IMG/VR virus record: IMGVR_UViG_3300037069_001451
Location: 1-42,959 of that record
DNA length: 42,959 bases
Strand: one strand, 5' to 3'
From: a virus
Below, piece by piece: positions 1 to 42,959 of this stretch. Both the position numbers and the translations under genes were made by a program. Below the pieces are notes generated by a model. That model was not told where the DNA came from and did no database searches. It saw only the letters and a list, made by a program, of their open reading frames with translations. Each line of letters opens with the position of its first letter. The first letter of the stretch is position 1.

Positions 1-126
1 CGCGAATAGTTTAGCGAGTGCTTTCGCTTCGTTGCCGACAAAGGCGACGATTTTGCCCGGTTCGCCGGCGATTGCTGCGAGTACTTTGCCTACGCCTGTT
101 TTTGTTTTGGTTGGGGTTGCCGGAGC
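1..126. repeat. Terminal direct repeat, left copy
   Basis: These 126 bases recur without mismatch at 42831-42956; the three bases that follow differ (ggg here, ctc at the right end). The repeat lies inside a coding gene whose frame runs straight through the join. That suits a circular or circularly permuted molecule left with an assembler overlap better than a dedicated packaging repeat. Confidence 0.95.
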
Positions 127-156
127 GGGTGGAGTTGGTGTTTGTTGATCTGACAT
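1..156 (-). CDS. Hypothetical protein, N-terminal part (gene spans the circular join)
   Basis: The ATG is at 156-154 and reads leftward for 52 codons to base 1. It then continues in the same frame at 42830 down to 42444, giving 180 residues in all. The first 20 residues are rich in Thr, Pro and Lys (MSDQQTPTPPAP...) and look disordered. A helical, Ala-rich segment with motifs such as GKVLAAIAGEPGKIVAF follows. I do not recognise the family. A consensus-like promoter (164-195, -) sits directly upstream. The gene is in the leftward cluster with small exported proteins and a secreted nuclease, but has no signal peptide itself. See the entry at 42444 for the C-terminal part. Confidence 0.8.
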   Translation of the reverse strand, partial: MSDQQTPTPPAPATPTKTKTGVGKVLAAIAGEPGKIVAFVGNEAKALAKLFA

Positions 157-163
157 GATGGGT

Positions 164-195
164 TAAATTTAAATGATTTGTCTTTTACTGCCAAA
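164..195 (-). promoter_or_regulatory. Bacteroidota-type promoter for the join-spanning gene
   Basis: On the minus strand TTTG (195-192) is followed after exactly 20 bases by TAAATTTA (171-164), one base from the TAnnTTTG -7 consensus. The ATG at 156 lies 7 bases beyond the -7 element, so the leader would be very short. Confidence 0.6.
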
Positions 196-263
196 TCCGC
201 AAGCCTTGTGAGCGTTGCGGTTTGTGCAGACAAGCCCCTATGTATGCTTGCGTTGCGGCTTCT
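196..263. other. Intergenic repeats between leftward genes
   Basis: The stretch holds two direct copies of GCGTTGCGG (212-220 and 250-258) and an inverted partner CCGCAA near 197. On the minus strand one copy and the partner can form a 6-bp hairpin with a loop of about 12. It may be a weak terminator or processing site downstream of the gene at 264-539. No gene is evident. Confidence 0.3.
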
Positions 264-539
264 TTACGGCTTTTTCACCGTTGGTTTTACCACTTTGTTC
301 TTATTCGCTTCGCCTCGAATAGCCGTGTACTTCCCGCTCAAAATACCCATGCTTTGGTTATAAACGCTGTCGAGTTTGTCGCGGAGTAAAGCATCCAGGT
401 GCAACCCGTGAAGTTGCTGCTGAATAATCGTTGAGTTGCGCGAGATTGTTTTTATCTCATTAGAATCAATTTGAGTCGTTTGCGCCTTTAATGTACGCGC
501 GCAAAGGGCGAATAGGGAAAGTAAAAGGATTTTTTTCAT
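264..539 (-). CDS. Small exported protein, unknown function
   Basis: This 91-residue protein starts with a clear signal peptide (MKKILLLSLFALCARTLKAQ), with likely cleavage at KAQ in the style of Bacteroidota export signals. The mature part is charged and Gln/Asn-rich, probably helical (QQQLHGLHLDALLRDKLDSV), and ends in a basic tail. It is probably periplasmic. It follows 544-879 in the same direction with a 4-base gap, and both share the start context AATAAAATGAAAAAA. Location beside lysis genes could suggest a spanin-like or envelope role, but no spanin motif is visible and I do not assign one. Confidence 0.7.
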   Translation of the reverse strand: MKKILLLSLFALCARTLKAQTTQIDSNEIKTISRNSTIIQQQLHGLHLDALLRDKLDSVYNQSMGILSGKYTAIRGEANKNKVVKPTVKKP

Positions 540-543
540 TTTA

Positions 544-879
544 TTATTTTGTTTTTGGGTAAGCGTAAACGGCTGTGCTGTCGTTCAGCCATTTTAGTTG
601 TTTGCGTTTGATATGAATGATGTATTTGTCTTTGGTTTTTTCCGGGTTGTCTACCGACCAGGTAGGCCGATTTTCGCCGGAAAATGTAACCCAGTGATAA
701 GTAAATAGCTTGTAAGGCGCCACGCCTATCATAGGTGAGCCGGTTGACAAGTCTAACGAGCCTGTCTTTGCCCAAGATATTTTAGTGGTGTCGCAGTCGG
801 GAACCTTTTGCGCCATCGCGAAATACCAGCAAGTCGGAAATAACGCAATAAGAATAAGTTGAAAAATAAGTTTTTTCAT
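544..879 (-). CDS. Small exported protein, unknown function
   Basis: This 111-residue protein has an N-terminal signal peptide: KK, then a hydrophobic stretch to about residue 22, then AMAQ as a probable cleavage site. The mature portion contains Trp/Tyr-rich segments (YHWVTFSGENRPTW) and ends in a Lys-rich tail. It appears soluble and secreted or periplasmic. It is the second gene of the leftward unit after the HTH gene at 950-1156 and precedes another exported protein. I do not recognise a family. Confidence 0.7.
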   Translation of the reverse strand: MKKLIFQLILIALFPTCWYFAMAQKVPDCDTTKISWAKTGSLDLSTGSPMIGVAPYKLFTYHWVTFSGENRPTWSVDNPEKTKDKYIIHIKRKQLKWLNDSTAVYAYPKTK

Positions 880-949
880 TTTATTAATTTAAGTGTACGG
901 ATGCAGCCGAAAACTATCGGGGCGCAAATTAGATATGTGATTACTACTA

Positions 950-1156
950 TCATGCAGTTTCTTTTTGATATTTAATATCGTTGTATATCTGAACCTCGGT
1001 AACCTTAAATTTTTTGGCAAGATTATAAACCAAAATTGAAACGGGCATGTATTTTGTTTTGTCCCCGGTTTCTTTACCGGCTTCATTGTCAAGATACGCG
1101 CTATATACATAAGTGCGGCGCGCCTGGATTTCTTTTTGTTTATTACTTAATTCCAT
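950..1156 (-). CDS. Small helix-turn-helix protein, possible regulator
   Basis: This is a 68-residue protein. Its C-terminal half, VYNLAKKFKVTEVQIYNDIK (about residues 43-62), has the spacing of a helix-turn-helix: a hydrophobic helix with LAKKF, a short turn, then a recognition helix. The N-terminal half is charged (MELSNKQKEIQARR). It is the first gene of the leftward cluster and diverges from the early rightward operon, the classical position for a switch regulator. A TACATTTG element lies 5 bases before its ATG. It has no ligand or dimerisation domain, so it could also be an adaptor. The HTH call is from pattern only. Confidence 0.6.
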   Translation of the reverse strand: MELSNKQKEIQARRTYVYSAYLDNEAGKETGDKTKYMPVSILVYNLAKKFKVTEVQIYNDIKYQKETA

Positions 1157-1161
1157 GACAA

Positions 1162-1169
1162 CAAATGTA
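1162..1169 (-). promoter_or_regulatory. -7 element TACATTTG of the leftward unit
   Basis: Read leftward, TACATTTG is an exact TAnnTTTG match and stands 5 bases before the ATG at 1156. No good TTTG -33 box is seen about 20 bases upstream. The transcript would begin at or next to the start codon. Confidence 0.5.
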
Positions 1170-1198
1170 AAAACAATAAATTTAAAAACCTAATAAAT

Positions 1199-1230
1199 TT
1201 TTTACTAAACTTTTTTATTAAATAAATTTG
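1199..1230 (+). promoter_or_regulatory. Early rightward promoter
   Basis: TAAATTTG (1223-1230) matches TAnnTTTG exactly. A TTTT (one mismatch to TTTG) lies 20 bases upstream at 1199-1202. The surrounding DNA is very AT-rich. It faces the early operon starting at 1294 and leaves a leader of about 55 bases. Confidence 0.55.
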
Positions 1231-1293
1231 GTAGTTTCAATTATTGTTCTTACTATTGTGGTGTCAATACAGACAAACAAAAATTTGCAAAAC

Positions 1294-1566
1294 ATGAAAA
1301 CTCTAACAATTTTAAAAGTAAACCTGCAAGAGGGCTTAATCTTAGATAACGGTCGTGTAATAGGCTGTTATTCACACTGGAATAAAGTGGTTGCCTTTAC
1401 CGATTGCTGCGTGGATTATGAACTTCCTGTAGAATTTGAAACATATGAGCTACTTATTAATTGGACGGACAGTATCGCGCTATCTGTTTGGACAGATGAC
1501 GGTCATAAGAACTTACACGATTTTAAAGAAATTGTTAAAAAGATAAAGAATAAAACCACTGCATAG
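1294..1566 (+). CDS. Hypothetical early protein
   Basis: This is a 90-residue protein starting MKTLTILKVNL. I chose the ATG at 1294 because the in-frame upstream TTG at 1228 overlaps the promoter's -7 element. The sequence is beta-rich (LILDNGRVIGCYSHWNKVVAF) with a Cys pair (DCCVDY) and a basic C-terminal helix (FKEIVKKIKNK). It is the first gene after the early rightward promoter and is followed by hairpins at 1569-1627. First-gene position suggests a host-takeover or regulatory role, but nothing in the sequence proves it. Confidence 0.6.
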   Translation: MKTLTILKVNLQEGLILDNGRVIGCYSHWNKVVAFTDCCVDYELPVEFETYELLINWTDSIALSVWTDDGHKNLHDFKEIVKKIKNKTTA

Positions 1567-1568
1567 GT

Positions 1569-1627
1569 TTACTGCAAATTTTCCTCGCAGTAACTCGGCC
1601 CCGCCTCTGAAAAGTGTGCGGGGTTTT
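1569..1627 (+). terminator. Tandem hairpins, second is an intrinsic terminator
   Basis: A 7-bp stem TTACTGC (1569-1575) / GCAGTAA (1587-1593) is followed by CCCCGC (1599-1604) / GCGGGG (1618-1623) with four T residues after it. A weaker CCGG/CCGG hairpin follows near 1634-1648. The second hairpin could terminate or attenuate transcription after the first early gene. Confidence 0.5.
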
Positions 1628-1662
1628 GAGGTGCCGGGATGTTCCGGTTTAAAAAATTTGCA

Positions 1663-1779
1663 ATGAAACTTACCTTCAATCAAAAACAGCTAATCGCCTT
1701 TGGAATATTGGCATTAGTTTTAACCGGCGCAATCGCGCTGATGGCAATTAACGGAATTATTCACTTTGATACCTATTAA
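1663..1779 (+). CDS. Small single-span membrane protein
   Basis: This 38-codon ORF starts at the ATG at 1663 after an A/T-rich stretch. An in-frame ATG at 1639 would add eight residues (MFRFKKFA). One transmembrane helix covers about residues 12-32 (IAFGILALVLTGAIALMAIN), with a basic N-terminal side and a short HFDTY tail. It ends one base before the next ATG at 1781, so it is probably co-translated. Function unknown; small early membrane proteins of phages often act on the host envelope or on superinfection, but this is inference. Confidence 0.55.
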   Translation: MKLTFNQKQLIAFGILALVLTGAIALMAINGIIHFDTY

Positions 1780-1780
1780 A

Positions 1781-2116
1781 ATGACAACTCCATCACCACG
1801 CGTTATCGCAGGAACAAACGGAACGGTACAAGGATTGAACGCCTTGAAAGCATCCTTAGAACGCGGAAACACATTGATCGAAGCTGCGCAAAATAAGTTA
1901 GATGCAACCAAAGTAGCACCCGATACATTTACAATCCACCGCTATCAACTTGAAAATATGTATCACAGCTTCAAGCACACATACGAGCCGATCTTTGGCG
2001 GACAGGATAAAAAGGACGGGTATAACCTGGCAAATACGATTGCCTTTAATGCGTTTAAGATATTCTTTCAGAATGAATTGAACGCATTGGGGCTTGACAC
2101 AACCCGCGAGTTATGA
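1781..2116 (+). CDS. Hypothetical early protein
   Basis: This is a 111-residue protein starting MTTPSPRVIAGTNG; an upstream in-frame TTG at 1766 is less likely because it overlaps the previous gene. The body is predicted helical (LKASLERGNTLIEAAQNKLDAT; FNAFKIFFQNELNALG). It has no signal peptide, no membrane segment and no known motif. The stop overlaps the next start as TTATGA. I do not recognise the family. Confidence 0.65.
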   Translation: MTTPSPRVIAGTNGTVQGLNALKASLERGNTLIEAAQNKLDATKVAPDTFTIHRYQLENMYHSFKHTYEPIFGGQDKKDGYNLANTIAFNAFKIFFQNELNALGLDTTREL

Positions 2117-2220
2117 AATCCCGCCTAATCCAATCAACCGCGATCCCGCACGTTAGACTTAGCTTTAACAGGTGGGCGTTGTATATCAGGAAAGAAGTTT
2201 TAAAAACGCAAGGAAAATAA
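2113..2220 (+). CDS. Very small basic protein
   Basis: This 35-codon ORF begins with an ATGA overlap with the stop of the upstream gene, the coupling used throughout this operon. It encodes a basic peptide with motifs SFNRWALYIRKEVLKTQGK. Arg and Lys residues and one Trp suggest nucleic-acid or protein binding, but there is no recognisable domain. The overlap and tight packing are the main evidence that it is real. Confidence 0.45.
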   Translation: MKSRLIQSTAIPHVRLSFNRWALYIRKEVLKTQGK

Positions 2221-2268
2221 TGGAAGTTAACCGATGCAATTCCGCATCCCTCAAACGAAAAATAAAAA

Positions 2269-2817
2269 ATGGCAACAGAAGAAAAAATCCCCTGGCGCAA
2301 AAACCTGGACAAGCGGTATATTAGCGGGGAAGATTTATTATCAGGTGAAGCAATGGGCAAAGGACTACGCCCTGAAATGGTAGTCACAATGGCTAAGTTT
2401 AACGATGCTCCTGCATTTGACCAGTCTAAGCAGCAGGAAGTTACCAAAACGGCTATCTGGTTAAATGAATATCCATCAGGCAAGCCGTTATATAAGCCGG
2501 TTTTACTAAACGTGGCTAACGGCGAATTTCTATCAAAAGAGATCGGCAACAACTCACTTTATATTACCGACTTCGATCACACTAAGCCGTTTGTATTGTG
2601 GGCGATGCCCGATAAACGACACGGACATGTTGCCCGGTTTAAGAAATACTACCCGCCAGCAACAGCAACCGATACAACTGCAATAGCTTCATTAAGCGAG
2701 GCTAAGTCATTATCTGAATTGGGCGAAAGATGGGCGGCATTATCGGCGGAAGAAAAGAAACTACCGACCGTCCTCGCTAAAAAAGAAGAATTGAAGAAAA
2801 CCTTAACACCGGCATAA
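2269..2817 (+). CDS. Phage protein of the WRK..D..YISGEDL type, probable recombination-associated factor
   Basis: This is a 182-residue protein. The N-terminus (PWRKNLDKRYISGEDLLSG) and the following beta-rich core, with KPLYKPVLLNVANGEFLSKEIG, resemble a widespread phage family whose genes lie next to recombination exonucleases. That recollection is of layout, not a search. A Thr/Ala-rich linker (about residues 125-135) separates a helical C-terminal segment with SELGERWAALSAEEKKLP. Its place directly before the DnaQ-like and YqaJ-like nucleases suggests a helper role in DNA recombination or single-strand handling. No catalytic motif is visible. Confidence 0.6.
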   Translation: MATEEKIPWRKNLDKRYISGEDLLSGEAMGKGLRPEMVVTMAKFNDAPAFDQSKQQEVTKTAIWLNEYPSGKPLYKPVLLNVANGEFLSKEIGNNSLYITDFDHTKPFVLWAMPDKRHGHVARFKKYYPPATATDTTAIASLSEAKSLSELGERWAALSAEEKKLPTVLAKKEELKKTLTPA

Positions 2818-2818
2818 A

Positions 2819-3382
2819 ATGGCAAAGATATTTTACTTTGATACCGAAACAACGGGTGTTAAGCATTGGAAAAATGGCATACATCAAATTAGCGGTGCTA
2901 TTGAGATTGATGGTGAAATCAAAGAATATTTTGATTTGAAAATTCAACCCTATAAGGACGCTGTCATAGAAGATGAAGCATTAGCGGTTTCGGGTATTAC
3001 GCGTGAGCAAATTGCCTCATATATGACATTTAAAGAGGGATACAACAGGGTTGTCGAATTGGTTTGTAAATATGTTGACCGTTTCAATAAAAAGGATAAA
3101 TTTTTCCTTTGCGGATACAATAATTGCTCATTCGATAATCAATTTTTCAGGGCTTTTTTTGTTCAAAATTTGGATAATTATTTCGGCTCCTACTTTTGGA
3201 GTAGCTCAATCGATGTGATGGTTTTAGCCAGTCAAAAACTCATGAATGACCGTCATTTAATGATAGACTTTAAACAATCAACCGTTGCCAAACATTTAGG
3301 CATTGAGGTTGACGAAACAAGGCTACATGATGCCGAATATGATGTCAACTTATTAATTAAAATCTATAAACTTATCCCATGA
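2819..3382 (+). CDS. DnaQ-like 3'-5' exonuclease (DEDDh)
   Basis: This 187-residue protein is an RNase T/DnaQ-type exonuclease. Exo I is FDTETTG (D8, E10), Exo II is CGYNNCSFDNQFF (D106) and Exo III is HDAEYD (H170, D175), so the full DEDDh set is present. The length matches the bare exonuclease domain, like the proofreading subunit of Pol III. It starts one base after the upstream stop and overlaps the YqaJ-like gene by 4 bases. With the sliding clamp at 4322 and no polymerase gene in the genome, it may act with host polymerase, or it may degrade single-stranded ends in recombination. Confidence 0.9.
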   Translation: MAKIFYFDTETTGVKHWKNGIHQISGAIEIDGEIKEYFDLKIQPYKDAVIEDEALAVSGITREQIASYMTFKEGYNRVVELVCKYVDRFNKKDKFFLCGYNNCSFDNQFFRAFFVQNLDNYFGSYFWSSSIDVMVLASQKLMNDRHLMIDFKQSTVAKHLGIEVDETRLHDAEYDVNLLIKIYKLIP

Positions 3383-4032
3383 AAGTCCACTACGACCTAA
3401 TCCAAATGACGCCTGAATGGCATCAAATCAAATACCGCAAAATTGGCAGTTCAACATCGAAGGGACTATTTGTCGCCTCCGATACATTACTACTCGAATT
3501 ACTCGCCGAACATACCGAGCCGTTCCAAATCGAGGAAGATTATTACGTTTCGAAAGATATGCAGCGCGGGATTGATCTCGAGCCGTTACACCGTGCAGAA
3601 ATGGAAAAGTATATCGGCGTTAAGCTATTGCAACCCGGATGGCTGCAATGCGAAGAAATACCATTACTGGGGATAAGCCCGGACGGTATCAGCGAAGATT
3701 TAACCATTTCCTGGGAAGGTAAATGCCCCGGTGCGAAACGGCATATCGAAACGGCTTATACCTCGCGTATTCCAAGTGATAATATCCACCAATGCCTGCA
3801 CTACTTTACGGTTAATCCGTTGTTGGAACGACACTACTTCAGTTCTTTCCGGCCCGAAAGCGACTACCCGTTACTGCCTTTTGAGATCACGCGGGAAACG
3901 CTGATCGATTTGGGGACTAAGGCGAAACCAAATGTAAAAAAGGTGCAGGAATGGGTTTTACTCGCTAAAAAAGAAGCCCTAATTTTGGAGGCCAATATTG
4001 AGATTGCGTTAAATAATTTGAAAAAGATATGA
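3379..4032 (+). CDS. YqaJ / lambda-exonuclease-family recombination nuclease
   Basis: This 217-residue protein has the PD-(D/E)xK core of phage recombination exonucleases. GSSTSKGL near the N-terminus is followed by GIDLEPL (E68), GISPDGI (D102), WEGKCP (E113, K115) and HQCLHY (Q138). These match the conserved E, D, ExK and Q positions of the YqaJ/alkaline exonuclease fold. Such enzymes resect double-stranded ends for single-strand annealing. No obvious annealing protein (RecT/Erf/Sak) is recognised; the 182-residue protein at 2269 is a candidate partner by position. Overlaps of 4 bases link it to both neighbours. Confidence 0.85.
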   Translation: MKVHYDLIQMTPEWHQIKYRKIGSSTSKGLFVASDTLLLELLAEHTEPFQIEEDYYVSKDMQRGIDLEPLHRAEMEKYIGVKLLQPGWLQCEEIPLLGISPDGISEDLTISWEGKCPGAKRHIETAYTSRIPSDNIHQCLHYFTVNPLLERHYFSSFRPESDYPLLPFEITRETLIDLGTKAKPNVKKVQEWVLLAKKEALILEANIEIALNNLKKI

Positions 4033-4322
4033 TATTGATAAGTGTAAAAAGCGAGGTTGTCGATGATAGGCAGCAATTTCAAACCGATGCCGCGGCGATG
4101 AAATATCTGTTAACAATAAACAGGTTACATCATGCACACCGCGCAAAGATAGCGGGTCCTAAGCCTAAAAAAATATGGTTCAGAACTGGGATAAGGGCGA
4201 TTAGCAATCAAAGGTTTAGAAAGGCTATGGATGATTATAATTTTACAATGTCATCCTGCATCAATTTACGTATCGAAATAATCAACACAAAATTTAACCA
4301 ACTGAATTTACAGCTAAAATAA
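4029..4322 (+). CDS. Hypothetical basic protein
   Basis: This is a 97-residue protein. The middle is strongly basic (HHAHRAKIAGPKPKKIWFRTGIR) and the C-terminal third is helical with many Asn, Ile and Leu residues. It is linked to both neighbours by short overlaps (4029-4032, and 1 base at 4322), so it is translated with the recombination nuclease and the clamp. A nucleic-acid-binding role is possible from charge alone. I do not recognise the family. Confidence 0.6.
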   Translation: MILISVKSEVVDDRQQFQTDAAAMKYLLTINRLHHAHRAKIAGPKPKKIWFRTGIRAISNQRFRKAMDDYNFTMSSCINLRIEIINTKFNQLNLQLK

Positions 4323-5500
4323 TGACAAAACCAACCACCACCCCCCAATCCCGCCAGTTCCAAATCCAGCAAAGCGAACTAAACCGCGCTTTGCAGATTT
4401 GCGGCCGCGCACTCGATACGAATAATATCCTGCCAATTAACTCGATGTTTTTATTCGATCTGAAACCAAACGTCCTAACCATATCGGCGTGCAATATGTA
4501 TCAGTCGATATCAACCTCGCTAAACTTAAGTAACGAATTATCGTTCAGCATAGCGATACCGGGTAATAAGCTGAAAGACTATATCGCGAAATGCAAGCCG
4601 GAATTGCTGGTATTTACGATTAATGAACATGTGACACTGCCAACCGAAACGGCGCCGGAAACAGTTTCCTACTCCGTCACCATCGCATCCGGCTCCAATC
4701 CGAAAAACAATTGCAACATGCCATGCGAACCGGGCGAAAACTTCCCGGTAATAAAAAATACGCCAACCGCTGAATTTGAATTACCCGCAGCTGATTTTCT
4801 CGAAGCGTTATATAAAACGATGTTCGCAATTTCGGATGACCAATTGCGGCCAAGCGCGACGGGGTTAAACGTTGAGATTACAGGTAAAAAAATTACCTAC
4901 ACCGGCTTGAATTTCAACATGTGTTCTACTTATGCATATCCGGTCGAAAATTTACCCGATACCGAAATAATTATTCCGAAAAAGTCGCTTCAGCTAATTC
5001 AATCGCTTAGTCCGACCGGGCAACTTAGCATTATTGTCGGCGATGCAATTACGATTAGCTTTAACGGCATTGAAACCAGGTCGAGGCTGATTGATGAAAA
5101 ATACCCGGATTATAAATCGGTGATGCCGACCGGCAATAATATTAATTTCGTAACGTCACGGCCCGACCTGTTAGCCTCGCTAAAACGGATTATGCCATTT
5201 CGTGATTTTGGCAAGTTGGTGAAACTTAACATATCAACCGCATCAATCGAGCTTATCGCCGAAAACATCGACTTTTCCGAAGAAGCTAAAGAGGAAATAC
5301 CGGGTGCACTGCCTGATGGATCACCGATACTGATCGGGCTGAACGGCGACTACCTGCTCGATTTGCTCAACTCGTTTACGGAAAGCGAGATTTGGTTTAA
5401 TATGAGTGCGCCAAACAAGGCAATTACCTGCACCGATGGGAGTATATATGTGGAGAGTAGTAAGGAAAATTTAGTTTTACTCATGCCGTTGCTTATATGA
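4322..5500 (+). CDS. dnaN: DNA polymerase III beta-like sliding clamp
   Basis: This 392-residue protein is slightly longer than bacterial DnaN (about 366) and aligns by eye over all three clamp domains. The N-terminal segment is LNRALQICGRAL...ILPINSMFLFDL. The second domain has FAISDDQLRPSATGLNVEI, matching the FSMA/FAIS..D.R....G... signature. The third begins with RLIDEKYPDYKSVMP, matching the (R/K)L(I/V)(D/E)G(R/K)FPDY block. It ends in LVLLMPLLI, like the C-terminal VVMPM. It should form a ring on DNA and tether polymerases or nucleases. Phage-coded DnaN homologues are uncommon and no phage polymerase is visible here. It lies between recombination and helicase genes and overlaps the next gene by 4 bases. 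Confidence 0.88.
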   Translation: MTKPTTTPQSRQFQIQQSELNRALQICGRALDTNNILPINSMFLFDLKPNVLTISACNMYQSISTSLNLSNELSFSIAIPGNKLKDYIAKCKPELLVFTINEHVTLPTETAPETVSYSVTIASGSNPKNNCNMPCEPGENFPVIKNTPTAEFELPAADFLEALYKTMFAISDDQLRPSATGLNVEITGKKITYTGLNFNMCSTYAYPVENLPDTEIIIPKKSLQLIQSLSPTGQLSIIVGDAITISFNGIETRSRLIDEKYPDYKSVMPTGNNINFVTSRPDLLASLKRIMPFRDFGKLVKLNISTASIELIAENIDFSEEAKEEIPGALPDGSPILIGLNGDYLLDLLNSFTESEIWFNMSAPNKAITCTDGSIYVESSKENLVLLMPLLI

Positions 5501-6867
5501 GTTCGTATAGCGAGTTTTTAGCAAAAAAAACACACTCATCCCAAAACTTCGGGATAAACCCGTTGTGGCTGCCTAATTTTGTTTTTGACTTTCAAAATTT
5601 CGTAAACGAAAAATTGATATTAAAAGGGCGCGGCGCCGGTTTCCTTGATACGGGATTGGGTAAAACCTTGATTGAGCTTATAATAGCGACAAATTACATC
5701 AGGTCCACCAATAAGCGCACATTAATCATTTGCCCCCTGGCAGTAGCCTTTCAGTTCATAAAAGAGGCCGAGAAATTTGGCATTGACGATGTTTCGTATT
5801 CAAAAGATGGGAAACTTAAAACCAAAATAATTATCTGCAACTATGAGCGGCTTCACCTTTTCGCCCCCGGTGATTACGAGTGTGTTATTTGTGATGAAAG
5901 TTCGATCCTTAAAAACTTTAAAGGTGCAACAAAAGGTGCAATAACAGCTTTTATTAAAAAGGTTAAATATCGCTACCTGTTTACCGCAACCCCCTCCCCA
6001 AACGATTTTATAGAGCTCGGAACATCCAGCGAAGCGCTAGGGTATTTGGGATATACCGATATGCTAACGAAGTTCTTTACCAATAATGAAGATACGATTA
6101 GCCCCCAAAATATCGGTACAGAATGGATTTTAAAAGGTCATGCTAAAGAGGCTTTTTTCAAATGGGTATCGTCATGGTCGTTATCATGCAGACAACCATC
6201 GGATTTGGGCAATTTCGACGATACCAAATATATTTTGCCTGAATTGATTACAAATTATCATTCCGTAAAAAATGAAAGCAATCTACTGGTTGGCCGACAA
6301 TATAAAATGTTCAATGCGATTGCGCGAACCCAATCCGAAATTCAAGCAGAGCAACGACAGACAATTGAACAAAGGTGCATCAGGGCGGTTGAATTATCTG
6401 AAAATCATAAAATTACAGCCTATTGGTGTAACTTAAACGACGAGGGCGATCTATTATCTGAATTAGATAAAAACGCGGTTCAAATAAACGGTAGCCAATC
6501 CATCGAGAGAAAAGAGGAGTTGTTGCAGGCGTTTTCAAATGGTGAGATATCGAAGTTTGTAATTAAGCCGCAAATAGGTTGCTTCGGTTTAAACTGGCAG
6601 CATTGCAGCCACTCGGTTGTTTTCCCTACTTTTTCATGGGAACGTTACTACCAGTTGGTTAGGCGTACATGGCGTTTCGGGCAAAAGAATAAGGTTTATA
6701 TTGATAACGTTTATTCGGACGGCCAAAAGCGTGTATTAGACGCGCTGGTTGCCAAAATGCACAAATCAAATGAACTCTTTACAGAACTTAACAAGCAGGT
6801 AAATTCTGAATTTACCATCAAAAAAAATCCATTCGACAAACAAATTACCTTACCTAAATTCTTATGA
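5497..6867 (+). CDS. SNF2-type superfamily 2 helicase/translocase
   Basis: This 456-residue protein has a complete SF2 ATPase core. Motif I is DTGLGKT (K56), motif II is ICDESS (D133, E134), motif III is TATPSPND (163-170) and motif VI is QLVRRTWRFGQ (R389, R393). The DES motif II and the RRTWR..Q motif VI are of the SNF2/RapA kind rather than a DEAD-box unwinding helicase. Its stop overlaps the start of a DNA methyltransferase by 4 bases. A helicase-like ATPase beside a methylase is a common phage pair and also occurs in defence modules. It probably translocates on double-stranded DNA, for replication, recombination or guiding methylation. Confidence 0.85.
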   Translation: MSSYSEFLAKKTHSSQNFGINPLWLPNFVFDFQNFVNEKLILKGRGAGFLDTGLGKTLIELIIATNYIRSTNKRTLIICPLAVAFQFIKEAEKFGIDDVSYSKDGKLKTKIIICNYERLHLFAPGDYECVICDESSILKNFKGATKGAITAFIKKVKYRYLFTATPSPNDFIELGTSSEALGYLGYTDMLTKFFTNNEDTISPQNIGTEWILKGHAKEAFFKWVSSWSLSCRQPSDLGNFDDTKYILPELITNYHSVKNESNLLVGRQYKMFNAIARTQSEIQAEQRQTIEQRCIRAVELSENHKITAYWCNLNDEGDLLSELDKNAVQINGSQSIERKEELLQAFSNGEISKFVIKPQIGCFGLNWQHCSHSVVFPTFSWERYYQLVRRTWRFGQKNKVYIDNVYSDGQKRVLDALVAKMHKSNELFTELNKQVNSEFTIKKNPFDKQITLPKFL

Positions 6868-7844
6868 TTAAGAACCAAAAAATTACGGATAAATACGCAA
6901 TTTATGAAAGTGATTGCATGTACGTTTTACCAACGCTACCAGATAACTCAATCGACTTGAGTATTTATTCTCCACCGTTTGCCGGATTGTATAATTACAG
7001 CTCGCACGAAAATGATTTTTCAAATTGTGAAAGCAAAGAGCAATTTTTAGAGCAATACGAATTTCTTGTTAAGGAAATATCTCGCGTCACAAAACCGGGA
7101 CGCATTACCGCGGTCCATTGCATGGATATCAAAAATAAAGACGGAAGTCAATGGGATTTTCCGCATGAGATCGAATTGATACATGCCCGACACGGATTTA
7201 AACGCCGGAATAAAATTACCATTTGGAAAGAACCTTTAAAAGTTCGTATGCGTACAATGGTCCGCGAATTGATGCACAAGCTAATTGTAGAGGATAGCAC
7301 CGAATGTTTTACGGCTGCACCCGATTACGTTTTGGTCTTTAAAAAAAATGGTGAAAACGAAATACCCGTTACGCATCCGGTAGGACTGACTTACTATGCC
7401 GGCGAAACACCAATACTCGAAGCTATGCGAGAAAAATACGGGTCGTTTGCTGAATTAAAAGCAAAATATAAGAACTGGACGGATCCCAAAACAAATAAAT
7501 TATCGCATATTATCTGGCAGCGTTACGCCTCGTCCGTTTGGGATGATATCCGAATTGGGCATATCGTAAAATACAAACCCTCAAAAGAAGAGTTAGAAGA
7601 CGGGGAAAAGCACCTGCACCCGCTGCAATTAGATGTTTATTATCGATTGATTGAGCTTTACAGCAACGAGGGGGAGGTAGTTTTAGAGCCATTCCTGGGG
7701 GTTGGTAGCGGGTCAGTTGCTGCCAATGAAATGAACCGAAATGCGATAGGCATAGAATTAAAAGCGGAATATTTTGCTCAGGCAGTAAAAAATATGCTTA
7801 ATGTCAAGCCATTGGTCGAAGATGTTAACTTATTCACTCTATGA
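6864..7844 (+). CDS. Beta-class DNA methyltransferase (N4-cytosine or N6-adenine)
   Basis: This 326-residue protein is an exocyclic-amino DNA methyltransferase. Catalytic motif IV SPPF is at residues 36-39 and the AdoMet motif I (EPFLGVGSGS) is at about 275-284 near the C-terminus. The order IV then I defines the beta class. Ser at the first motif IV position is more usual in N4-cytosine enzymes (SPPY), but the base cannot be fixed from the motif. The middle (80-230) would be the target recognition domain. No cognate restriction enzyme is adjacent, so it is likely an orphan enzyme for self-protection, possibly working with the SNF2 helicase. Confidence 0.88.
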   Translation: MIKNQKITDKYAIYESDCMYVLPTLPDNSIDLSIYSPPFAGLYNYSSHENDFSNCESKEQFLEQYEFLVKEISRVTKPGRITAVHCMDIKNKDGSQWDFPHEIELIHARHGFKRRNKITIWKEPLKVRMRTMVRELMHKLIVEDSTECFTAAPDYVLVFKKNGENEIPVTHPVGLTYYAGETPILEAMREKYGSFAELKAKYKNWTDPKTNKLSHIIWQRYASSVWDDIRIGHIVKYKPSKEELEDGEKHLHPLQLDVYYRLIELYSNEGEVVLEPFLGVGSGSVAANEMNRNAIGIELKAEYFAQAVKNMLNVKPLVEDVNLFTL

Positions 7845-8158
7845 CCCCCTACATCTTCCCCGGTCTTAAAAAACCCGACCCGAAATTGTATTTCGATTTG
7901 CAAGCCATGATTGCCGAAAATGGCGGACGGATTAGGCTTGCTGAAAAACTTGAATGCGAAATGGTAAAATCTCGAATTTGGTTTGATTCAAGGGAATATA
8001 ATATACCGCCTCATGGTGCGGTTAGATGGAGTGAAGATGAAAATAATCTATTCATTTTAGGCAAATCCAATGTAGAGATACATCAAATTACGGGACGAAC
8101 ACTCAAAGCTGTTGTAGAGCGCCGACGAAAATCGGCAAAATATAATCATAAAAAATGA
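7841..8158 (+). CDS. Small protein with SANT/Myb-like HTH
   Basis: This is a 105-residue protein. The C-terminal half reads RWSEDENNLFILGKSNVEIHQI followed by TGRTLKAVVERRRKSAK. This resembles a SANT/Myb-like or GcrA-like helix-turn-helix (W..DE...L...G.S..EI....GRT..AV..RR). The N-terminal half contains PDPKLYFDLQAMIAENGG and is probably helical. It overlaps the methyltransferase gene and the primase gene by 4 bases each. It may bind DNA as a target-selection or regulatory protein for its neighbours, which is inference from position. Confidence 0.6.
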   Translation: MTPYIFPGLKKPDPKLYFDLQAMIAENGGRIRLAEKLECEMVKSRIWFDSREYNIPPHGAVRWSEDENNLFILGKSNVEIHQITGRTLKAVVERRRKSAKYNHKK

Positions 8159-8979
8159 TAACCATCTTTCAAAACTTCCACAACATGACACCACATTACC
8201 GGCATATCGACGCGGTACTGGGGCGGATACGCGATGGGAAGTCGGCGGGGTTGGTTGAGCAAGCGCGGCTTGTTTACGGCAATGAAGTTGAATACACTAA
8301 GGCTAAAAAACGATTGCCCTGCATCCTATTCAGCGGCCAGTTTAATCACAGGTCGGTAAAGGGTTTAATCAAACACTCCGGCTTCATTTGCCTGGATTTT
8401 GATAAATTCCCATCGGAAAGCGAATTGCAACTTTGGCGCGACAATCTCGATAGTGACGAATATACCTATTGCGTTTTTACAAGCCCGTCAGGACGGGGCC
8501 TGAAATGCGTGGTAAAAATACCCGAATGTTTGCCCATTGAACATAAGGCATTATTCAGGGGCTTGCAGAAATATTACGATTGCCCGTACTTCGACCCGAA
8601 CGTACATGATATTTGCCGGATCTGTTTTGAAAGTTACGACCCGTCTTTAACCATCAACCCGAATAGCCGTGCCTGGACTACCCCAATTTTCGATCCCGAA
8701 CCCGTTCAGGTTGAATACGGCAAAGCAAGTTTAGATGAGCAGGAAACTGTTAGGCGGTTGTTGGTTTGGCACTCTCGAAAATATGGCATGAACAACGGGA
8801 ACAGAAATAACAACTTGTTCCGGTTATTCGCAGCCTTTAATGATTACGGGGTGGATAAAGATTATGCCCTGTCAATCGGTTCGCAATGGCAAAGTGAGGA
8901 TTTTAAGTTGAGCGAGATTGTTACGACGTTGAATAGCGCGTATAAGAAAACCGGGAAGCATGGAACGCTAAAATTTTGA
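8155..8979 (+). CDS. BT4734-like primase (AEP fold) with PriCT-like C-terminus
   Basis: This 274-residue protein has the BT4734/VirE N-terminal type of archaeo-eukaryotic primase fold. Motif I is FICLDFDK (D81, D83) and the second motif is TSPSGRGLK (S112, G113, K117). The C-terminal part (from about 195) contains RRLLVWHSRKYGMNNGNRNN and a helical region like PriCT domains. Proteins of this family are especially common in Bacteroidota and their mobile elements. It probably makes primers for replication; here the helicase is a separate protein at 11674. The start has an ATGA overlap, with a second in-frame ATG at codon 11. Confidence 0.8.
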   Translation: MITIFQNFHNMTPHYRHIDAVLGRIRDGKSAGLVEQARLVYGNEVEYTKAKKRLPCILFSGQFNHRSVKGLIKHSGFICLDFDKFPSESELQLWRDNLDSDEYTYCVFTSPSGRGLKCVVKIPECLPIEHKALFRGLQKYYDCPYFDPNVHDICRICFESYDPSLTINPNSRAWTTPIFDPEPVQVEYGKASLDEQETVRRLLVWHSRKYGMNNGNRNNNLFRLFAAFNDYGVDKDYALSIGSQWQSEDFKLSEIVTTLNSAYKKTGKHGTLKF

Positions 8980-8983
8980 GAAT

Positions 8984-9430
8984 ATGAAAATCTTTAGAAA
9001 ACGAAAAATCATTTACGGTTGCGCCGCACGTGGCGACGAAAAATCACCTTATTTAACCCGGTGGGAATTATTTACATGCAGGTGGTTTGCAATTTACCTA
9101 CATCGTTTCGAGCGAAGTGACGACCGATCAAGCTTGCACGATCACCCGTGGAATTTCATAACCATTCCTTTAAAATTTGGATATAACGATTGCACGTATA
9201 GTGGTAGACGCGACGAATTGGGCAATCCCGATTTTAACAGGCAATTAATGAAACCGTTTCGCATTTACTACCGGCCATGTACACACATTCACTTTGTCGA
9301 ATTATTGGGCATCCCTGAAAAAAAAGCATGGACACTCGTTATACGGTTTAAATACATTCGCTATTGGGGATTTTGGCGAAAGGGAATATTTACGGTATTC
9401 TATGATTACTTCGTTCAGAATGGATGCTAA
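8984..9430 (+). CDS. Cupin-like phage protein (LHDHPW family)
   Basis: This 148-residue protein contains SLHDHPWNFITIPLKFGY, PCTHIHFVEL and AWTLVIRFKYIRYWGFW. The two His-rich strands match a double-stranded beta-helix (cupin-like) family that is frequent in phages and bacteria and usually annotated hypothetical. The His residues would bind a metal. Substrate and reaction are unknown. It lies 4 bases after the primase stop, in the replication operon, so a nucleotide- or DNA-modifying role is possible but not shown. Confidence 0.65.
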   Translation: MKIFRKRKIIYGCAARGDEKSPYLTRWELFTCRWFAIYLHRFERSDDRSSLHDHPWNFITIPLKFGYNDCTYSGRRDELGNPDFNRQLMKPFRIYYRPCTHIHFVELLGIPEKKAWTLVIRFKYIRYWGFWRKGIFTVFYDYFVQNGC

Positions 9431-9527
9431 AATTAGCCCCTCCGCGCCCTCGAAACATTCAAGCGGTACTGAATACCCAAAAGTATAAATTGTTTAAAAT
9501 TGATTAGAATAAGTAAGTAAAAAAGCC

Positions 9528-9935
9528 ATGCAAACCTATTACTCATTAACACCTGTTTTATCGGATCGAAACCTAAAGGGCGATATTAACGAAATGGTTA
9601 ATTTAATTCATTCAAGAAACGTTAAGGCCGGTTGGTTTACTGACATAAAAACCGGAAAACCATTAGATCGAAATATACCGGAAATGCTTTGCCTGATCCA
9701 CTCTGAAATATCCGAAGCAATGGAGGGTTATCGTAAAAATATAAATGATGACCATTTACCCGAACGACAAATGTGTGAAGTCGAATTGGCTGATGCGTTA
9801 ATCAGGATACTTGACTTAGCTGGTTATCTTGGATATGATTTAGGGGGTGCGGTTATAGAAAAAATGGCCTATAATTTAAATCGGGCAGATCATAAAATCG
9901 AAAACAGGATTAAAGATAACGGCAAAAAGATTTAA
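9528..9935 (+). CDS. MazG-like nucleotide pyrophosphohydrolase
   Basis: This 135-residue protein has the all-helical MazG-like arrangement: CLIHSEISEAMEGYRK (ExxEA), then VELADALIRILDLAGYLG (ExxDA), and a C-terminal K.AYNLNRADHKIENR. The acidic residues coordinate Mg2+ in this superfamily, which hydrolyses NTPs or dNTPs to monophosphates. In phages such enzymes may adjust nucleotide pools, destroy modified nucleotides or lower alarmone signals. The start ATG at 9528 follows a 97-base gap without a clear promoter. It precedes the SF2 helicase by 3 bases. Confidence 0.85.
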   Translation: MQTYYSLTPVLSDRNLKGDINEMVNLIHSRNVKAGWFTDIKTGKPLDRNIPEMLCLIHSEISEAMEGYRKNINDDHLPERQMCEVELADALIRILDLAGYLGYDLGGAVIEKMAYNLNRADHKIENRIKDNGKKI

Positions 9936-9938
9936 CCT

Positions 9939-11351
9939 ATGCCCATCACCCCCTACCCCGACCAAATCGACTTCACGAATAAAATCATAGCCAAAATAGC
10001 CGATGGTTATACACGTATCGTTTGCCAGCTTGCGACCGGAGGTGGCAAAACTGTAATTTTTTCCTACCTGATATCGCGATACCTAAAACGCAACCCATCT
10101 GCTAAAATCTGCATACTTGTACATCGAATAGAATTACAGGAGCAAACGTTAAAAACACTCCGGGCATTTAATATTCTTAACGTCCGCGTTGAAATGGTCG
10201 AAACGTTTAATAATCAGTTAAAAAAACATTCCGACTCGATGCGATACGACCTATTGATATGCGACGAGGCGCACGTAGCAAACCACTTTAAGGTCATCAC
10301 CCATTATAAAGAATTTCAACCCGATTGCTTAATCCTGGGTTTTTCAGCAACTCCATTAAGCGCAAATAAAAAAACTCCGCTAAAATCGTTTTTTCAAACC
10401 ATTGTTTGCGGGACTGAAATTAACAAGCTCATTGCAATGGGTAGGTTATGTCCCGCAGTCCATCACAATATCGAACAGGAAATAGGCAAAATCGCAAAAT
10501 CGGGCAGCGACTACAACATTACCGCAATGGGCGTTGAGTTTTCAAAGCCAAAACTCGTGCAGGGCGTAGTCGATGCTTATCGGACTTACGCCGATGGTAA
10601 AAAAGCGCTGGTATTCAATACAACGATCGAACATTCTAACCTGGTTAACGAGGCTTTCAGGACCGCCGGGTATGCCAACTCTGAAAGTATAGACAGCAAA
10701 ACCGTAACGGATCAGATCCGCAAAGAGATATTCCTTTGGGTGCGAAATACACCCGGCGCAATCCTTAATAATGTTGGTATAGCCACAACGGGGTATGACG
10801 ACCCATCAATCGAAGCAATATTACATAACTACAAGACGACAAGTCTACCTAAATGGCTTCAATGCGGGGGGCGTGGCGCCCGTGTACATCCTGGTAAGGA
10901 GTATTTCGTTAATATCGATCTCGGTGATAATATAGACGGTCAGGGCTTCGGCCATTGGAACGAGCGACACGATTGGGAACAATATTTTTTCCATCCTGAT
11001 AAATCGGGCAAAGGCGTTGCGCCGATGAAGAATTGCCCTGCTTGCCATGTGCGAATTTACATGAGTTCGACTCGGTGTATTTGGTGTGGTCACGAAATGC
11101 CGCGAGAAACGGTTTATACGGATATGCTTGTAACGCTTCGCCTATGCCCGGAAAAGGGCATTAAACGCAATTCACATGACTCGCTCATGAAAGCAATAGA
11201 AACATCGGCCGGCAGAATACGTGAGCAGCGAATAACCTATAACGAAAAGCGCGAACTAATGTTCTATGCGTTTAAATCGCTTTACGAAGCGAGTAGTTTT
11301 GAGCCGAGGCAACATATTATTAGCCATTTAGTTTCGATATATGGAAAATAA
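9939..11351 (+). CDS. SF2 DEAD/DEAH-type helicase with zinc ribbon
   Basis: This 470-residue protein has Walker A LATGGGKT (K37), Walker B ICDEAH (109-112), motif III FSATP and motif VI QCGGRGAR, matching the SSL2/UvrB-like helicases. Near residues 366-383 a CPAC...CIWC pair forms a putative zinc ribbon. A helical C-terminus follows. It is distinct from the SNF2-type protein at 5497. Phage relatives act in replication, recombination or DNA unwinding at forks. It ends the first early block: a structured terminator follows at 11413-11463. Confidence 0.88.
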   Translation: MPITPYPDQIDFTNKIIAKIADGYTRIVCQLATGGGKTVIFSYLISRYLKRNPSAKICILVHRIELQEQTLKTLRAFNILNVRVEMVETFNNQLKKHSDSMRYDLLICDEAHVANHFKVITHYKEFQPDCLILGFSATPLSANKKTPLKSFFQTIVCGTEINKLIAMGRLCPAVHHNIEQEIGKIAKSGSDYNITAMGVEFSKPKLVQGVVDAYRTYADGKKALVFNTTIEHSNLVNEAFRTAGYANSESIDSKTVTDQIRKEIFLWVRNTPGAILNNVGIATTGYDDPSIEAILHNYKTTSLPKWLQCGGRGARVHPGKEYFVNIDLGDNIDGQGFGHWNERHDWEQYFFHPDKSGKGVAPMKNCPACHVRIYMSSTRCIWCGHEMPRETVYTDMLVTLRLCPEKGIKRNSHDSLMKAIETSAGRIREQRITYNEKRELMFYAFKSLYEASSFEPRQHIISHLVSIYGK

Positions 11352-11364
11352 TTTGTTATATTTA
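11332..11364 (+). promoter_or_regulatory. Promoter candidate for a small RNA or downstream genes
   Basis: TTTC (11332-11335), 21 bases, then TATATTTA (11357-11364); each box is one base from consensus. It overlaps the end of the helicase gene. Unlike most similar elements here, no start codon lies 4-5 bases downstream. Confidence 0.45.
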
Positions 11365-11463
11365 AGCCTGAATTTTAAGCTAACTGCCAGTAGCTAAATA
11401 AAAATATTCACGGCCTGATTTTGGGGGATGGTGGCAGCCAGAACCCACAATCGGGCTTTTTTT
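11365..11463 (+). ncRNA. Candidate structured RNA ending in a long terminator
   Basis: There is no ORF. A hairpin AGCTA/TAGCT (11378-11395) carries the loop ACTGCCAG. A second, long hairpin pairs GCCTGATT (11413-11420) with AATCGGGC (11449-11456), extended by TGGG/CCCA, and is followed by seven T residues. Its apical loop holds TGGCAG (11432-11437), complementary to CTGCCA (11384-11389) in the first loop, so a 6-bp loop-loop contact is possible. The element could be a stand-alone small RNA or a regulated terminator before the SF3 helicase gene. Confidence 0.5.
11413..11463 (+). terminator. Intrinsic terminator after the SF2 helicase gene
   Basis: An 8-bp stem (one G-U), a single mismatch and a further 4-bp stem precede a seven-base T run (11457-11463). 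This is one of the strongest hairpins in the window. Confidence 0.75.
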
Positions 11464-11485
11464 ACCTTAATTAATTCTCACTATT

Positions 11486-11677
11486 ATGCAAAATCCAAAC
11501 CCGATCAAAATCACAATTGAAGGACCAGAAAATGCACGAGTTATAAATGTCACACAAATAGTTTCAACGGCAATTAAAAAGATGATGTCGCAATCAGATT
11601 GTGTAATTGCTATTAATTACGCACATAAAAAACATCCCGCATCTGAATTTGCTGATATAGTTATCAATGTTTTATGA
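11486..11677 (+). CDS. Hypothetical small protein
   Basis: This is a 63-residue protein with motifs KITIEGPENARVINV and VSTAIKKMMSQSDCVIAI. It seems a small alpha/beta protein without signal or membrane segments. Its stop overlaps the SF3 helicase start by 4 bases, so the two are probably co-translated and may cooperate. I do not recognise the family. Confidence 0.6.
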   Translation: MQNPNPIKITIEGPENARVINVTQIVSTAIKKMMSQSDCVIAINYAHKKHPASEFADIVINVL

Positions 11678-13113
11678 AGGCAAACCTCCGGATCGATTGG
11701 CTTGCCTCGCAAAAAGAGTTCCCACATTTTGAATTAATAAAACCAAACAAAAATAAACTGGATTGGGATTTTACAAAATTACATCCATTTTATACTTCAA
11801 GGGGTTATTTTATTTATAGAACATCTATTGATAGGTTTGTCCCGATTAGAATTATTGATAATATAGTTAAATTGGTTGGTAAAAAGGAGTTAACCGATGA
11901 GATACTTAACTTTTTATTATCGGTAGATGGGTGCCAGGAACGGTATCATCAATTCGCCCTTAAAAAAATAAAAGAGGCAACAAGTGACGACTTCTTAATT
12001 ACATTACCTGAAAAACAGGTGCATTTTCGAAAGGATAAACACAATGCAATGCAATTGTATTTTCAAAACTGCATTGTTAAAATCACTGCCACAAATATAA
12101 CGACCCATCCCTATACTAAATTAGATGGTTTGATTTGGGAAAGCCAAATACTTAATCGGGAATATATTGCCTCTGAAATTTCAGATAAAGGGGATTGGGC
12201 TAATTTTATCAGTAATATATCAAAGGCCGACCCTAAGCGAGTTAGCGCATTGTGTACATCGTTGGGTTTTTATCTTCATAACTATAAATCGGCGGCTTAT
12301 TGCCCCGCCATCATTCTTAACGATGAGGTTATGTCTGATAATCCTGAAGGCGGAACTGGTAAGGGGTTGTTTTTTCGCGCTATAGCGCAGTTTATTAAAT
12401 TATTCCGTATAGATGGTAAAACATTCAGTTTTGATAAGAATTTCATATACCAGGGTGTATCACCCGATACTAAGCTAATTTTCTTTGATGATGTTAAAAA
12501 ATCATTTGACTTTGAGCGCCTATTCTCGGTAATTACCGAGGGGATAGCGGTGGAGAAAAAAGGTAAAGATGAAATTTATATTGACTTTGAGAATAGTCCA
12601 AAAATAGGCGTATCAACAAATTATGCCTTGCGAGGAACCGGAAATAGCCATGACCGCCGTAAGCATGAACTCGAAATAACACAATACTATACTAAAAAAT
12701 TTAGGCCGGATCATGAGTTTGGGCATATGATGTTTACCGGATGGGATGATTTCCAGTGGCAACAATTCGATAATTACATGGTAATGTGCTGCCAGCTTTA
12801 TCTAAACAACGGACTTATTGAACAGGAATTAATCAACCTGCCCGAAAAGAAAATGATCGCCGAAACGGATTATTATTTCCTCGAGTTTATGGAAGATAGA
12901 AAGTTTACAACAATTAAAAAATCTGATTTCTTTAATGAGTTTATACGTGAATATCCCGAAAAACTTAAAGATAAATATTTCACTAAACAAAAGTTAAGTA
13001 AATGGCTCCGGGTGTATGCCGATTACATGGGGTATGACATGCCTGTAAAGGATTATATCTACGCATCTGAACGCTATTATACTTTCACTAAAAAGTTGGA
13101 AAATCAGGAATAA
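11674..13113 (+). CDS. SF3-like (primase-helicase type) replicative helicase
   Basis: This 479-residue protein has a single AAA+-like helicase core. Walker A is EGGTGKGLF (226-231, K230), Walker B is KLIFFDD (267-273), and the sensor-like motif is GVSTNYAL (312-319, N316). An Arg pair follows (HDRRKHELEI). This layout is that of SF3 or D5-like helicases, which bind and melt phage and plasmid origins. The N-terminal 200 residues show no primase motif, consistent with the separate primase at 8155. The C-terminal part (about 410-479) is probably a winged-helix DNA-binding tail. An iteron-like block starts directly after its stop codon, fitting an initiator role. Confidence 0.82.
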   Translation: MKANLRIDWLASQKEFPHFELIKPNKNKLDWDFTKLHPFYTSRGYFIYRTSIDRFVPIRIIDNIVKLVGKKELTDEILNFLLSVDGCQERYHQFALKKIKEATSDDFLITLPEKQVHFRKDKHNAMQLYFQNCIVKITATNITTHPYTKLDGLIWESQILNREYIASEISDKGDWANFISNISKADPKRVSALCTSLGFYLHNYKSAAYCPAIILNDEVMSDNPEGGTGKGLFFRAIAQFIKLFRIDGKTFSFDKNFIYQGVSPDTKLIFFDDVKKSFDFERLFSVITEGIAVEKKGKDEIYIDFENSPKIGVSTNYALRGTGNSHDRRKHELEITQYYTKKFRPDHEFGHMMFTGWDDFQWQQFDNYMVMCCQLYLNNGLIEQELINLPEKKMIAETDYYFLEFMEDRKFTTIKKSDFFNEFIREYPEKLKDKYFTKQKLSKWLRVYADYMGYDMPVKDYIYASERYYTFTKKLENQE

Positions 13114-13431
13114 ATTACAAAGTTGAGTCAAAAACACCCGAAATGTTACAAACATTTGGCAAAAATTACAAAGTTAAAACCATGTTTGTAACTTATAAAT
13201 ATCACGTTATCAGAACGTTAACATAGTTATTACAAACATTACAACTTATACCCTATACTATATATATAAAATAAAAAAATCACACACGCTTAATATATAA
13301 AATGTTTGTAATGTTTGTAATAATGGCATTTTTAACACTTAACTAACTGATAATCAACACATAAAAAGTTACAAAGTTAAAAAGCGTGTTTGTAATGTTT
13401 GTAATCATTGTAATTATTAAAAATCACCCAT
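13114..13431. other. Probable replication origin with 9-bp iterons
   Basis: This 318-base non-coding block carries about ten copies of ATGTTTGTA or its complement. There are tandem copies at 13302-13319 and 13387-13404 (with a degenerate third to 13413), and single ones at 13145-13156, 13182-13192 and 13229-13240. A variant TTACAAAGTT occurs near 13115, 13166 and 13369. A 7-bp inverted repeat AAATGTT-ACA-AACATTT lies at 13141-13157. The segment 13245-13300 is almost purely A/T, like a DNA-unwinding element. It lies between an SF3-like helicase and a nuclease gene. Iterons plus an AT block are typical of origins, though an operator array is an alternative. Confidence 0.65.
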
Positions 13432-13851
13432 ATGCAACTCAACCCATCCCAGCAAAAACAGTACGATCATTTACTCAACCTACTCAACCGCGTCCCTAAA
13501 TCAGAGCAGCAGCTTCAATCAAAGTGCGCTGAACTCTTGTATTTCTTCTATCCGGCACATTGGAAACGCCTTGTTACGACATTTAACAACTCTTTACGTG
13601 CCAATACGCAGGGTTTTGGTATTGTGCCCGGAGCGAGTGATATGTATTGGTTGGCATGGGCGGATGTTAAGTTTATCGAATTTAAGTTTGGCACGAATAG
13701 GCAATCACCGGCTCAAATCGAATGGCAGGCAATATGCGAGGATTTGGAACACGAATATCACCTTTGCTATATCGAGGCCGACTTTTGGCGGATCATCGGT
13801 TTTAACCAACCTTGCGAGGCTGATATATTAAATTTGGATTGGTTTAAGTAA
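13432..13851 (+). CDS. VRR-NUC domain nuclease
   Basis: This 139-residue protein has the small PD-(D/E)xK nuclease arrangement of VRR-NUC proteins: GIVPGASDMYWL (D70), FIEFKFG (E83, K85) and RQSPAQIEWQ (Q95), then a YHLCYIEADFWRII strand. Stand-alone phage members are thought to act as Holliday-junction or flap nucleases in replication or DNA maturation. It lies between the putative origin and the terminase operon, and the promoter of the packaging operon begins inside its last codons. Confidence 0.85.
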   Translation: MQLNPSQQKQYDHLLNLLNRVPKSEQQLQSKCAELLYFFYPAHWKRLVTTFNNSLRANTQGFGIVPGASDMYWLAWADVKFIEFKFGTNRQSPAQIEWQAICEDLEHEYHLCYIEADFWRIIGFNQPCEADILNLDWFK

Positions 13852-13864
13852 TTGGCTAAGTTTG
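13833..13864 (+). promoter_or_regulatory. Consensus promoter of the packaging and head operon
   Basis: TTTG (13833-13836), exactly 20 bases, then TAAGTTTG (13857-13864). Both boxes match the Bacteroidota consensus perfectly. The terminase small subunit starts 18 bases downstream at 13883. Confidence 0.75.
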
Positions 13865-13882
13865 CTCTAAACATTTCTAAAC

Positions 13883-14434
13883 ATGACAGAGGCGGTACAA
13901 AGGTTTTGTGATCGGTATTTTGAAACACTAAACGGCACACAGTCAGCTATTTACGCTGGGTTTAGTGAGAATACAGCGCGCTCACAGGCCAGCCAAATGT
14001 TAGATACTCAAGAGGTTCAGGATTATTTAACCAATCTCCGCAACGCGCTTGCTGAAAAAACCGGCATATCACAGCAGAAAGTTTTGAATGAGATTGCTAA
14101 AATAGCTTTTAGTGACATTAGAAATTACTATGAGGGCGATGGGCAACTAAAAAATATTACAGACCTTGATGATAACGAAGCCGCGGCCTTGGCAAGTATA
14201 AAATCATACGAAGAAATAGAACCACGGTCGGGTATTGTTTTAGGTGTCAATAAAGAAATTAAAATATATGACAAACTTGCAGGACTGGAAAAACTTGCGC
14301 GACATTTGGGCATGTATAAAGAAGACAACAAACAGCGCTCCCAACCTATCCAACTCTTAAACTTCGACCCGATAAATGCAGTTACAGGTAACGACAGCCC
14401 TACGGAAGATATCGGCACTACGGAAGCGCATTAA
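13883..14434 (+). CDS. terS: Terminase small subunit
   Basis: This is a 183-residue protein. The N-terminal part (RFCDRYFETLNGTQSAIYAG, FSENTARSQASQML) is the HTH DNA-binding domain of Terminase_2-type small subunits. The central region (TGISQQKVLNEIAKIAFSDI) is the conserved oligomerisation segment. It recognises phage DNA and hands it to the large subunit. The gene overlaps the large subunit gene by 59 bases in another frame, an unusually long overlap for this genome. It is the first gene after the consensus promoter at 13833. Confidence 0.9.
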   Translation: MTEAVQRFCDRYFETLNGTQSAIYAGFSENTARSQASQMLDTQEVQDYLTNLRNALAEKTGISQQKVLNEIAKIAFSDIRNYYEGDGQLKNITDLDDNEAAALASIKSYEEIEPRSGIVLGVNKEIKIYDKLAGLEKLARHLGMYKEDNKQRSQPIQLLNFDPINAVTGNDSPTEDIGTTEAH

Positions 14435-15608
14435 GGGTGTGCAGGGAGGCCAAGGCGCCGCCAAATCCATCTCTATCCTAATGATTTTAATTAATCATGC
14501 GAACGGGAATGATAACAAAGAAATCTTCATAGCGTCCGACGAGTTATCCAAGATGCGCATCACGATCATTAAGGACTTTCTTAAGGTCATGATGGCGTTC
14601 GGTATATTCTCGCGTGATCGGTGGACCGACGGCGTGTTATATCGGTTTCCCAATGGTAGCTTTATCCGATTTATAGGACTTGATAAAGAGGATATTGGCA
14701 AGGGCCTCCGATCCGATGTGATGTTTGTAAACGAAGCGAATAAGGTAAAATTCGACACCTACCGCGAATTAACCAGCCGGGCAAACCAGGTCTATATCGA
14801 CTTTAATCCCAATAAAAAATTTTGGTTCCATAAGGAAGTAATGACCCGACCCGATTGCGATTTTATTAAACTCACTTATCTTGACAACGAATTCTTAGGC
14901 AACCAAGAAAAGAATGAGATTTTATTGTATAAGGAAAAAGGATTTGACAAAGATGGTAATGTCATAAACCAATATTGGGCGAACATGTGGCGAATTTATG
15001 GCCTCGGCGAAGTAGGGCAGGTTGAGGGGCGAATTTATACATGGCGTTCAATCCCGTATGAGCAATACCTGAAATTAGATAAAACCGAATATTTCGGCAA
15101 CGACTGGGGAAAGGTTGATCCGTGGGGAGTAGTAGGATTGAAGTACCACGATGGTAATCTCTATGTTGACGAAAAAAACTACGAAAGTGAGAATGAGATC
15201 GAGCGCCAATTGAGCCAACAGCAACTGCACACCATACGCGGGTATGACGAGGAGGGACTGGTTGCCTGGAAGTTTAAACAGTTTGGAATCCCTTATAATG
15301 CAACGATTAGCTGCGACAATAACCGGCCCACTAAGATTTTATCGCTGCGTAACGCGGGTTGGGAATATGCAGTTGCGGTTGGTGCTAAAATGGATTTGAT
15401 TAATAGGATTGGTTTGTTATCCGGTATAAATATATTTTATACCGATAGATCAACAAACATCGAATTCGAGCAGGAGAATTATTGTTATGACAAAGACAGT
15501 GGGGGCGTCTTGTTAGAAAAACCTATTGACCAGGATAATCACCTGATAGATGCTATTGCATACGGTGTTAGTCAAATGTTTAAAGATGGGGTGATAAAGA
15601 ATATTTAG
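14376..15608 (+). CDS. terL: Terminase large subunit
   Basis: This 410-residue DNA-packaging motor has Walker A GGQGAAKS (24-31, K30) and Walker B DVMFVNEA (about 114-121, E120). The C-terminal nuclease half has GNDWGKVDPWG, SCDNNRP and DQDNHLIDAIAYG, carrying the acidic metal ligands. The sequence fits the Terminase_3/6 style used by siphoviruses. It probably packages by a headful mechanism if the permuted genome interpretation is right. The start at 14376 overlaps the small subunit; the Walker A so near the N-terminus argues against a much later start. Confidence 0.93.
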   Translation: MQLQVTTALRKISALRKRIKGVQGGQGAAKSISILMILINHANGNDNKEIFIASDELSKMRITIIKDFLKVMMAFGIFSRDRWTDGVLYRFPNGSFIRFIGLDKEDIGKGLRSDVMFVNEANKVKFDTYRELTSRANQVYIDFNPNKKFWFHKEVMTRPDCDFIKLTYLDNEFLGNQEKNEILLYKEKGFDKDGNVINQYWANMWRIYGLGEVGQVEGRIYTWRSIPYEQYLKLDKTEYFGNDWGKVDPWGVVGLKYHDGNLYVDEKNYESENEIERQLSQQQLHTIRGYDEEGLVAWKFKQFGIPYNATISCDNNRPTKILSLRNAGWEYAVAVGAKMDLINRIGLLSGINIFYTDRSTNIEFEQENYCYDKDSGGVLLEKPIDQDNHLIDAIAYGVSQMFKDGVIKNI

Positions 15609-15616
15609 TATATTTG
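15609..15616 (+). promoter_or_regulatory. -7 element TATATTTG after terL
   Basis: This is an exact TAnnTTTG match right after the terminase stop codon. No start codon is near; the next 90 bases are non-coding and run into a terminator-like hairpin at 15703. A -33 box is not obvious. Confidence 0.35.
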
Positions 15617-15676
15617 TAATAGACATAAGTGGTGCTAAGAAAATGGCATAACAAGGTTGCCGCGCATATTTGACTA

Positions 15677-15751
15677 ATGGCACATACAGAAATTGTTTAT
15701 CTAAAAAGCCTTTCAGAAATGTTAGGCTTTTTTATTTGCGGATACGATTAG
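15677..15751 (+). CDS. Possible 24-residue mini-protein
   Basis: ATG at 15677, stop TAG at 15749. The peptide contains EIVYLKSLSEMLGFFICGYD, part hydrophobic. It sits 4 bases after CATATTTG (15665-15672, one mismatch to TAnnTTTG), the same spacing seen at several other starts in this genome. However, a 9-bp terminator-like hairpin lies within it, so the region may instead encode a short RNA. Real but unproven. Confidence 0.25.
   Translation: MAHTEIVYLKSLSEMLGFFICGYD
15703..15733 (+). terminator. Hairpin terminator after terL
   Basis: AAAAAGCCT (15703-15711) pairs with AGGCTTTTT (15724-15732), giving 9 bp, a 12-base loop and a T run. It could end terL transcription or a short RNA from the TATATTTG element at 15609. 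Confidence 0.65.
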
Positions 15752-15774
15752 CCCGTAGAAATACGGGCTTTTTC
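15751..15774 (+). terminator. Second intrinsic terminator before the portal operon
   Basis: GCCCGTA (15751-15757) / TACGGGC (15762-15768) with a GAAA tetraloop and a following TTTTT. Two terminators in 70 bases isolate the terminase unit from the head genes. Confidence 0.8.
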
Positions 15775-15801
15775 TTTTATTAATTATTTTAATTACATTT
15801 A
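15771..15801 (+). promoter_or_regulatory. Promoter of the portal and capsid operon
   Basis: TTTC (15771-15774) overlaps the T run of the terminator. After 19 bases comes TACATTTA (15794-15801), one mismatch to TAnnTTTG. Five bases later an ATG (15807) opens a 7-codon ORF. Confidence 0.6.
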
Positions 15802-15806
15802 CGCCC

Positions 15807-15830
15807 ATGCAATTCAACCCGAACATTTAA
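15807..15830 (+). CDS. Leader mini-ORF (MQFNPNI) before the portal gene
   Basis: A 7-codon ORF begins 5 bases after the -7 element and ends 4 bases before the portal ATG at 15835. Similar tiny ORFs stand at 40443 and 32811. It may be a translation-priming leader on a nearly leaderless mRNA, or chance. Confidence 0.4.
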   Translation: MQFNPNI

Positions 15831-15834
15831 ACGC

Positions 15835-17052
15835 ATGGGATTTTTCAACTTAGACTGGTTTGGCCGGCAACCATTGGCCGTAACGAAAGACAGCGGCGGC
15901 AACTGGTTTTATACCATGTTCTCCAGCCGGGGCAATCAGCACCAGTTCTTATCTGCCGATCAAAAGTTGAGAATGATATTGCGAAGCCCGGCGGCAATGA
16001 CCATATTTACCTTGCAGGCCGATATGTTTAGCCTGGTTAAAGTTAACTCAAAACCAGCGGGAACAACGAGTAAGCCAACTCCCGAATACTTAAAGACACT
16101 CCGCAAAAAGCCAAACTATAAATCAGGATGGACGCAATTTTATTGGGATTATATGTTTTGGCAGATGATGGGTACGGCTTATTTGTGGAAGTCGGGCGGT
16201 CGTTTACTGAACGATGCTAATACGCTCCAATGGCTTAACCCAGGTTACCTGATGTGGGATCCGTCAATCGTTACCCGGATGATGGATTTTATATTTACAA
16301 AAGCTACGTATAAGGAAATTTCATCGCAAAAAGTCAGATACACGCAAAGCAATGGCAAGGTAATTTACATTCCAATTGACGAGATCACGGCGATACACGA
16401 TTTGAGTTCAAACATGAACGATAATTACATGGTCGGTATATCGCGCATTGATTCCCTGTATAAAATCATTTGCAACTCCGAAGAATATCTCGACGCGAAC
16501 AATATCGGCATACGGTTCAGTGGCAAATGGATAGTTTCGGGCAAACAAGACCCGAACAACGTAACGCAACTACCATTAGGCGATGACGAAAAGCAAAGTA
16601 TCGAACAGCAAATCGATAGCGGACGTAACGTTCAGGCCAATAAATCAGCCATTGATATTAAACGTTTCAATGAGGAATTAAAAAAACAGGGCTTCGATGA
16701 CGGGTTTGCAGCTCAACTTTATATGATCGGTAAGATGTATAACATCCCCCGCGATATTATCGAAGCCTATTCCAGTAATTCACGGGGCGCAACCTATGAA
16801 AACCAGGAGAAAGCAATGGTTAGGCACATTGAACACTCATTAAAGCCAAAGGGCGAGGAATTATGCGATGCGCTCGAGGATATTTTGGATATTGAACCAA
16901 TCGAAGCATCATGGTCGCATTTGGCTTGTTACAACGTTTTTGAGATAGAAAAACAAACAGTTGTAGAATTAAAATTGAAAAACGCTATATTAGCACAAGA
17001 AAATAAATTAGATTTGAGTAAATTTCCTGCAAATATTAGTGTGAGTATATGA
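15835..17052 (+). CDS. Portal protein
   Basis: This is a 405-residue HK97-type portal. Typical features are the N-terminal LDWFG...FYTMF, the segment FYWDYMFWQMMGTAYLWKS, and HDLSSNMNDNYMVGISRID. Also typical are the LYMIGKMYNIPRDIIEAYSS motif, with the following TYENQEKAMVRHIEHSLKP. It forms the dodecameric vertex through which DNA passes. It follows terL and precedes protease and capsid, the standard order. The next gene overlaps it by 4 bases. Confidence 0.88.
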   Translation: MGFFNLDWFGRQPLAVTKDSGGNWFYTMFSSRGNQHQFLSADQKLRMILRSPAAMTIFTLQADMFSLVKVNSKPAGTTSKPTPEYLKTLRKKPNYKSGWTQFYWDYMFWQMMGTAYLWKSGGRLLNDANTLQWLNPGYLMWDPSIVTRMMDFIFTKATYKEISSQKVRYTQSNGKVIYIPIDEITAIHDLSSNMNDNYMVGISRIDSLYKIICNSEEYLDANNIGIRFSGKWIVSGKQDPNNVTQLPLGDDEKQSIEQQIDSGRNVQANKSAIDIKRFNEELKKQGFDDGFAAQLYMIGKMYNIPRDIIEAYSSNSRGATYENQEKAMVRHIEHSLKPKGEELCDALEDILDIEPIEASWSHLACYNVFEIEKQTVVELKLKNAILAQENKLDLSKFPANISVSI

Positions 17053-17300
17053 GCAACCAGGTAAAAAGCAAGCGACTATTAGAGGTTTTGGATGAAATGA
17101 ATATCATTGATGCCGAAACAGGAAGCCAAAATGTGGGCGTTTACAACCAAGTGGTTTCCGTAAATAGTTACAAAGATCACGGTCACGTAACAATCGGGGT
17201 ATCTGTTGATACCGCACAAGAATTATTAGGACTTAAAAAGTCTAACAAAAGAGCGATATTACTAATTGTGGACATGGATGTTTATAATAAATTATCATGA
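17049..17300 (+). CDS. Hypothetical protein in the head module
   Basis: This is an 83-residue protein with motifs RLLEVLDEMNIIDAETGSQN and DHGHVTIGVSVDTAQELLGL and a C-terminal hydrophobic strand (RAILLIVDMDVYNKL). It overlaps both neighbours by 4 bases, so it is translated with the portal. No membrane or signal segment. I do not recognise it. Confidence 0.6.
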   Translation: MSNQVKSKRLLEVLDEMNIIDAETGSQNVGVYNQVVSVNSYKDHGHVTIGVSVDTAQELLGLKKSNKRAILLIVDMDVYNKLS

Positions 17301-17413
17301 GCAAATCAACCAAACAACCAACGCCGCCAAGCCCAAAGCCAACTACTGAAGCTAAAAAAGTTTTGGCAGATAAGGTTAAGGATACGGCAAGTGGTAAAAT
17401 CGTAACGAAATGA
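17297..17413 (+). CDS. Very small Lys/Pro-rich protein
   Basis: This 38-codon ORF starts and ends with ATGA overlaps. It contains TPPSPKPTTEAKKVLADKVK and is likely disordered, basic and soluble. The double overlap supports translation. A role as assembly adaptor or scaffold-like peptide is possible by position but unproven. Confidence 0.5.
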   Translation: MSKSTKQPTPPSPKPTTEAKKVLADKVKDTASGKIVTK

Positions 17414-17679
17414 ACAAGCCACTCGAAAAAATACAGGAACGCAGAACATGGGATGATCTCCGCGCATCGGGTTTGCTGTTTTATATCAACACAATCCTTC
17501 ATTTCATTGGATGGGCTATTGTTGTTGAGGTTGATACCGAAACCAAACTTGTTACCAATTGCTATCCAGCCCGCGTTAAATATCGTGGCTTTGACGAACA
17601 ATCACAGGACGAGGAACACGCAAAGGTTGCCGAATATTTAGCCAATACCGCACCTAACTTTCCGGAGGAAATTAAATGA
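17410..17679 (+). CDS. Hypothetical protein in the head module
   Basis: This is an 89-residue protein. A hydrophobic stretch SGLLFYINTILHFIGWAIVV (about residues 20-39) is followed by beta strands and an acidic helical tail. The stretch might be a membrane helix, but similar strands occur in small capsid-gene-cluster proteins of Bacteroidota phages. It overlaps neighbours by 4 bases. No known motif. Confidence 0.55.
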   Translation: MNKPLEKIQERRTWDDLRASGLLFYINTILHFIGWAIVVEVDTETKLVTNCYPARVKYRGFDEQSQDEEHAKVAEYLANTAPNFPEEIK

Positions 17680-18503
17680 GAGTAAAAATACCCGCATTCG
17701 CCGAAAAATCTGAAACGTTCGCTTACCTGCGTAAAAACGCAAGCCAGATCATCGCGCAAAAAAAATCGCTTCCAATCAAGAGCGATATTTTTGAATGGGG
17801 TTGTTTGCCGGTAAATACCAAGTCGCGTATAAAAGAAGATGGCAACGCACTGGGGCCAGATGAAATAGAGGTAAACTGTATCACCAATTTATCCGGCTGG
17901 TGTGATAGTTATATGGATGTAATGATCGCCAATAACTGGAATAAAACCATATCTGATAAATCGATTGTTTACCACTTAAAAAATCACACTGATGTATCAG
18001 GCTGTTACAGCACCGATAGTATAGTTGGTAAAAACCCGGAGTTATATAACAAGGTATTTAACCTAGATTATTTCGGAATACAGTCAGATATAACAAAGGC
18101 GCAAGCGTTGATGGGACGTTCAATTGTTCCTAAAAACTACGATCCAAAGACATATCAATTATATGTTGATGACCAAATAAAGCAGCACTCTATCGGGCTG
18201 CGATATATTCAAATCGTGCTTTGTTTAAATTCAGACCTCGAAGAGGATGCGCAATATAAAAAAAATTGGGACAAGTACTACCCAACCGTCATCAACAAAG
18301 ACTTAGTAGATCAATATCGTTATTTCTTTGCGGTAATTGAAAGCCAAATATTAGAATGGTCTTGCGTCTTATTTGGCGCAAACATAAATTCAGGAGTTTA
18401 TAGCACATCCGAAGCTAAAGCCGCCGATGAGGCACTTGAAACGGAACCAGCCGACGATAAGTCACTGAAAGAGAGCAATAAAAAATTTATTTACTGTAGT
18501 TAA
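17676..18503 (+). CDS. Probable prohead protease
   Basis: This is a 275-residue protein between portal and capsid genes, the normal place of the maturation protease. YHLKNHTDVSGCY...IVGKNPELY resembles the LLNHD...IGR block of HK97-type (S78) proteases, supplying the His. The C-terminal SQILEWSCVLFGAN resembles their LxExSVVxxPAN block, supplying the Ser. An acidic Ala/Glu tail follows. The protease would trim the capsid protein's N-terminal delta domain. The match is by eye and the catalytic Ser/His are inferred. Confidence 0.75.
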   Translation: MRVKIPAFAEKSETFAYLRKNASQIIAQKKSLPIKSDIFEWGCLPVNTKSRIKEDGNALGPDEIEVNCITNLSGWCDSYMDVMIANNWNKTISDKSIVYHLKNHTDVSGCYSTDSIVGKNPELYNKVFNLDYFGIQSDITKAQALMGRSIVPKNYDPKTYQLYVDDQIKQHSIGLRYIQIVLCLNSDLEEDAQYKKNWDKYYPTVINKDLVDQYRYFFAVIESQILEWSCVLFGANINSGVYSTSEAKAADEALETEPADDKSLKESNKKFIYCS

Positions 18504-18515
18504 CACCAAACAAAG

Positions 18516-19823
18516 ATGTTTAAATACAAAACCAAAGCCGAGATTGATGCGTTAACAGACGCTCAACTCGAAACTTACATGGCCGAAAAAAAGACTCACG
18601 AAGATGGGTTGCGTGCCAAAGAAATAAAAGACGCGGTCGATGCAGCTAAAACAGAGATGCAAACCGCAGCGGATGCCGCCGCTAAAAAACTGGTAGATGA
18701 GGCCGTTGCCGCTCAAAAGAAAATTACCGATGACGCTCTCGAGCAAATTGGTAAACTGAAAGAGCAGCAAGTTGAAGGCAAATCGCGTACTGAAGGCACA
18801 ATGGTTAAGTTTTTCAAGGAAAGCATAGCCGAAGCGAAAGCTATTGACGGCGACAATTTGGGGGCGATGGATAACCGCAATTATTCAAAGCGTACTACCA
18901 TCAAAGCAGCTGCACTGATGACAACCGCTGATGTTTTACCAAACGTTGCCGGCGGTTTCAGCCCATTATTTGGCAATTATATCGATTACGAAATCGGTCA
19001 CTTGCCATTGCCCGCTATGATATTTATGGACTTAGTAACCGTTAAATCGGCACCGGGTACAGAAAATATCTATTTCTCTGATCGTGTAAACATCCAGGGT
19101 GATGCTGCATTTATCGCAGAAGGCACGACTAAGCCACTTGTTAGCGCACAATGGCAAACAACCAGTAAAAAAACATGTGAAGTTGCATTGCGCTGGAAAC
19201 AATCAAAGCGCTTAATGGCGCATGCGCCGAGTGTCATTGCTGACTTTGCAGAACGCGCGAATGAATTTATGGAGCAAAAGGTTGATGACGAAATATTGGA
19301 AGGTGTTTCAAGTGCAACTGATTTTGACGGGTTACAAGCCGTTGGAACCGCGTTTATTGTGCCCGGCGATTTGGCTGCATACTATACATTTGCATCCATT
19401 TACGATGTGATTATGGCTTGTGCTTCACAAATCCGTATCGCTAACTTTAAAGGCAACATTACCGCGACGCTTAATACCGTTTGGCAGGCAAAAATGCAAG
19501 GGGTTAAAGATGCATTAGGCAACTACATCATCCCACCATTTGTAACCAAAGACGGACTGAATGTTGGTGAGGTTGCTGTTAAATTCAGCAACAAGGTTAA
19601 CGCTGCTGATATAGTGGTTGGTGTGTTGAAAAACTACAACCTGGTAGTTGCCGAAAACGTATCTTACGATGAAGGTTACGAAAACGACGACTTCTCAAAG
19701 AACTTAGTTTCTAAGAAATTAGAGGCGTTCATGGGAAGTTACGTTAAGCTATCCAATGCTGGTTCAATTATTTACGATCAAATAGCAACAATCTTAACCG
19801 CGATTGAAGTACCTGCGGTTTAA
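18516..19823 (+). CDS. Major capsid protein (HK97 fold)
   Basis: This is a 435-residue protein. The first 95 residues or so are a charged Ala/Lys-rich coiled coil (AKTEMQTAADAAAKKLVDEA), the delta or scaffold domain removed by the protease. The rest has capsid features: FSPLFGNYIDYEIGHLPLPA, the strand-rich segment AAFIAEGTTKPLVSA with a following KKTCEVALRWKQSKRL, and an A-domain-like C-terminus with GSIIYDQIATILTAIEVPAV. It follows the putative protease by 12 bases. Confidence 0.92.
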   Translation: MFKYKTKAEIDALTDAQLETYMAEKKTHEDGLRAKEIKDAVDAAKTEMQTAADAAAKKLVDEAVAAQKKITDDALEQIGKLKEQQVEGKSRTEGTMVKFFKESIAEAKAIDGDNLGAMDNRNYSKRTTIKAAALMTTADVLPNVAGGFSPLFGNYIDYEIGHLPLPAMIFMDLVTVKSAPGTENIYFSDRVNIQGDAAFIAEGTTKPLVSAQWQTTSKKTCEVALRWKQSKRLMAHAPSVIADFAERANEFMEQKVDDEILEGVSSATDFDGLQAVGTAFIVPGDLAAYYTFASIYDVIMACASQIRIANFKGNITATLNTVWQAKMQGVKDALGNYIIPPFVTKDGLNVGEVAVKFSNKVNAADIVVGVLKNYNLVVAENVSYDEGYENDDFSKNLVSKKLEAFMGSYVKLSNAGSIIYDQIATILTAIEVPAV

Positions 19824-19825
19824 TT

Positions 19826-20095
19826 ATGGCAAAAGAGGAACAAAAACAGGATTTAGCGACTTTCGATAGCAAGGCTATGCTCGCTGACCAAATGAAGGTA
19901 AAAAACACCATAACCAATGCGGACGGAAGTACGCAGGAAGTAGGTGCCATTATCAAGTATGCCGACCGCAAGCGTGTTGAGATTGTGAAAGCAACCAAGC
20001 ACTACCACGTCGGCCAGGTTATAAATCCCCATAAGATCATGGGGGAGGCTTTAATTAAACAAGGTATCGCAAAGGAGGCGAAAGAAAAGAAATGA
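19826..20095 (+). CDS. Hypothetical protein after capsid
   Basis: This is an 89-residue, Lys-rich soluble protein (KQDLATFDSKAMLADQMKVK; KHYHVGQVINPHKIMG). It begins 3 bases after the capsid stop and overlaps the next gene by 4 bases. Position suggests a head-associated or completion protein. No known motif. Confidence 0.6.
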   Translation: MAKEEQKQDLATFDSKAMLADQMKVKNTITNADGSTQEVGAIIKYADRKRVEIVKATKHYHVGQVINPHKIMGEALIKQGIAKEAKEKK

Positions 20096-20514
20096 AAAAT
20101 TTCATCATAAGAGTGCTGGTAGTATTGGCATTTACGGCGATAGGGACGGTTTCCCACGCCCAGGACTTCGCCGGATTGGTTAAAGGCCCGACAACGCACA
20201 CCAACTCGCAAAACGACACCACGTTGTTTACAATCAACAAGGGCCGTACATCGATAACGTTTAAATACGATATTGCCAAAACGAGCGGAACGGTTGCCGG
20301 TACCATTGTCACGCAGTATAAATTAACAGCAGATGCGGGCGAACAATGGTTTACGCTTTATACCGATAGCATTACCGATGCAACCGCGACCTATGTACAC
20401 AACCTATCAAACAACCCCGGCGTTTATTATCGAATTATCGACGCGACGACCGGGACGAGCGTGAGTGTGCATAATAAGTACGTTCTTTTTCGACAATTTT
20501 ATCCATTGCAATAA
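20092..20514 (+). CDS. Exported beta-rich protein in the head module
   Basis: This is a 140-residue protein with a clear N-terminal signal peptide (MKNFIIRVLVVLAFTAIG..SHAQ) and a probable cleavage at HAQ. The mature part is Thr-rich and beta-stranded, like a small Ig-like or decoration domain (GTIVTQYKLTADAGEQWFTL). The start is fixed by an ATGA overlap. An exported protein between capsid and connector genes is odd: either a virion protein is membrane-targeted before assembly, or the product acts at the cell surface. Confidence 0.7.
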   Translation: MKNFIIRVLVVLAFTAIGTVSHAQDFAGLVKGPTTHTNSQNDTTLFTINKGRTSITFKYDIAKTSGTVAGTIVTQYKLTADAGEQWFTLYTDSITDATATYVHNLSNNPGVYYRIIDATTGTSVSVHNKYVLFRQFYPLQ

Positions 20515-20522
20515 TTAACACC

Positions 20523-21083
20523 ATGCCAACAATCATATCCCCTGCCGACTTTACGGTGGATAACCAATTACCGAACATAAGTTTGCAGGGGAATGATATA
20601 CAGGCATATATCAACCAGTACGAGCCGGACTTTTTAGCGCAGTTGATGCAGGCTGATTTATATGCTGCTTATACAGAATCCCCGACAGACGCGAGGTTTG
20701 TCACGCTGTTAGCAACACCGAATTTTAAAACCGCGATCGTGTGCTATGTTTATTGGTTCTACCAGTATGCAAACGGTGTATCGATAACCATGACAACCGG
20801 GCAGGGACAGCAGAAAAAGCAAAACGCGACGACCGTTAGCCCGTATCCGAAAATGGTTTACAGCTGGAATAAGATGGTGTGTTATAACAAGGCGACTAAC
20901 AAGTACCTGAAAGATAACGCAACGTTGTACCCGGAATATCAGCCGATTTGCTTTCCCGAATGGTGGTTTGCCTTTGATGGTTTCGGTTGGTTTTACCCAT
21001 CGTTTGACATGGGTTGGTATTATGGTTTTGGCGCAAAGCAGTTGCCAGAAATTTACCGGGTGCGTAATTCATTGGGAGTATGA
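20523..21083 (+). CDS. Probable head-tail connector
   Basis: This is a 186-residue protein. The segment DIQAYINQYEPDFLAQLMQADLYAAY is like the helical N-terminal part of connector proteins in Bacteroidota phages, followed by a Trp/Tyr/Phe-rich C-terminal region (FPEWWFAFDGFGWFYPSFDM). Position after the capsid gene and before the tail-completion gene supports the call. The aromatic-rich tail is unusual. No motif settles the exact role. Confidence 0.65.
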   Translation: MPTIISPADFTVDNQLPNISLQGNDIQAYINQYEPDFLAQLMQADLYAAYTESPTDARFVTLLATPNFKTAIVCYVYWFYQYANGVSITMTTGQGQQKKQNATTVSPYPKMVYSWNKMVCYNKATNKYLKDNATLYPEYQPICFPEWWFAFDGFGWFYPSFDMGWYYGFGAKQLPEIYRVRNSLGV

Positions 21084-21619
21084 GCAAGCCAAACCCGATC
21101 ATTATAGTTGACATAATTAAAGACGTTGTCGATGCAACCAACACGGTTATAATAAACCAGTTGAAAGCAATAGACAACACGATAGTTAAGTTAAATTATG
21201 AGTTCGGGCCTCCGCTGCAAATTTACGAAATACTCGCAGCGATGAGTGGCGGCGGCCAGGCAATGAAGTACCCGCTGATCGCCTTATATCAACCGTTCAG
21301 GCAGAAAAAAGGCGGCGCAACGGGCATCGACAGCAAGGCGCCATTGCGGATAATATTTGCCAGGTGGAGCAATGCAACTGATTTGCCGGCGGATCGTTAC
21401 GATAATAACTTTCGCCCGATACTCATACCGTTATATGCGGAGTTTATGTATCAACTAAGCATAAACAAAGCAATAGCGACAACGACGTGGGAGAAGATAC
21501 CCCACGACTACCAGGAATGGCCGTATTGGGATAACGATGGTAAAAACCCGCTGGTTGATTGCGTTGATATAATAGAATTGTCTAATTTAGAGTTGAATTT
21601 TCGTTACAAAAATTGTTAA
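21080..21619 (+). CDS. Probable tail-completion / head-tail joining protein
   Basis: This is a 179-residue protein. It has an N-terminal helix, then YPLIALYQPFRQKKGG, FRPILIPLYAEFMYQL and an ending with CVDIIELSNLELNFRYKNC. This pattern is familiar from tail-completion proteins of Bacteroidota siphoviruses placed just before the tail tube gene. It overlaps the upstream connector gene by 4 bases. Confidence 0.65.
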   Translation: MSKPNPIIIVDIIKDVVDATNTVIINQLKAIDNTIVKLNYEFGPPLQIYEILAAMSGGGQAMKYPLIALYQPFRQKKGGATGIDSKAPLRIIFARWSNATDLPADRYDNNFRPILIPLYAEFMYQLSINKAIATTTWEKIPHDYQEWPYWDNDGKNPLVDCVDIIELSNLELNFRYKNC

Positions 21620-21658
21620 ACAGGCAGGGTGAAATAAACCGGCACAAAGCATAAAGAA

Positions 21659-22633
21659 ATGATAGGAAACGTTTTACAAAAGTGCGCACCTTCACGTAAA
21701 AATACAGGGTATAACCTATCCTGTTTTACTGAATTTGGCGCGCCAATAGGTATCATTTTAGCGCCATTCGGTGCTACTATCGATCAAACCAGCGTAGCGG
21801 CTGCAAAAACCGCTATTTCAGCCGGTATATTAAATACAGACCCGTTGCAGCGGTTTTACCCGGTTCAGGCCCCGATTGATCCGAAAGATAACAGCGAACA
21901 ACCCGTTGTCGTTACAAGCACGCTCGGTCAAAAGAAAAAGATCCGCGACGGCTTTAGCGACATCACTATTCAATGGTGGGATGGCGGTATGTGTTTGTTA
22001 ATCCCGTTAAGATTGATGAATGGTATAAAAATGCCGTTCTATATTTTGACATCTTACGGATTTATCGTAGGTACAAACAAGGGCGACGGCTTGTTGAGCC
22101 CGATTGTTCCAACCCTGATGGATGCAGAGCCATTCAAATGGTCTGCGGGTAATGATGCAAATGGTTATACACTTCACTTTGTTTTCGATCCGGCACAAAC
22201 AAACGAAAACGTTATGTTCCTGGATTTGAGCAATGCTGGGGGACTGGGATATCTGCAAGGATTGATCGGACTGGAAAATATCGTGTTAACAAAACAAGAT
22301 CGTGTAGTGGCGTTGATCACCGTTGGTTTAACCACCTCATGCGGTGGCGTTGACCTGGCTAAAACATATCCTACTCAGTTTGTAGTAGGATTGTGGAAAG
22401 CCTATGCAGATAACGCCGGTGTACCTGATTTGAGCAAGCCGATTGCAATAAGCACGGCAACACCAACAGCGGACGGCTATGCACTCCAAATCAACGTTGC
22501 CGATGCGAATTATACTGCCGGAGCGCCAATTTGGATAGGTTTAACTAATCCTACCGCACTATTAGCAGCTGGCATAGGCGGAGCGGACGGCTCGAGCGGG
22601 TTTGAGGCGCAGTTGGTTTCAATGGGACTGTAA
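21659..22633 (+). CDS. Probable major tail (tube) protein
   Basis: This is a 324-residue beta-rich protein. It is the only tube-sized protein between the head-completion genes and the tape measure. The first two thirds hold beta segments such as SDITIQWWDGGMCLLIPLRL, and the C-terminal 100 residues (VDLAKTYPTQFVVGLWKAYA and following) look like an added Ig-like domain, common on siphovirus tube proteins. No sheath gene is present. It starts after a 39-base gap. Confidence 0.65.
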   Translation: MIGNVLQKCAPSRKNTGYNLSCFTEFGAPIGIILAPFGATIDQTSVAAAKTAISAGILNTDPLQRFYPVQAPIDPKDNSEQPVVVTSTLGQKKKIRDGFSDITIQWWDGGMCLLIPLRLMNGIKMPFYILTSYGFIVGTNKGDGLLSPIVPTLMDAEPFKWSAGNDANGYTLHFVFDPAQTNENVMFLDLSNAGGLGYLQGLIGLENIVLTKQDRVVALITVGLTTSCGGVDLAKTYPTQFVVGLWKAYADNAGVPDLSKPIAISTATPTADGYALQINVADANYTAGAPIWIGLTNPTALLAAGIGGADGSSGFEAQLVSMGL

Positions 22634-22634
22634 C

Positions 22635-22802
22635 ATGCCGTTGATTAAACAACGCCCGTCAATCAACCCGGAATGGGTTAAGACGGTAAGCAAGCAGGAT
22701 TTGATAGATTTGCACCCATTGGCCGACGAAGATTATTTGAGTGCGGAGTATGATCGGATCGTGGGGACGAAAACAGAGCCGGTTAAGAAAGCCAAAAAGT
22801 AG
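22635..22802 (+). CDS. Small protein after tail tube gene
   Basis: This is a 55-residue protein, starting at ATG 22635 one base after the tube stop; an in-frame upstream TTG at 22602 would overlap that gene. It contains SINPEWVKTVSKQDLIDLHP and a Lys-rich C-terminus. It is the last gene before a strong terminator. Unknown function. Confidence 0.55.
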   Translation: MPLIKQRPSINPEWVKTVSKQDLIDLHPLADEDYLSAEYDRIVGTKTEPVKKAKK

Positions 22803-22829
22803 GGAGTTTGGTTTTAATAGTTGATTTGA

Positions 22830-22857
22830 GCGCCCGGTTATGCCGGGCGCTTTTTTT
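22830..22857 (+). terminator. Strong terminator ending the head operon
   Basis: GCGCCCGG (22830-22837) / CCGGGCGC (22843-22850), 5-base loop, seven T residues. It lies between the rightward head operon and the convergent leftward cassette and could also slow leftward readthrough. Confidence 0.9.
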
Positions 22858-22862
22858 ATTGA

Positions 22863-23183
22863 TTAACAACCGTAACTTTCCCGAATTTCAACCATTTTAT
22901 CATTATGAACTTTCATGTTGTCTCTACCAACAAGTTTACAAAGTTCAGAACCTAAATAGCGTTGTTGCTCATTAAGTACAAAGTTCATTTGTTTTTGAAG
23001 CAAAATGTTTTCCTGTTTTAAATCGGCGGGCATAAGTTTTGGCATTGACTGCTGCTTAACAAACGCCTTTAAATAGGCATCTATTTTGGGTATCAAATCA
23101 TCTTTGCTAATGTAGTTTTGGCTTACTATTAATTCGGCTATTTTATTGGCTACGCTTGCGGTAGTAATTTCACTTCCTTTCAT
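22863..23183 (-). CDS. Hypothetical protein, last gene of the leftward cassette
   Basis: This is a 106-residue mostly helical protein: NKIAELIVSQNYISKDDLIP, then a charged coiled-coil-like stretch QENILLQKQMNFVLNEQQRY. It starts with a 4-base overlap to the 45-codon ORF at 23180. Coiled coil suggests self-association or partner binding. I do not recognise a family. Confidence 0.55.
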   Translation of the reverse strand: MKGSEITTASVANKIAELIVSQNYISKDDLIPKIDAYLKAFVKQQSMPKLMPADLKQENILLQKQMNFVLNEQQRYLGSELCKLVGRDNMKVHNDKMVEIRESYGC

Positions 23184-23317
23184 ATCTTCTTACTTTTTAT
23201 CGGTTTCCCAGTTTTCACCACCTCTTTACACTCGACACACCAAACCTCGACGGTTGTTTCGGTGCCGACATGGATTGTGGTTAAGTGTTGACAGGTTTTT
23301 TGTGTTTTAGTTGCCAT
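23180..23317 (-). CDS. Small Cys-containing protein, zinc-ribbon-like
   Basis: This is a 45-codon ORF, ATG at 23317. It contains KTCQHLTTIHVGTETTVEVW followed by CVEC, so one Cys/His pair and one CxxC pair could bind zinc. The start overlaps the end of the upstream gene (23281-23532) by 37 bases in another frame, while the stop overlaps the next start by 4 bases. The latter coupling and the Cys spacing support it being real. Confidence 0.5.
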   Translation of the reverse strand: MATKTQKTCQHLTTIHVGTETTVEVWCVECKEVVKTGKPIKSKKI

Positions 23318-23532
23318 AGTTTATTAAACCAAAAGCGAGTTAGTTTTCCGTAATCATTAAAAATACCATCATCAAACATCTGCCTTACTTCGGTTTCGTA
23401 TTTTGCATTAATATTATAAAGCCTTTGTTGCTTTTTGCGAAGTACTCTAATTTGCTTATTTAGTTCGTGTATTTCGTGCTCTATTAGTAATGTTTTGCCC
23501 GATATTCTGAAATATTTGTCAAGTATTTTCAT
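23281..23532 (-). CDS. Hypothetical coiled-coil protein
   Basis: This is an 83-residue basic protein. Residues 18-50 form a charged heptad-like helix (HEIHELNKQIRVLRKKQQRL), followed by DDGIFNDYGKLTRFWFNKLW. It may bind nucleic acid or dimerise. It overlaps the preceding gene by 4 bases and the following 45-codon ORF by 37 bases. No family recognised. Confidence 0.55.
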   Translation of the reverse strand: MKILDKYFRISGKTLLIEHEIHELNKQIRVLRKKQQRLYNINAKYETEVRQMFDDGIFNDYGKLTRFWFNKLWQLKHKKPVNT

Positions 23533-23747
23533 TCCGAGTACCCCTTCGTCCTATCCTCGATCATATCATCGCTAATACCAAACTCTTTTTGCCATACCCC
23601 GGCGCGATGACACACCATTAGGAAAGTCCCGCTAAAAACGACCACTTCCGACCAATACCAAAAGATACACCATTGCTTCTCGACCAATAGCGTCGCGAAA
23701 CAGTCACGGCCACGGTTGGTAATGCGGATTTTGTAGGTTGGTTTCAT
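23529..23747 (-). CDS. Hypothetical small protein
   Basis: This is a 72-residue protein starting MKPTYKIRITNRGRDCFATL, with a Trp-rich hydrophobic centre (EKQWCIFWYWSEVVVFSGTF) that may pack as beta strands or insert in a membrane. It overlaps the next gene by 4 bases. Unknown function. Confidence 0.5.
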   Translation of the reverse strand: MKPTYKIRITNRGRDCFATLLVEKQWCIFWYWSEVVVFSGTFLMVCHRAGVWQKEFGISDDMIEDRTKGYSE

Positions 23748-23862
23748 TACTTAGTTATTTTATTGGTAAAATCATTTTCTATATCTGTCCGGTATATCTT
23801 ATCACTTCAAATTTATCTTCGCTTTTTATCCCCCCCCCCGTGAGCAGCCATTATCCCCCCTC
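23748..23862. other. Gap with a 10-base C homopolymer
   Basis: Ten consecutive C residues at 23830-23839 (G on the leftward coding strand) lie in this 115-base gap. A leftward ATG at 23852 reads 13 codons through the tract; with nine bases in the run the frame would extend to 23 codons, with eleven it would stop at once. No other long homopolymer was noticed, so it may be a slippage site or a sequencing artefact. Confidence 0.45.
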
Positions 23863-24192
23863 TTATTGGTTGTTACCGAGTGCTTTTTGAATTGCGGCTT
23901 TTATCAAGTCAACAGAATTAAAATATACATCTGTTGGGGTAATGTTCTTATCCTGTGCGTGTTTCATGAAGTTTAAACATGCCTCTAAAAGTTCAGGAGC
24001 GGCGGCGATTAATTTGGCGTTGGCCTCCCGTTCTTCAAAAGTCATAGAAACATATGTCCCGTTGCTATTTCTATCTAACCTAATTATTCCGGGATAAAAG
24101 CCACTCATATCCCCCTTAGCCGGTACTTCCGCACCAACTATTCGCAAATCCCCCATTAATTTCCACGGCCCCGGTGTGTGTTTAGTTTCCAT
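23863..24192 (-). CDS. HTPGPW-family small phage protein
   Basis: This is a 109-residue protein. The N-terminus METKHTPGPWK and the segment EREANAKLIAAAPELLEACL define a very common phage family of unknown function (HTPGPW...ANA.LIAAAPELLE). I chose the ATG at 24192 because the family starts a few residues before HTPGPW; an in-frame TTG upstream at 24210 is unlikely. It lies in the leftward small-gene cassette. Confidence 0.75.
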   Translation of the reverse strand: METKHTPGPWKLMGDLRIVGAEVPAKGDMSGFYPGIIRLDRNSNGTYVSMTFEEREANAKLIAAAPELLEACLNFMKHAQDKNITPTDVYFNSVDLIKAAIQKALGNNQ

Positions 24193-24270
24193 AATTTTAG
24201 TATTTATCAAAATGAATTATTCCATTAATAGCCATCACCACTAATATTGCGGTTAAGGCGATTTATGTTT

Positions 24271-24402
24271 TTAAGTCTTTACTGCTTTGATGTGTTTTTT
24301 CTGATTAATATTGTTAGCAACGCAGTAGTCGAAGCATGGCAAAACATCTGCATGTTCAAATAACACATTGCCCTTAACCACTACCTGCCATCCTATTATC
24401 AT
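24271..24402 (-). CDS. Small protein at the head of the leftward cassette
   Basis: This 43-codon ORF, ATG at 24402, begins MIIGWQVVVKGNVLFEHADV and continues to a basic C-terminus (QKKHIKAVKT). It has two Cys residues (23 and 27). A TATTATTG box lies 4 bases before the ATG, the same spacing as at other transcription starts in this genome. That and its position at the head of the cassette are the evidence for a gene. Unknown function. Confidence 0.45.
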   Translation of the reverse strand: MIIGWQVVVKGNVLFEHADVLPCFDYCVANNINQKKHIKAVKT

Positions 24403-24406
24403 AGTA

Positions 24407-24414
24407 CAATAATA
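24407..24414 (-). promoter_or_regulatory. -7-like element of the leftward small-gene cassette
   Basis: TATTATTG read leftward has one mismatch to TAnnTTTG and stands 4 bases before the ATG at 24402. It faces away from the tail promoter at 24479; no good -33 box is seen. Confidence 0.35.
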
Positions 24415-24478
24415 ATGACTAAAACATTAAGACTCATTCTAAATAACAATTTGGAATGATTATCGATAACTAAACCTG

Positions 24479-24486
24479 TATATTTG
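24479..24486 (+). promoter_or_regulatory. -7 element of the tail operon
   Basis: TATATTTG, exact consensus, 4 bases before a GTG (24491) and 13 before an ATG (24500). A TTTG at 24450 is 25 bases upstream, longer than the usual spacer. Confidence 0.5.
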
Positions 24487-24490
24487 TTTC

Positions 24491-24937
24491 GTGGCCGGTA
24501 TGTTCGCATTGCTTGATAGATTAGACCGCACGGAATTAACCCCGATCATAATCCTATGCCTTGAAACGTCAAAATACGAGTGGCTTAGTCTAAACCGGGG
24601 GCAATTGCATGATGGGCAGGACAATACAGGCCGACTGCAATCGCCCGATTATGCCGATGAACGATATGCGGTACATAAAAACGAGGAAAACCCGGTGCCT
24701 GGATTGGGCGTACCGGACTTTTTCGTGACGGGCGATTACTATAATTCGATACAAATGACGGTGAACGCCTCACAATATTCGATAACGACCTATTCACAGG
24801 GCGTGCCGTACGGTCCGAAATTAGAGGCTAAATGGTCGCGAAACTACGGATTAGACCCGGAAAATTTGGGTTTCTTTTCGCATGAGATTGTTAGGCCGAA
24901 AGTTGTAAAAGAATTGGTAAAGGAGTTGGGGTTATGA
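24491..24937 (+). CDS. Hypothetical tail-module protein
   Basis: This is a 148-residue protein from GTG 24491 (145 from ATG 24500). The 4-base spacing from TATATTTG favours the GTG; the ATG three codons later is the alternative. It contains QLHDGQDNTGRL and DFFVTGDYYNSIQMTVNASQ, a pattern seen in Bacteroidota phage tail proteins. It is the first gene of the tail block, before the tape measure, so it is likely a tail-assembly or joining component. Confidence 0.55.
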   Translation: MAGMFALLDRLDRTELTPIIILCLETSKYEWLSLNRGQLHDGQDNTGRLQSPDYADERYAVHKNEENPVPGLGVPDFFVTGDYYNSIQMTVNASQYSITTYSQGVPYGPKLEAKWSRNYGLDPENLGFFSHEIVRPKVVKELVKELGL

Positions 24938-25155
24938 GCGAAGATAGCGGATTTTACGATTGGAGTTTTAGATTCACCAACGGCGGGTATAAAAAAATAC
25001 GTGCATTACGTATGCCGCAATTTCATGCAGTAATTTTAAAAATAGATGCACACCAATTAACAAAGGTAATTGATTTTTCATCTTATGGCTACGATAGGGA
25101 CGATTTCGTTAAAATGAAATTTTCTTTTGTCCACTCTTTTATATCCGCTAACTAA
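24934..25155 (+). CDS. Hypothetical tail-module protein
   Basis: This is a 73-residue protein (DWSFRFTNGGYKKIRALRMP; FVKMKFSFVHSFISAN). Small, slightly basic, with no signal or membrane helix. It overlaps both neighbours (4 bases upstream, 1 base downstream). Position before the tape measure fits a tail-assembly helper, but no chaperone motif or slippery sequence was found. Confidence 0.5.
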   Translation: MSEDSGFYDWSFRFTNGGYKKIRALRMPQFHAVILKIDAHQLTKVIDFSSYGYDRDDFVKMKFSFVHSFISAN

Positions 25156-25787
25156 TGCTGGACGAAAATACCCTCTACACCACCCTATCCGACCTACCCC
25201 TATATAATTGGGTTGAAATTGCGACAACCTCAAACCTCAAATGGTTAATCAAATCCGGTTCTGATATATCCGAAGCTGAACTATCCGAAACATACGACCT
25301 GTTATTAGCTGAATACCAAAGCCTGATAAAAGATACCAAAGCCGCGCATGAGCACAATTTACGTGTAACCTATGCCAAACTCGCTAACCGTATCGATCAC
25401 ATCACGATTGCCGTTACTGCTTTGCGCGAACATGGCCGGGACGAATCGTTAATACTAATCCTGCAAACACCGCAGCCGCACGGACTTGGCTTTGAGCGGC
25501 TAACCTATGACGACCTCGAGCGGGATCTGAAATTAACGGAAAATTACCTTAAAATGGATATCGTTAAGTTGGAACAGGCTAAAAACCAGTTAGAAAAGAT
25601 GGTAAAAACCGCTTCGGTTGAGGGCGGCAATGCTAAGGGCATGTTCTATGAGCAAATCGGAGCTTTAAGTAAGTGGCTTCAGTTTGGTATCAATCCGCGC
25701 GAAACGTCTGTTATGCAATACATCGCCTATCTGAACATGCTTGATGCTGAAATTCGGGCGAATAGGAATAGGGTAACCCGAAATTAA
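25155..25787 (+). CDS. Putative tail-assembly protein
   Basis: This is a 210-residue, mostly helical protein (YDLLLAEYQSLIKDTKAAHE; LKLTENYLKMDIVKLEQAKN). The N-terminus, TLYTTLSDLPLYNWVEI, resembles proteins found just upstream of tape measures in Bacteroidota phages. It probably works in tail assembly, as a chaperone of the tape measure or a structural connector. The start uses TAATG overlap. Confidence 0.55.
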   Translation: MLDENTLYTTLSDLPLYNWVEIATTSNLKWLIKSGSDISEAELSETYDLLLAEYQSLIKDTKAAHEHNLRVTYAKLANRIDHITIAVTALREHGRDESLILILQTPQPHGLGFERLTYDDLERDLKLTENYLKMDIVKLEQAKNQLEKMVKTASVEGGNAKGMFYEQIGALSKWLQFGINPRETSVMQYIAYLNMLDAEIRANRNRVTRN

Positions 25788-25814
25788 CCGCGTGAAATAT
25801 AATTAATTGTTTGC

Positions 25815-25822
25815 TATATTTA
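25815..25822 (+). promoter_or_regulatory. -7-like element before the tape measure gene
   Basis: TATATTTA, one mismatch, 4 bases before the ATG at 25827. No clear -33 box. The spacing matches the recurring arrangement. Confidence 0.4.
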
Positions 25823-25826
25823 CAAC

Positions 25827-28800
25827 ATGGCAGCAAACACAACCCGGATAGACGACATTGTAGACGATGCGGCGATCACGCAGTTTAACCAACTCAAAGC
25901 GGCCGGCAAAGAACTCCGCACCGAACTATCCCAAGTCCTGCAAATTGCCATTGACCTAAACGCAGCATTGGGCGGATCAACTCCGGGGCAATTCACAAAG
26001 AATCTAAAAGCTGCAAGTGATGCAACGGATAGCCTGATACGCAAAACAAACCAGTTACAGGATATTGAGTTAAAAAAAGCCGCGCAACAGGAAAAAATAT
26101 ACAATTCCTATTTGATCCAACTTTCCAAACAAGAAGCCGCAAGGCAGCAAGCGGATGCTAAAGAAATTCAGCAGGCCGAACAAAAAGCCGCGAAACTGGC
26201 AGCCATACAAGCCCGAAAAGACGCGGTACAATTCCCTGTTTCGCAATCCGCGCCCAATCCGGTTACGGCTGAACCTGATACCCCGTCCGCCCGGTATGAG
26301 CCGATAATTACTGGTCAGGAAAATATGGCAATCAGCGCAACCAAATCAGCCGAAGCGATACAGGTCGAAACGGTTGCTATGGCTGAACAAGCCGAAGTAT
26401 TGGCCGGACTATCGGCAGCGCAACGGGCAAACCTGGAATTACTTTTAACACTACAAGCCGAACGTGCCGAAAACGCAGCGGAGTTAAAGGCTTTGAATAT
26501 TGAAGATGTGGCAAGTGGTGAAAGGGCGGTTTTTTTGACGCAACGCCAACTCGAATTAAAAATAGCTATACAACAAACCAATTTAGCATTATCGCAACAA
26601 ACCAAGCAAATGTTAGCCGAAGATACAAGCGGCGTACAAATGCAAGCCCGTTTAGATGAATTGCGCGTAGCTATCGGCAATTTATCTAAGGCCGAACTTG
26701 AAAACGTAGAAATTGGCGGCGTTTGGCTGGCAGAGGCTGAAAAATTGGATTTAGCGATTAAAGAATTGCGTGATAGTACGGGTGATACGACAAAACACGT
26801 AGGCGATTACGCCCGTGCGCAGGGAACCGCCTCGAACGCGACTATTTTAGCCGAAAAAGTATCCGCTCAATTTGTTAGGCAGTTGGTACGCATGGCGGCT
26901 CAATTCTTATTAATTACAGTAATTTTCGGTGCTGTACAAGCATTGTACGAGTGGATAACGCAACTTGATGTGTTTACAGGCCGTTTAGATAAAAGTAAGC
27001 AGGCGTGGGATGCGTGGAGCAGCACGATGCAGGATGCAAGTAAATCAGCCGGGGAAAGTGTAATTAAATTAGAAGTGCTTAACAAGGCGGCGACCAATTT
27101 AAACCTAACTGAAAAAGACAGGGTAAAAGCCGCCGAAGCACTAAAGGAATTATTGCCCGATAAACTAAAAGGGTTAAGCGACGAGGCGATATTAACCGGT
27201 GCGTTGAATGATAAAATAAAGGAATTAACCGATAACCTTGAAAAGCAAGCTATTGCCGAAGCTGGTTTTAAAAAACTAACAGGTATCGAAAGTCAAATCA
27301 TAGACCAAAAGACACTACAGGAAAAACTTAATAATGTCCGTGATAATGCTTTTAAAAGTATAGCCAAAGGCGATCCGCTGTCAGTTGGTATATTACAAAC
27401 AATACCCGGAATTGAAAAAGCATCTAAGCAGGTACAGCGTGAATTTGTAAATAACGACATCAATCAGCAACTAAAAGACAGTAACGACACTTTGGCGGTT
27501 TTAGAAAATACTAAAAAGGTATTAGAAAACAATATCGGGTTAGCTGATTTGGCAAAAGCCGCCGAGGGTAAGGGCGGTGGTAAGAAAACACCAAAGCCAA
27601 AAGATACAGCCAATACCGACTTACTCGAATTTGATCGTATCAAACTTGCTGAAAGTCAAAAAATAAACAAGGCGGTTTTAGATAACGAAGATAATTCATA
27701 TCAAGTCCGTTTGGTTGCCCTGAACAAGTATTTGGCCGATAGCAAAGCATTAATTGCCAACTCTGATAAAATAATTGATGCCGATGTAAATTTACGCGAT
27801 CAGCAAAAAATAAATATGCACCTTGAAAATTCTAACAAGTTAAAAGATATTGACAACGCTGCCGTGTCAGAAAAGCAAAAGCTGGATAAGGAAGAACTCG
27901 AAAAACATAAACAGGCACTCGAAGCCTTAATAACCGCCGATAAAGAACACCAGCAGGAACAAATAGAAGATTTGGAACAGGGGGCTACGGTTGCCGCTCA
28001 AATCTTACAAGATAGACGTGATGATGCACTTAATGCAAAGTTGGCGGCTTTTGAAAAAGGCAAAATATCTGAAAAGAAATATAACCGGGATATTTTAGCC
28101 ATCAACGACCAATATGCCATTGACAGGCTTAATCAGGAGTTGCTAATACAGCAAACTATTTTAGCCATACAAGAGGGTACCCGCGATAGTGAACTGGCTT
28201 TAGCAAAAGCACGCGGCGCAACCCCGGAAGAACTCGCTAAGATAAAAGGTGATGCGAACAAAGGGATTAATTCAACGAATAATAAAATTGCCAGTATTAC
28301 CGGTGATTTAAAAAATGCAAACTTTAAAAAGAGGTCTGATGACGGTAAAGGTGGTAATGCAGATGCGGAAGATAAGAAAAAAGCGCTACAGGAAGCTCTC
28401 GAAGATGCAAAAGTTGTAGTTAGCGATATAAATGACCTTGTAGATAGCGGTTATGAAAACCAAATCGCCAAACTCGAAAAGGTCGGCCAAATAATACAGG
28501 AAAATGCTGAAATTGAAAAGGCGGCGATTGAAAGGTCGCTTGACACGCAGTCGAATAAGGCACGGGCGCAACTCATTTTAGATGCTCAAACCGCTTCGGC
28601 CCAAAAGGCTATTCAGCAACAAATCGCAGCTGAAAAAACCAAACAGGCACGGGCTGATAAAGTGGCTGCTATTGCGGAGATAATATTAAATACGGCGATT
28701 GCGGTTAGTAAGGTAACGGCGCAAACCGGAATATTAGGGTTATTAACTGGCGTGCCCGCTGTTATTGCATTAGGTGCCTTGCAACTCGCTAAGGTTGTCG

Positions 28801-29168
28801 CAACCCCAATCCCCCAATTCGCTAAAGGAACCGGATTAGGCGGACACAAGGGTGGTTTAGCGATAGTCGGCGAAGTTGGACCTGAACGGATTACAGAACC
28901 CGGTAAACCGCCCTATTACTCGCCGGGTGTAGCTACGATGATGAACTTGCCGCGCGGTACGGTTGTAGAACCTTATAATATGCTGCCACAAACGCCGCGA
29001 TGGGAAAGCACCCGGACGGATAATACAGACGTGGTTAACGGGCTTAACCGGATCGAGCGCGCCGTATCTGGTCAAGCGAAACCGGGTCGTGCTAAACTAT
29101 CCGGATGGGTTGAGGCGCAACGGCAGGCGGATGCGTGGAATAGGGTATTGGCTAATCATTTTAGGTAA
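25827..29168 (+). CDS. Tail tape measure protein
   Basis: This 1113-residue protein is the second largest in the genome. Long Ala/Glu/Lys/Gln-rich coiled coils occupy most of residues 30-300 and 590-940. A hydrophobic helix near 349-377 (FLLITVIFGAVQALYEWI) and another near 950-1000 could help DNA entry through the inner membrane. The C-terminus has FAKGTGLGGHKGGLAIVGEV then GPERI, the typical end of tape measures. By the usual ratio the length predicts a tail of roughly 165 nm. It is in order after tail-assembly proteins. Confidence 0.93.
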   Translation: MAANTTRIDDIVDDAAITQFNQLKAAGKELRTELSQVLQIAIDLNAALGGSTPGQFTKNLKAASDATDSLIRKTNQLQDIELKKAAQQEKIYNSYLIQLSKQEAARQQADAKEIQQAEQKAAKLAAIQARKDAVQFPVSQSAPNPVTAEPDTPSARYEPIITGQENMAISATKSAEAIQVETVAMAEQAEVLAGLSAAQRANLELLLTLQAERAENAAELKALNIEDVASGERAVFLTQRQLELKIAIQQTNLALSQQTKQMLAEDTSGVQMQARLDELRVAIGNLSKAELENVEIGGVWLAEAEKLDLAIKELRDSTGDTTKHVGDYARAQGTASNATILAEKVSAQFVRQLVRMAAQFLLITVIFGAVQALYEWITQLDVFTGRLDKSKQAWDAWSSTMQDASKSAGESVIKLEVLNKAATNLNLTEKDRVKAAEALKELLPDKLKGLSDEAILTGALNDKIKELTDNLEKQAIAEAGFKKLTGIESQIIDQKTLQEKLNNVRDNAFKSIAKGDPLSVGILQTIPGIEKASKQVQREFVNNDINQQLKDSNDTLAVLENTKKVLENNIGLADLAKAAEGKGGGKKTPKPKDTANTDLLEFDRIKLAESQKINKAVLDNEDNSYQVRLVALNKYLADSKALIANSDKIIDADVNLRDQQKINMHLENSNKLKDIDNAAVSEKQKLDKEELEKHKQALEALITADKEHQQEQIEDLEQGATVAAQILQDRRDDALNAKLAAFEKGKISEKKYNRDILAINDQYAIDRLNQELLIQQTILAIQEGTRDSELALAKARGATPEELAKIKGDANKGINSTNNKIASITGDLKNANFKKRSDDGKGGNADAEDKKKALQEALEDAKVVVSDINDLVDSGYENQIAKLEKVGQIIQENAEIEKAAIERSLDTQSNKARAQLILDAQTASAQKAIQQQIAAEKTKQARADKVAAIAEIILNTAIAVSKVTAQTGILGLLTGVPAVIALGALQLAKVVATPIPQFAKGTGLGGHKGGLAIVGEVGPERITEPGKPPYYSPGVATMMNLPRGTVVEPYNMLPQTPRWESTRTDNTDVVNGLNRIERAVSGQAKPGRAKLSGWVEAQRQADAWNRVLANHFR

Positions 29169-29169
29169 T

Positions 29170-31593
29170 ATGAACTCCACCCAGCCCCAACCCAACCGCT
29201 TCACCTATCAACTCGAAATACGGGGTGTAATAACGGAAATTTTATTCAATTCGCCGGACGGTTGGCTCGAAACGAATATAAAATACGGGCGATCGGCTCA
29301 ATACGGCGGCGTTATCCGTACCCTATCACTGCCCGTTAAATTCGTTCATTTGGGCGCAAGTTTGGTCAGGCAGGAATTTTATAAATATGCTCAACTTGCA
29401 CGGGTTAACCTGCGTATTTTCAGGAATAACCCCCTAACATTTGAAGACGAGCAATTCTTTTTCGGCAAACTCGACTTTTCAAAATGGAGTGATGAACCAA
29501 CCGGCGTAACGGTAAATTTGATCGAAAATAATATCAATACGCAAATCGCGGCTTATGGGGATCAACAATATCAAATACCATTAACCGTAAACCCTACGCA
29601 GCGCACGGCATGGATAAACTCTCGCGGATATGATCCGATGGTAGATTTACTACTCACGCCGCTATTGCTCGAGGAAACCGCCGACCTGATATTTAATACA
29701 TCGCCCGACTTTCGGATGAACGCATTTTTCCAAACATCTATCGCCGATTATCAGCAAATGAGCATCACGCCATCGGTGCAGGGGACGGGTTTTTTATGGG
29801 ACGGCAACCCGATAACGTTTGCGAATAACCCGAATTACTTTTTCGTTGCACAAACGGACGGCTTAATGCGTATATCGTCGCCATTAGACCCGATTACGGG
29901 GCTTCCGGTAGTTGGCGCAATACAAACATCAGTAAACGGTAAACCGGGCGGCGTAAATGCGCAATACCAATTTAATATTTACAATCAAACCGGGGCGCTT
30001 GTAAAAACGCTTGCTCAAACCGGGCTTGTTAACGGCACGGTTGAGTTTACATTTCAATTCGACTTCTCTACGCACGTTACTAAGGGCGATAAGTTATTTT
30101 TCTACATCAAAAACATTCTTGATGATACCTATGGGAATAGCGATACAAACCACGGCGTAAATATGCAGGCCGGATCAATGCGATTAACGTTTAACACGAT
30201 CACCCCGGCAACGCATTGCCAGGCTTTGCGACCTGAATATGTATTTGATTATTTGGTGCAGCAAATGAACGGAACGGATAATCCGACCGTAACGACACAA
30301 AGCAGGCTACTCGGTTTGAACGGTTTGCTTTACCAAGCCTGCATAACCTGCTCCAATGCCATCCAAACATCACAGGCGGCAACAATATACCAGGCGGGGG
30401 ATAGCTTACAGTACGGCAACGAATATAGGGTGTACGGGGGAATTGTTCATTATGTCAATTCGGACGGTTTTGCAACGGATTTTGCGCCTGGGAGTATTTT
30501 CAAGGCCATCTACCCGCACGATACGTTTACAACAGATCCAGATCAGGACGGATTTGTGCAGCAGCAAAATAATAATCCGCAATTGCTAATCAGTTATAAC
30601 ATGCTATTTAAGGCTATCCGGGGGTTGATGGGCGCGCAATTAGGCACCGGATTAGACCCGACTAACCTCGATGCAGCCGGTCAGCCTAAGTATTGCATGG
30701 AAGATTTGCGGTATTTTTACAGGTCGACCGCGAAAGGGGCAACGAGTAATCAGGCGGCATTAGACCTGTCAAATCAAATCGATGTTAAGTCGCCTCGTTT
30801 AGAAGCTGCCGAGGATTTGCTGATTAACGGCATTAAAGGTGGTTATAGTAATCCGCAACTAACCGCACTTAATTCGGGCAAAGAGTTTAACGCCGGTGTG
30901 ATTTACGGGACGAAAATAACGACAACATCGAACGTACTGGATATTACCAGCCCTATCAACGCGTCATGTTACGCAATAGAGGAAAAACGCACACAACCTG
31001 GTTATTTACAACCATCATCGGGGTTAACAGGTACGTTCTATCTAAATTCCGCAGCATCCAGGTCGGATAATGATTTGCACTTCGTTTATGTGCGTCCGGC
31101 GGCTGAAATTGGCGGTTGGTATCAACCGTTGACCGTTTCGGACGGATGCTTATCGTTTAGCGGCGTTTCGGGCGAAGTTTATAACTGGCCGCTTAGTCCT
31201 ATGCAGAATTTACTACGCGGGTCGAATTACCTCGCTTCGGTATTCGATAAAATGCAGGGTTACACGATTTACCTTACCGGGGCCGATAAAAATACATCGA
31301 TGATAACGGTCGATCTGAACGGGCGAAGGGTTGCTGAAAGCGATGTGGTGAATGTTTCGGATTTGGGCGCGCAGATATTTATTCCTTATTATGATAACAT
31401 AACAACGGGCATGCAATTTAATGCGGAGCAAATGTTATCGGTAAATCCGTTCGGTGAGGTTTGGTTTATGTATCGCGGTATAAACTGGAAAGCGTTCATA
31501 AATACCGTTTCCGTTGATTGCGGAAGCAACTCGCCGCAGGGTATTAAGGTTTTGTTAACACCGGGGAATGATTTGGGGATGAGGGTATTTTAA
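29170..31593 (+). CDS. Tail tip / distal tail protein
   Basis: This is an 807-residue protein, starting at ATG 29170 one base after the tape measure stop. The frame is open further upstream but inside the tape measure gene. Motifs include FTYQLEIRGVITEILFNSPD, QFFFGKLDFSKWSDEPTGVT and a C-terminal strand-rich domain. The gene order (after the tape measure) identifies it as a distal tail or baseplate hub protein. Its last 39 bases overlap the 3' end of the opposite-strand methyltransferase gene. Confidence 0.65.
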   Translation: MNSTQPQPNRFTYQLEIRGVITEILFNSPDGWLETNIKYGRSAQYGGVIRTLSLPVKFVHLGASLVRQEFYKYAQLARVNLRIFRNNPLTFEDEQFFFGKLDFSKWSDEPTGVTVNLIENNINTQIAAYGDQQYQIPLTVNPTQRTAWINSRGYDPMVDLLLTPLLLEETADLIFNTSPDFRMNAFFQTSIADYQQMSITPSVQGTGFLWDGNPITFANNPNYFFVAQTDGLMRISSPLDPITGLPVVGAIQTSVNGKPGGVNAQYQFNIYNQTGALVKTLAQTGLVNGTVEFTFQFDFSTHVTKGDKLFFYIKNILDDTYGNSDTNHGVNMQAGSMRLTFNTITPATHCQALRPEYVFDYLVQQMNGTDNPTVTTQSRLLGLNGLLYQACITCSNAIQTSQAATIYQAGDSLQYGNEYRVYGGIVHYVNSDGFATDFAPGSIFKAIYPHDTFTTDPDQDGFVQQQNNNPQLLISYNMLFKAIRGLMGAQLGTGLDPTNLDAAGQPKYCMEDLRYFYRSTAKGATSNQAALDLSNQIDVKSPRLEAAEDLLINGIKGGYSNPQLTALNSGKEFNAGVIYGTKITTTSNVLDITSPINASCYAIEEKRTQPGYLQPSSGLTGTFYLNSAASRSDNDLHFVYVRPAAEIGGWYQPLTVSDGCLSFSGVSGEVYNWPLSPMQNLLRGSNYLASVFDKMQGYTIYLTGADKNTSMITVDLNGRRVAESDVVNVSDLGAQIFIPYYDNITTGMQFNAEQMLSVNPFGEVWFMYRGINWKAFINTVSVDCGSNSPQGIKVLLTPGNDLGMRVF

Positions 31594-32733
31594 AATCGGT
31601 AAAAGTTGGCGTAAAATTGCTTTCATCATGTGGACGGGTATGGAGTTCCCGGCCTGTTTGTAGGCAATAGTATCATTTTTGCTAATTATATAATCATCAC
31701 TAAACCCCTGAAACCTCATACATTCACGCGGTGTTACTACACGTAAATTATTTGTTATCACTTTTGGAACGTGCGATATTGATAGTGTATTTAAAATTCC
31801 GTTTTCTTTGTGGTAAACAGCTTCCTGGCACCCACTACCATCTTTGCGAACTGCTCTAATATTATTTTCGGTTTCTTTAAATGTGTGAATACGTTTATTT
31901 ATACTATCTACGTTTATTAATTTCATCCCCGCGTGAGTTTCACCATCCCCGCGTGCCAAAACCGAACTCATTATATCGTCAGGTTCAAAAATATTATCTA
32001 ATGGGTTTTGATTGCTTTTCCATTTAGATATATTCTTTATTTGACTTTCACTCAAATGATACTTCTCATCAACTTCACTTTCCAACAAATCAATCAACCT
32101 ATCCTTTAACACTACCCGTTTAGGCCAAACAAATTTACTTGGCAAATCGGACCGGATGCCAATAATAAAAACCCGTTCCCGGTTTTGAGGCAACCCGTAA
32201 TGTTTGGCGTTTAATACCCGGTAATGCAGGTTGTAACCCAAACTACCAGGATGGTTAAACATATTCGGTTGCCCGTTGCGTGAGCATCCCAGTAATTCAA
32301 GCCACTTGCCAAATGTTTTACCCGAAGCATCCGATAGCAAGCCTTTTACATTTTCAATTATAAATACTTTCGGCCTTTGATTTTTAACGTAACGAATAAA
32401 ATCATATATCAGCAATCCGCGTGGATCGTTTTCACCTTGACGTTTTCCCGCTAAACTAAATGACTGGCATGGAATACCAGCGACAACAATATCGGCATAT
32501 AATCCCGGATCGATCCAACTTTCCATAGTCATATCCTCAAGCATAATTCCAGGTGTGAAATTAGCCAAATAGGTTTGCCGTGCGAATTTGTCTTTTTCAC
32601 AGGCAAAAACGTTTTCGTGTGGGATATCTAACTCTTTTAAGGCTTGTTCGGGACTACCGATACCGGAACACATCGTGCCGATTTTAAACGGAATTATTTT
32701 GCTCAATTCAGGCGAATTGCTTAATTTTGTCAT
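31555..32733 (-). CDS. DNA (cytosine-5-)-methyltransferase, solo
   Basis: This 392-residue enzyme has all key C5 motifs: I (GTMCSGIGSPEQAL, 19-32), IV (GIPCQSFS, catalytic C89), VI (IIENVKGL), VIII (QNRERVFIIGI) and X (KQAGNSIPVHMM near the C-terminus). The region 220-330 is the target recognition domain. No restriction endonuclease is adjacent. The gene sits reversed inside the tail operon, between two tail tip genes, and its end overlaps the upstream tail gene by 39 bases, like an acquired moron. It probably masks sites from host restriction. Confidence 0.94.
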   Translation of the reverse strand: MTKLSNSPELSKIIPFKIGTMCSGIGSPEQALKELDIPHENVFACEKDKFARQTYLANFTPGIMLEDMTMESWIDPGLYADIVVAGIPCQSFSLAGKRQGENDPRGLLIYDFIRYVKNQRPKVFIIENVKGLLSDASGKTFGKWLELLGCSRNGQPNMFNHPGSLGYNLHYRVLNAKHYGLPQNRERVFIIGIRSDLPSKFVWPKRVVLKDRLIDLLESEVDEKYHLSESQIKNISKWKSNQNPLDNIFEPDDIMSSVLARGDGETHAGMKLINVDSINKRIHTFKETENNIRAVRKDGSGCQEAVYHKENGILNTLSISHVPKVITNNLRVVTPRECMRFQGFSDDYIISKNDTIAYKQAGNSIPVHMMKAILRQLLPILKYPHPQIIPRC

Positions 32734-32770
32734 AGTCTTTAAAGTTTGCGCAATAAAGATACGAAAAACC

Positions 32771-32805
32771 TTTGCAGAAATGTAAGGGTTTTTTAATTAT
32801 ATTTA
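32771..32805 (+). promoter_or_regulatory. Promoter of the second tail operon
   Basis: TTTG (32771-32774), 23 bases, TATATTTA (32798-32805). The spacer is longer than usual. Five bases later the ATG at 32811 opens a Cys-rich mini-ORF. It lies in the divergent region shared with the methyltransferase, whose own start has a weaker box TATCTTTA (32761-32754). Confidence 0.5.
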
Positions 32806-32810
32806 CACCC

Positions 32811-32882
32811 ATGTGTCAATGCGGTCAATGTGAAATTTGTTTATGCCATAAGCCGGAGCCGGTTGAGGCCGCTAAAAGGTAA
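32811..32882 (+). CDS. Cys-rich 23-residue peptide
   Basis: The ORF is 23 codons: five Cys (positions 2, 4, 7, 10, 12) and a His (13) in the first 13 residues (MCQCGQCEICLCH), then KPEPVEAAKR. The stop overlaps the next start as TAATG, so translation is coupled to the 708-residue tail protein. The spacing could bind zinc or another metal. It begins 5 bases after the -7 element. It is either a functional micro-protein or a translation leader. Confidence 0.5.
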   Translation: MCQCGQCEICLCHKPEPVEAAKR

Positions 32883-35008
32883 TGCCCGGTGTTTTCTACA
32901 TATCCGGCCTTAACGGTTTCCGCTGGACACTCGAAACGTTCACTCCCGACCCGAAACTCAATAATTTACCCGCCGACCTCGAAATAGACGACCAGAATTA
33001 TGCCGTTCCCATCCAAAAGGGAACGGGCAACGGCGACGGGGATAGCGACTTTCCGGCTTTAGTTTTGTTGTCGGACTTTCCTGATATGACGCTTGAGTTT
33101 CGTAAATGTACGGGCGAATTGATTGGTAATCCCGTATTGGGCGCCACATCATCGAGTATAGTCGGACAAACATTTCTCCAATATTTGGCGACCGTAGATT
33201 TTACGGCGTTCCCGATTGGCCGGTGCTATGGCCGCGTTTCGTATGATGCGAATTTACCGGCACAAATCGCGGCAAAAGTAACGCAACTATTATCACCTGC
33301 GGTCGATGGGCAACTTAATGTATTGGTTAACGGAGTAAGCGTCGCCGATTTGATACATAACGGCGATAGCTATTCAGGTCAAGCCCTTGCGGGGCTATCT
33401 TATGAATTTACAGCGGTTAGCACGGCGGCGAGTAGTGCGGCAAATCCGCGAATAAGAATGACCGTGACAAAAGTATCGGGCGGTATCAGCCAGGTAATTT
33501 ACGACAAATCAGAAGTGCAAAACGGGGCAAACTCATTCAGTTATTCAGGTATAGCACAACCCGGCGCGCAATATTCGGCGGTAGTCGTTACAGAAGATAC
33601 CGCCGTTGTGGTTGCCCCGATAAATATTGCCGATACCGCGCCGGTTGTGCCGAATATCCAATCCTGGATAAGCTGCCCGATTGATGTGCAGCCGACACAC
33701 GCCGATACGCAATTAATCCAGTATCAAAATTCAGAAAATACCGAAAGTGTTTTATTCCATCCGAGCGAGTTAATTCTGCAAACCCGTATCGCCGCAAACT
33801 TCATAGGTGGCTATCAGGCGAAAGATGCGCGGGAAACATTTGAAGATCAGCCGTATAATCCTGTTTTATTAAACGGATTTAATTACGATATTTATACACA
33901 TTACTTAACTGGTTACGAAATACAGTTGCCCGATTGGCGGATAAAGCAGCTTAATTTAATTTGGAACAAGTGCGATCAGGTTAAGATAGATTATGATTTT
34001 TACGTAGCGGTCGGTGATTTTAAAGGCGAACGGCCAACATCGACGTATAACAGGAATGGATATAATTATGAGCGGGATCTGCAAATAGTAAAAGGTTTTG
34101 AATTTGGACAATTAACGGCGGGTATAACCCCGACAGGAGATTTAATCGTGGTAAGAAAAACATGGCCTGCAACAACGCCGTTTCCTTTATTCAGCAATTC
34201 GTTTGCTATCAATGGCGTGTTTACCCAGTATAGCACGATTGATTATTTTGAAACAATCAATCCTGATTTGAGTACATTCATCTTGAAAATCGGTACTACG
34301 GTCGGCGGCAATGATATTTACGAGGGTGAAGTCGGAACGCCGAATGCTGATGCTTCCGTTGAGTTGATCGAAACACATAGACCGTTAATCGGGTTTAACG
34401 CAGCGACTACGGTATATGTGACCATTCCGGGCGGTATAAGTATTCAATTTATTATCGTTTACGATCAGCTGGATAGTCCGCCGATAGTAGCTCCAACTGG
34501 CATGGGTTCGTCGTTGCCGCAAGGTACTATTGCATATTACAAGGAATTGGTAGCGGGCTATTTTACCCGCGATTGGGATATCGCAACGGGTTTAGGGCAA
34601 GTTGGCTCACAATATGAAGGCTGCCAAATTTATGACGAAGCCGCGGGTAAGGTTTTAGTTGCATGGGATCGGTCAACCATCGATCCGGATAAAGGGCGTG
34701 GTACGCCTGGCGTTACGGGCGCATTGGAAGTTGGCAACGTTGGTAATACGGTCACGATAGCGCGGGCTAATCTTCCTGCCGAAGGATTGAATATCTTTAC
34801 TACTGAAATCAACTCGACCGATGCGGATGTTCCAGGTGTAAACGATACGGTTGCGCGCGCTTCAAATGAAAGTATATCACGAAAGGACTATGAAATACAT
34901 CGCGGAACAATCGAACCGACATCGGGCCGTACGGCATTAATGGGCGCTGGAACCGCAATAAGCGTTGCCAATGATGGGTTAATTATGCTTTGTTATATCA
35001 AACTTTAA
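32882..35008 (+). CDS. Tail protein with collar-like C-terminus
   Basis: This is a 708-residue protein. The N-terminal half is beta-rich with possible Ig-like folds (SYEFTAVSTAASSAANPRIR). The C-terminal part has GQVGSQYEGCQIYDEAAGKV and following LVAWDRST, then GNTVTIARANLPAEGLNIF, a layout like tail-collar or fibre-tip domains. It lies in the tail block after the tip protein. It may attach or form a side fibre. It follows the Cys-rich mini-ORF with TAATG coupling. Confidence 0.6.
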   Translation: MPGVFYISGLNGFRWTLETFTPDPKLNNLPADLEIDDQNYAVPIQKGTGNGDGDSDFPALVLLSDFPDMTLEFRKCTGELIGNPVLGATSSSIVGQTFLQYLATVDFTAFPIGRCYGRVSYDANLPAQIAAKVTQLLSPAVDGQLNVLVNGVSVADLIHNGDSYSGQALAGLSYEFTAVSTAASSAANPRIRMTVTKVSGGISQVIYDKSEVQNGANSFSYSGIAQPGAQYSAVVVTEDTAVVVAPINIADTAPVVPNIQSWISCPIDVQPTHADTQLIQYQNSENTESVLFHPSELILQTRIAANFIGGYQAKDARETFEDQPYNPVLLNGFNYDIYTHYLTGYEIQLPDWRIKQLNLIWNKCDQVKIDYDFYVAVGDFKGERPTSTYNRNGYNYERDLQIVKGFEFGQLTAGITPTGDLIVVRKTWPATTPFPLFSNSFAINGVFTQYSTIDYFETINPDLSTFILKIGTTVGGNDIYEGEVGTPNADASVELIETHRPLIGFNAATTVYVTIPGGISIQFIIVYDQLDSPPIVAPTGMGSSLPQGTIAYYKELVAGYFTRDWDIATGLGQVGSQYEGCQIYDEAAGKVLVAWDRSTIDPDKGRGTPGVTGALEVGNVGNTVTIARANLPAEGLNIFTTEINSTDADVPGVNDTVARASNESISRKDYEIHRGTIEPTSGRTALMGAGTAISVANDGLIMLCYIKL

Positions 35009-35034
35009 GAAATGGGCAACCGAAACTGTAAGGC

Positions 35035-35418
35035 ATGAAAAACGAAAGCGTAATATCCCGTATCATAAGCGCAATCAAAGGCAATAGGATTGCTATTCGT
35101 GAAAATTTATTTTATGATGCCTACAAGTCAACCATAGACTTTGCCGACGATGACCTACCCAATTGGCGTGCAGTTAAAGCAGAAATAGGCAATATAAATC
35201 AAATAACAACGCCGATAACATCGGGCGTGACGGGCAATCCAATCACGGTCGCCTATACAGGAATGGTAAACCCGACGCTGATTTTTCGCAACGGGGACGG
35301 CTCGAATTATTCCGGCGCAACAAATAACGTCGATAATGGGACTGAAATAATTTTAACGGGCGATGATGACGGGCATGGCAAATTTGCGGACACTTTTTCA
35401 TTTATAATTAAACCATGA
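35035..35418 (+). CDS. Hypothetical tail-block protein
   Basis: This is a 127-residue protein. The N-terminus is helical and basic (ISRIISAIKGNRIAIRENLF), the C-terminal two thirds beta-rich and acidic (DNGTEIILTGDDDGHGKFAD). It is soluble and lacks a signal peptide. Overlap of 4 bases with the fibre gene suggests a fibre-assembly or adaptor role. Family not recognised. Confidence 0.55.
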   Translation: MKNESVISRIISAIKGNRIAIRENLFYDAYKSTIDFADDDLPNWRAVKAEIGNINQITTPITSGVTGNPITVAYTGMVNPTLIFRNGDGSNYSGATNNVDNGTEIILTGDDDGHGKFADTFSFIIKP

Positions 35419-38400
35419 AGAAATTACTTTTACTTATCACATTTTTAACGCTTTGGATTTGCGTTCGGGCGCAGCAGCATTATTGGCCGTCGAGCGTGCC
35501 GCCGGGATCAAATTCCTACGCACCGAGCTATCGTTTCACCACCGGCGCAACAGATAGCCTAAACTCATTTTATTTCAGCAATGGCGTTAAGTTTTACCAG
35601 TTTTATACGGCGGTGCAGATGCAGAGGCTGCTATCTGGTAAAGCTGATAGTGCAAGGTTGTACGGAACATATTTGCCGAGAAAACTGGATACGACCATTT
35701 GGGCGAACGATACCACTTACTTCAACAACTATATCCTTGCGCTTAACGGGCGGCATCAACTCGTAATTACGCCCTTTAAATACGATGGCGGTCAGTTCCA
35801 GTTCGATGCAAAAGTAAATTTCACGGAGCAAACCTATTTCATAAACGACATCTACCAAACTGCACCACGTAACGGAAGCGGCGTACTTGGCGTTTACGCG
35901 CTGGATAATACCCAAAGGATGGTCGTGGATACCATGCCGCACGTTAGCCAAATTACGGTTCAGGATGCCGGGCATAGCGCCACGCTGACCCGGTACGGGC
36001 TGAATTTTACCGACTATGGGACAAATAACTCGCTGTATTTGCAACCGGATGATATTATTCTTGGTAATACTACCAGCGGTATTTACTCAACCCATACCCC
36101 GCAAGGGTTGACGATAAATAACGGCGGGCACGCGGGGACTATAGGCGTTACGGGCGCAATGAGTTCGTTAATGCATTGGAATTTCCCGGCAGGCGAAAGC
36201 GGCAATGTTATTTTGGATGCGGATACAGCCAATATGCTATCTCATTATTATACAAAAGGTGCATCTGATGGCCGTTATTTCCAATTAGGTGCCTATAATT
36301 ATCCAAGCGGTATTACCGAATTTGGGAATAGAACTTACTTTGATGACAAGGTAGGCATAGGTACAATCAATCCTTTTTACACATTATCGGTTTCAAATGG
36401 CGGCGCATATACATTTGATTTTGACCCGGTCGGTAAAATGATACAGGCTTACGATCACACAACGTTTGCCTTGCAGCCTTTTACATTATCTGCCAGTACG
36501 CTTAATTTAAACACACAGATTCAAACGGCTACAAGCGCCGGGGGCGATAGTGTTGTCGTGAAACATGCGGGTAAATTAGGCGCTCGTTCGTTACCAGGGG
36601 TATTAAGTGATATAGGGGCTGCACCAGCAAGCACATCATCGCTAACACCCTTGCAACAGGCAATGATTGATGTGAATGGTAAAGTAACAACACAACCGGA
36701 GTCTGTTCATCAACCTGTTAAATATGCTACGATAACACAACTGCCCTCAAATAGCTATAACAACGGAACTTCTGGTATCGGCGCAACCTTGACGGCAACA
36801 GCCAACGGTGCATTATCGGTGGACGGGGTTGCTGTTGTAGCTGGCGACAGGCTATTGGTTTGGCAGGAAAATAATCCGGCTAACGATGGTATCTACACGG
36901 TGACCGCAACTGGCGATAGTACACATGCGTATGTATTGACGCGGAGCAACTATTCTTCCGTCGCATCTAATATGGCCGCTGGAATGCAAGTGTATGTACA
37001 GGCTGGCAATTCGTTGGCCCGGCAGACATTTCAACAAACCGCCCCCGGCGCTATAACCATAGGTACAACGCCTTTGAACTGGCAGATACTTCCAAATAAT
37101 TTAATGCAAAGCCCTGTATTTATCGGGGATATTCCTTCTACCGCAACAAACGCTGCACCGCAATCAATTTTATTTTACGGGAACTCTATTGTGGCTGCAA
37201 GTCCCGGAACAACTTCGCACCAAAAAACATTTACTTATAAGGTGGCTGTTGCTTACGGGGTTCAAGAGGACAATCATGCTGCTTCGGGTACATACTTAAC
37301 CGACTTCTTCTCAATTCCGGCAATTAAAAGTACATCTAATCCAACCGGTTTTCAATTTGTAATGAGTATGTACGGTGCAAATGAGGCCGCTTTAGGTGAT
37401 GATACAGCTACTTACCATACCAATCGGCGCAAAATGGCCGATACATTAAACGCCCGGGGCTTTCCTTATAATCAGCAGGTAATACTTGGCTGTCTGTATT
37501 CATTTTCGCGCAATACGAAGGATTTTGCTCACGTTGATAGTTTAGTGGCCATTGAAAAGGGCTGCAAGTATGTTGATCTATATTGGTCGTTTATTGCTGC
37601 CGGTGGCGCTTCATCAACCTTTCTACCCGATGGGTTGCATCCATCGAATATAGGATCACTTGCAATCTATAACCAGATAATAAACACACTTGGTAGTTCA
37701 TCCGGTAATGCAGGGGTTGCAAATACGCTTACCGTAGGAAGAGGTGTACTGACACCGAATATAAACGTTTCCTACCTAAATGTTACAGCTAACAGTACGG
37801 CCAATAATAACCCGATTATAAGCTTCCCCATATATCCGGGTAATGCGGGGGTTCAGTCAACTTTTGCAAGCAATATATATTTTGATCAGATAAGCAATGG
37901 AAACGTTACGTCGCTTCTTGCCTTTAACAGTGTTTTCGGTTCTCAACTTACCTCTACCCATAATAATACTTATTTAAACGTAGCAGAGTGGTATTTTGAC
38001 GGCCCACCAACAGGCACCACGGCTGCCGGTTATTCTCCTACGTTTTCAAACTCGTGGGTTGGCTATACAAAAACGGGCAACTGGTACTTTGGAGGTAATA
38101 TTCAGAATAATGTTCTTACTGCTTCAAAACTTGTTTTTACAGATGCTTCAAAAAATCTTACCTCTACCGGCATTGGGCCAAGTACATCATTTATAATGGC
38201 CGACGGCAGCGCAAACTCAACCGCCTATTTACCATTAGCAGGGGGGACGGAAACCGGCCCAGTAACATTTACTATAGGTAATACAGGAATCAATACCCCT
38301 GGCGCAACTGCTCTTATGCTTAATGTAACCGGCACATCGGTACGAGACGCAACCGCAAACGGCTTAATATCTACACCCTTTACATATAATTATTTTAGCG

Positions 38401-39650
38401 CCGGAGGAATAGGAACCGCTCATAATGGTGTTACCTATACAACAGCCGCAACCGTTTACATTGCTGGCCCCGTAACTGCCGGAGGTGCCGGTTATACCCC
38501 AACGATAACAAATTCATACTCTTTAGACGTAGCTTCGGGTAATAGTAATTTCGGGGGAAATATAACAGCAAGCGGCGCTATTACATTTTCAGGGCTATCT
38601 AACGGAATAGCGCATATTGCCTCTGGTGTATTAAGTGGCTCATTAATTCAATCGGCTGATATAACAGCCGCGGCTGTAAACGTTTCAAAAACCGACACAA
38701 CTCATACATCAACAGGGTTGGCAACCTGGAATAATTTACAAACCTATTTGACTAAGGCTTCGGCAACTTCAACTTACGCGCCATTAGCAAGCCCAGTATT
38801 TACAGGAACGCCAACGGCACCAACAGCAACGGTTGGAACAAATACTACTCAAATAGCAACAACGGCTTTTGTATTGGCTAATAGCGCACCTGCATTTGGA
38901 ACTCAAACAGCAAACACGGTTTACTCCGGGCCGTCAAGCGGTAGTGCCGCAACTCCAAATTTTAGGTCATTAGTAGCGGCTGATATACCCACAACGGTTG
39001 GTAATTTAACAATTGGTACATCTTCTGGTGGCCTCACATTGCCGGGTACGGTGCAATTCACGCCAACGGCTTCGCCATCGGTAGCGGCTGGGAATGGTGG
39101 GATTTATATATCCTCAATAGCTAATAACTACTTTCAATTTTCCAATAACAATGCTGCACCGTTTAGTATAGGGGCGACAGGATCAATAGGATGGATATTA
39201 ACAAGTGCGAATACAGGATCAAGAACTTATACGTTGCCCGATGCCAGCGGCACAGTAGCTTTAACAGCCACAACCCCTCAAATAAAGAATCCTCAGCGCG
39301 CAACAGCTCAAACAGCCGCAACAACCCTTACTGCTTATACTGTTGGTGCTTCTGATGGGTCATTTATCGTATCGAGCAATGTCAATGTAACAACAAGCAC
39401 GCTTCATAGCTTTAGCGTTACCGTGACTTATACCGACGAAACCAACACATCAAGGGTGTTAACCCTGAACTTTTCGCAGCTTACAGGCGCATTTGTAACG
39501 ACTATAACCAACGGAACCGGAGCGAGTGCATACGAGGGTGTACCAGTTCATATCAGGGCTAAGGCAGGGACGACAATACAATTTGCGACTACGGGAACAT
39601 TCACAACTGTTACCTATAACTTTGAGGGGATTTTACAACAAATAAACTAA
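35415..39650 (+). CDS. Large tail fibre with signal peptide and SGNH-hydrolase domain
   Basis: This 1411-residue protein starts with a signal peptide (MKKLLLLITFLTLWICVRAQ), and the ATGA overlap fixes that start. A fibre domain with VAVVAGDRLLVWQENNPAND (near 475-495) precedes an SGNH-hydrolase-like domain: YGNSI (S591), YGANEA (N656) and LPDGLHPSN (D739, H742). The C-terminal part has fibre repeats (SPVFTGTPTAPTATVGTNTT, then QIATTAFV). It probably binds or deacylates host surface glycans. The signal peptide on a fibre is unusual; an internal Met at about residue 69 is an alternative start. Confidence 0.85.
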   Translation: MKKLLLLITFLTLWICVRAQQHYWPSSVPPGSNSYAPSYRFTTGATDSLNSFYFSNGVKFYQFYTAVQMQRLLSGKADSARLYGTYLPRKLDTTIWANDTTYFNNYILALNGRHQLVITPFKYDGGQFQFDAKVNFTEQTYFINDIYQTAPRNGSGVLGVYALDNTQRMVVDTMPHVSQITVQDAGHSATLTRYGLNFTDYGTNNSLYLQPDDIILGNTTSGIYSTHTPQGLTINNGGHAGTIGVTGAMSSLMHWNFPAGESGNVILDADTANMLSHYYTKGASDGRYFQLGAYNYPSGITEFGNRTYFDDKVGIGTINPFYTLSVSNGGAYTFDFDPVGKMIQAYDHTTFALQPFTLSASTLNLNTQIQTATSAGGDSVVVKHAGKLGARSLPGVLSDIGAAPASTSSLTPLQQAMIDVNGKVTTQPESVHQPVKYATITQLPSNSYNNGTSGIGATLTATANGALSVDGVAVVAGDRLLVWQENNPANDGIYTVTATGDSTHAYVLTRSNYSSVASNMAAGMQVYVQAGNSLARQTFQQTAPGAITIGTTPLNWQILPNNLMQSPVFIGDIPSTATNAAPQSILFYGNSIVAASPGTTSHQKTFTYKVAVAYGVQEDNHAASGTYLTDFFSIPAIKSTSNPTGFQFVMSMYGANEAALGDDTATYHTNRRKMADTLNARGFPYNQQVILGCLYSFSRNTKDFAHVDSLVAIEKGCKYVDLYWSFIAAGGASSTFLPDGLHPSNIGSLAIYNQIINTLGSSSGNAGVANTLTVGRGVLTPNINVSYLNVTANSTANNNPIISFPIYPGNAGVQSTFASNIYFDQISNGNVTSLLAFNSVFGSQLTSTHNNTYLNVAEWYFDGPPTGTTAAGYSPTFSNSWVGYTKTGNWYFGGNIQNNVLTASKLVFTDASKNLTSTGIGPSTSFIMADGSANSTAYLPLAGGTETGPVTFTIGNTGINTPGATALMLNVTGTSVRDATANGLISTPFTYNYFSAGGIGTAHNGVTYTTAATVYIAGPVTAGGAGYTPTITNSYSLDVASGNSNFGGNITASGAITFSGLSNGIAHIASGVLSGSLIQSADITAAAVNVSKTDTTHTSTGLATWNNLQTYLTKASATSTYAPLASPVFTGTPTAPTATVGTNTTQIATTAFVLANSAPAFGTQTANTVYSGPSSGSAATPNFRSLVAADIPTTVGNLTIGTSSGGLTLPGTVQFTPTASPSVAAGNGGIYISSIANNYFQFSNNNAAPFSIGATGSIGWILTSANTGSRTYTLPDASGTVALTATTPQIKNPQRATAQTAATTLTAYTVGASDGSFIVSSNVNVTTSTLHSFSVTVTYTDETNTSRVLTLNFSQLTGAFVTTITNGTGASAYEGVPVHIRAKAGTTIQFATTGTFTTVTYNFEGILQQIN

Positions 39651-39652
39651 AC

Positions 39653-39835
39653 ATGAAAAGATCATGTAACAATCCAATCGTCATGACATCAGACCAACAA
39701 CTCGCATTTAATCACCTGCACATCGATCAGATAGCGCAGGATCCGCGTTTCCGCAACTGGGAGTATTTAACCGAGGATCAGCGATTAAAAATTATTGACA
39801 TCGCCGAGAAAAAAGCGGAATTATTTTTATATTAG
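39653..39835 (+). CDS. Hypothetical small protein
   Basis: This is a 60-residue protein: QQLAFNHLHIDQIAQDPRFR, then NWEYLTEDQRLKIIDIAEKKAELFLY, an acidic helical pattern. It starts two bases after the fibre stop. No known motif. It may belong to fibre assembly or to the lysis block that follows. Confidence 0.55.
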   Translation: MKRSCNNPIVMTSDQQLAFNHLHIDQIAQDPRFRNWEYLTEDQRLKIIDIAEKKAELFLY

Positions 39836-39849
39836 CGACACTATTGATT

Positions 39850-40227
39850 ATGTCAAACGAGGAACAGGAAAAAATGAGCAAGATCGCCGAGGACATACGG
39901 GCGATAAAACGATGGTGGCCGGTTTTCGCGGCGTGTGCAGCCGGGTTATGGTTCATCGTTAAGGTCACCATGTCGGCAACGTCGATGTATGATAACGACG
40001 TGGCTAAGAAATCCGATATCCAAGGATTGGTAAAACGGGTAGATATATTAACCCATGACATCAATTCGCTTTCCGCTTCGTTCGGCCAATACAAAACAAC
40101 CGATAGCACCCTGTCAACCCGTATCGACCAGGTAGAAAAATCGCTTACAGCCGTTAAACAAAAAATATCATTCGTGACCGAAGTAAAAAAACAAGGTCAC
40201 GTAAAACTTGTACCCGTTAATAACTGA
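39850..40227 (+). CDS. Membrane-anchored coiled-coil protein
   Basis: This is a 125-residue protein, starting at ATG 39850 (an in-frame TTG at 39844 is possible). It has a short N-terminal cytoplasmic helix (EEQEKMSKIAEDIRAIKRWW), one transmembrane segment (PVFAACAAGLWFIVKVTM, about 25-43) and a soluble coiled coil (LVKRVDILTHDINSLSASFG; STLSTRIDQVEKSLTAVKQK). Such an anchored coiled coil next to lysis genes is compatible with a Rz-like inner-membrane spanin or a holin partner, but the assignment is inference. Confidence 0.55.
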   Translation: MSNEEQEKMSKIAEDIRAIKRWWPVFAACAAGLWFIVKVTMSATSMYDNDVAKKSDIQGLVKRVDILTHDINSLSASFGQYKTTDSTLSTRIDQVEKSLTAVKQKISFVTEVKKQGHVKLVPVNN

Positions 40228-40231
40228 AACC

Positions 40232-40339
40232 ATGCAACCAGCCTCACCACAGCAACAAAATCAAGTCAAATGGCTTGCAGTAGCTTATGTTATTTCGGTT
40301 GCTATTGTTTGGGCATTGTTTAAGTTGATCGGGACGTGA
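40232..40339 (+). CDS. Tiny membrane protein, possible holin or antiholin
   Basis: This 35-codon ORF has a short Gln/Pro N-terminus (MQPASPQQQNQ) and one hydrophobic helix (KWLAVAYVISVAIVWALFKL). It starts 4 bases after the stop of the coiled-coil protein and is followed by a terminator. Small size and single span near lysis genes suggest a holin-type or pinholin-like role, without proof. Confidence 0.5.
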   Translation: MQPASPQQQNQVKWLAVAYVISVAIVWALFKLIGT

Positions 40340-40374
40340 AAGTAGTCTTCTCATAATTTAGGTTTATAATTGGT

Positions 40375-40412
40375 AAAAAGCAGATCGGCGCAAGGCAAGT
40401 CTGCTTTTTTTT
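40375..40412 (+). terminator. Terminator of the tail operon
   Basis: AAAGCAGA / TCTGCTTT stem with a loop of about 15 and a run of eight T residues. The T run also supplies the -33-like TTTT of the next promoter. Confidence 0.8.
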
Positions 40413-40438
40413 ATTTCAAATTATTTTTTCTACATTTA
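40408..40438 (+). promoter_or_regulatory. Promoter of the lysis operon
   Basis: TTTT (40408-40411), 19 bases, TACATTTA (40431-40438), one mismatch to each box. An ATG (40443) stands 4 bases downstream. It overlaps the preceding terminator, as at 15771. Confidence 0.5.
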
Positions 40439-40442
40439 AGCC

Positions 40443-40469
40443 ATGATAAACGATACCTATTTGATATGA
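40443..40469 (+). CDS. Leader mini-ORF (MINDTYLI) before the lysozyme
   Basis: Eight codons starting 4 bases after the -7 element; its TGA overlaps the lysozyme ATG (ATATGA at 40464). This is the same arrangement as at 15807 and 32811 and suggests translational coupling from a nearly leaderless mRNA. Confidence 0.4.
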   Translation: MINDTYLI

Positions 40470-41122
40470 ACTATATTCAGGGCGTAGACCGATCACATCT
40501 TAACTCACCCATCCTGTTAGCCAAACTTGTAACCGAGGGGGTAAAATTCATTTGGTTTAAAGCAACGCAGGGCGCGACATATCAGGACCCGACATTTAAC
40601 GTAGCTTGGCAGGAGGCGAAAAACACGCCCGGATTAATTCGCGGCGCCTATCATTTTTACAATCCGCAAGTTGATGGTAAAATCCAGGCACAAAACTTTT
40701 TGTCACGGGGTATTAATTTTTCCGCTTCGGGTTGTTTACCACCTTGCGTTGACGTAGAGGATTTGGTAGGTAAAGATCAAGCCGATACGGCGCAATTAAA
40801 CAAATGGGTTGCCGATAATCATACGGTTGCTATACAGCGGTTAAACGATTTCCTGCAAGCTGTAAAAGAGCAGACCGGGCGCGACTGTATTATTTATACC
40901 TACAACAATTATCCCCGAGAGTATTTTCGCGGCTATGGCTTTCCGAATAATGAGATGTGGTTAAGTTCACTCCAAACGACCTGCCCGAACCGTTACGATA
41001 AAAATAAACTGCCTGCGTTTTGGCAATATACTTACGGTTGGAACAAGTCGGACATGGATGGGAATTATTTTACTGGAACGCAGGATGAATTGAATAATTT
41101 AGCAAACATAAACTTATCATAA
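40466..41122 (+). CDS. GH25-type lysozyme (endolysin)
   Basis: This 218-residue protein is an N-acetylmuramidase of GH25 family. GVDRSH (D8) opens the barrel, FIWFKATQGATYQDPTF is the typical second strand region, GLIRGAYHFYNP follows, and LPPCVDVEDL supplies D96 and E98. A C-terminal FWQYTYGWNKSDMDGNYFTG closes the fold. There is no signal peptide or cell-wall binding domain, so a holin should be needed; one follows directly with a one-base overlap. The ATG at 40466 is preferred to the upstream in-frame TTG at 40370, which falls before the terminator. Confidence 0.92.
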   Translation: MNYIQGVDRSHLNSPILLAKLVTEGVKFIWFKATQGATYQDPTFNVAWQEAKNTPGLIRGAYHFYNPQVDGKIQAQNFLSRGINFSASGCLPPCVDVEDLVGKDQADTAQLNKWVADNHTVAIQRLNDFLQAVKEQTGRDCIIYTYNNYPREYFRGYGFPNNEMWLSSLQTTCPNRYDKNKLPAFWQYTYGWNKSDMDGNYFTGTQDELNNLANINLS

Positions 41123-41346
41123 TGGAACAATCAAAACAATTTTCTTTAAACCTGCGCGATGCTATAAACGGACTTGTCGTAGCTGTTGGCGGTGCGGTCG
41201 TGTCTGTATTGCAAACATCGTTTACATCGGGTTCATTTACCATTAACTGGACACAACTCGGATCCGTGGCATTGGCGGCAGGATTAGCTTACATCGGTAA
41301 GAACTATTTCAGCAAGCCGACCGAAACCACCGCTCCGTCGAAATAA
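41122..41346 (+). CDS. Putative holin
   Basis: This is a 74-residue protein with two hydrophobic segments: INGLVVAVGGAVVSVLQTSF (about 15-34) and LGSVALAAGLAYIGKNYF (about 46-63), joined by a short TSGSFTINWTQ loop. This pattern is common for small phage holin-like proteins beside endolysins. A polar tail follows. It overlaps the lysozyme gene by one base. Confidence 0.7.
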   Translation: MEQSKQFSLNLRDAINGLVVAVGGAVVSVLQTSFTSGSFTINWTQLGSVALAAGLAYIGKNYFSKPTETTAPSK

Positions 41347-41392
41347 GCCGTTAGGAACGCATCCATGCCAGTCAGTACGGTGGTTTGTAAAA

Positions 41393-41422
41393 AAGCCCGG
41401 CCCTCGATAAGAGGCCGGGCTT
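41393..41422 (-). terminator. Terminator of the leftward nuclease cluster
   Basis: A 10-bp stem AAGCCCGGCC (41393-41402) / GGCCGGGCTT (41413-41422). On the minus strand the hairpin is followed by TTTTTT, so it terminates leftward transcription; it may also help end the lysis operon. Confidence 0.85.
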
Positions 41423-41440
41423 AAACGTAAAAAACTCACA

Positions 41441-42043
41441 TTAAAGTTTCAAACCTGTTTCCATATCGAGTTGAGCGGTCGGAACATGCCAAAACATATA
41501 AGGATGCCCGTGTGAGGCTTTATCGTTCGGCATAATCCAGGCTATCCATTTGCCGTTCATATAAATAGCCTTATACATATACTTCGGGATATTTTCACCG
41601 CTCTTGAGCTTTCCAATTGTGCCGATACCCCCGGCAATAATATGCAGGGTTGCTGTTTTCGCCCAAACCCGTTCCTGAATCTCGAGAACTTTCCAGTCAC
41701 CAGCATTGAACGGGTGTATTTGAGGTAACATATTCGTCATTAAAAAACATTCGACCTTGTCGGTTGCATCACACATGGCATCGTCATAGCTGAATAAATG
41801 GCCTTTGTCATAGCCCGAATTGGCATAATCTTTCGGCGTTGCACTTCCCGGTATCGCCTTATCTTGTGCAAAAGCGTCTTTCCTGGCTTGTGGTGCGCAC
41901 GAAACCATTGCTGGCGTTAAATACCATGACACACTATCAGGAACGCGCTGTGAGGCGTTATAATGCGTTACAAACGAGTGGTGCTTTACGGTTTGCGCGA
42001 ACACTCCGTTCGCGAGTAGGAGTAATAGGATTAGTTTTTTCAT
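41441..42043 (-). CDS. Exported DNA/RNA non-specific endonuclease
   Basis: This 200-residue protein has a signal peptide (MKKLILLLLLANGVFAQ). The beta-beta-alpha-metal nuclease core contains GYDKGHLFSYDDAM (DKGH at 79-82, H82 the general base) and TNMLPQIHPFNAGDWKVLE (N113 the metal ligand), as in the NucA/Serratia family. The mature enzyme should degrade DNA and RNA in the periplasm or outside the cell. It is the last gene of the leftward cluster, next to lysis genes, and shares the start context ATCAAACTCAAATGA with the preceding gene, which it overlaps by 4 bases. Confidence 0.9.
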   Translation of the reverse strand: MKKLILLLLLANGVFAQTVKHHSFVTHYNASQRVPDSVSWYLTPAMVSCAPQARKDAFAQDKAIPGSATPKDYANSGYDKGHLFSYDDAMCDATDKVECFLMTNMLPQIHPFNAGDWKVLEIQERVWAKTATLHIIAGGIGTIGKLKSGENIPKYMYKAIYMNGKWIAWIMPNDKASHGHPYMFWHVPTAQLDMETGLKL

Positions 42044-42357
42044 TTGAGTTTGATATGATATTTGGTTTCAAGCCCTGTTTTTACGCTGTCAATAAAATGA
42101 CGCTTTTCAATATCGTACATGATAAACTGAACACTATCTGCCTTGTTTTTATATAGCAGCCACTTTTTATTAAAATCTGAATCATCATTATTGTAACCAC
42201 GTATATCAAAATAATAATCGCTTATGTCTTGATATTTATTAATGCTGTCACGATAGCTTTTTAATTGAGGATAAATCTTTTTTAAACTATCGGTTTTGCT
42301 TTGCCCCTTAACAGAAGAACAGGCAAGCATTAGTAATAGATAAATTAGTGTTTTCAT
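42040..42357 (-). CDS. Small exported protein or lipoprotein
   Basis: This 105-residue protein has a hydrophobic N-terminus (MKTLIYLLLMLACSSVKGQ). MLAC could be a lipobox, or cleavage may occur after VKG. The mature part is charged, with many Lys, Asp and Tyr residues (SYRDSINKYQDISDYYFDIR). It is joined to the nuclease gene by a 4-base overlap, so it could be an inhibitor, an anchor or a chaperone for the nuclease; this is inference. Family not recognised. Confidence 0.65.
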   Translation of the reverse strand: MKTLIYLLLMLACSSVKGQSKTDSLKKIYPQLKSYRDSINKYQDISDYYFDIRGYNNDDSDFNKKWLLYKNKADSVQFIMYDIEKRHFIDSVKTGLETKYHIKLK

Positions 42358-42377
42358 TTGAGTTTGATTAAGTGGTT

Positions 42378-42423
42378 AAAAAGACGGTTTGATTTTGTTT
42401 TTTATCCTCCAAAACAAACCGTC
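42378..42423 (-). terminator. Terminator-like inverted repeat after the join-spanning gene
   Basis: GACGGTTTG (42383-42391) / CAAACCGTC (42415-42423), 9 bp with a loop of 23; on the minus strand TTTTT follows. It lies between the join-spanning gene and the exported protein gene and could separate the two units. The large loop lowers confidence. Confidence 0.5.
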
Positions 42424-42443
42424 AAACAAACATCGGGCTTCTT

Positions 42444-42959
42444 TTACGCTTTTTTAATAAACGTTTGATAAACATACGACCCCAGGACGATCACTTTCGA
42501 CCATGCGGTTCCGGGCGACAACAACGATCCAACCAGGTTAAACAACCCGGTGAAAAACGTATTATGCGCTAAGTCATCCGGCAACTGGTTCGCATGTGCC
42601 TGTAAATTGGCAATCGTTTCGGCCAATGTCGGGGCGGCGATACTTTGCGTGATGTTTAACGCCTTACTGGCTTGCGTTAACAGCCCGTTAAGCGTATCTT
42701 CCGTCCACGCGGGGTTGATCTGCCTTAGCAGGTACGAAACGACTACCGGGTTTTCGTTCAGGTTGGTTTTAATCACCTGAACGGCTTGCGAGGCTTGTTT
42801 TAAAACTGCCTGCACGGCTGGTTCTTCGGCCGCGAATAGTTTAGCGAGTGCTTTCGCTTCGTTGCCGACAAAGGCGACGATTTTGCCCGGTTCGCCGGCG
42901 ATTGCTGCGAGTACTTTGCCTACGCCTGTTTTTGTTTTGGTTGGGGTTGCCGGAGCCTC
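42444..42959 (-). CDS. Hypothetical protein, C-terminal part (gene spans the circular join)
   Basis: This is the continuation of the gene starting at 156: the frame is open to the right end and stops at 42444. The complete protein has 180 residues. This part is Ala/Gln-rich and helical (QASQAVQVIKTNLNENPVVV; ETIANLQAHANQLPDDLAHN) and ends with a hydrophobic segment FNLVGSLLSPGTAWSKVIVL, then GSYVYQTFIKKA, possibly a membrane-associated helix. Unknown function; the hydrophobic end could suit a lysis or envelope-associated role. Confidence 0.75.
   Translation of the reverse strand, partial: EAPATPTKTKTGVGKVLAAIAGEPGKIVAFVGNEAKALAKLFAAEEPAVQAVLKQASQAVQVIKTNLNENPVVVSYLLRQINPAWTEDTLNGLLTQASKALNITQSIAAPTLAETIANLQAHANQLPDDLAHNTFFTGLFNLVGSLLSPGTAWSKVIVLGSYVYQTFIKKA
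42831..42956. repeat. Terminal direct repeat, right copy
   Basis: Identical to bases 1-126. The final three bases (ctc) do not match and may be assembly error. Confidence 0.95.

Follow-up and report, generated by a model that had tools for sequence, protein, structure and literature searches.

The window analyzed here is the whole of IMG/VR record IMGVR_UViG_3300037069_001451, 42,959 nt in length. Its first 126 bases recur exactly at positions 42831-42956, broken only in the last 3 bases of the record, and because of this terminal overlap the record, although listed as linear, very probably represents a whole circular genome of ~42.83 kb. The window encodes a small and a large terminase subunit (TerS and TerL), a major head protein and a tape-measure protein; judged by these genes of its own, the element is a full phage of 43 kb, and it falls outside the PICIs proper, which are helper-dependent satellites. 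No DNA polymerase gene was found among the window proteins scanned. A DnaN-like sliding clamp with three Pfam beta-clamp domains is encoded at 4322-5500 and may recruit the host polymerase. We infer that the hosts are Bacteroidota, because the primase is BT4734-like and distant relatives occur in such phages and genomes. Elsewhere in the window lie a C5 cytosine methylase on the minus strand among the structural genes (31555-32733), a GH25 lysozyme on the plus strand (40370-41122) and a DNA/RNA non-specific endonuclease on the minus strand (41441-42043). The features around the locus under study are listed below.

8155-8979, plus strand: primase-type gene, separate, presumed partner of the helicase (BT4734-like N domain and PriCT_1; Pfam PF08800, PF08708)
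11674-13113, plus strand: DUF5906 (D5/SF3-type AAA+) helicase of 479 aa, proposed initiator (Pfam PF19263; AlphaFold2; Foldseek)
12859-13110, plus strand: C-terminal domain of the helicase, residues ~396-479, predicted winged helix (secondary structure of the model; tracks repeat type; swapped as a module)
13114-13431, no strand: iteron array, proposed replication origin (repeat counts; position kept in relatives)
13115-13191: left outer sites (TTACAAA/TTTGTAA), plus at 13115, 13146 and 13166, minus at 13185
13230-13245, plus strand: left inner tandem pair at 9-bp spacing, TTACAAACATTACAAC, second site with one mismatch
13246-13304, no strand: A/T-rich core of 59 bp, 81% A/T, proposed melting (DUE) region
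13305-13320, minus strand: right inner tandem pair at 9-bp spacing, inverted, TTTGTAATGTTTGTAA
13369-13413: right outer sites, plus at 13369, minus at 13389 and 13398, partial site at 13408
13432-13851, plus strand: small VRR-NUC-like nuclease ORF flanking the array (labeled by resemblance; no Pfam match)
13883-14434, plus strand: terminase small subunit, TerS (Pfam PF03592)

The array extends from the stop codon of the helicase gene (13111-13113), where the initial annotation had placed its start, to just before the next ATG (13432). It contains 10 copies of the heptamer TTACAAA/TTTGTAA in 318 bp, where the composition of the remaining window predicts 0.14 (Poisson P ~8e-16); in shuffles, no 7-mer exceeded 4 copies. 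A scan of the whole window identified this as its single cluster of the TTACAAA type. The count of about ten copies in both directions given by the initial annotation therefore holds for the heptamer, and the array is indeed dense and two-directional, but the count does not hold for the 9-mer ATGTTTGTA, which occurs exactly six times with an additional one-mismatch copy at 13386. What had been taken for a precise 9-bp unit is a set of 7-bp sites at 9-bp spacing, and it is the spacing that is conserved. Of the two tandem pairs described earlier, that at 13302-13319 is correct, and the other lies at 13386-13403, one base from its reported position and with one mismatch; the perfect 7-bp inverted repeat at 13141-13157 (AAATGTT-ACA-AACATTT) was also correctly identified.

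An 18-bp perfect inverted repeat (13227-13244 and 13306-13323) had previously been missed; it is built from two pairs of sites at 9-bp spacing, which face each other with the core between them. The inner pairs are in opposite orientation, such that the sites on both sides point inward to the A/T-rich core. This core contains a 22-nt A/T-only run at 13259-13280, the longest of the record, and its right edge carries a conserved CG...ATATATAAAA element; the larger stretch at 13245-13300, once described as A/T-only, is A/T at 45 of its 56 bases (80%). Rfam and tRNA scans returned no matches. The locus has what is expected of an iteron replicon, namely multiple short sites beside an initiator gene together with an A/T-rich region suited to melting. 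Cumulative GC skew had been suggested as a check: once detrended, the skew reaches its minimum at 13,610, next to the array, but its amplitude is not significant (p=0.39), and the skew is for that reason uninformative as a test of the origin.

The helicase carries a Walker A motif, NPEGGTGK, at residues 223-230 (12340-12363) and the sequence FDDV at 271-274, and it matches PF19263 at 6.7e-08, above the curated cut-off of the DUF5906 family. PHROG family phrog_28855 covers the window primase and helicase as a single protein elsewhere. Because a search of the PDB with the helicase profile gave no match at E<=1, only comparison of folds was informative. When AlphaFold models were computed for the helicases of the window (TTACAAA class) and of locus L016 (GGGGCA class), the mean pLDDT was 88 and 86, respectively. 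Whole-chain Foldseek matched the fold to MPXV E5, SaPI5 Rep, ASFV PrimPol and NrS-1 with E from 1e-13 to 1e-10 and probability 1.00; for SaPI5 Rep (7ola) the TM scores were 0.54/0.60. The earlier label "SF3-like" is acceptable at this level, as the model resembles poxvirus D5/E5, ASFV PrimPol and SaPI5 Rep. Both models have the same order of elements at the C-terminus, helices followed by a two-strand hairpin, and the domain is thus predicted to be a winged helix in two repeat classes. In the window model, helix 438-451, just after FTKQ, is likely the recognition helix. The tripeptide neighboring it is T/SKQ in the TTACAAA loci, SRH in L194, TVN/TKN in L010 and L095, and mostly ASK/ASR in the GGGCA class, and we hypothesize that these residues read the DNA.

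To compare relatives, which the initial annotation had proposed, we assembled 21 loci, comprising the window and 20 further distinct loci from profile scans of IMG/VR that have both the helicase and an array in its vicinity; the window protein alone as query had found one relative, and the profile scans gave the rest. An array lies downstream of the DUF5906 helicase in 21/21 loci, even where the genes beyond it differ, and it is the sequence of the repeat unit that varies. Immediate adjacency is broken at L095, where an ORF is inserted between helicase and array, and at L097, where the array is ~1 kb away. The inserted ORF of L095 (~4360-4700, between helicase stop and array) looks GIY-YIG-like by eye, and in many relatives the slot just past the array is taken by VRR-NUC-like small nucleases of several different subfamilies. 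Classes were set from the array sequences themselves: TTACAAA in the window, L001, L007, L008, L009, L011, L012, L092 and L185; TGACA in L010, L095 and L194; GGGCA-type in L013-L016, L094, L096 and L182; AGGGGA in L048; and TGACGCA in L097.

Inner pairs with 9-bp spacing are present in 17/21 loci. The layout counts apply to 16 loci that have a strict inner pair, with L097 excluded. In these, sites in the left half are oriented 84 plus and 17 minus, and those in the right half 12 plus and 78 minus (Fisher p ~1e-23). The core measures 52-76 bp in these loci (103 bp in L097), and 10/16 cores have a CG followed by an A/T run that ends at the right inner pair, compared with a mean of 1.4 and a maximum of 6 in 2000 shuffles. 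Relatives in which primase and helicase are fused (a clade at ~42% identity) have no array directly downstream, and our claim is therefore restricted to the split-helicase clade together with L048 and L097. In one cultured phage, Bacteroides phage BT-TP2 (L006; PQ571279), a TTACNAA array of 11 sites occupies a gap downstream of a fused primase-helicase (5040-5298), with the sites near the A/T stretch pointing the other way. More distant helicase relatives (~30% identity) in bacterial genomes have repeat clusters near the helicase stop, with units ATCTACA, CGGTTAC and AAGTGGG (L224, 2883-3250; L219, 2880-3100 in helicase-strand coordinates; L223, 2960-3150).

A search for the architecture using DNA alone returned 10 contigs, 3 of which belong to this clade; the 10 represent 8 distinct elements. 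It placed one array just 5' of a DUF5906 primase-helicase (L234) and one where a weak AAA_25 ORF ends (L233), and it also matched inverted TTACAA pairs that have no D5-type helicase beside them. As far as DNA patterns go, this result is supportive and not specific. The same search yielded L227, in which a TTACAA array of the same layout (700-1030) lies directly 3' of a 535-aa helicase that is VirE-type by eye.

When the helicases of the split clade were aligned, the last ~85 residues stood out as a module that differs between repeat classes, with the rest of the protein 50-85% identical. The array k-mer profile correlates with C-terminal identity given the core of the helicase (partial Mantel r=0.73, p=1e-4); the converse, correlation with the core when the C-terminus is controlled for, gave r=0.14 and p=0.11. 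Among pairs of loci with C-termini at least 40% identical, 51 share a repeat class and 4 do not (all TGACA vs TTACAAA); the corresponding numbers are 25 and 32 for pairs with helicase cores at least 65% identical, and 13 and 26, near the 29% background, for pairs that share a downstream gene. The nearest neighbor has the same class in 17/19 loci by C-terminus and in 11/19 by core, and the two misses by C-terminus are TGACA loci whose nearest neighbors carry the related unit TTACAAA. Downstream genes illustrate the same point: the VRR-NUC-like ORF is 64-69% identical in L001, L010 and L014, with which the window shares it across three repeat types, TerL is 81% identical between the window (TTACAAA) and L014 (AGGGCA), and TerS is 70% identical between L012 (TTACAAA) and L016 (GGGGCA). 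The repeat tracks only the last ~85 helicase residues, and neither the helicase core nor shared downstream genes.

Pairwise alignments locate the boundaries of this module. Between L094 and L185, identity is 79% as far as ~codon 376 and 85% in the gene that follows, and the ~550 bases separating the two stretches cannot be aligned; for L094/L185, L185/L095 and L182/L095 taken together, the alignment holds to ~codon 376-405 and resumes beyond the array, and the intervening ~500-950 bases do not align. Near-identical phages, as these alignments indicate, swap the C-terminal domain and the array as one cassette between conserved flanks. Since the C-terminal codons adjoin the array, part of the association between repeat and C-terminus could come from linkage, by hitch-hiking in one recombining block; the downstream gene, which is equally adjacent, shows no association with repeat type. 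What sequence comparison shows is the array with its symmetry, the conservation of its position, and the inheritance of repeat type together with the helicase C-terminus.

Intergenic repeats in this position could serve other purposes, and the comparative evidence argues against the terminase, operator and RNA readings. TerS is encoded ~450 bp downstream of the array and close downstream in several relatives also, and cosB-like sites can be repeats, so that the array might be a packaging (cos/pac) site bound by TerS; yet neither terminase gene tracks the repeat, as the identities across classes given above demonstrate, and in L009 and L010 the array persists while the genes past the adjacent small ORF are different ones. 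We regard a packaging site as scarcely credible. An operator array, on which a repressor or activator would control the downstream packaging operon, would suit an intergenic block upstream of co-directional genes, and multi-site arrays can be operators. This reading is very unlikely, given that no coding sequence besides the helicase C-terminus co-varies with the repeat and that an operator would not be expected to have a conserved A/T core flanked by inverted sites; the helicase may in addition regulate itself from an array that serves as origin.

The inverted repeats might also function by folding into a hairpin, in RNA or in single-stranded DNA, much as has been proposed for the origin of pRN1. 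The 18-bp perfect inverted repeat of the window encloses a 61-nt loop, predicted folds are more stable than those of shuffles (z -2.7 and -3.4), and spacer bases match across the arms at 19/32 positions, compared with 10.5 expected. The hairpin model was raised because the arms of the window and L001 co-vary, but it was not upheld in L010 and L092, which have zero spacer matches and are among several relatives whose arms are not complementary outside the sites. Moreover, the right outer sites of L009 share the orientation of those on the left, and inverted sites yield fold potential without selection for folding. On balance, a function as a folded structure seems highly improbable. The replication origin recognized by the adjacent helicase, as the initial annotation had read the block, is by comparison strongly supported by the layout and position in 21 loci and by covariation with the C-terminus.

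The closest known system is the rep-ori of SaPI/PICI elements, together with SCCmec Cch2 and pRN1. SaPIs/PICIs are described as having an initiator helicase gene with the origin directly 3' of it, two sets of iterons flanking an A/T-rich region, and recognition of the origin by the C-terminal domain of Rep; related helicases of SaPI and SCCmec bind iterons just downstream of their own gene through this domain (PMC6092414, PMC7581432). The window resembles them in the origin immediately 3' of the initiator gene, as in its relatives, in two iteron sets flanking an A/T-rich region, and in a predicted helicase fold that matches SaPI5 Rep. The strong covariation of its iterons with the helicase C-terminal domain across the sequences compared suggests that this domain may recognize them. 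Since the window follows the PICI plan, its helicase is best read as a self-loading initiator, and the array as an origin for two oppositely oriented rings. For SCCmec Cch2, also a D5-type helicase, the C-terminal domain, when isolated, binds repeats that lie immediately past the end of its gene; that site comprises three direct 5-nt iterons, and the part of the source that covers it describes no symmetric two-sided array (PMC7581432). The archaeal plasmid pRN1 encodes ORF904, a primase/SF3 helicase with a winged helix, and its essential origin just downstream of the gene was proposed to form a stem-loop with a 21-nt stem and a 58-nt loop (PMC4234260). A winged-helix helicase (predicted in the window), a downstream origin (proposed in the window) and an inverted repeat around a loop of ~58 nt (61 nt in the window) are thus common to both; pRN1 is read as a stem-loop without iterons, whereas the window has multiple conserved sites and pairing that is not conserved.

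The window differs from SaPIs/PICIs in being a 43-kb circular phage with terminase, head and tape-measure genes and not a satellite, in having its primase as a separate gene, in a helicase that lacks a sequence-level match to any solved helicase, in its 7-bp sites with 9-bp inner spacing, and in the swapping of specificity as a cassette. The alpha protein of phage P4 combines a helicase and an iteron-binding C-terminal domain in one protein, but P4 has a second, distant iteron block, crr, besides ori, whereas the window has one cluster only. The parts are of a known kind; what differs is their occurrence in a full phage, with a separate primase gene and with specificity exchanged as a cassette. 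A literature search, which left out most subscription journals, found no paper describing such an origin in phages of Bacteroidota.

We consider it highly probable, on the strength of these comparisons, that the block is the replication origin of the phage, which would be bound by the predicted C-terminal winged helix of the helicase, melted between two rings and copied bidirectionally. In the mechanism that we infer for binding, melting, ring assembly and bidirectional copying, the C-terminal winged-helix domain of the DUF5906 helicase would bind the 7-bp sites, and the two inward-facing site groups, each with its 9-bp-spaced inner pair, would assemble two oppositely oriented helicase rings by the core. 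The A/T-rich core would then melt and the rings would move apart, the separately encoded primase would prime, and the host polymerase would copy in both directions, perhaps by way of the phage's own DnaN-like clamp.

With these results, full phages would join the satellites in having a rep-ori layout of this kind. In related phages a change of repeat goes along with a change at the C-terminal end of the helicase, and this is a clue to the way in which the helicase locates its origin. Related helicases with five classes of repeat, and with C-terminal domains to match, amount to a natural experiment through which the DNA-recognition code of D5/SF3 self-loading initiators becomes directly testable. 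Origins in uncultured phages could be predicted from the helicase gene alone. We tentatively suggest, as a possibility somewhat short of an even chance, that these phages carry their origin identity in a specificity cassette that can be swapped, the DNA-binding end of the helicase moving as a unit with its matching origin between phages nearly identical on either side, much as plasmids fall into incompatibility groups. Such exchange may be selected since a new origin may escape competing phages, satellites or host defenses that use or attack the old one.
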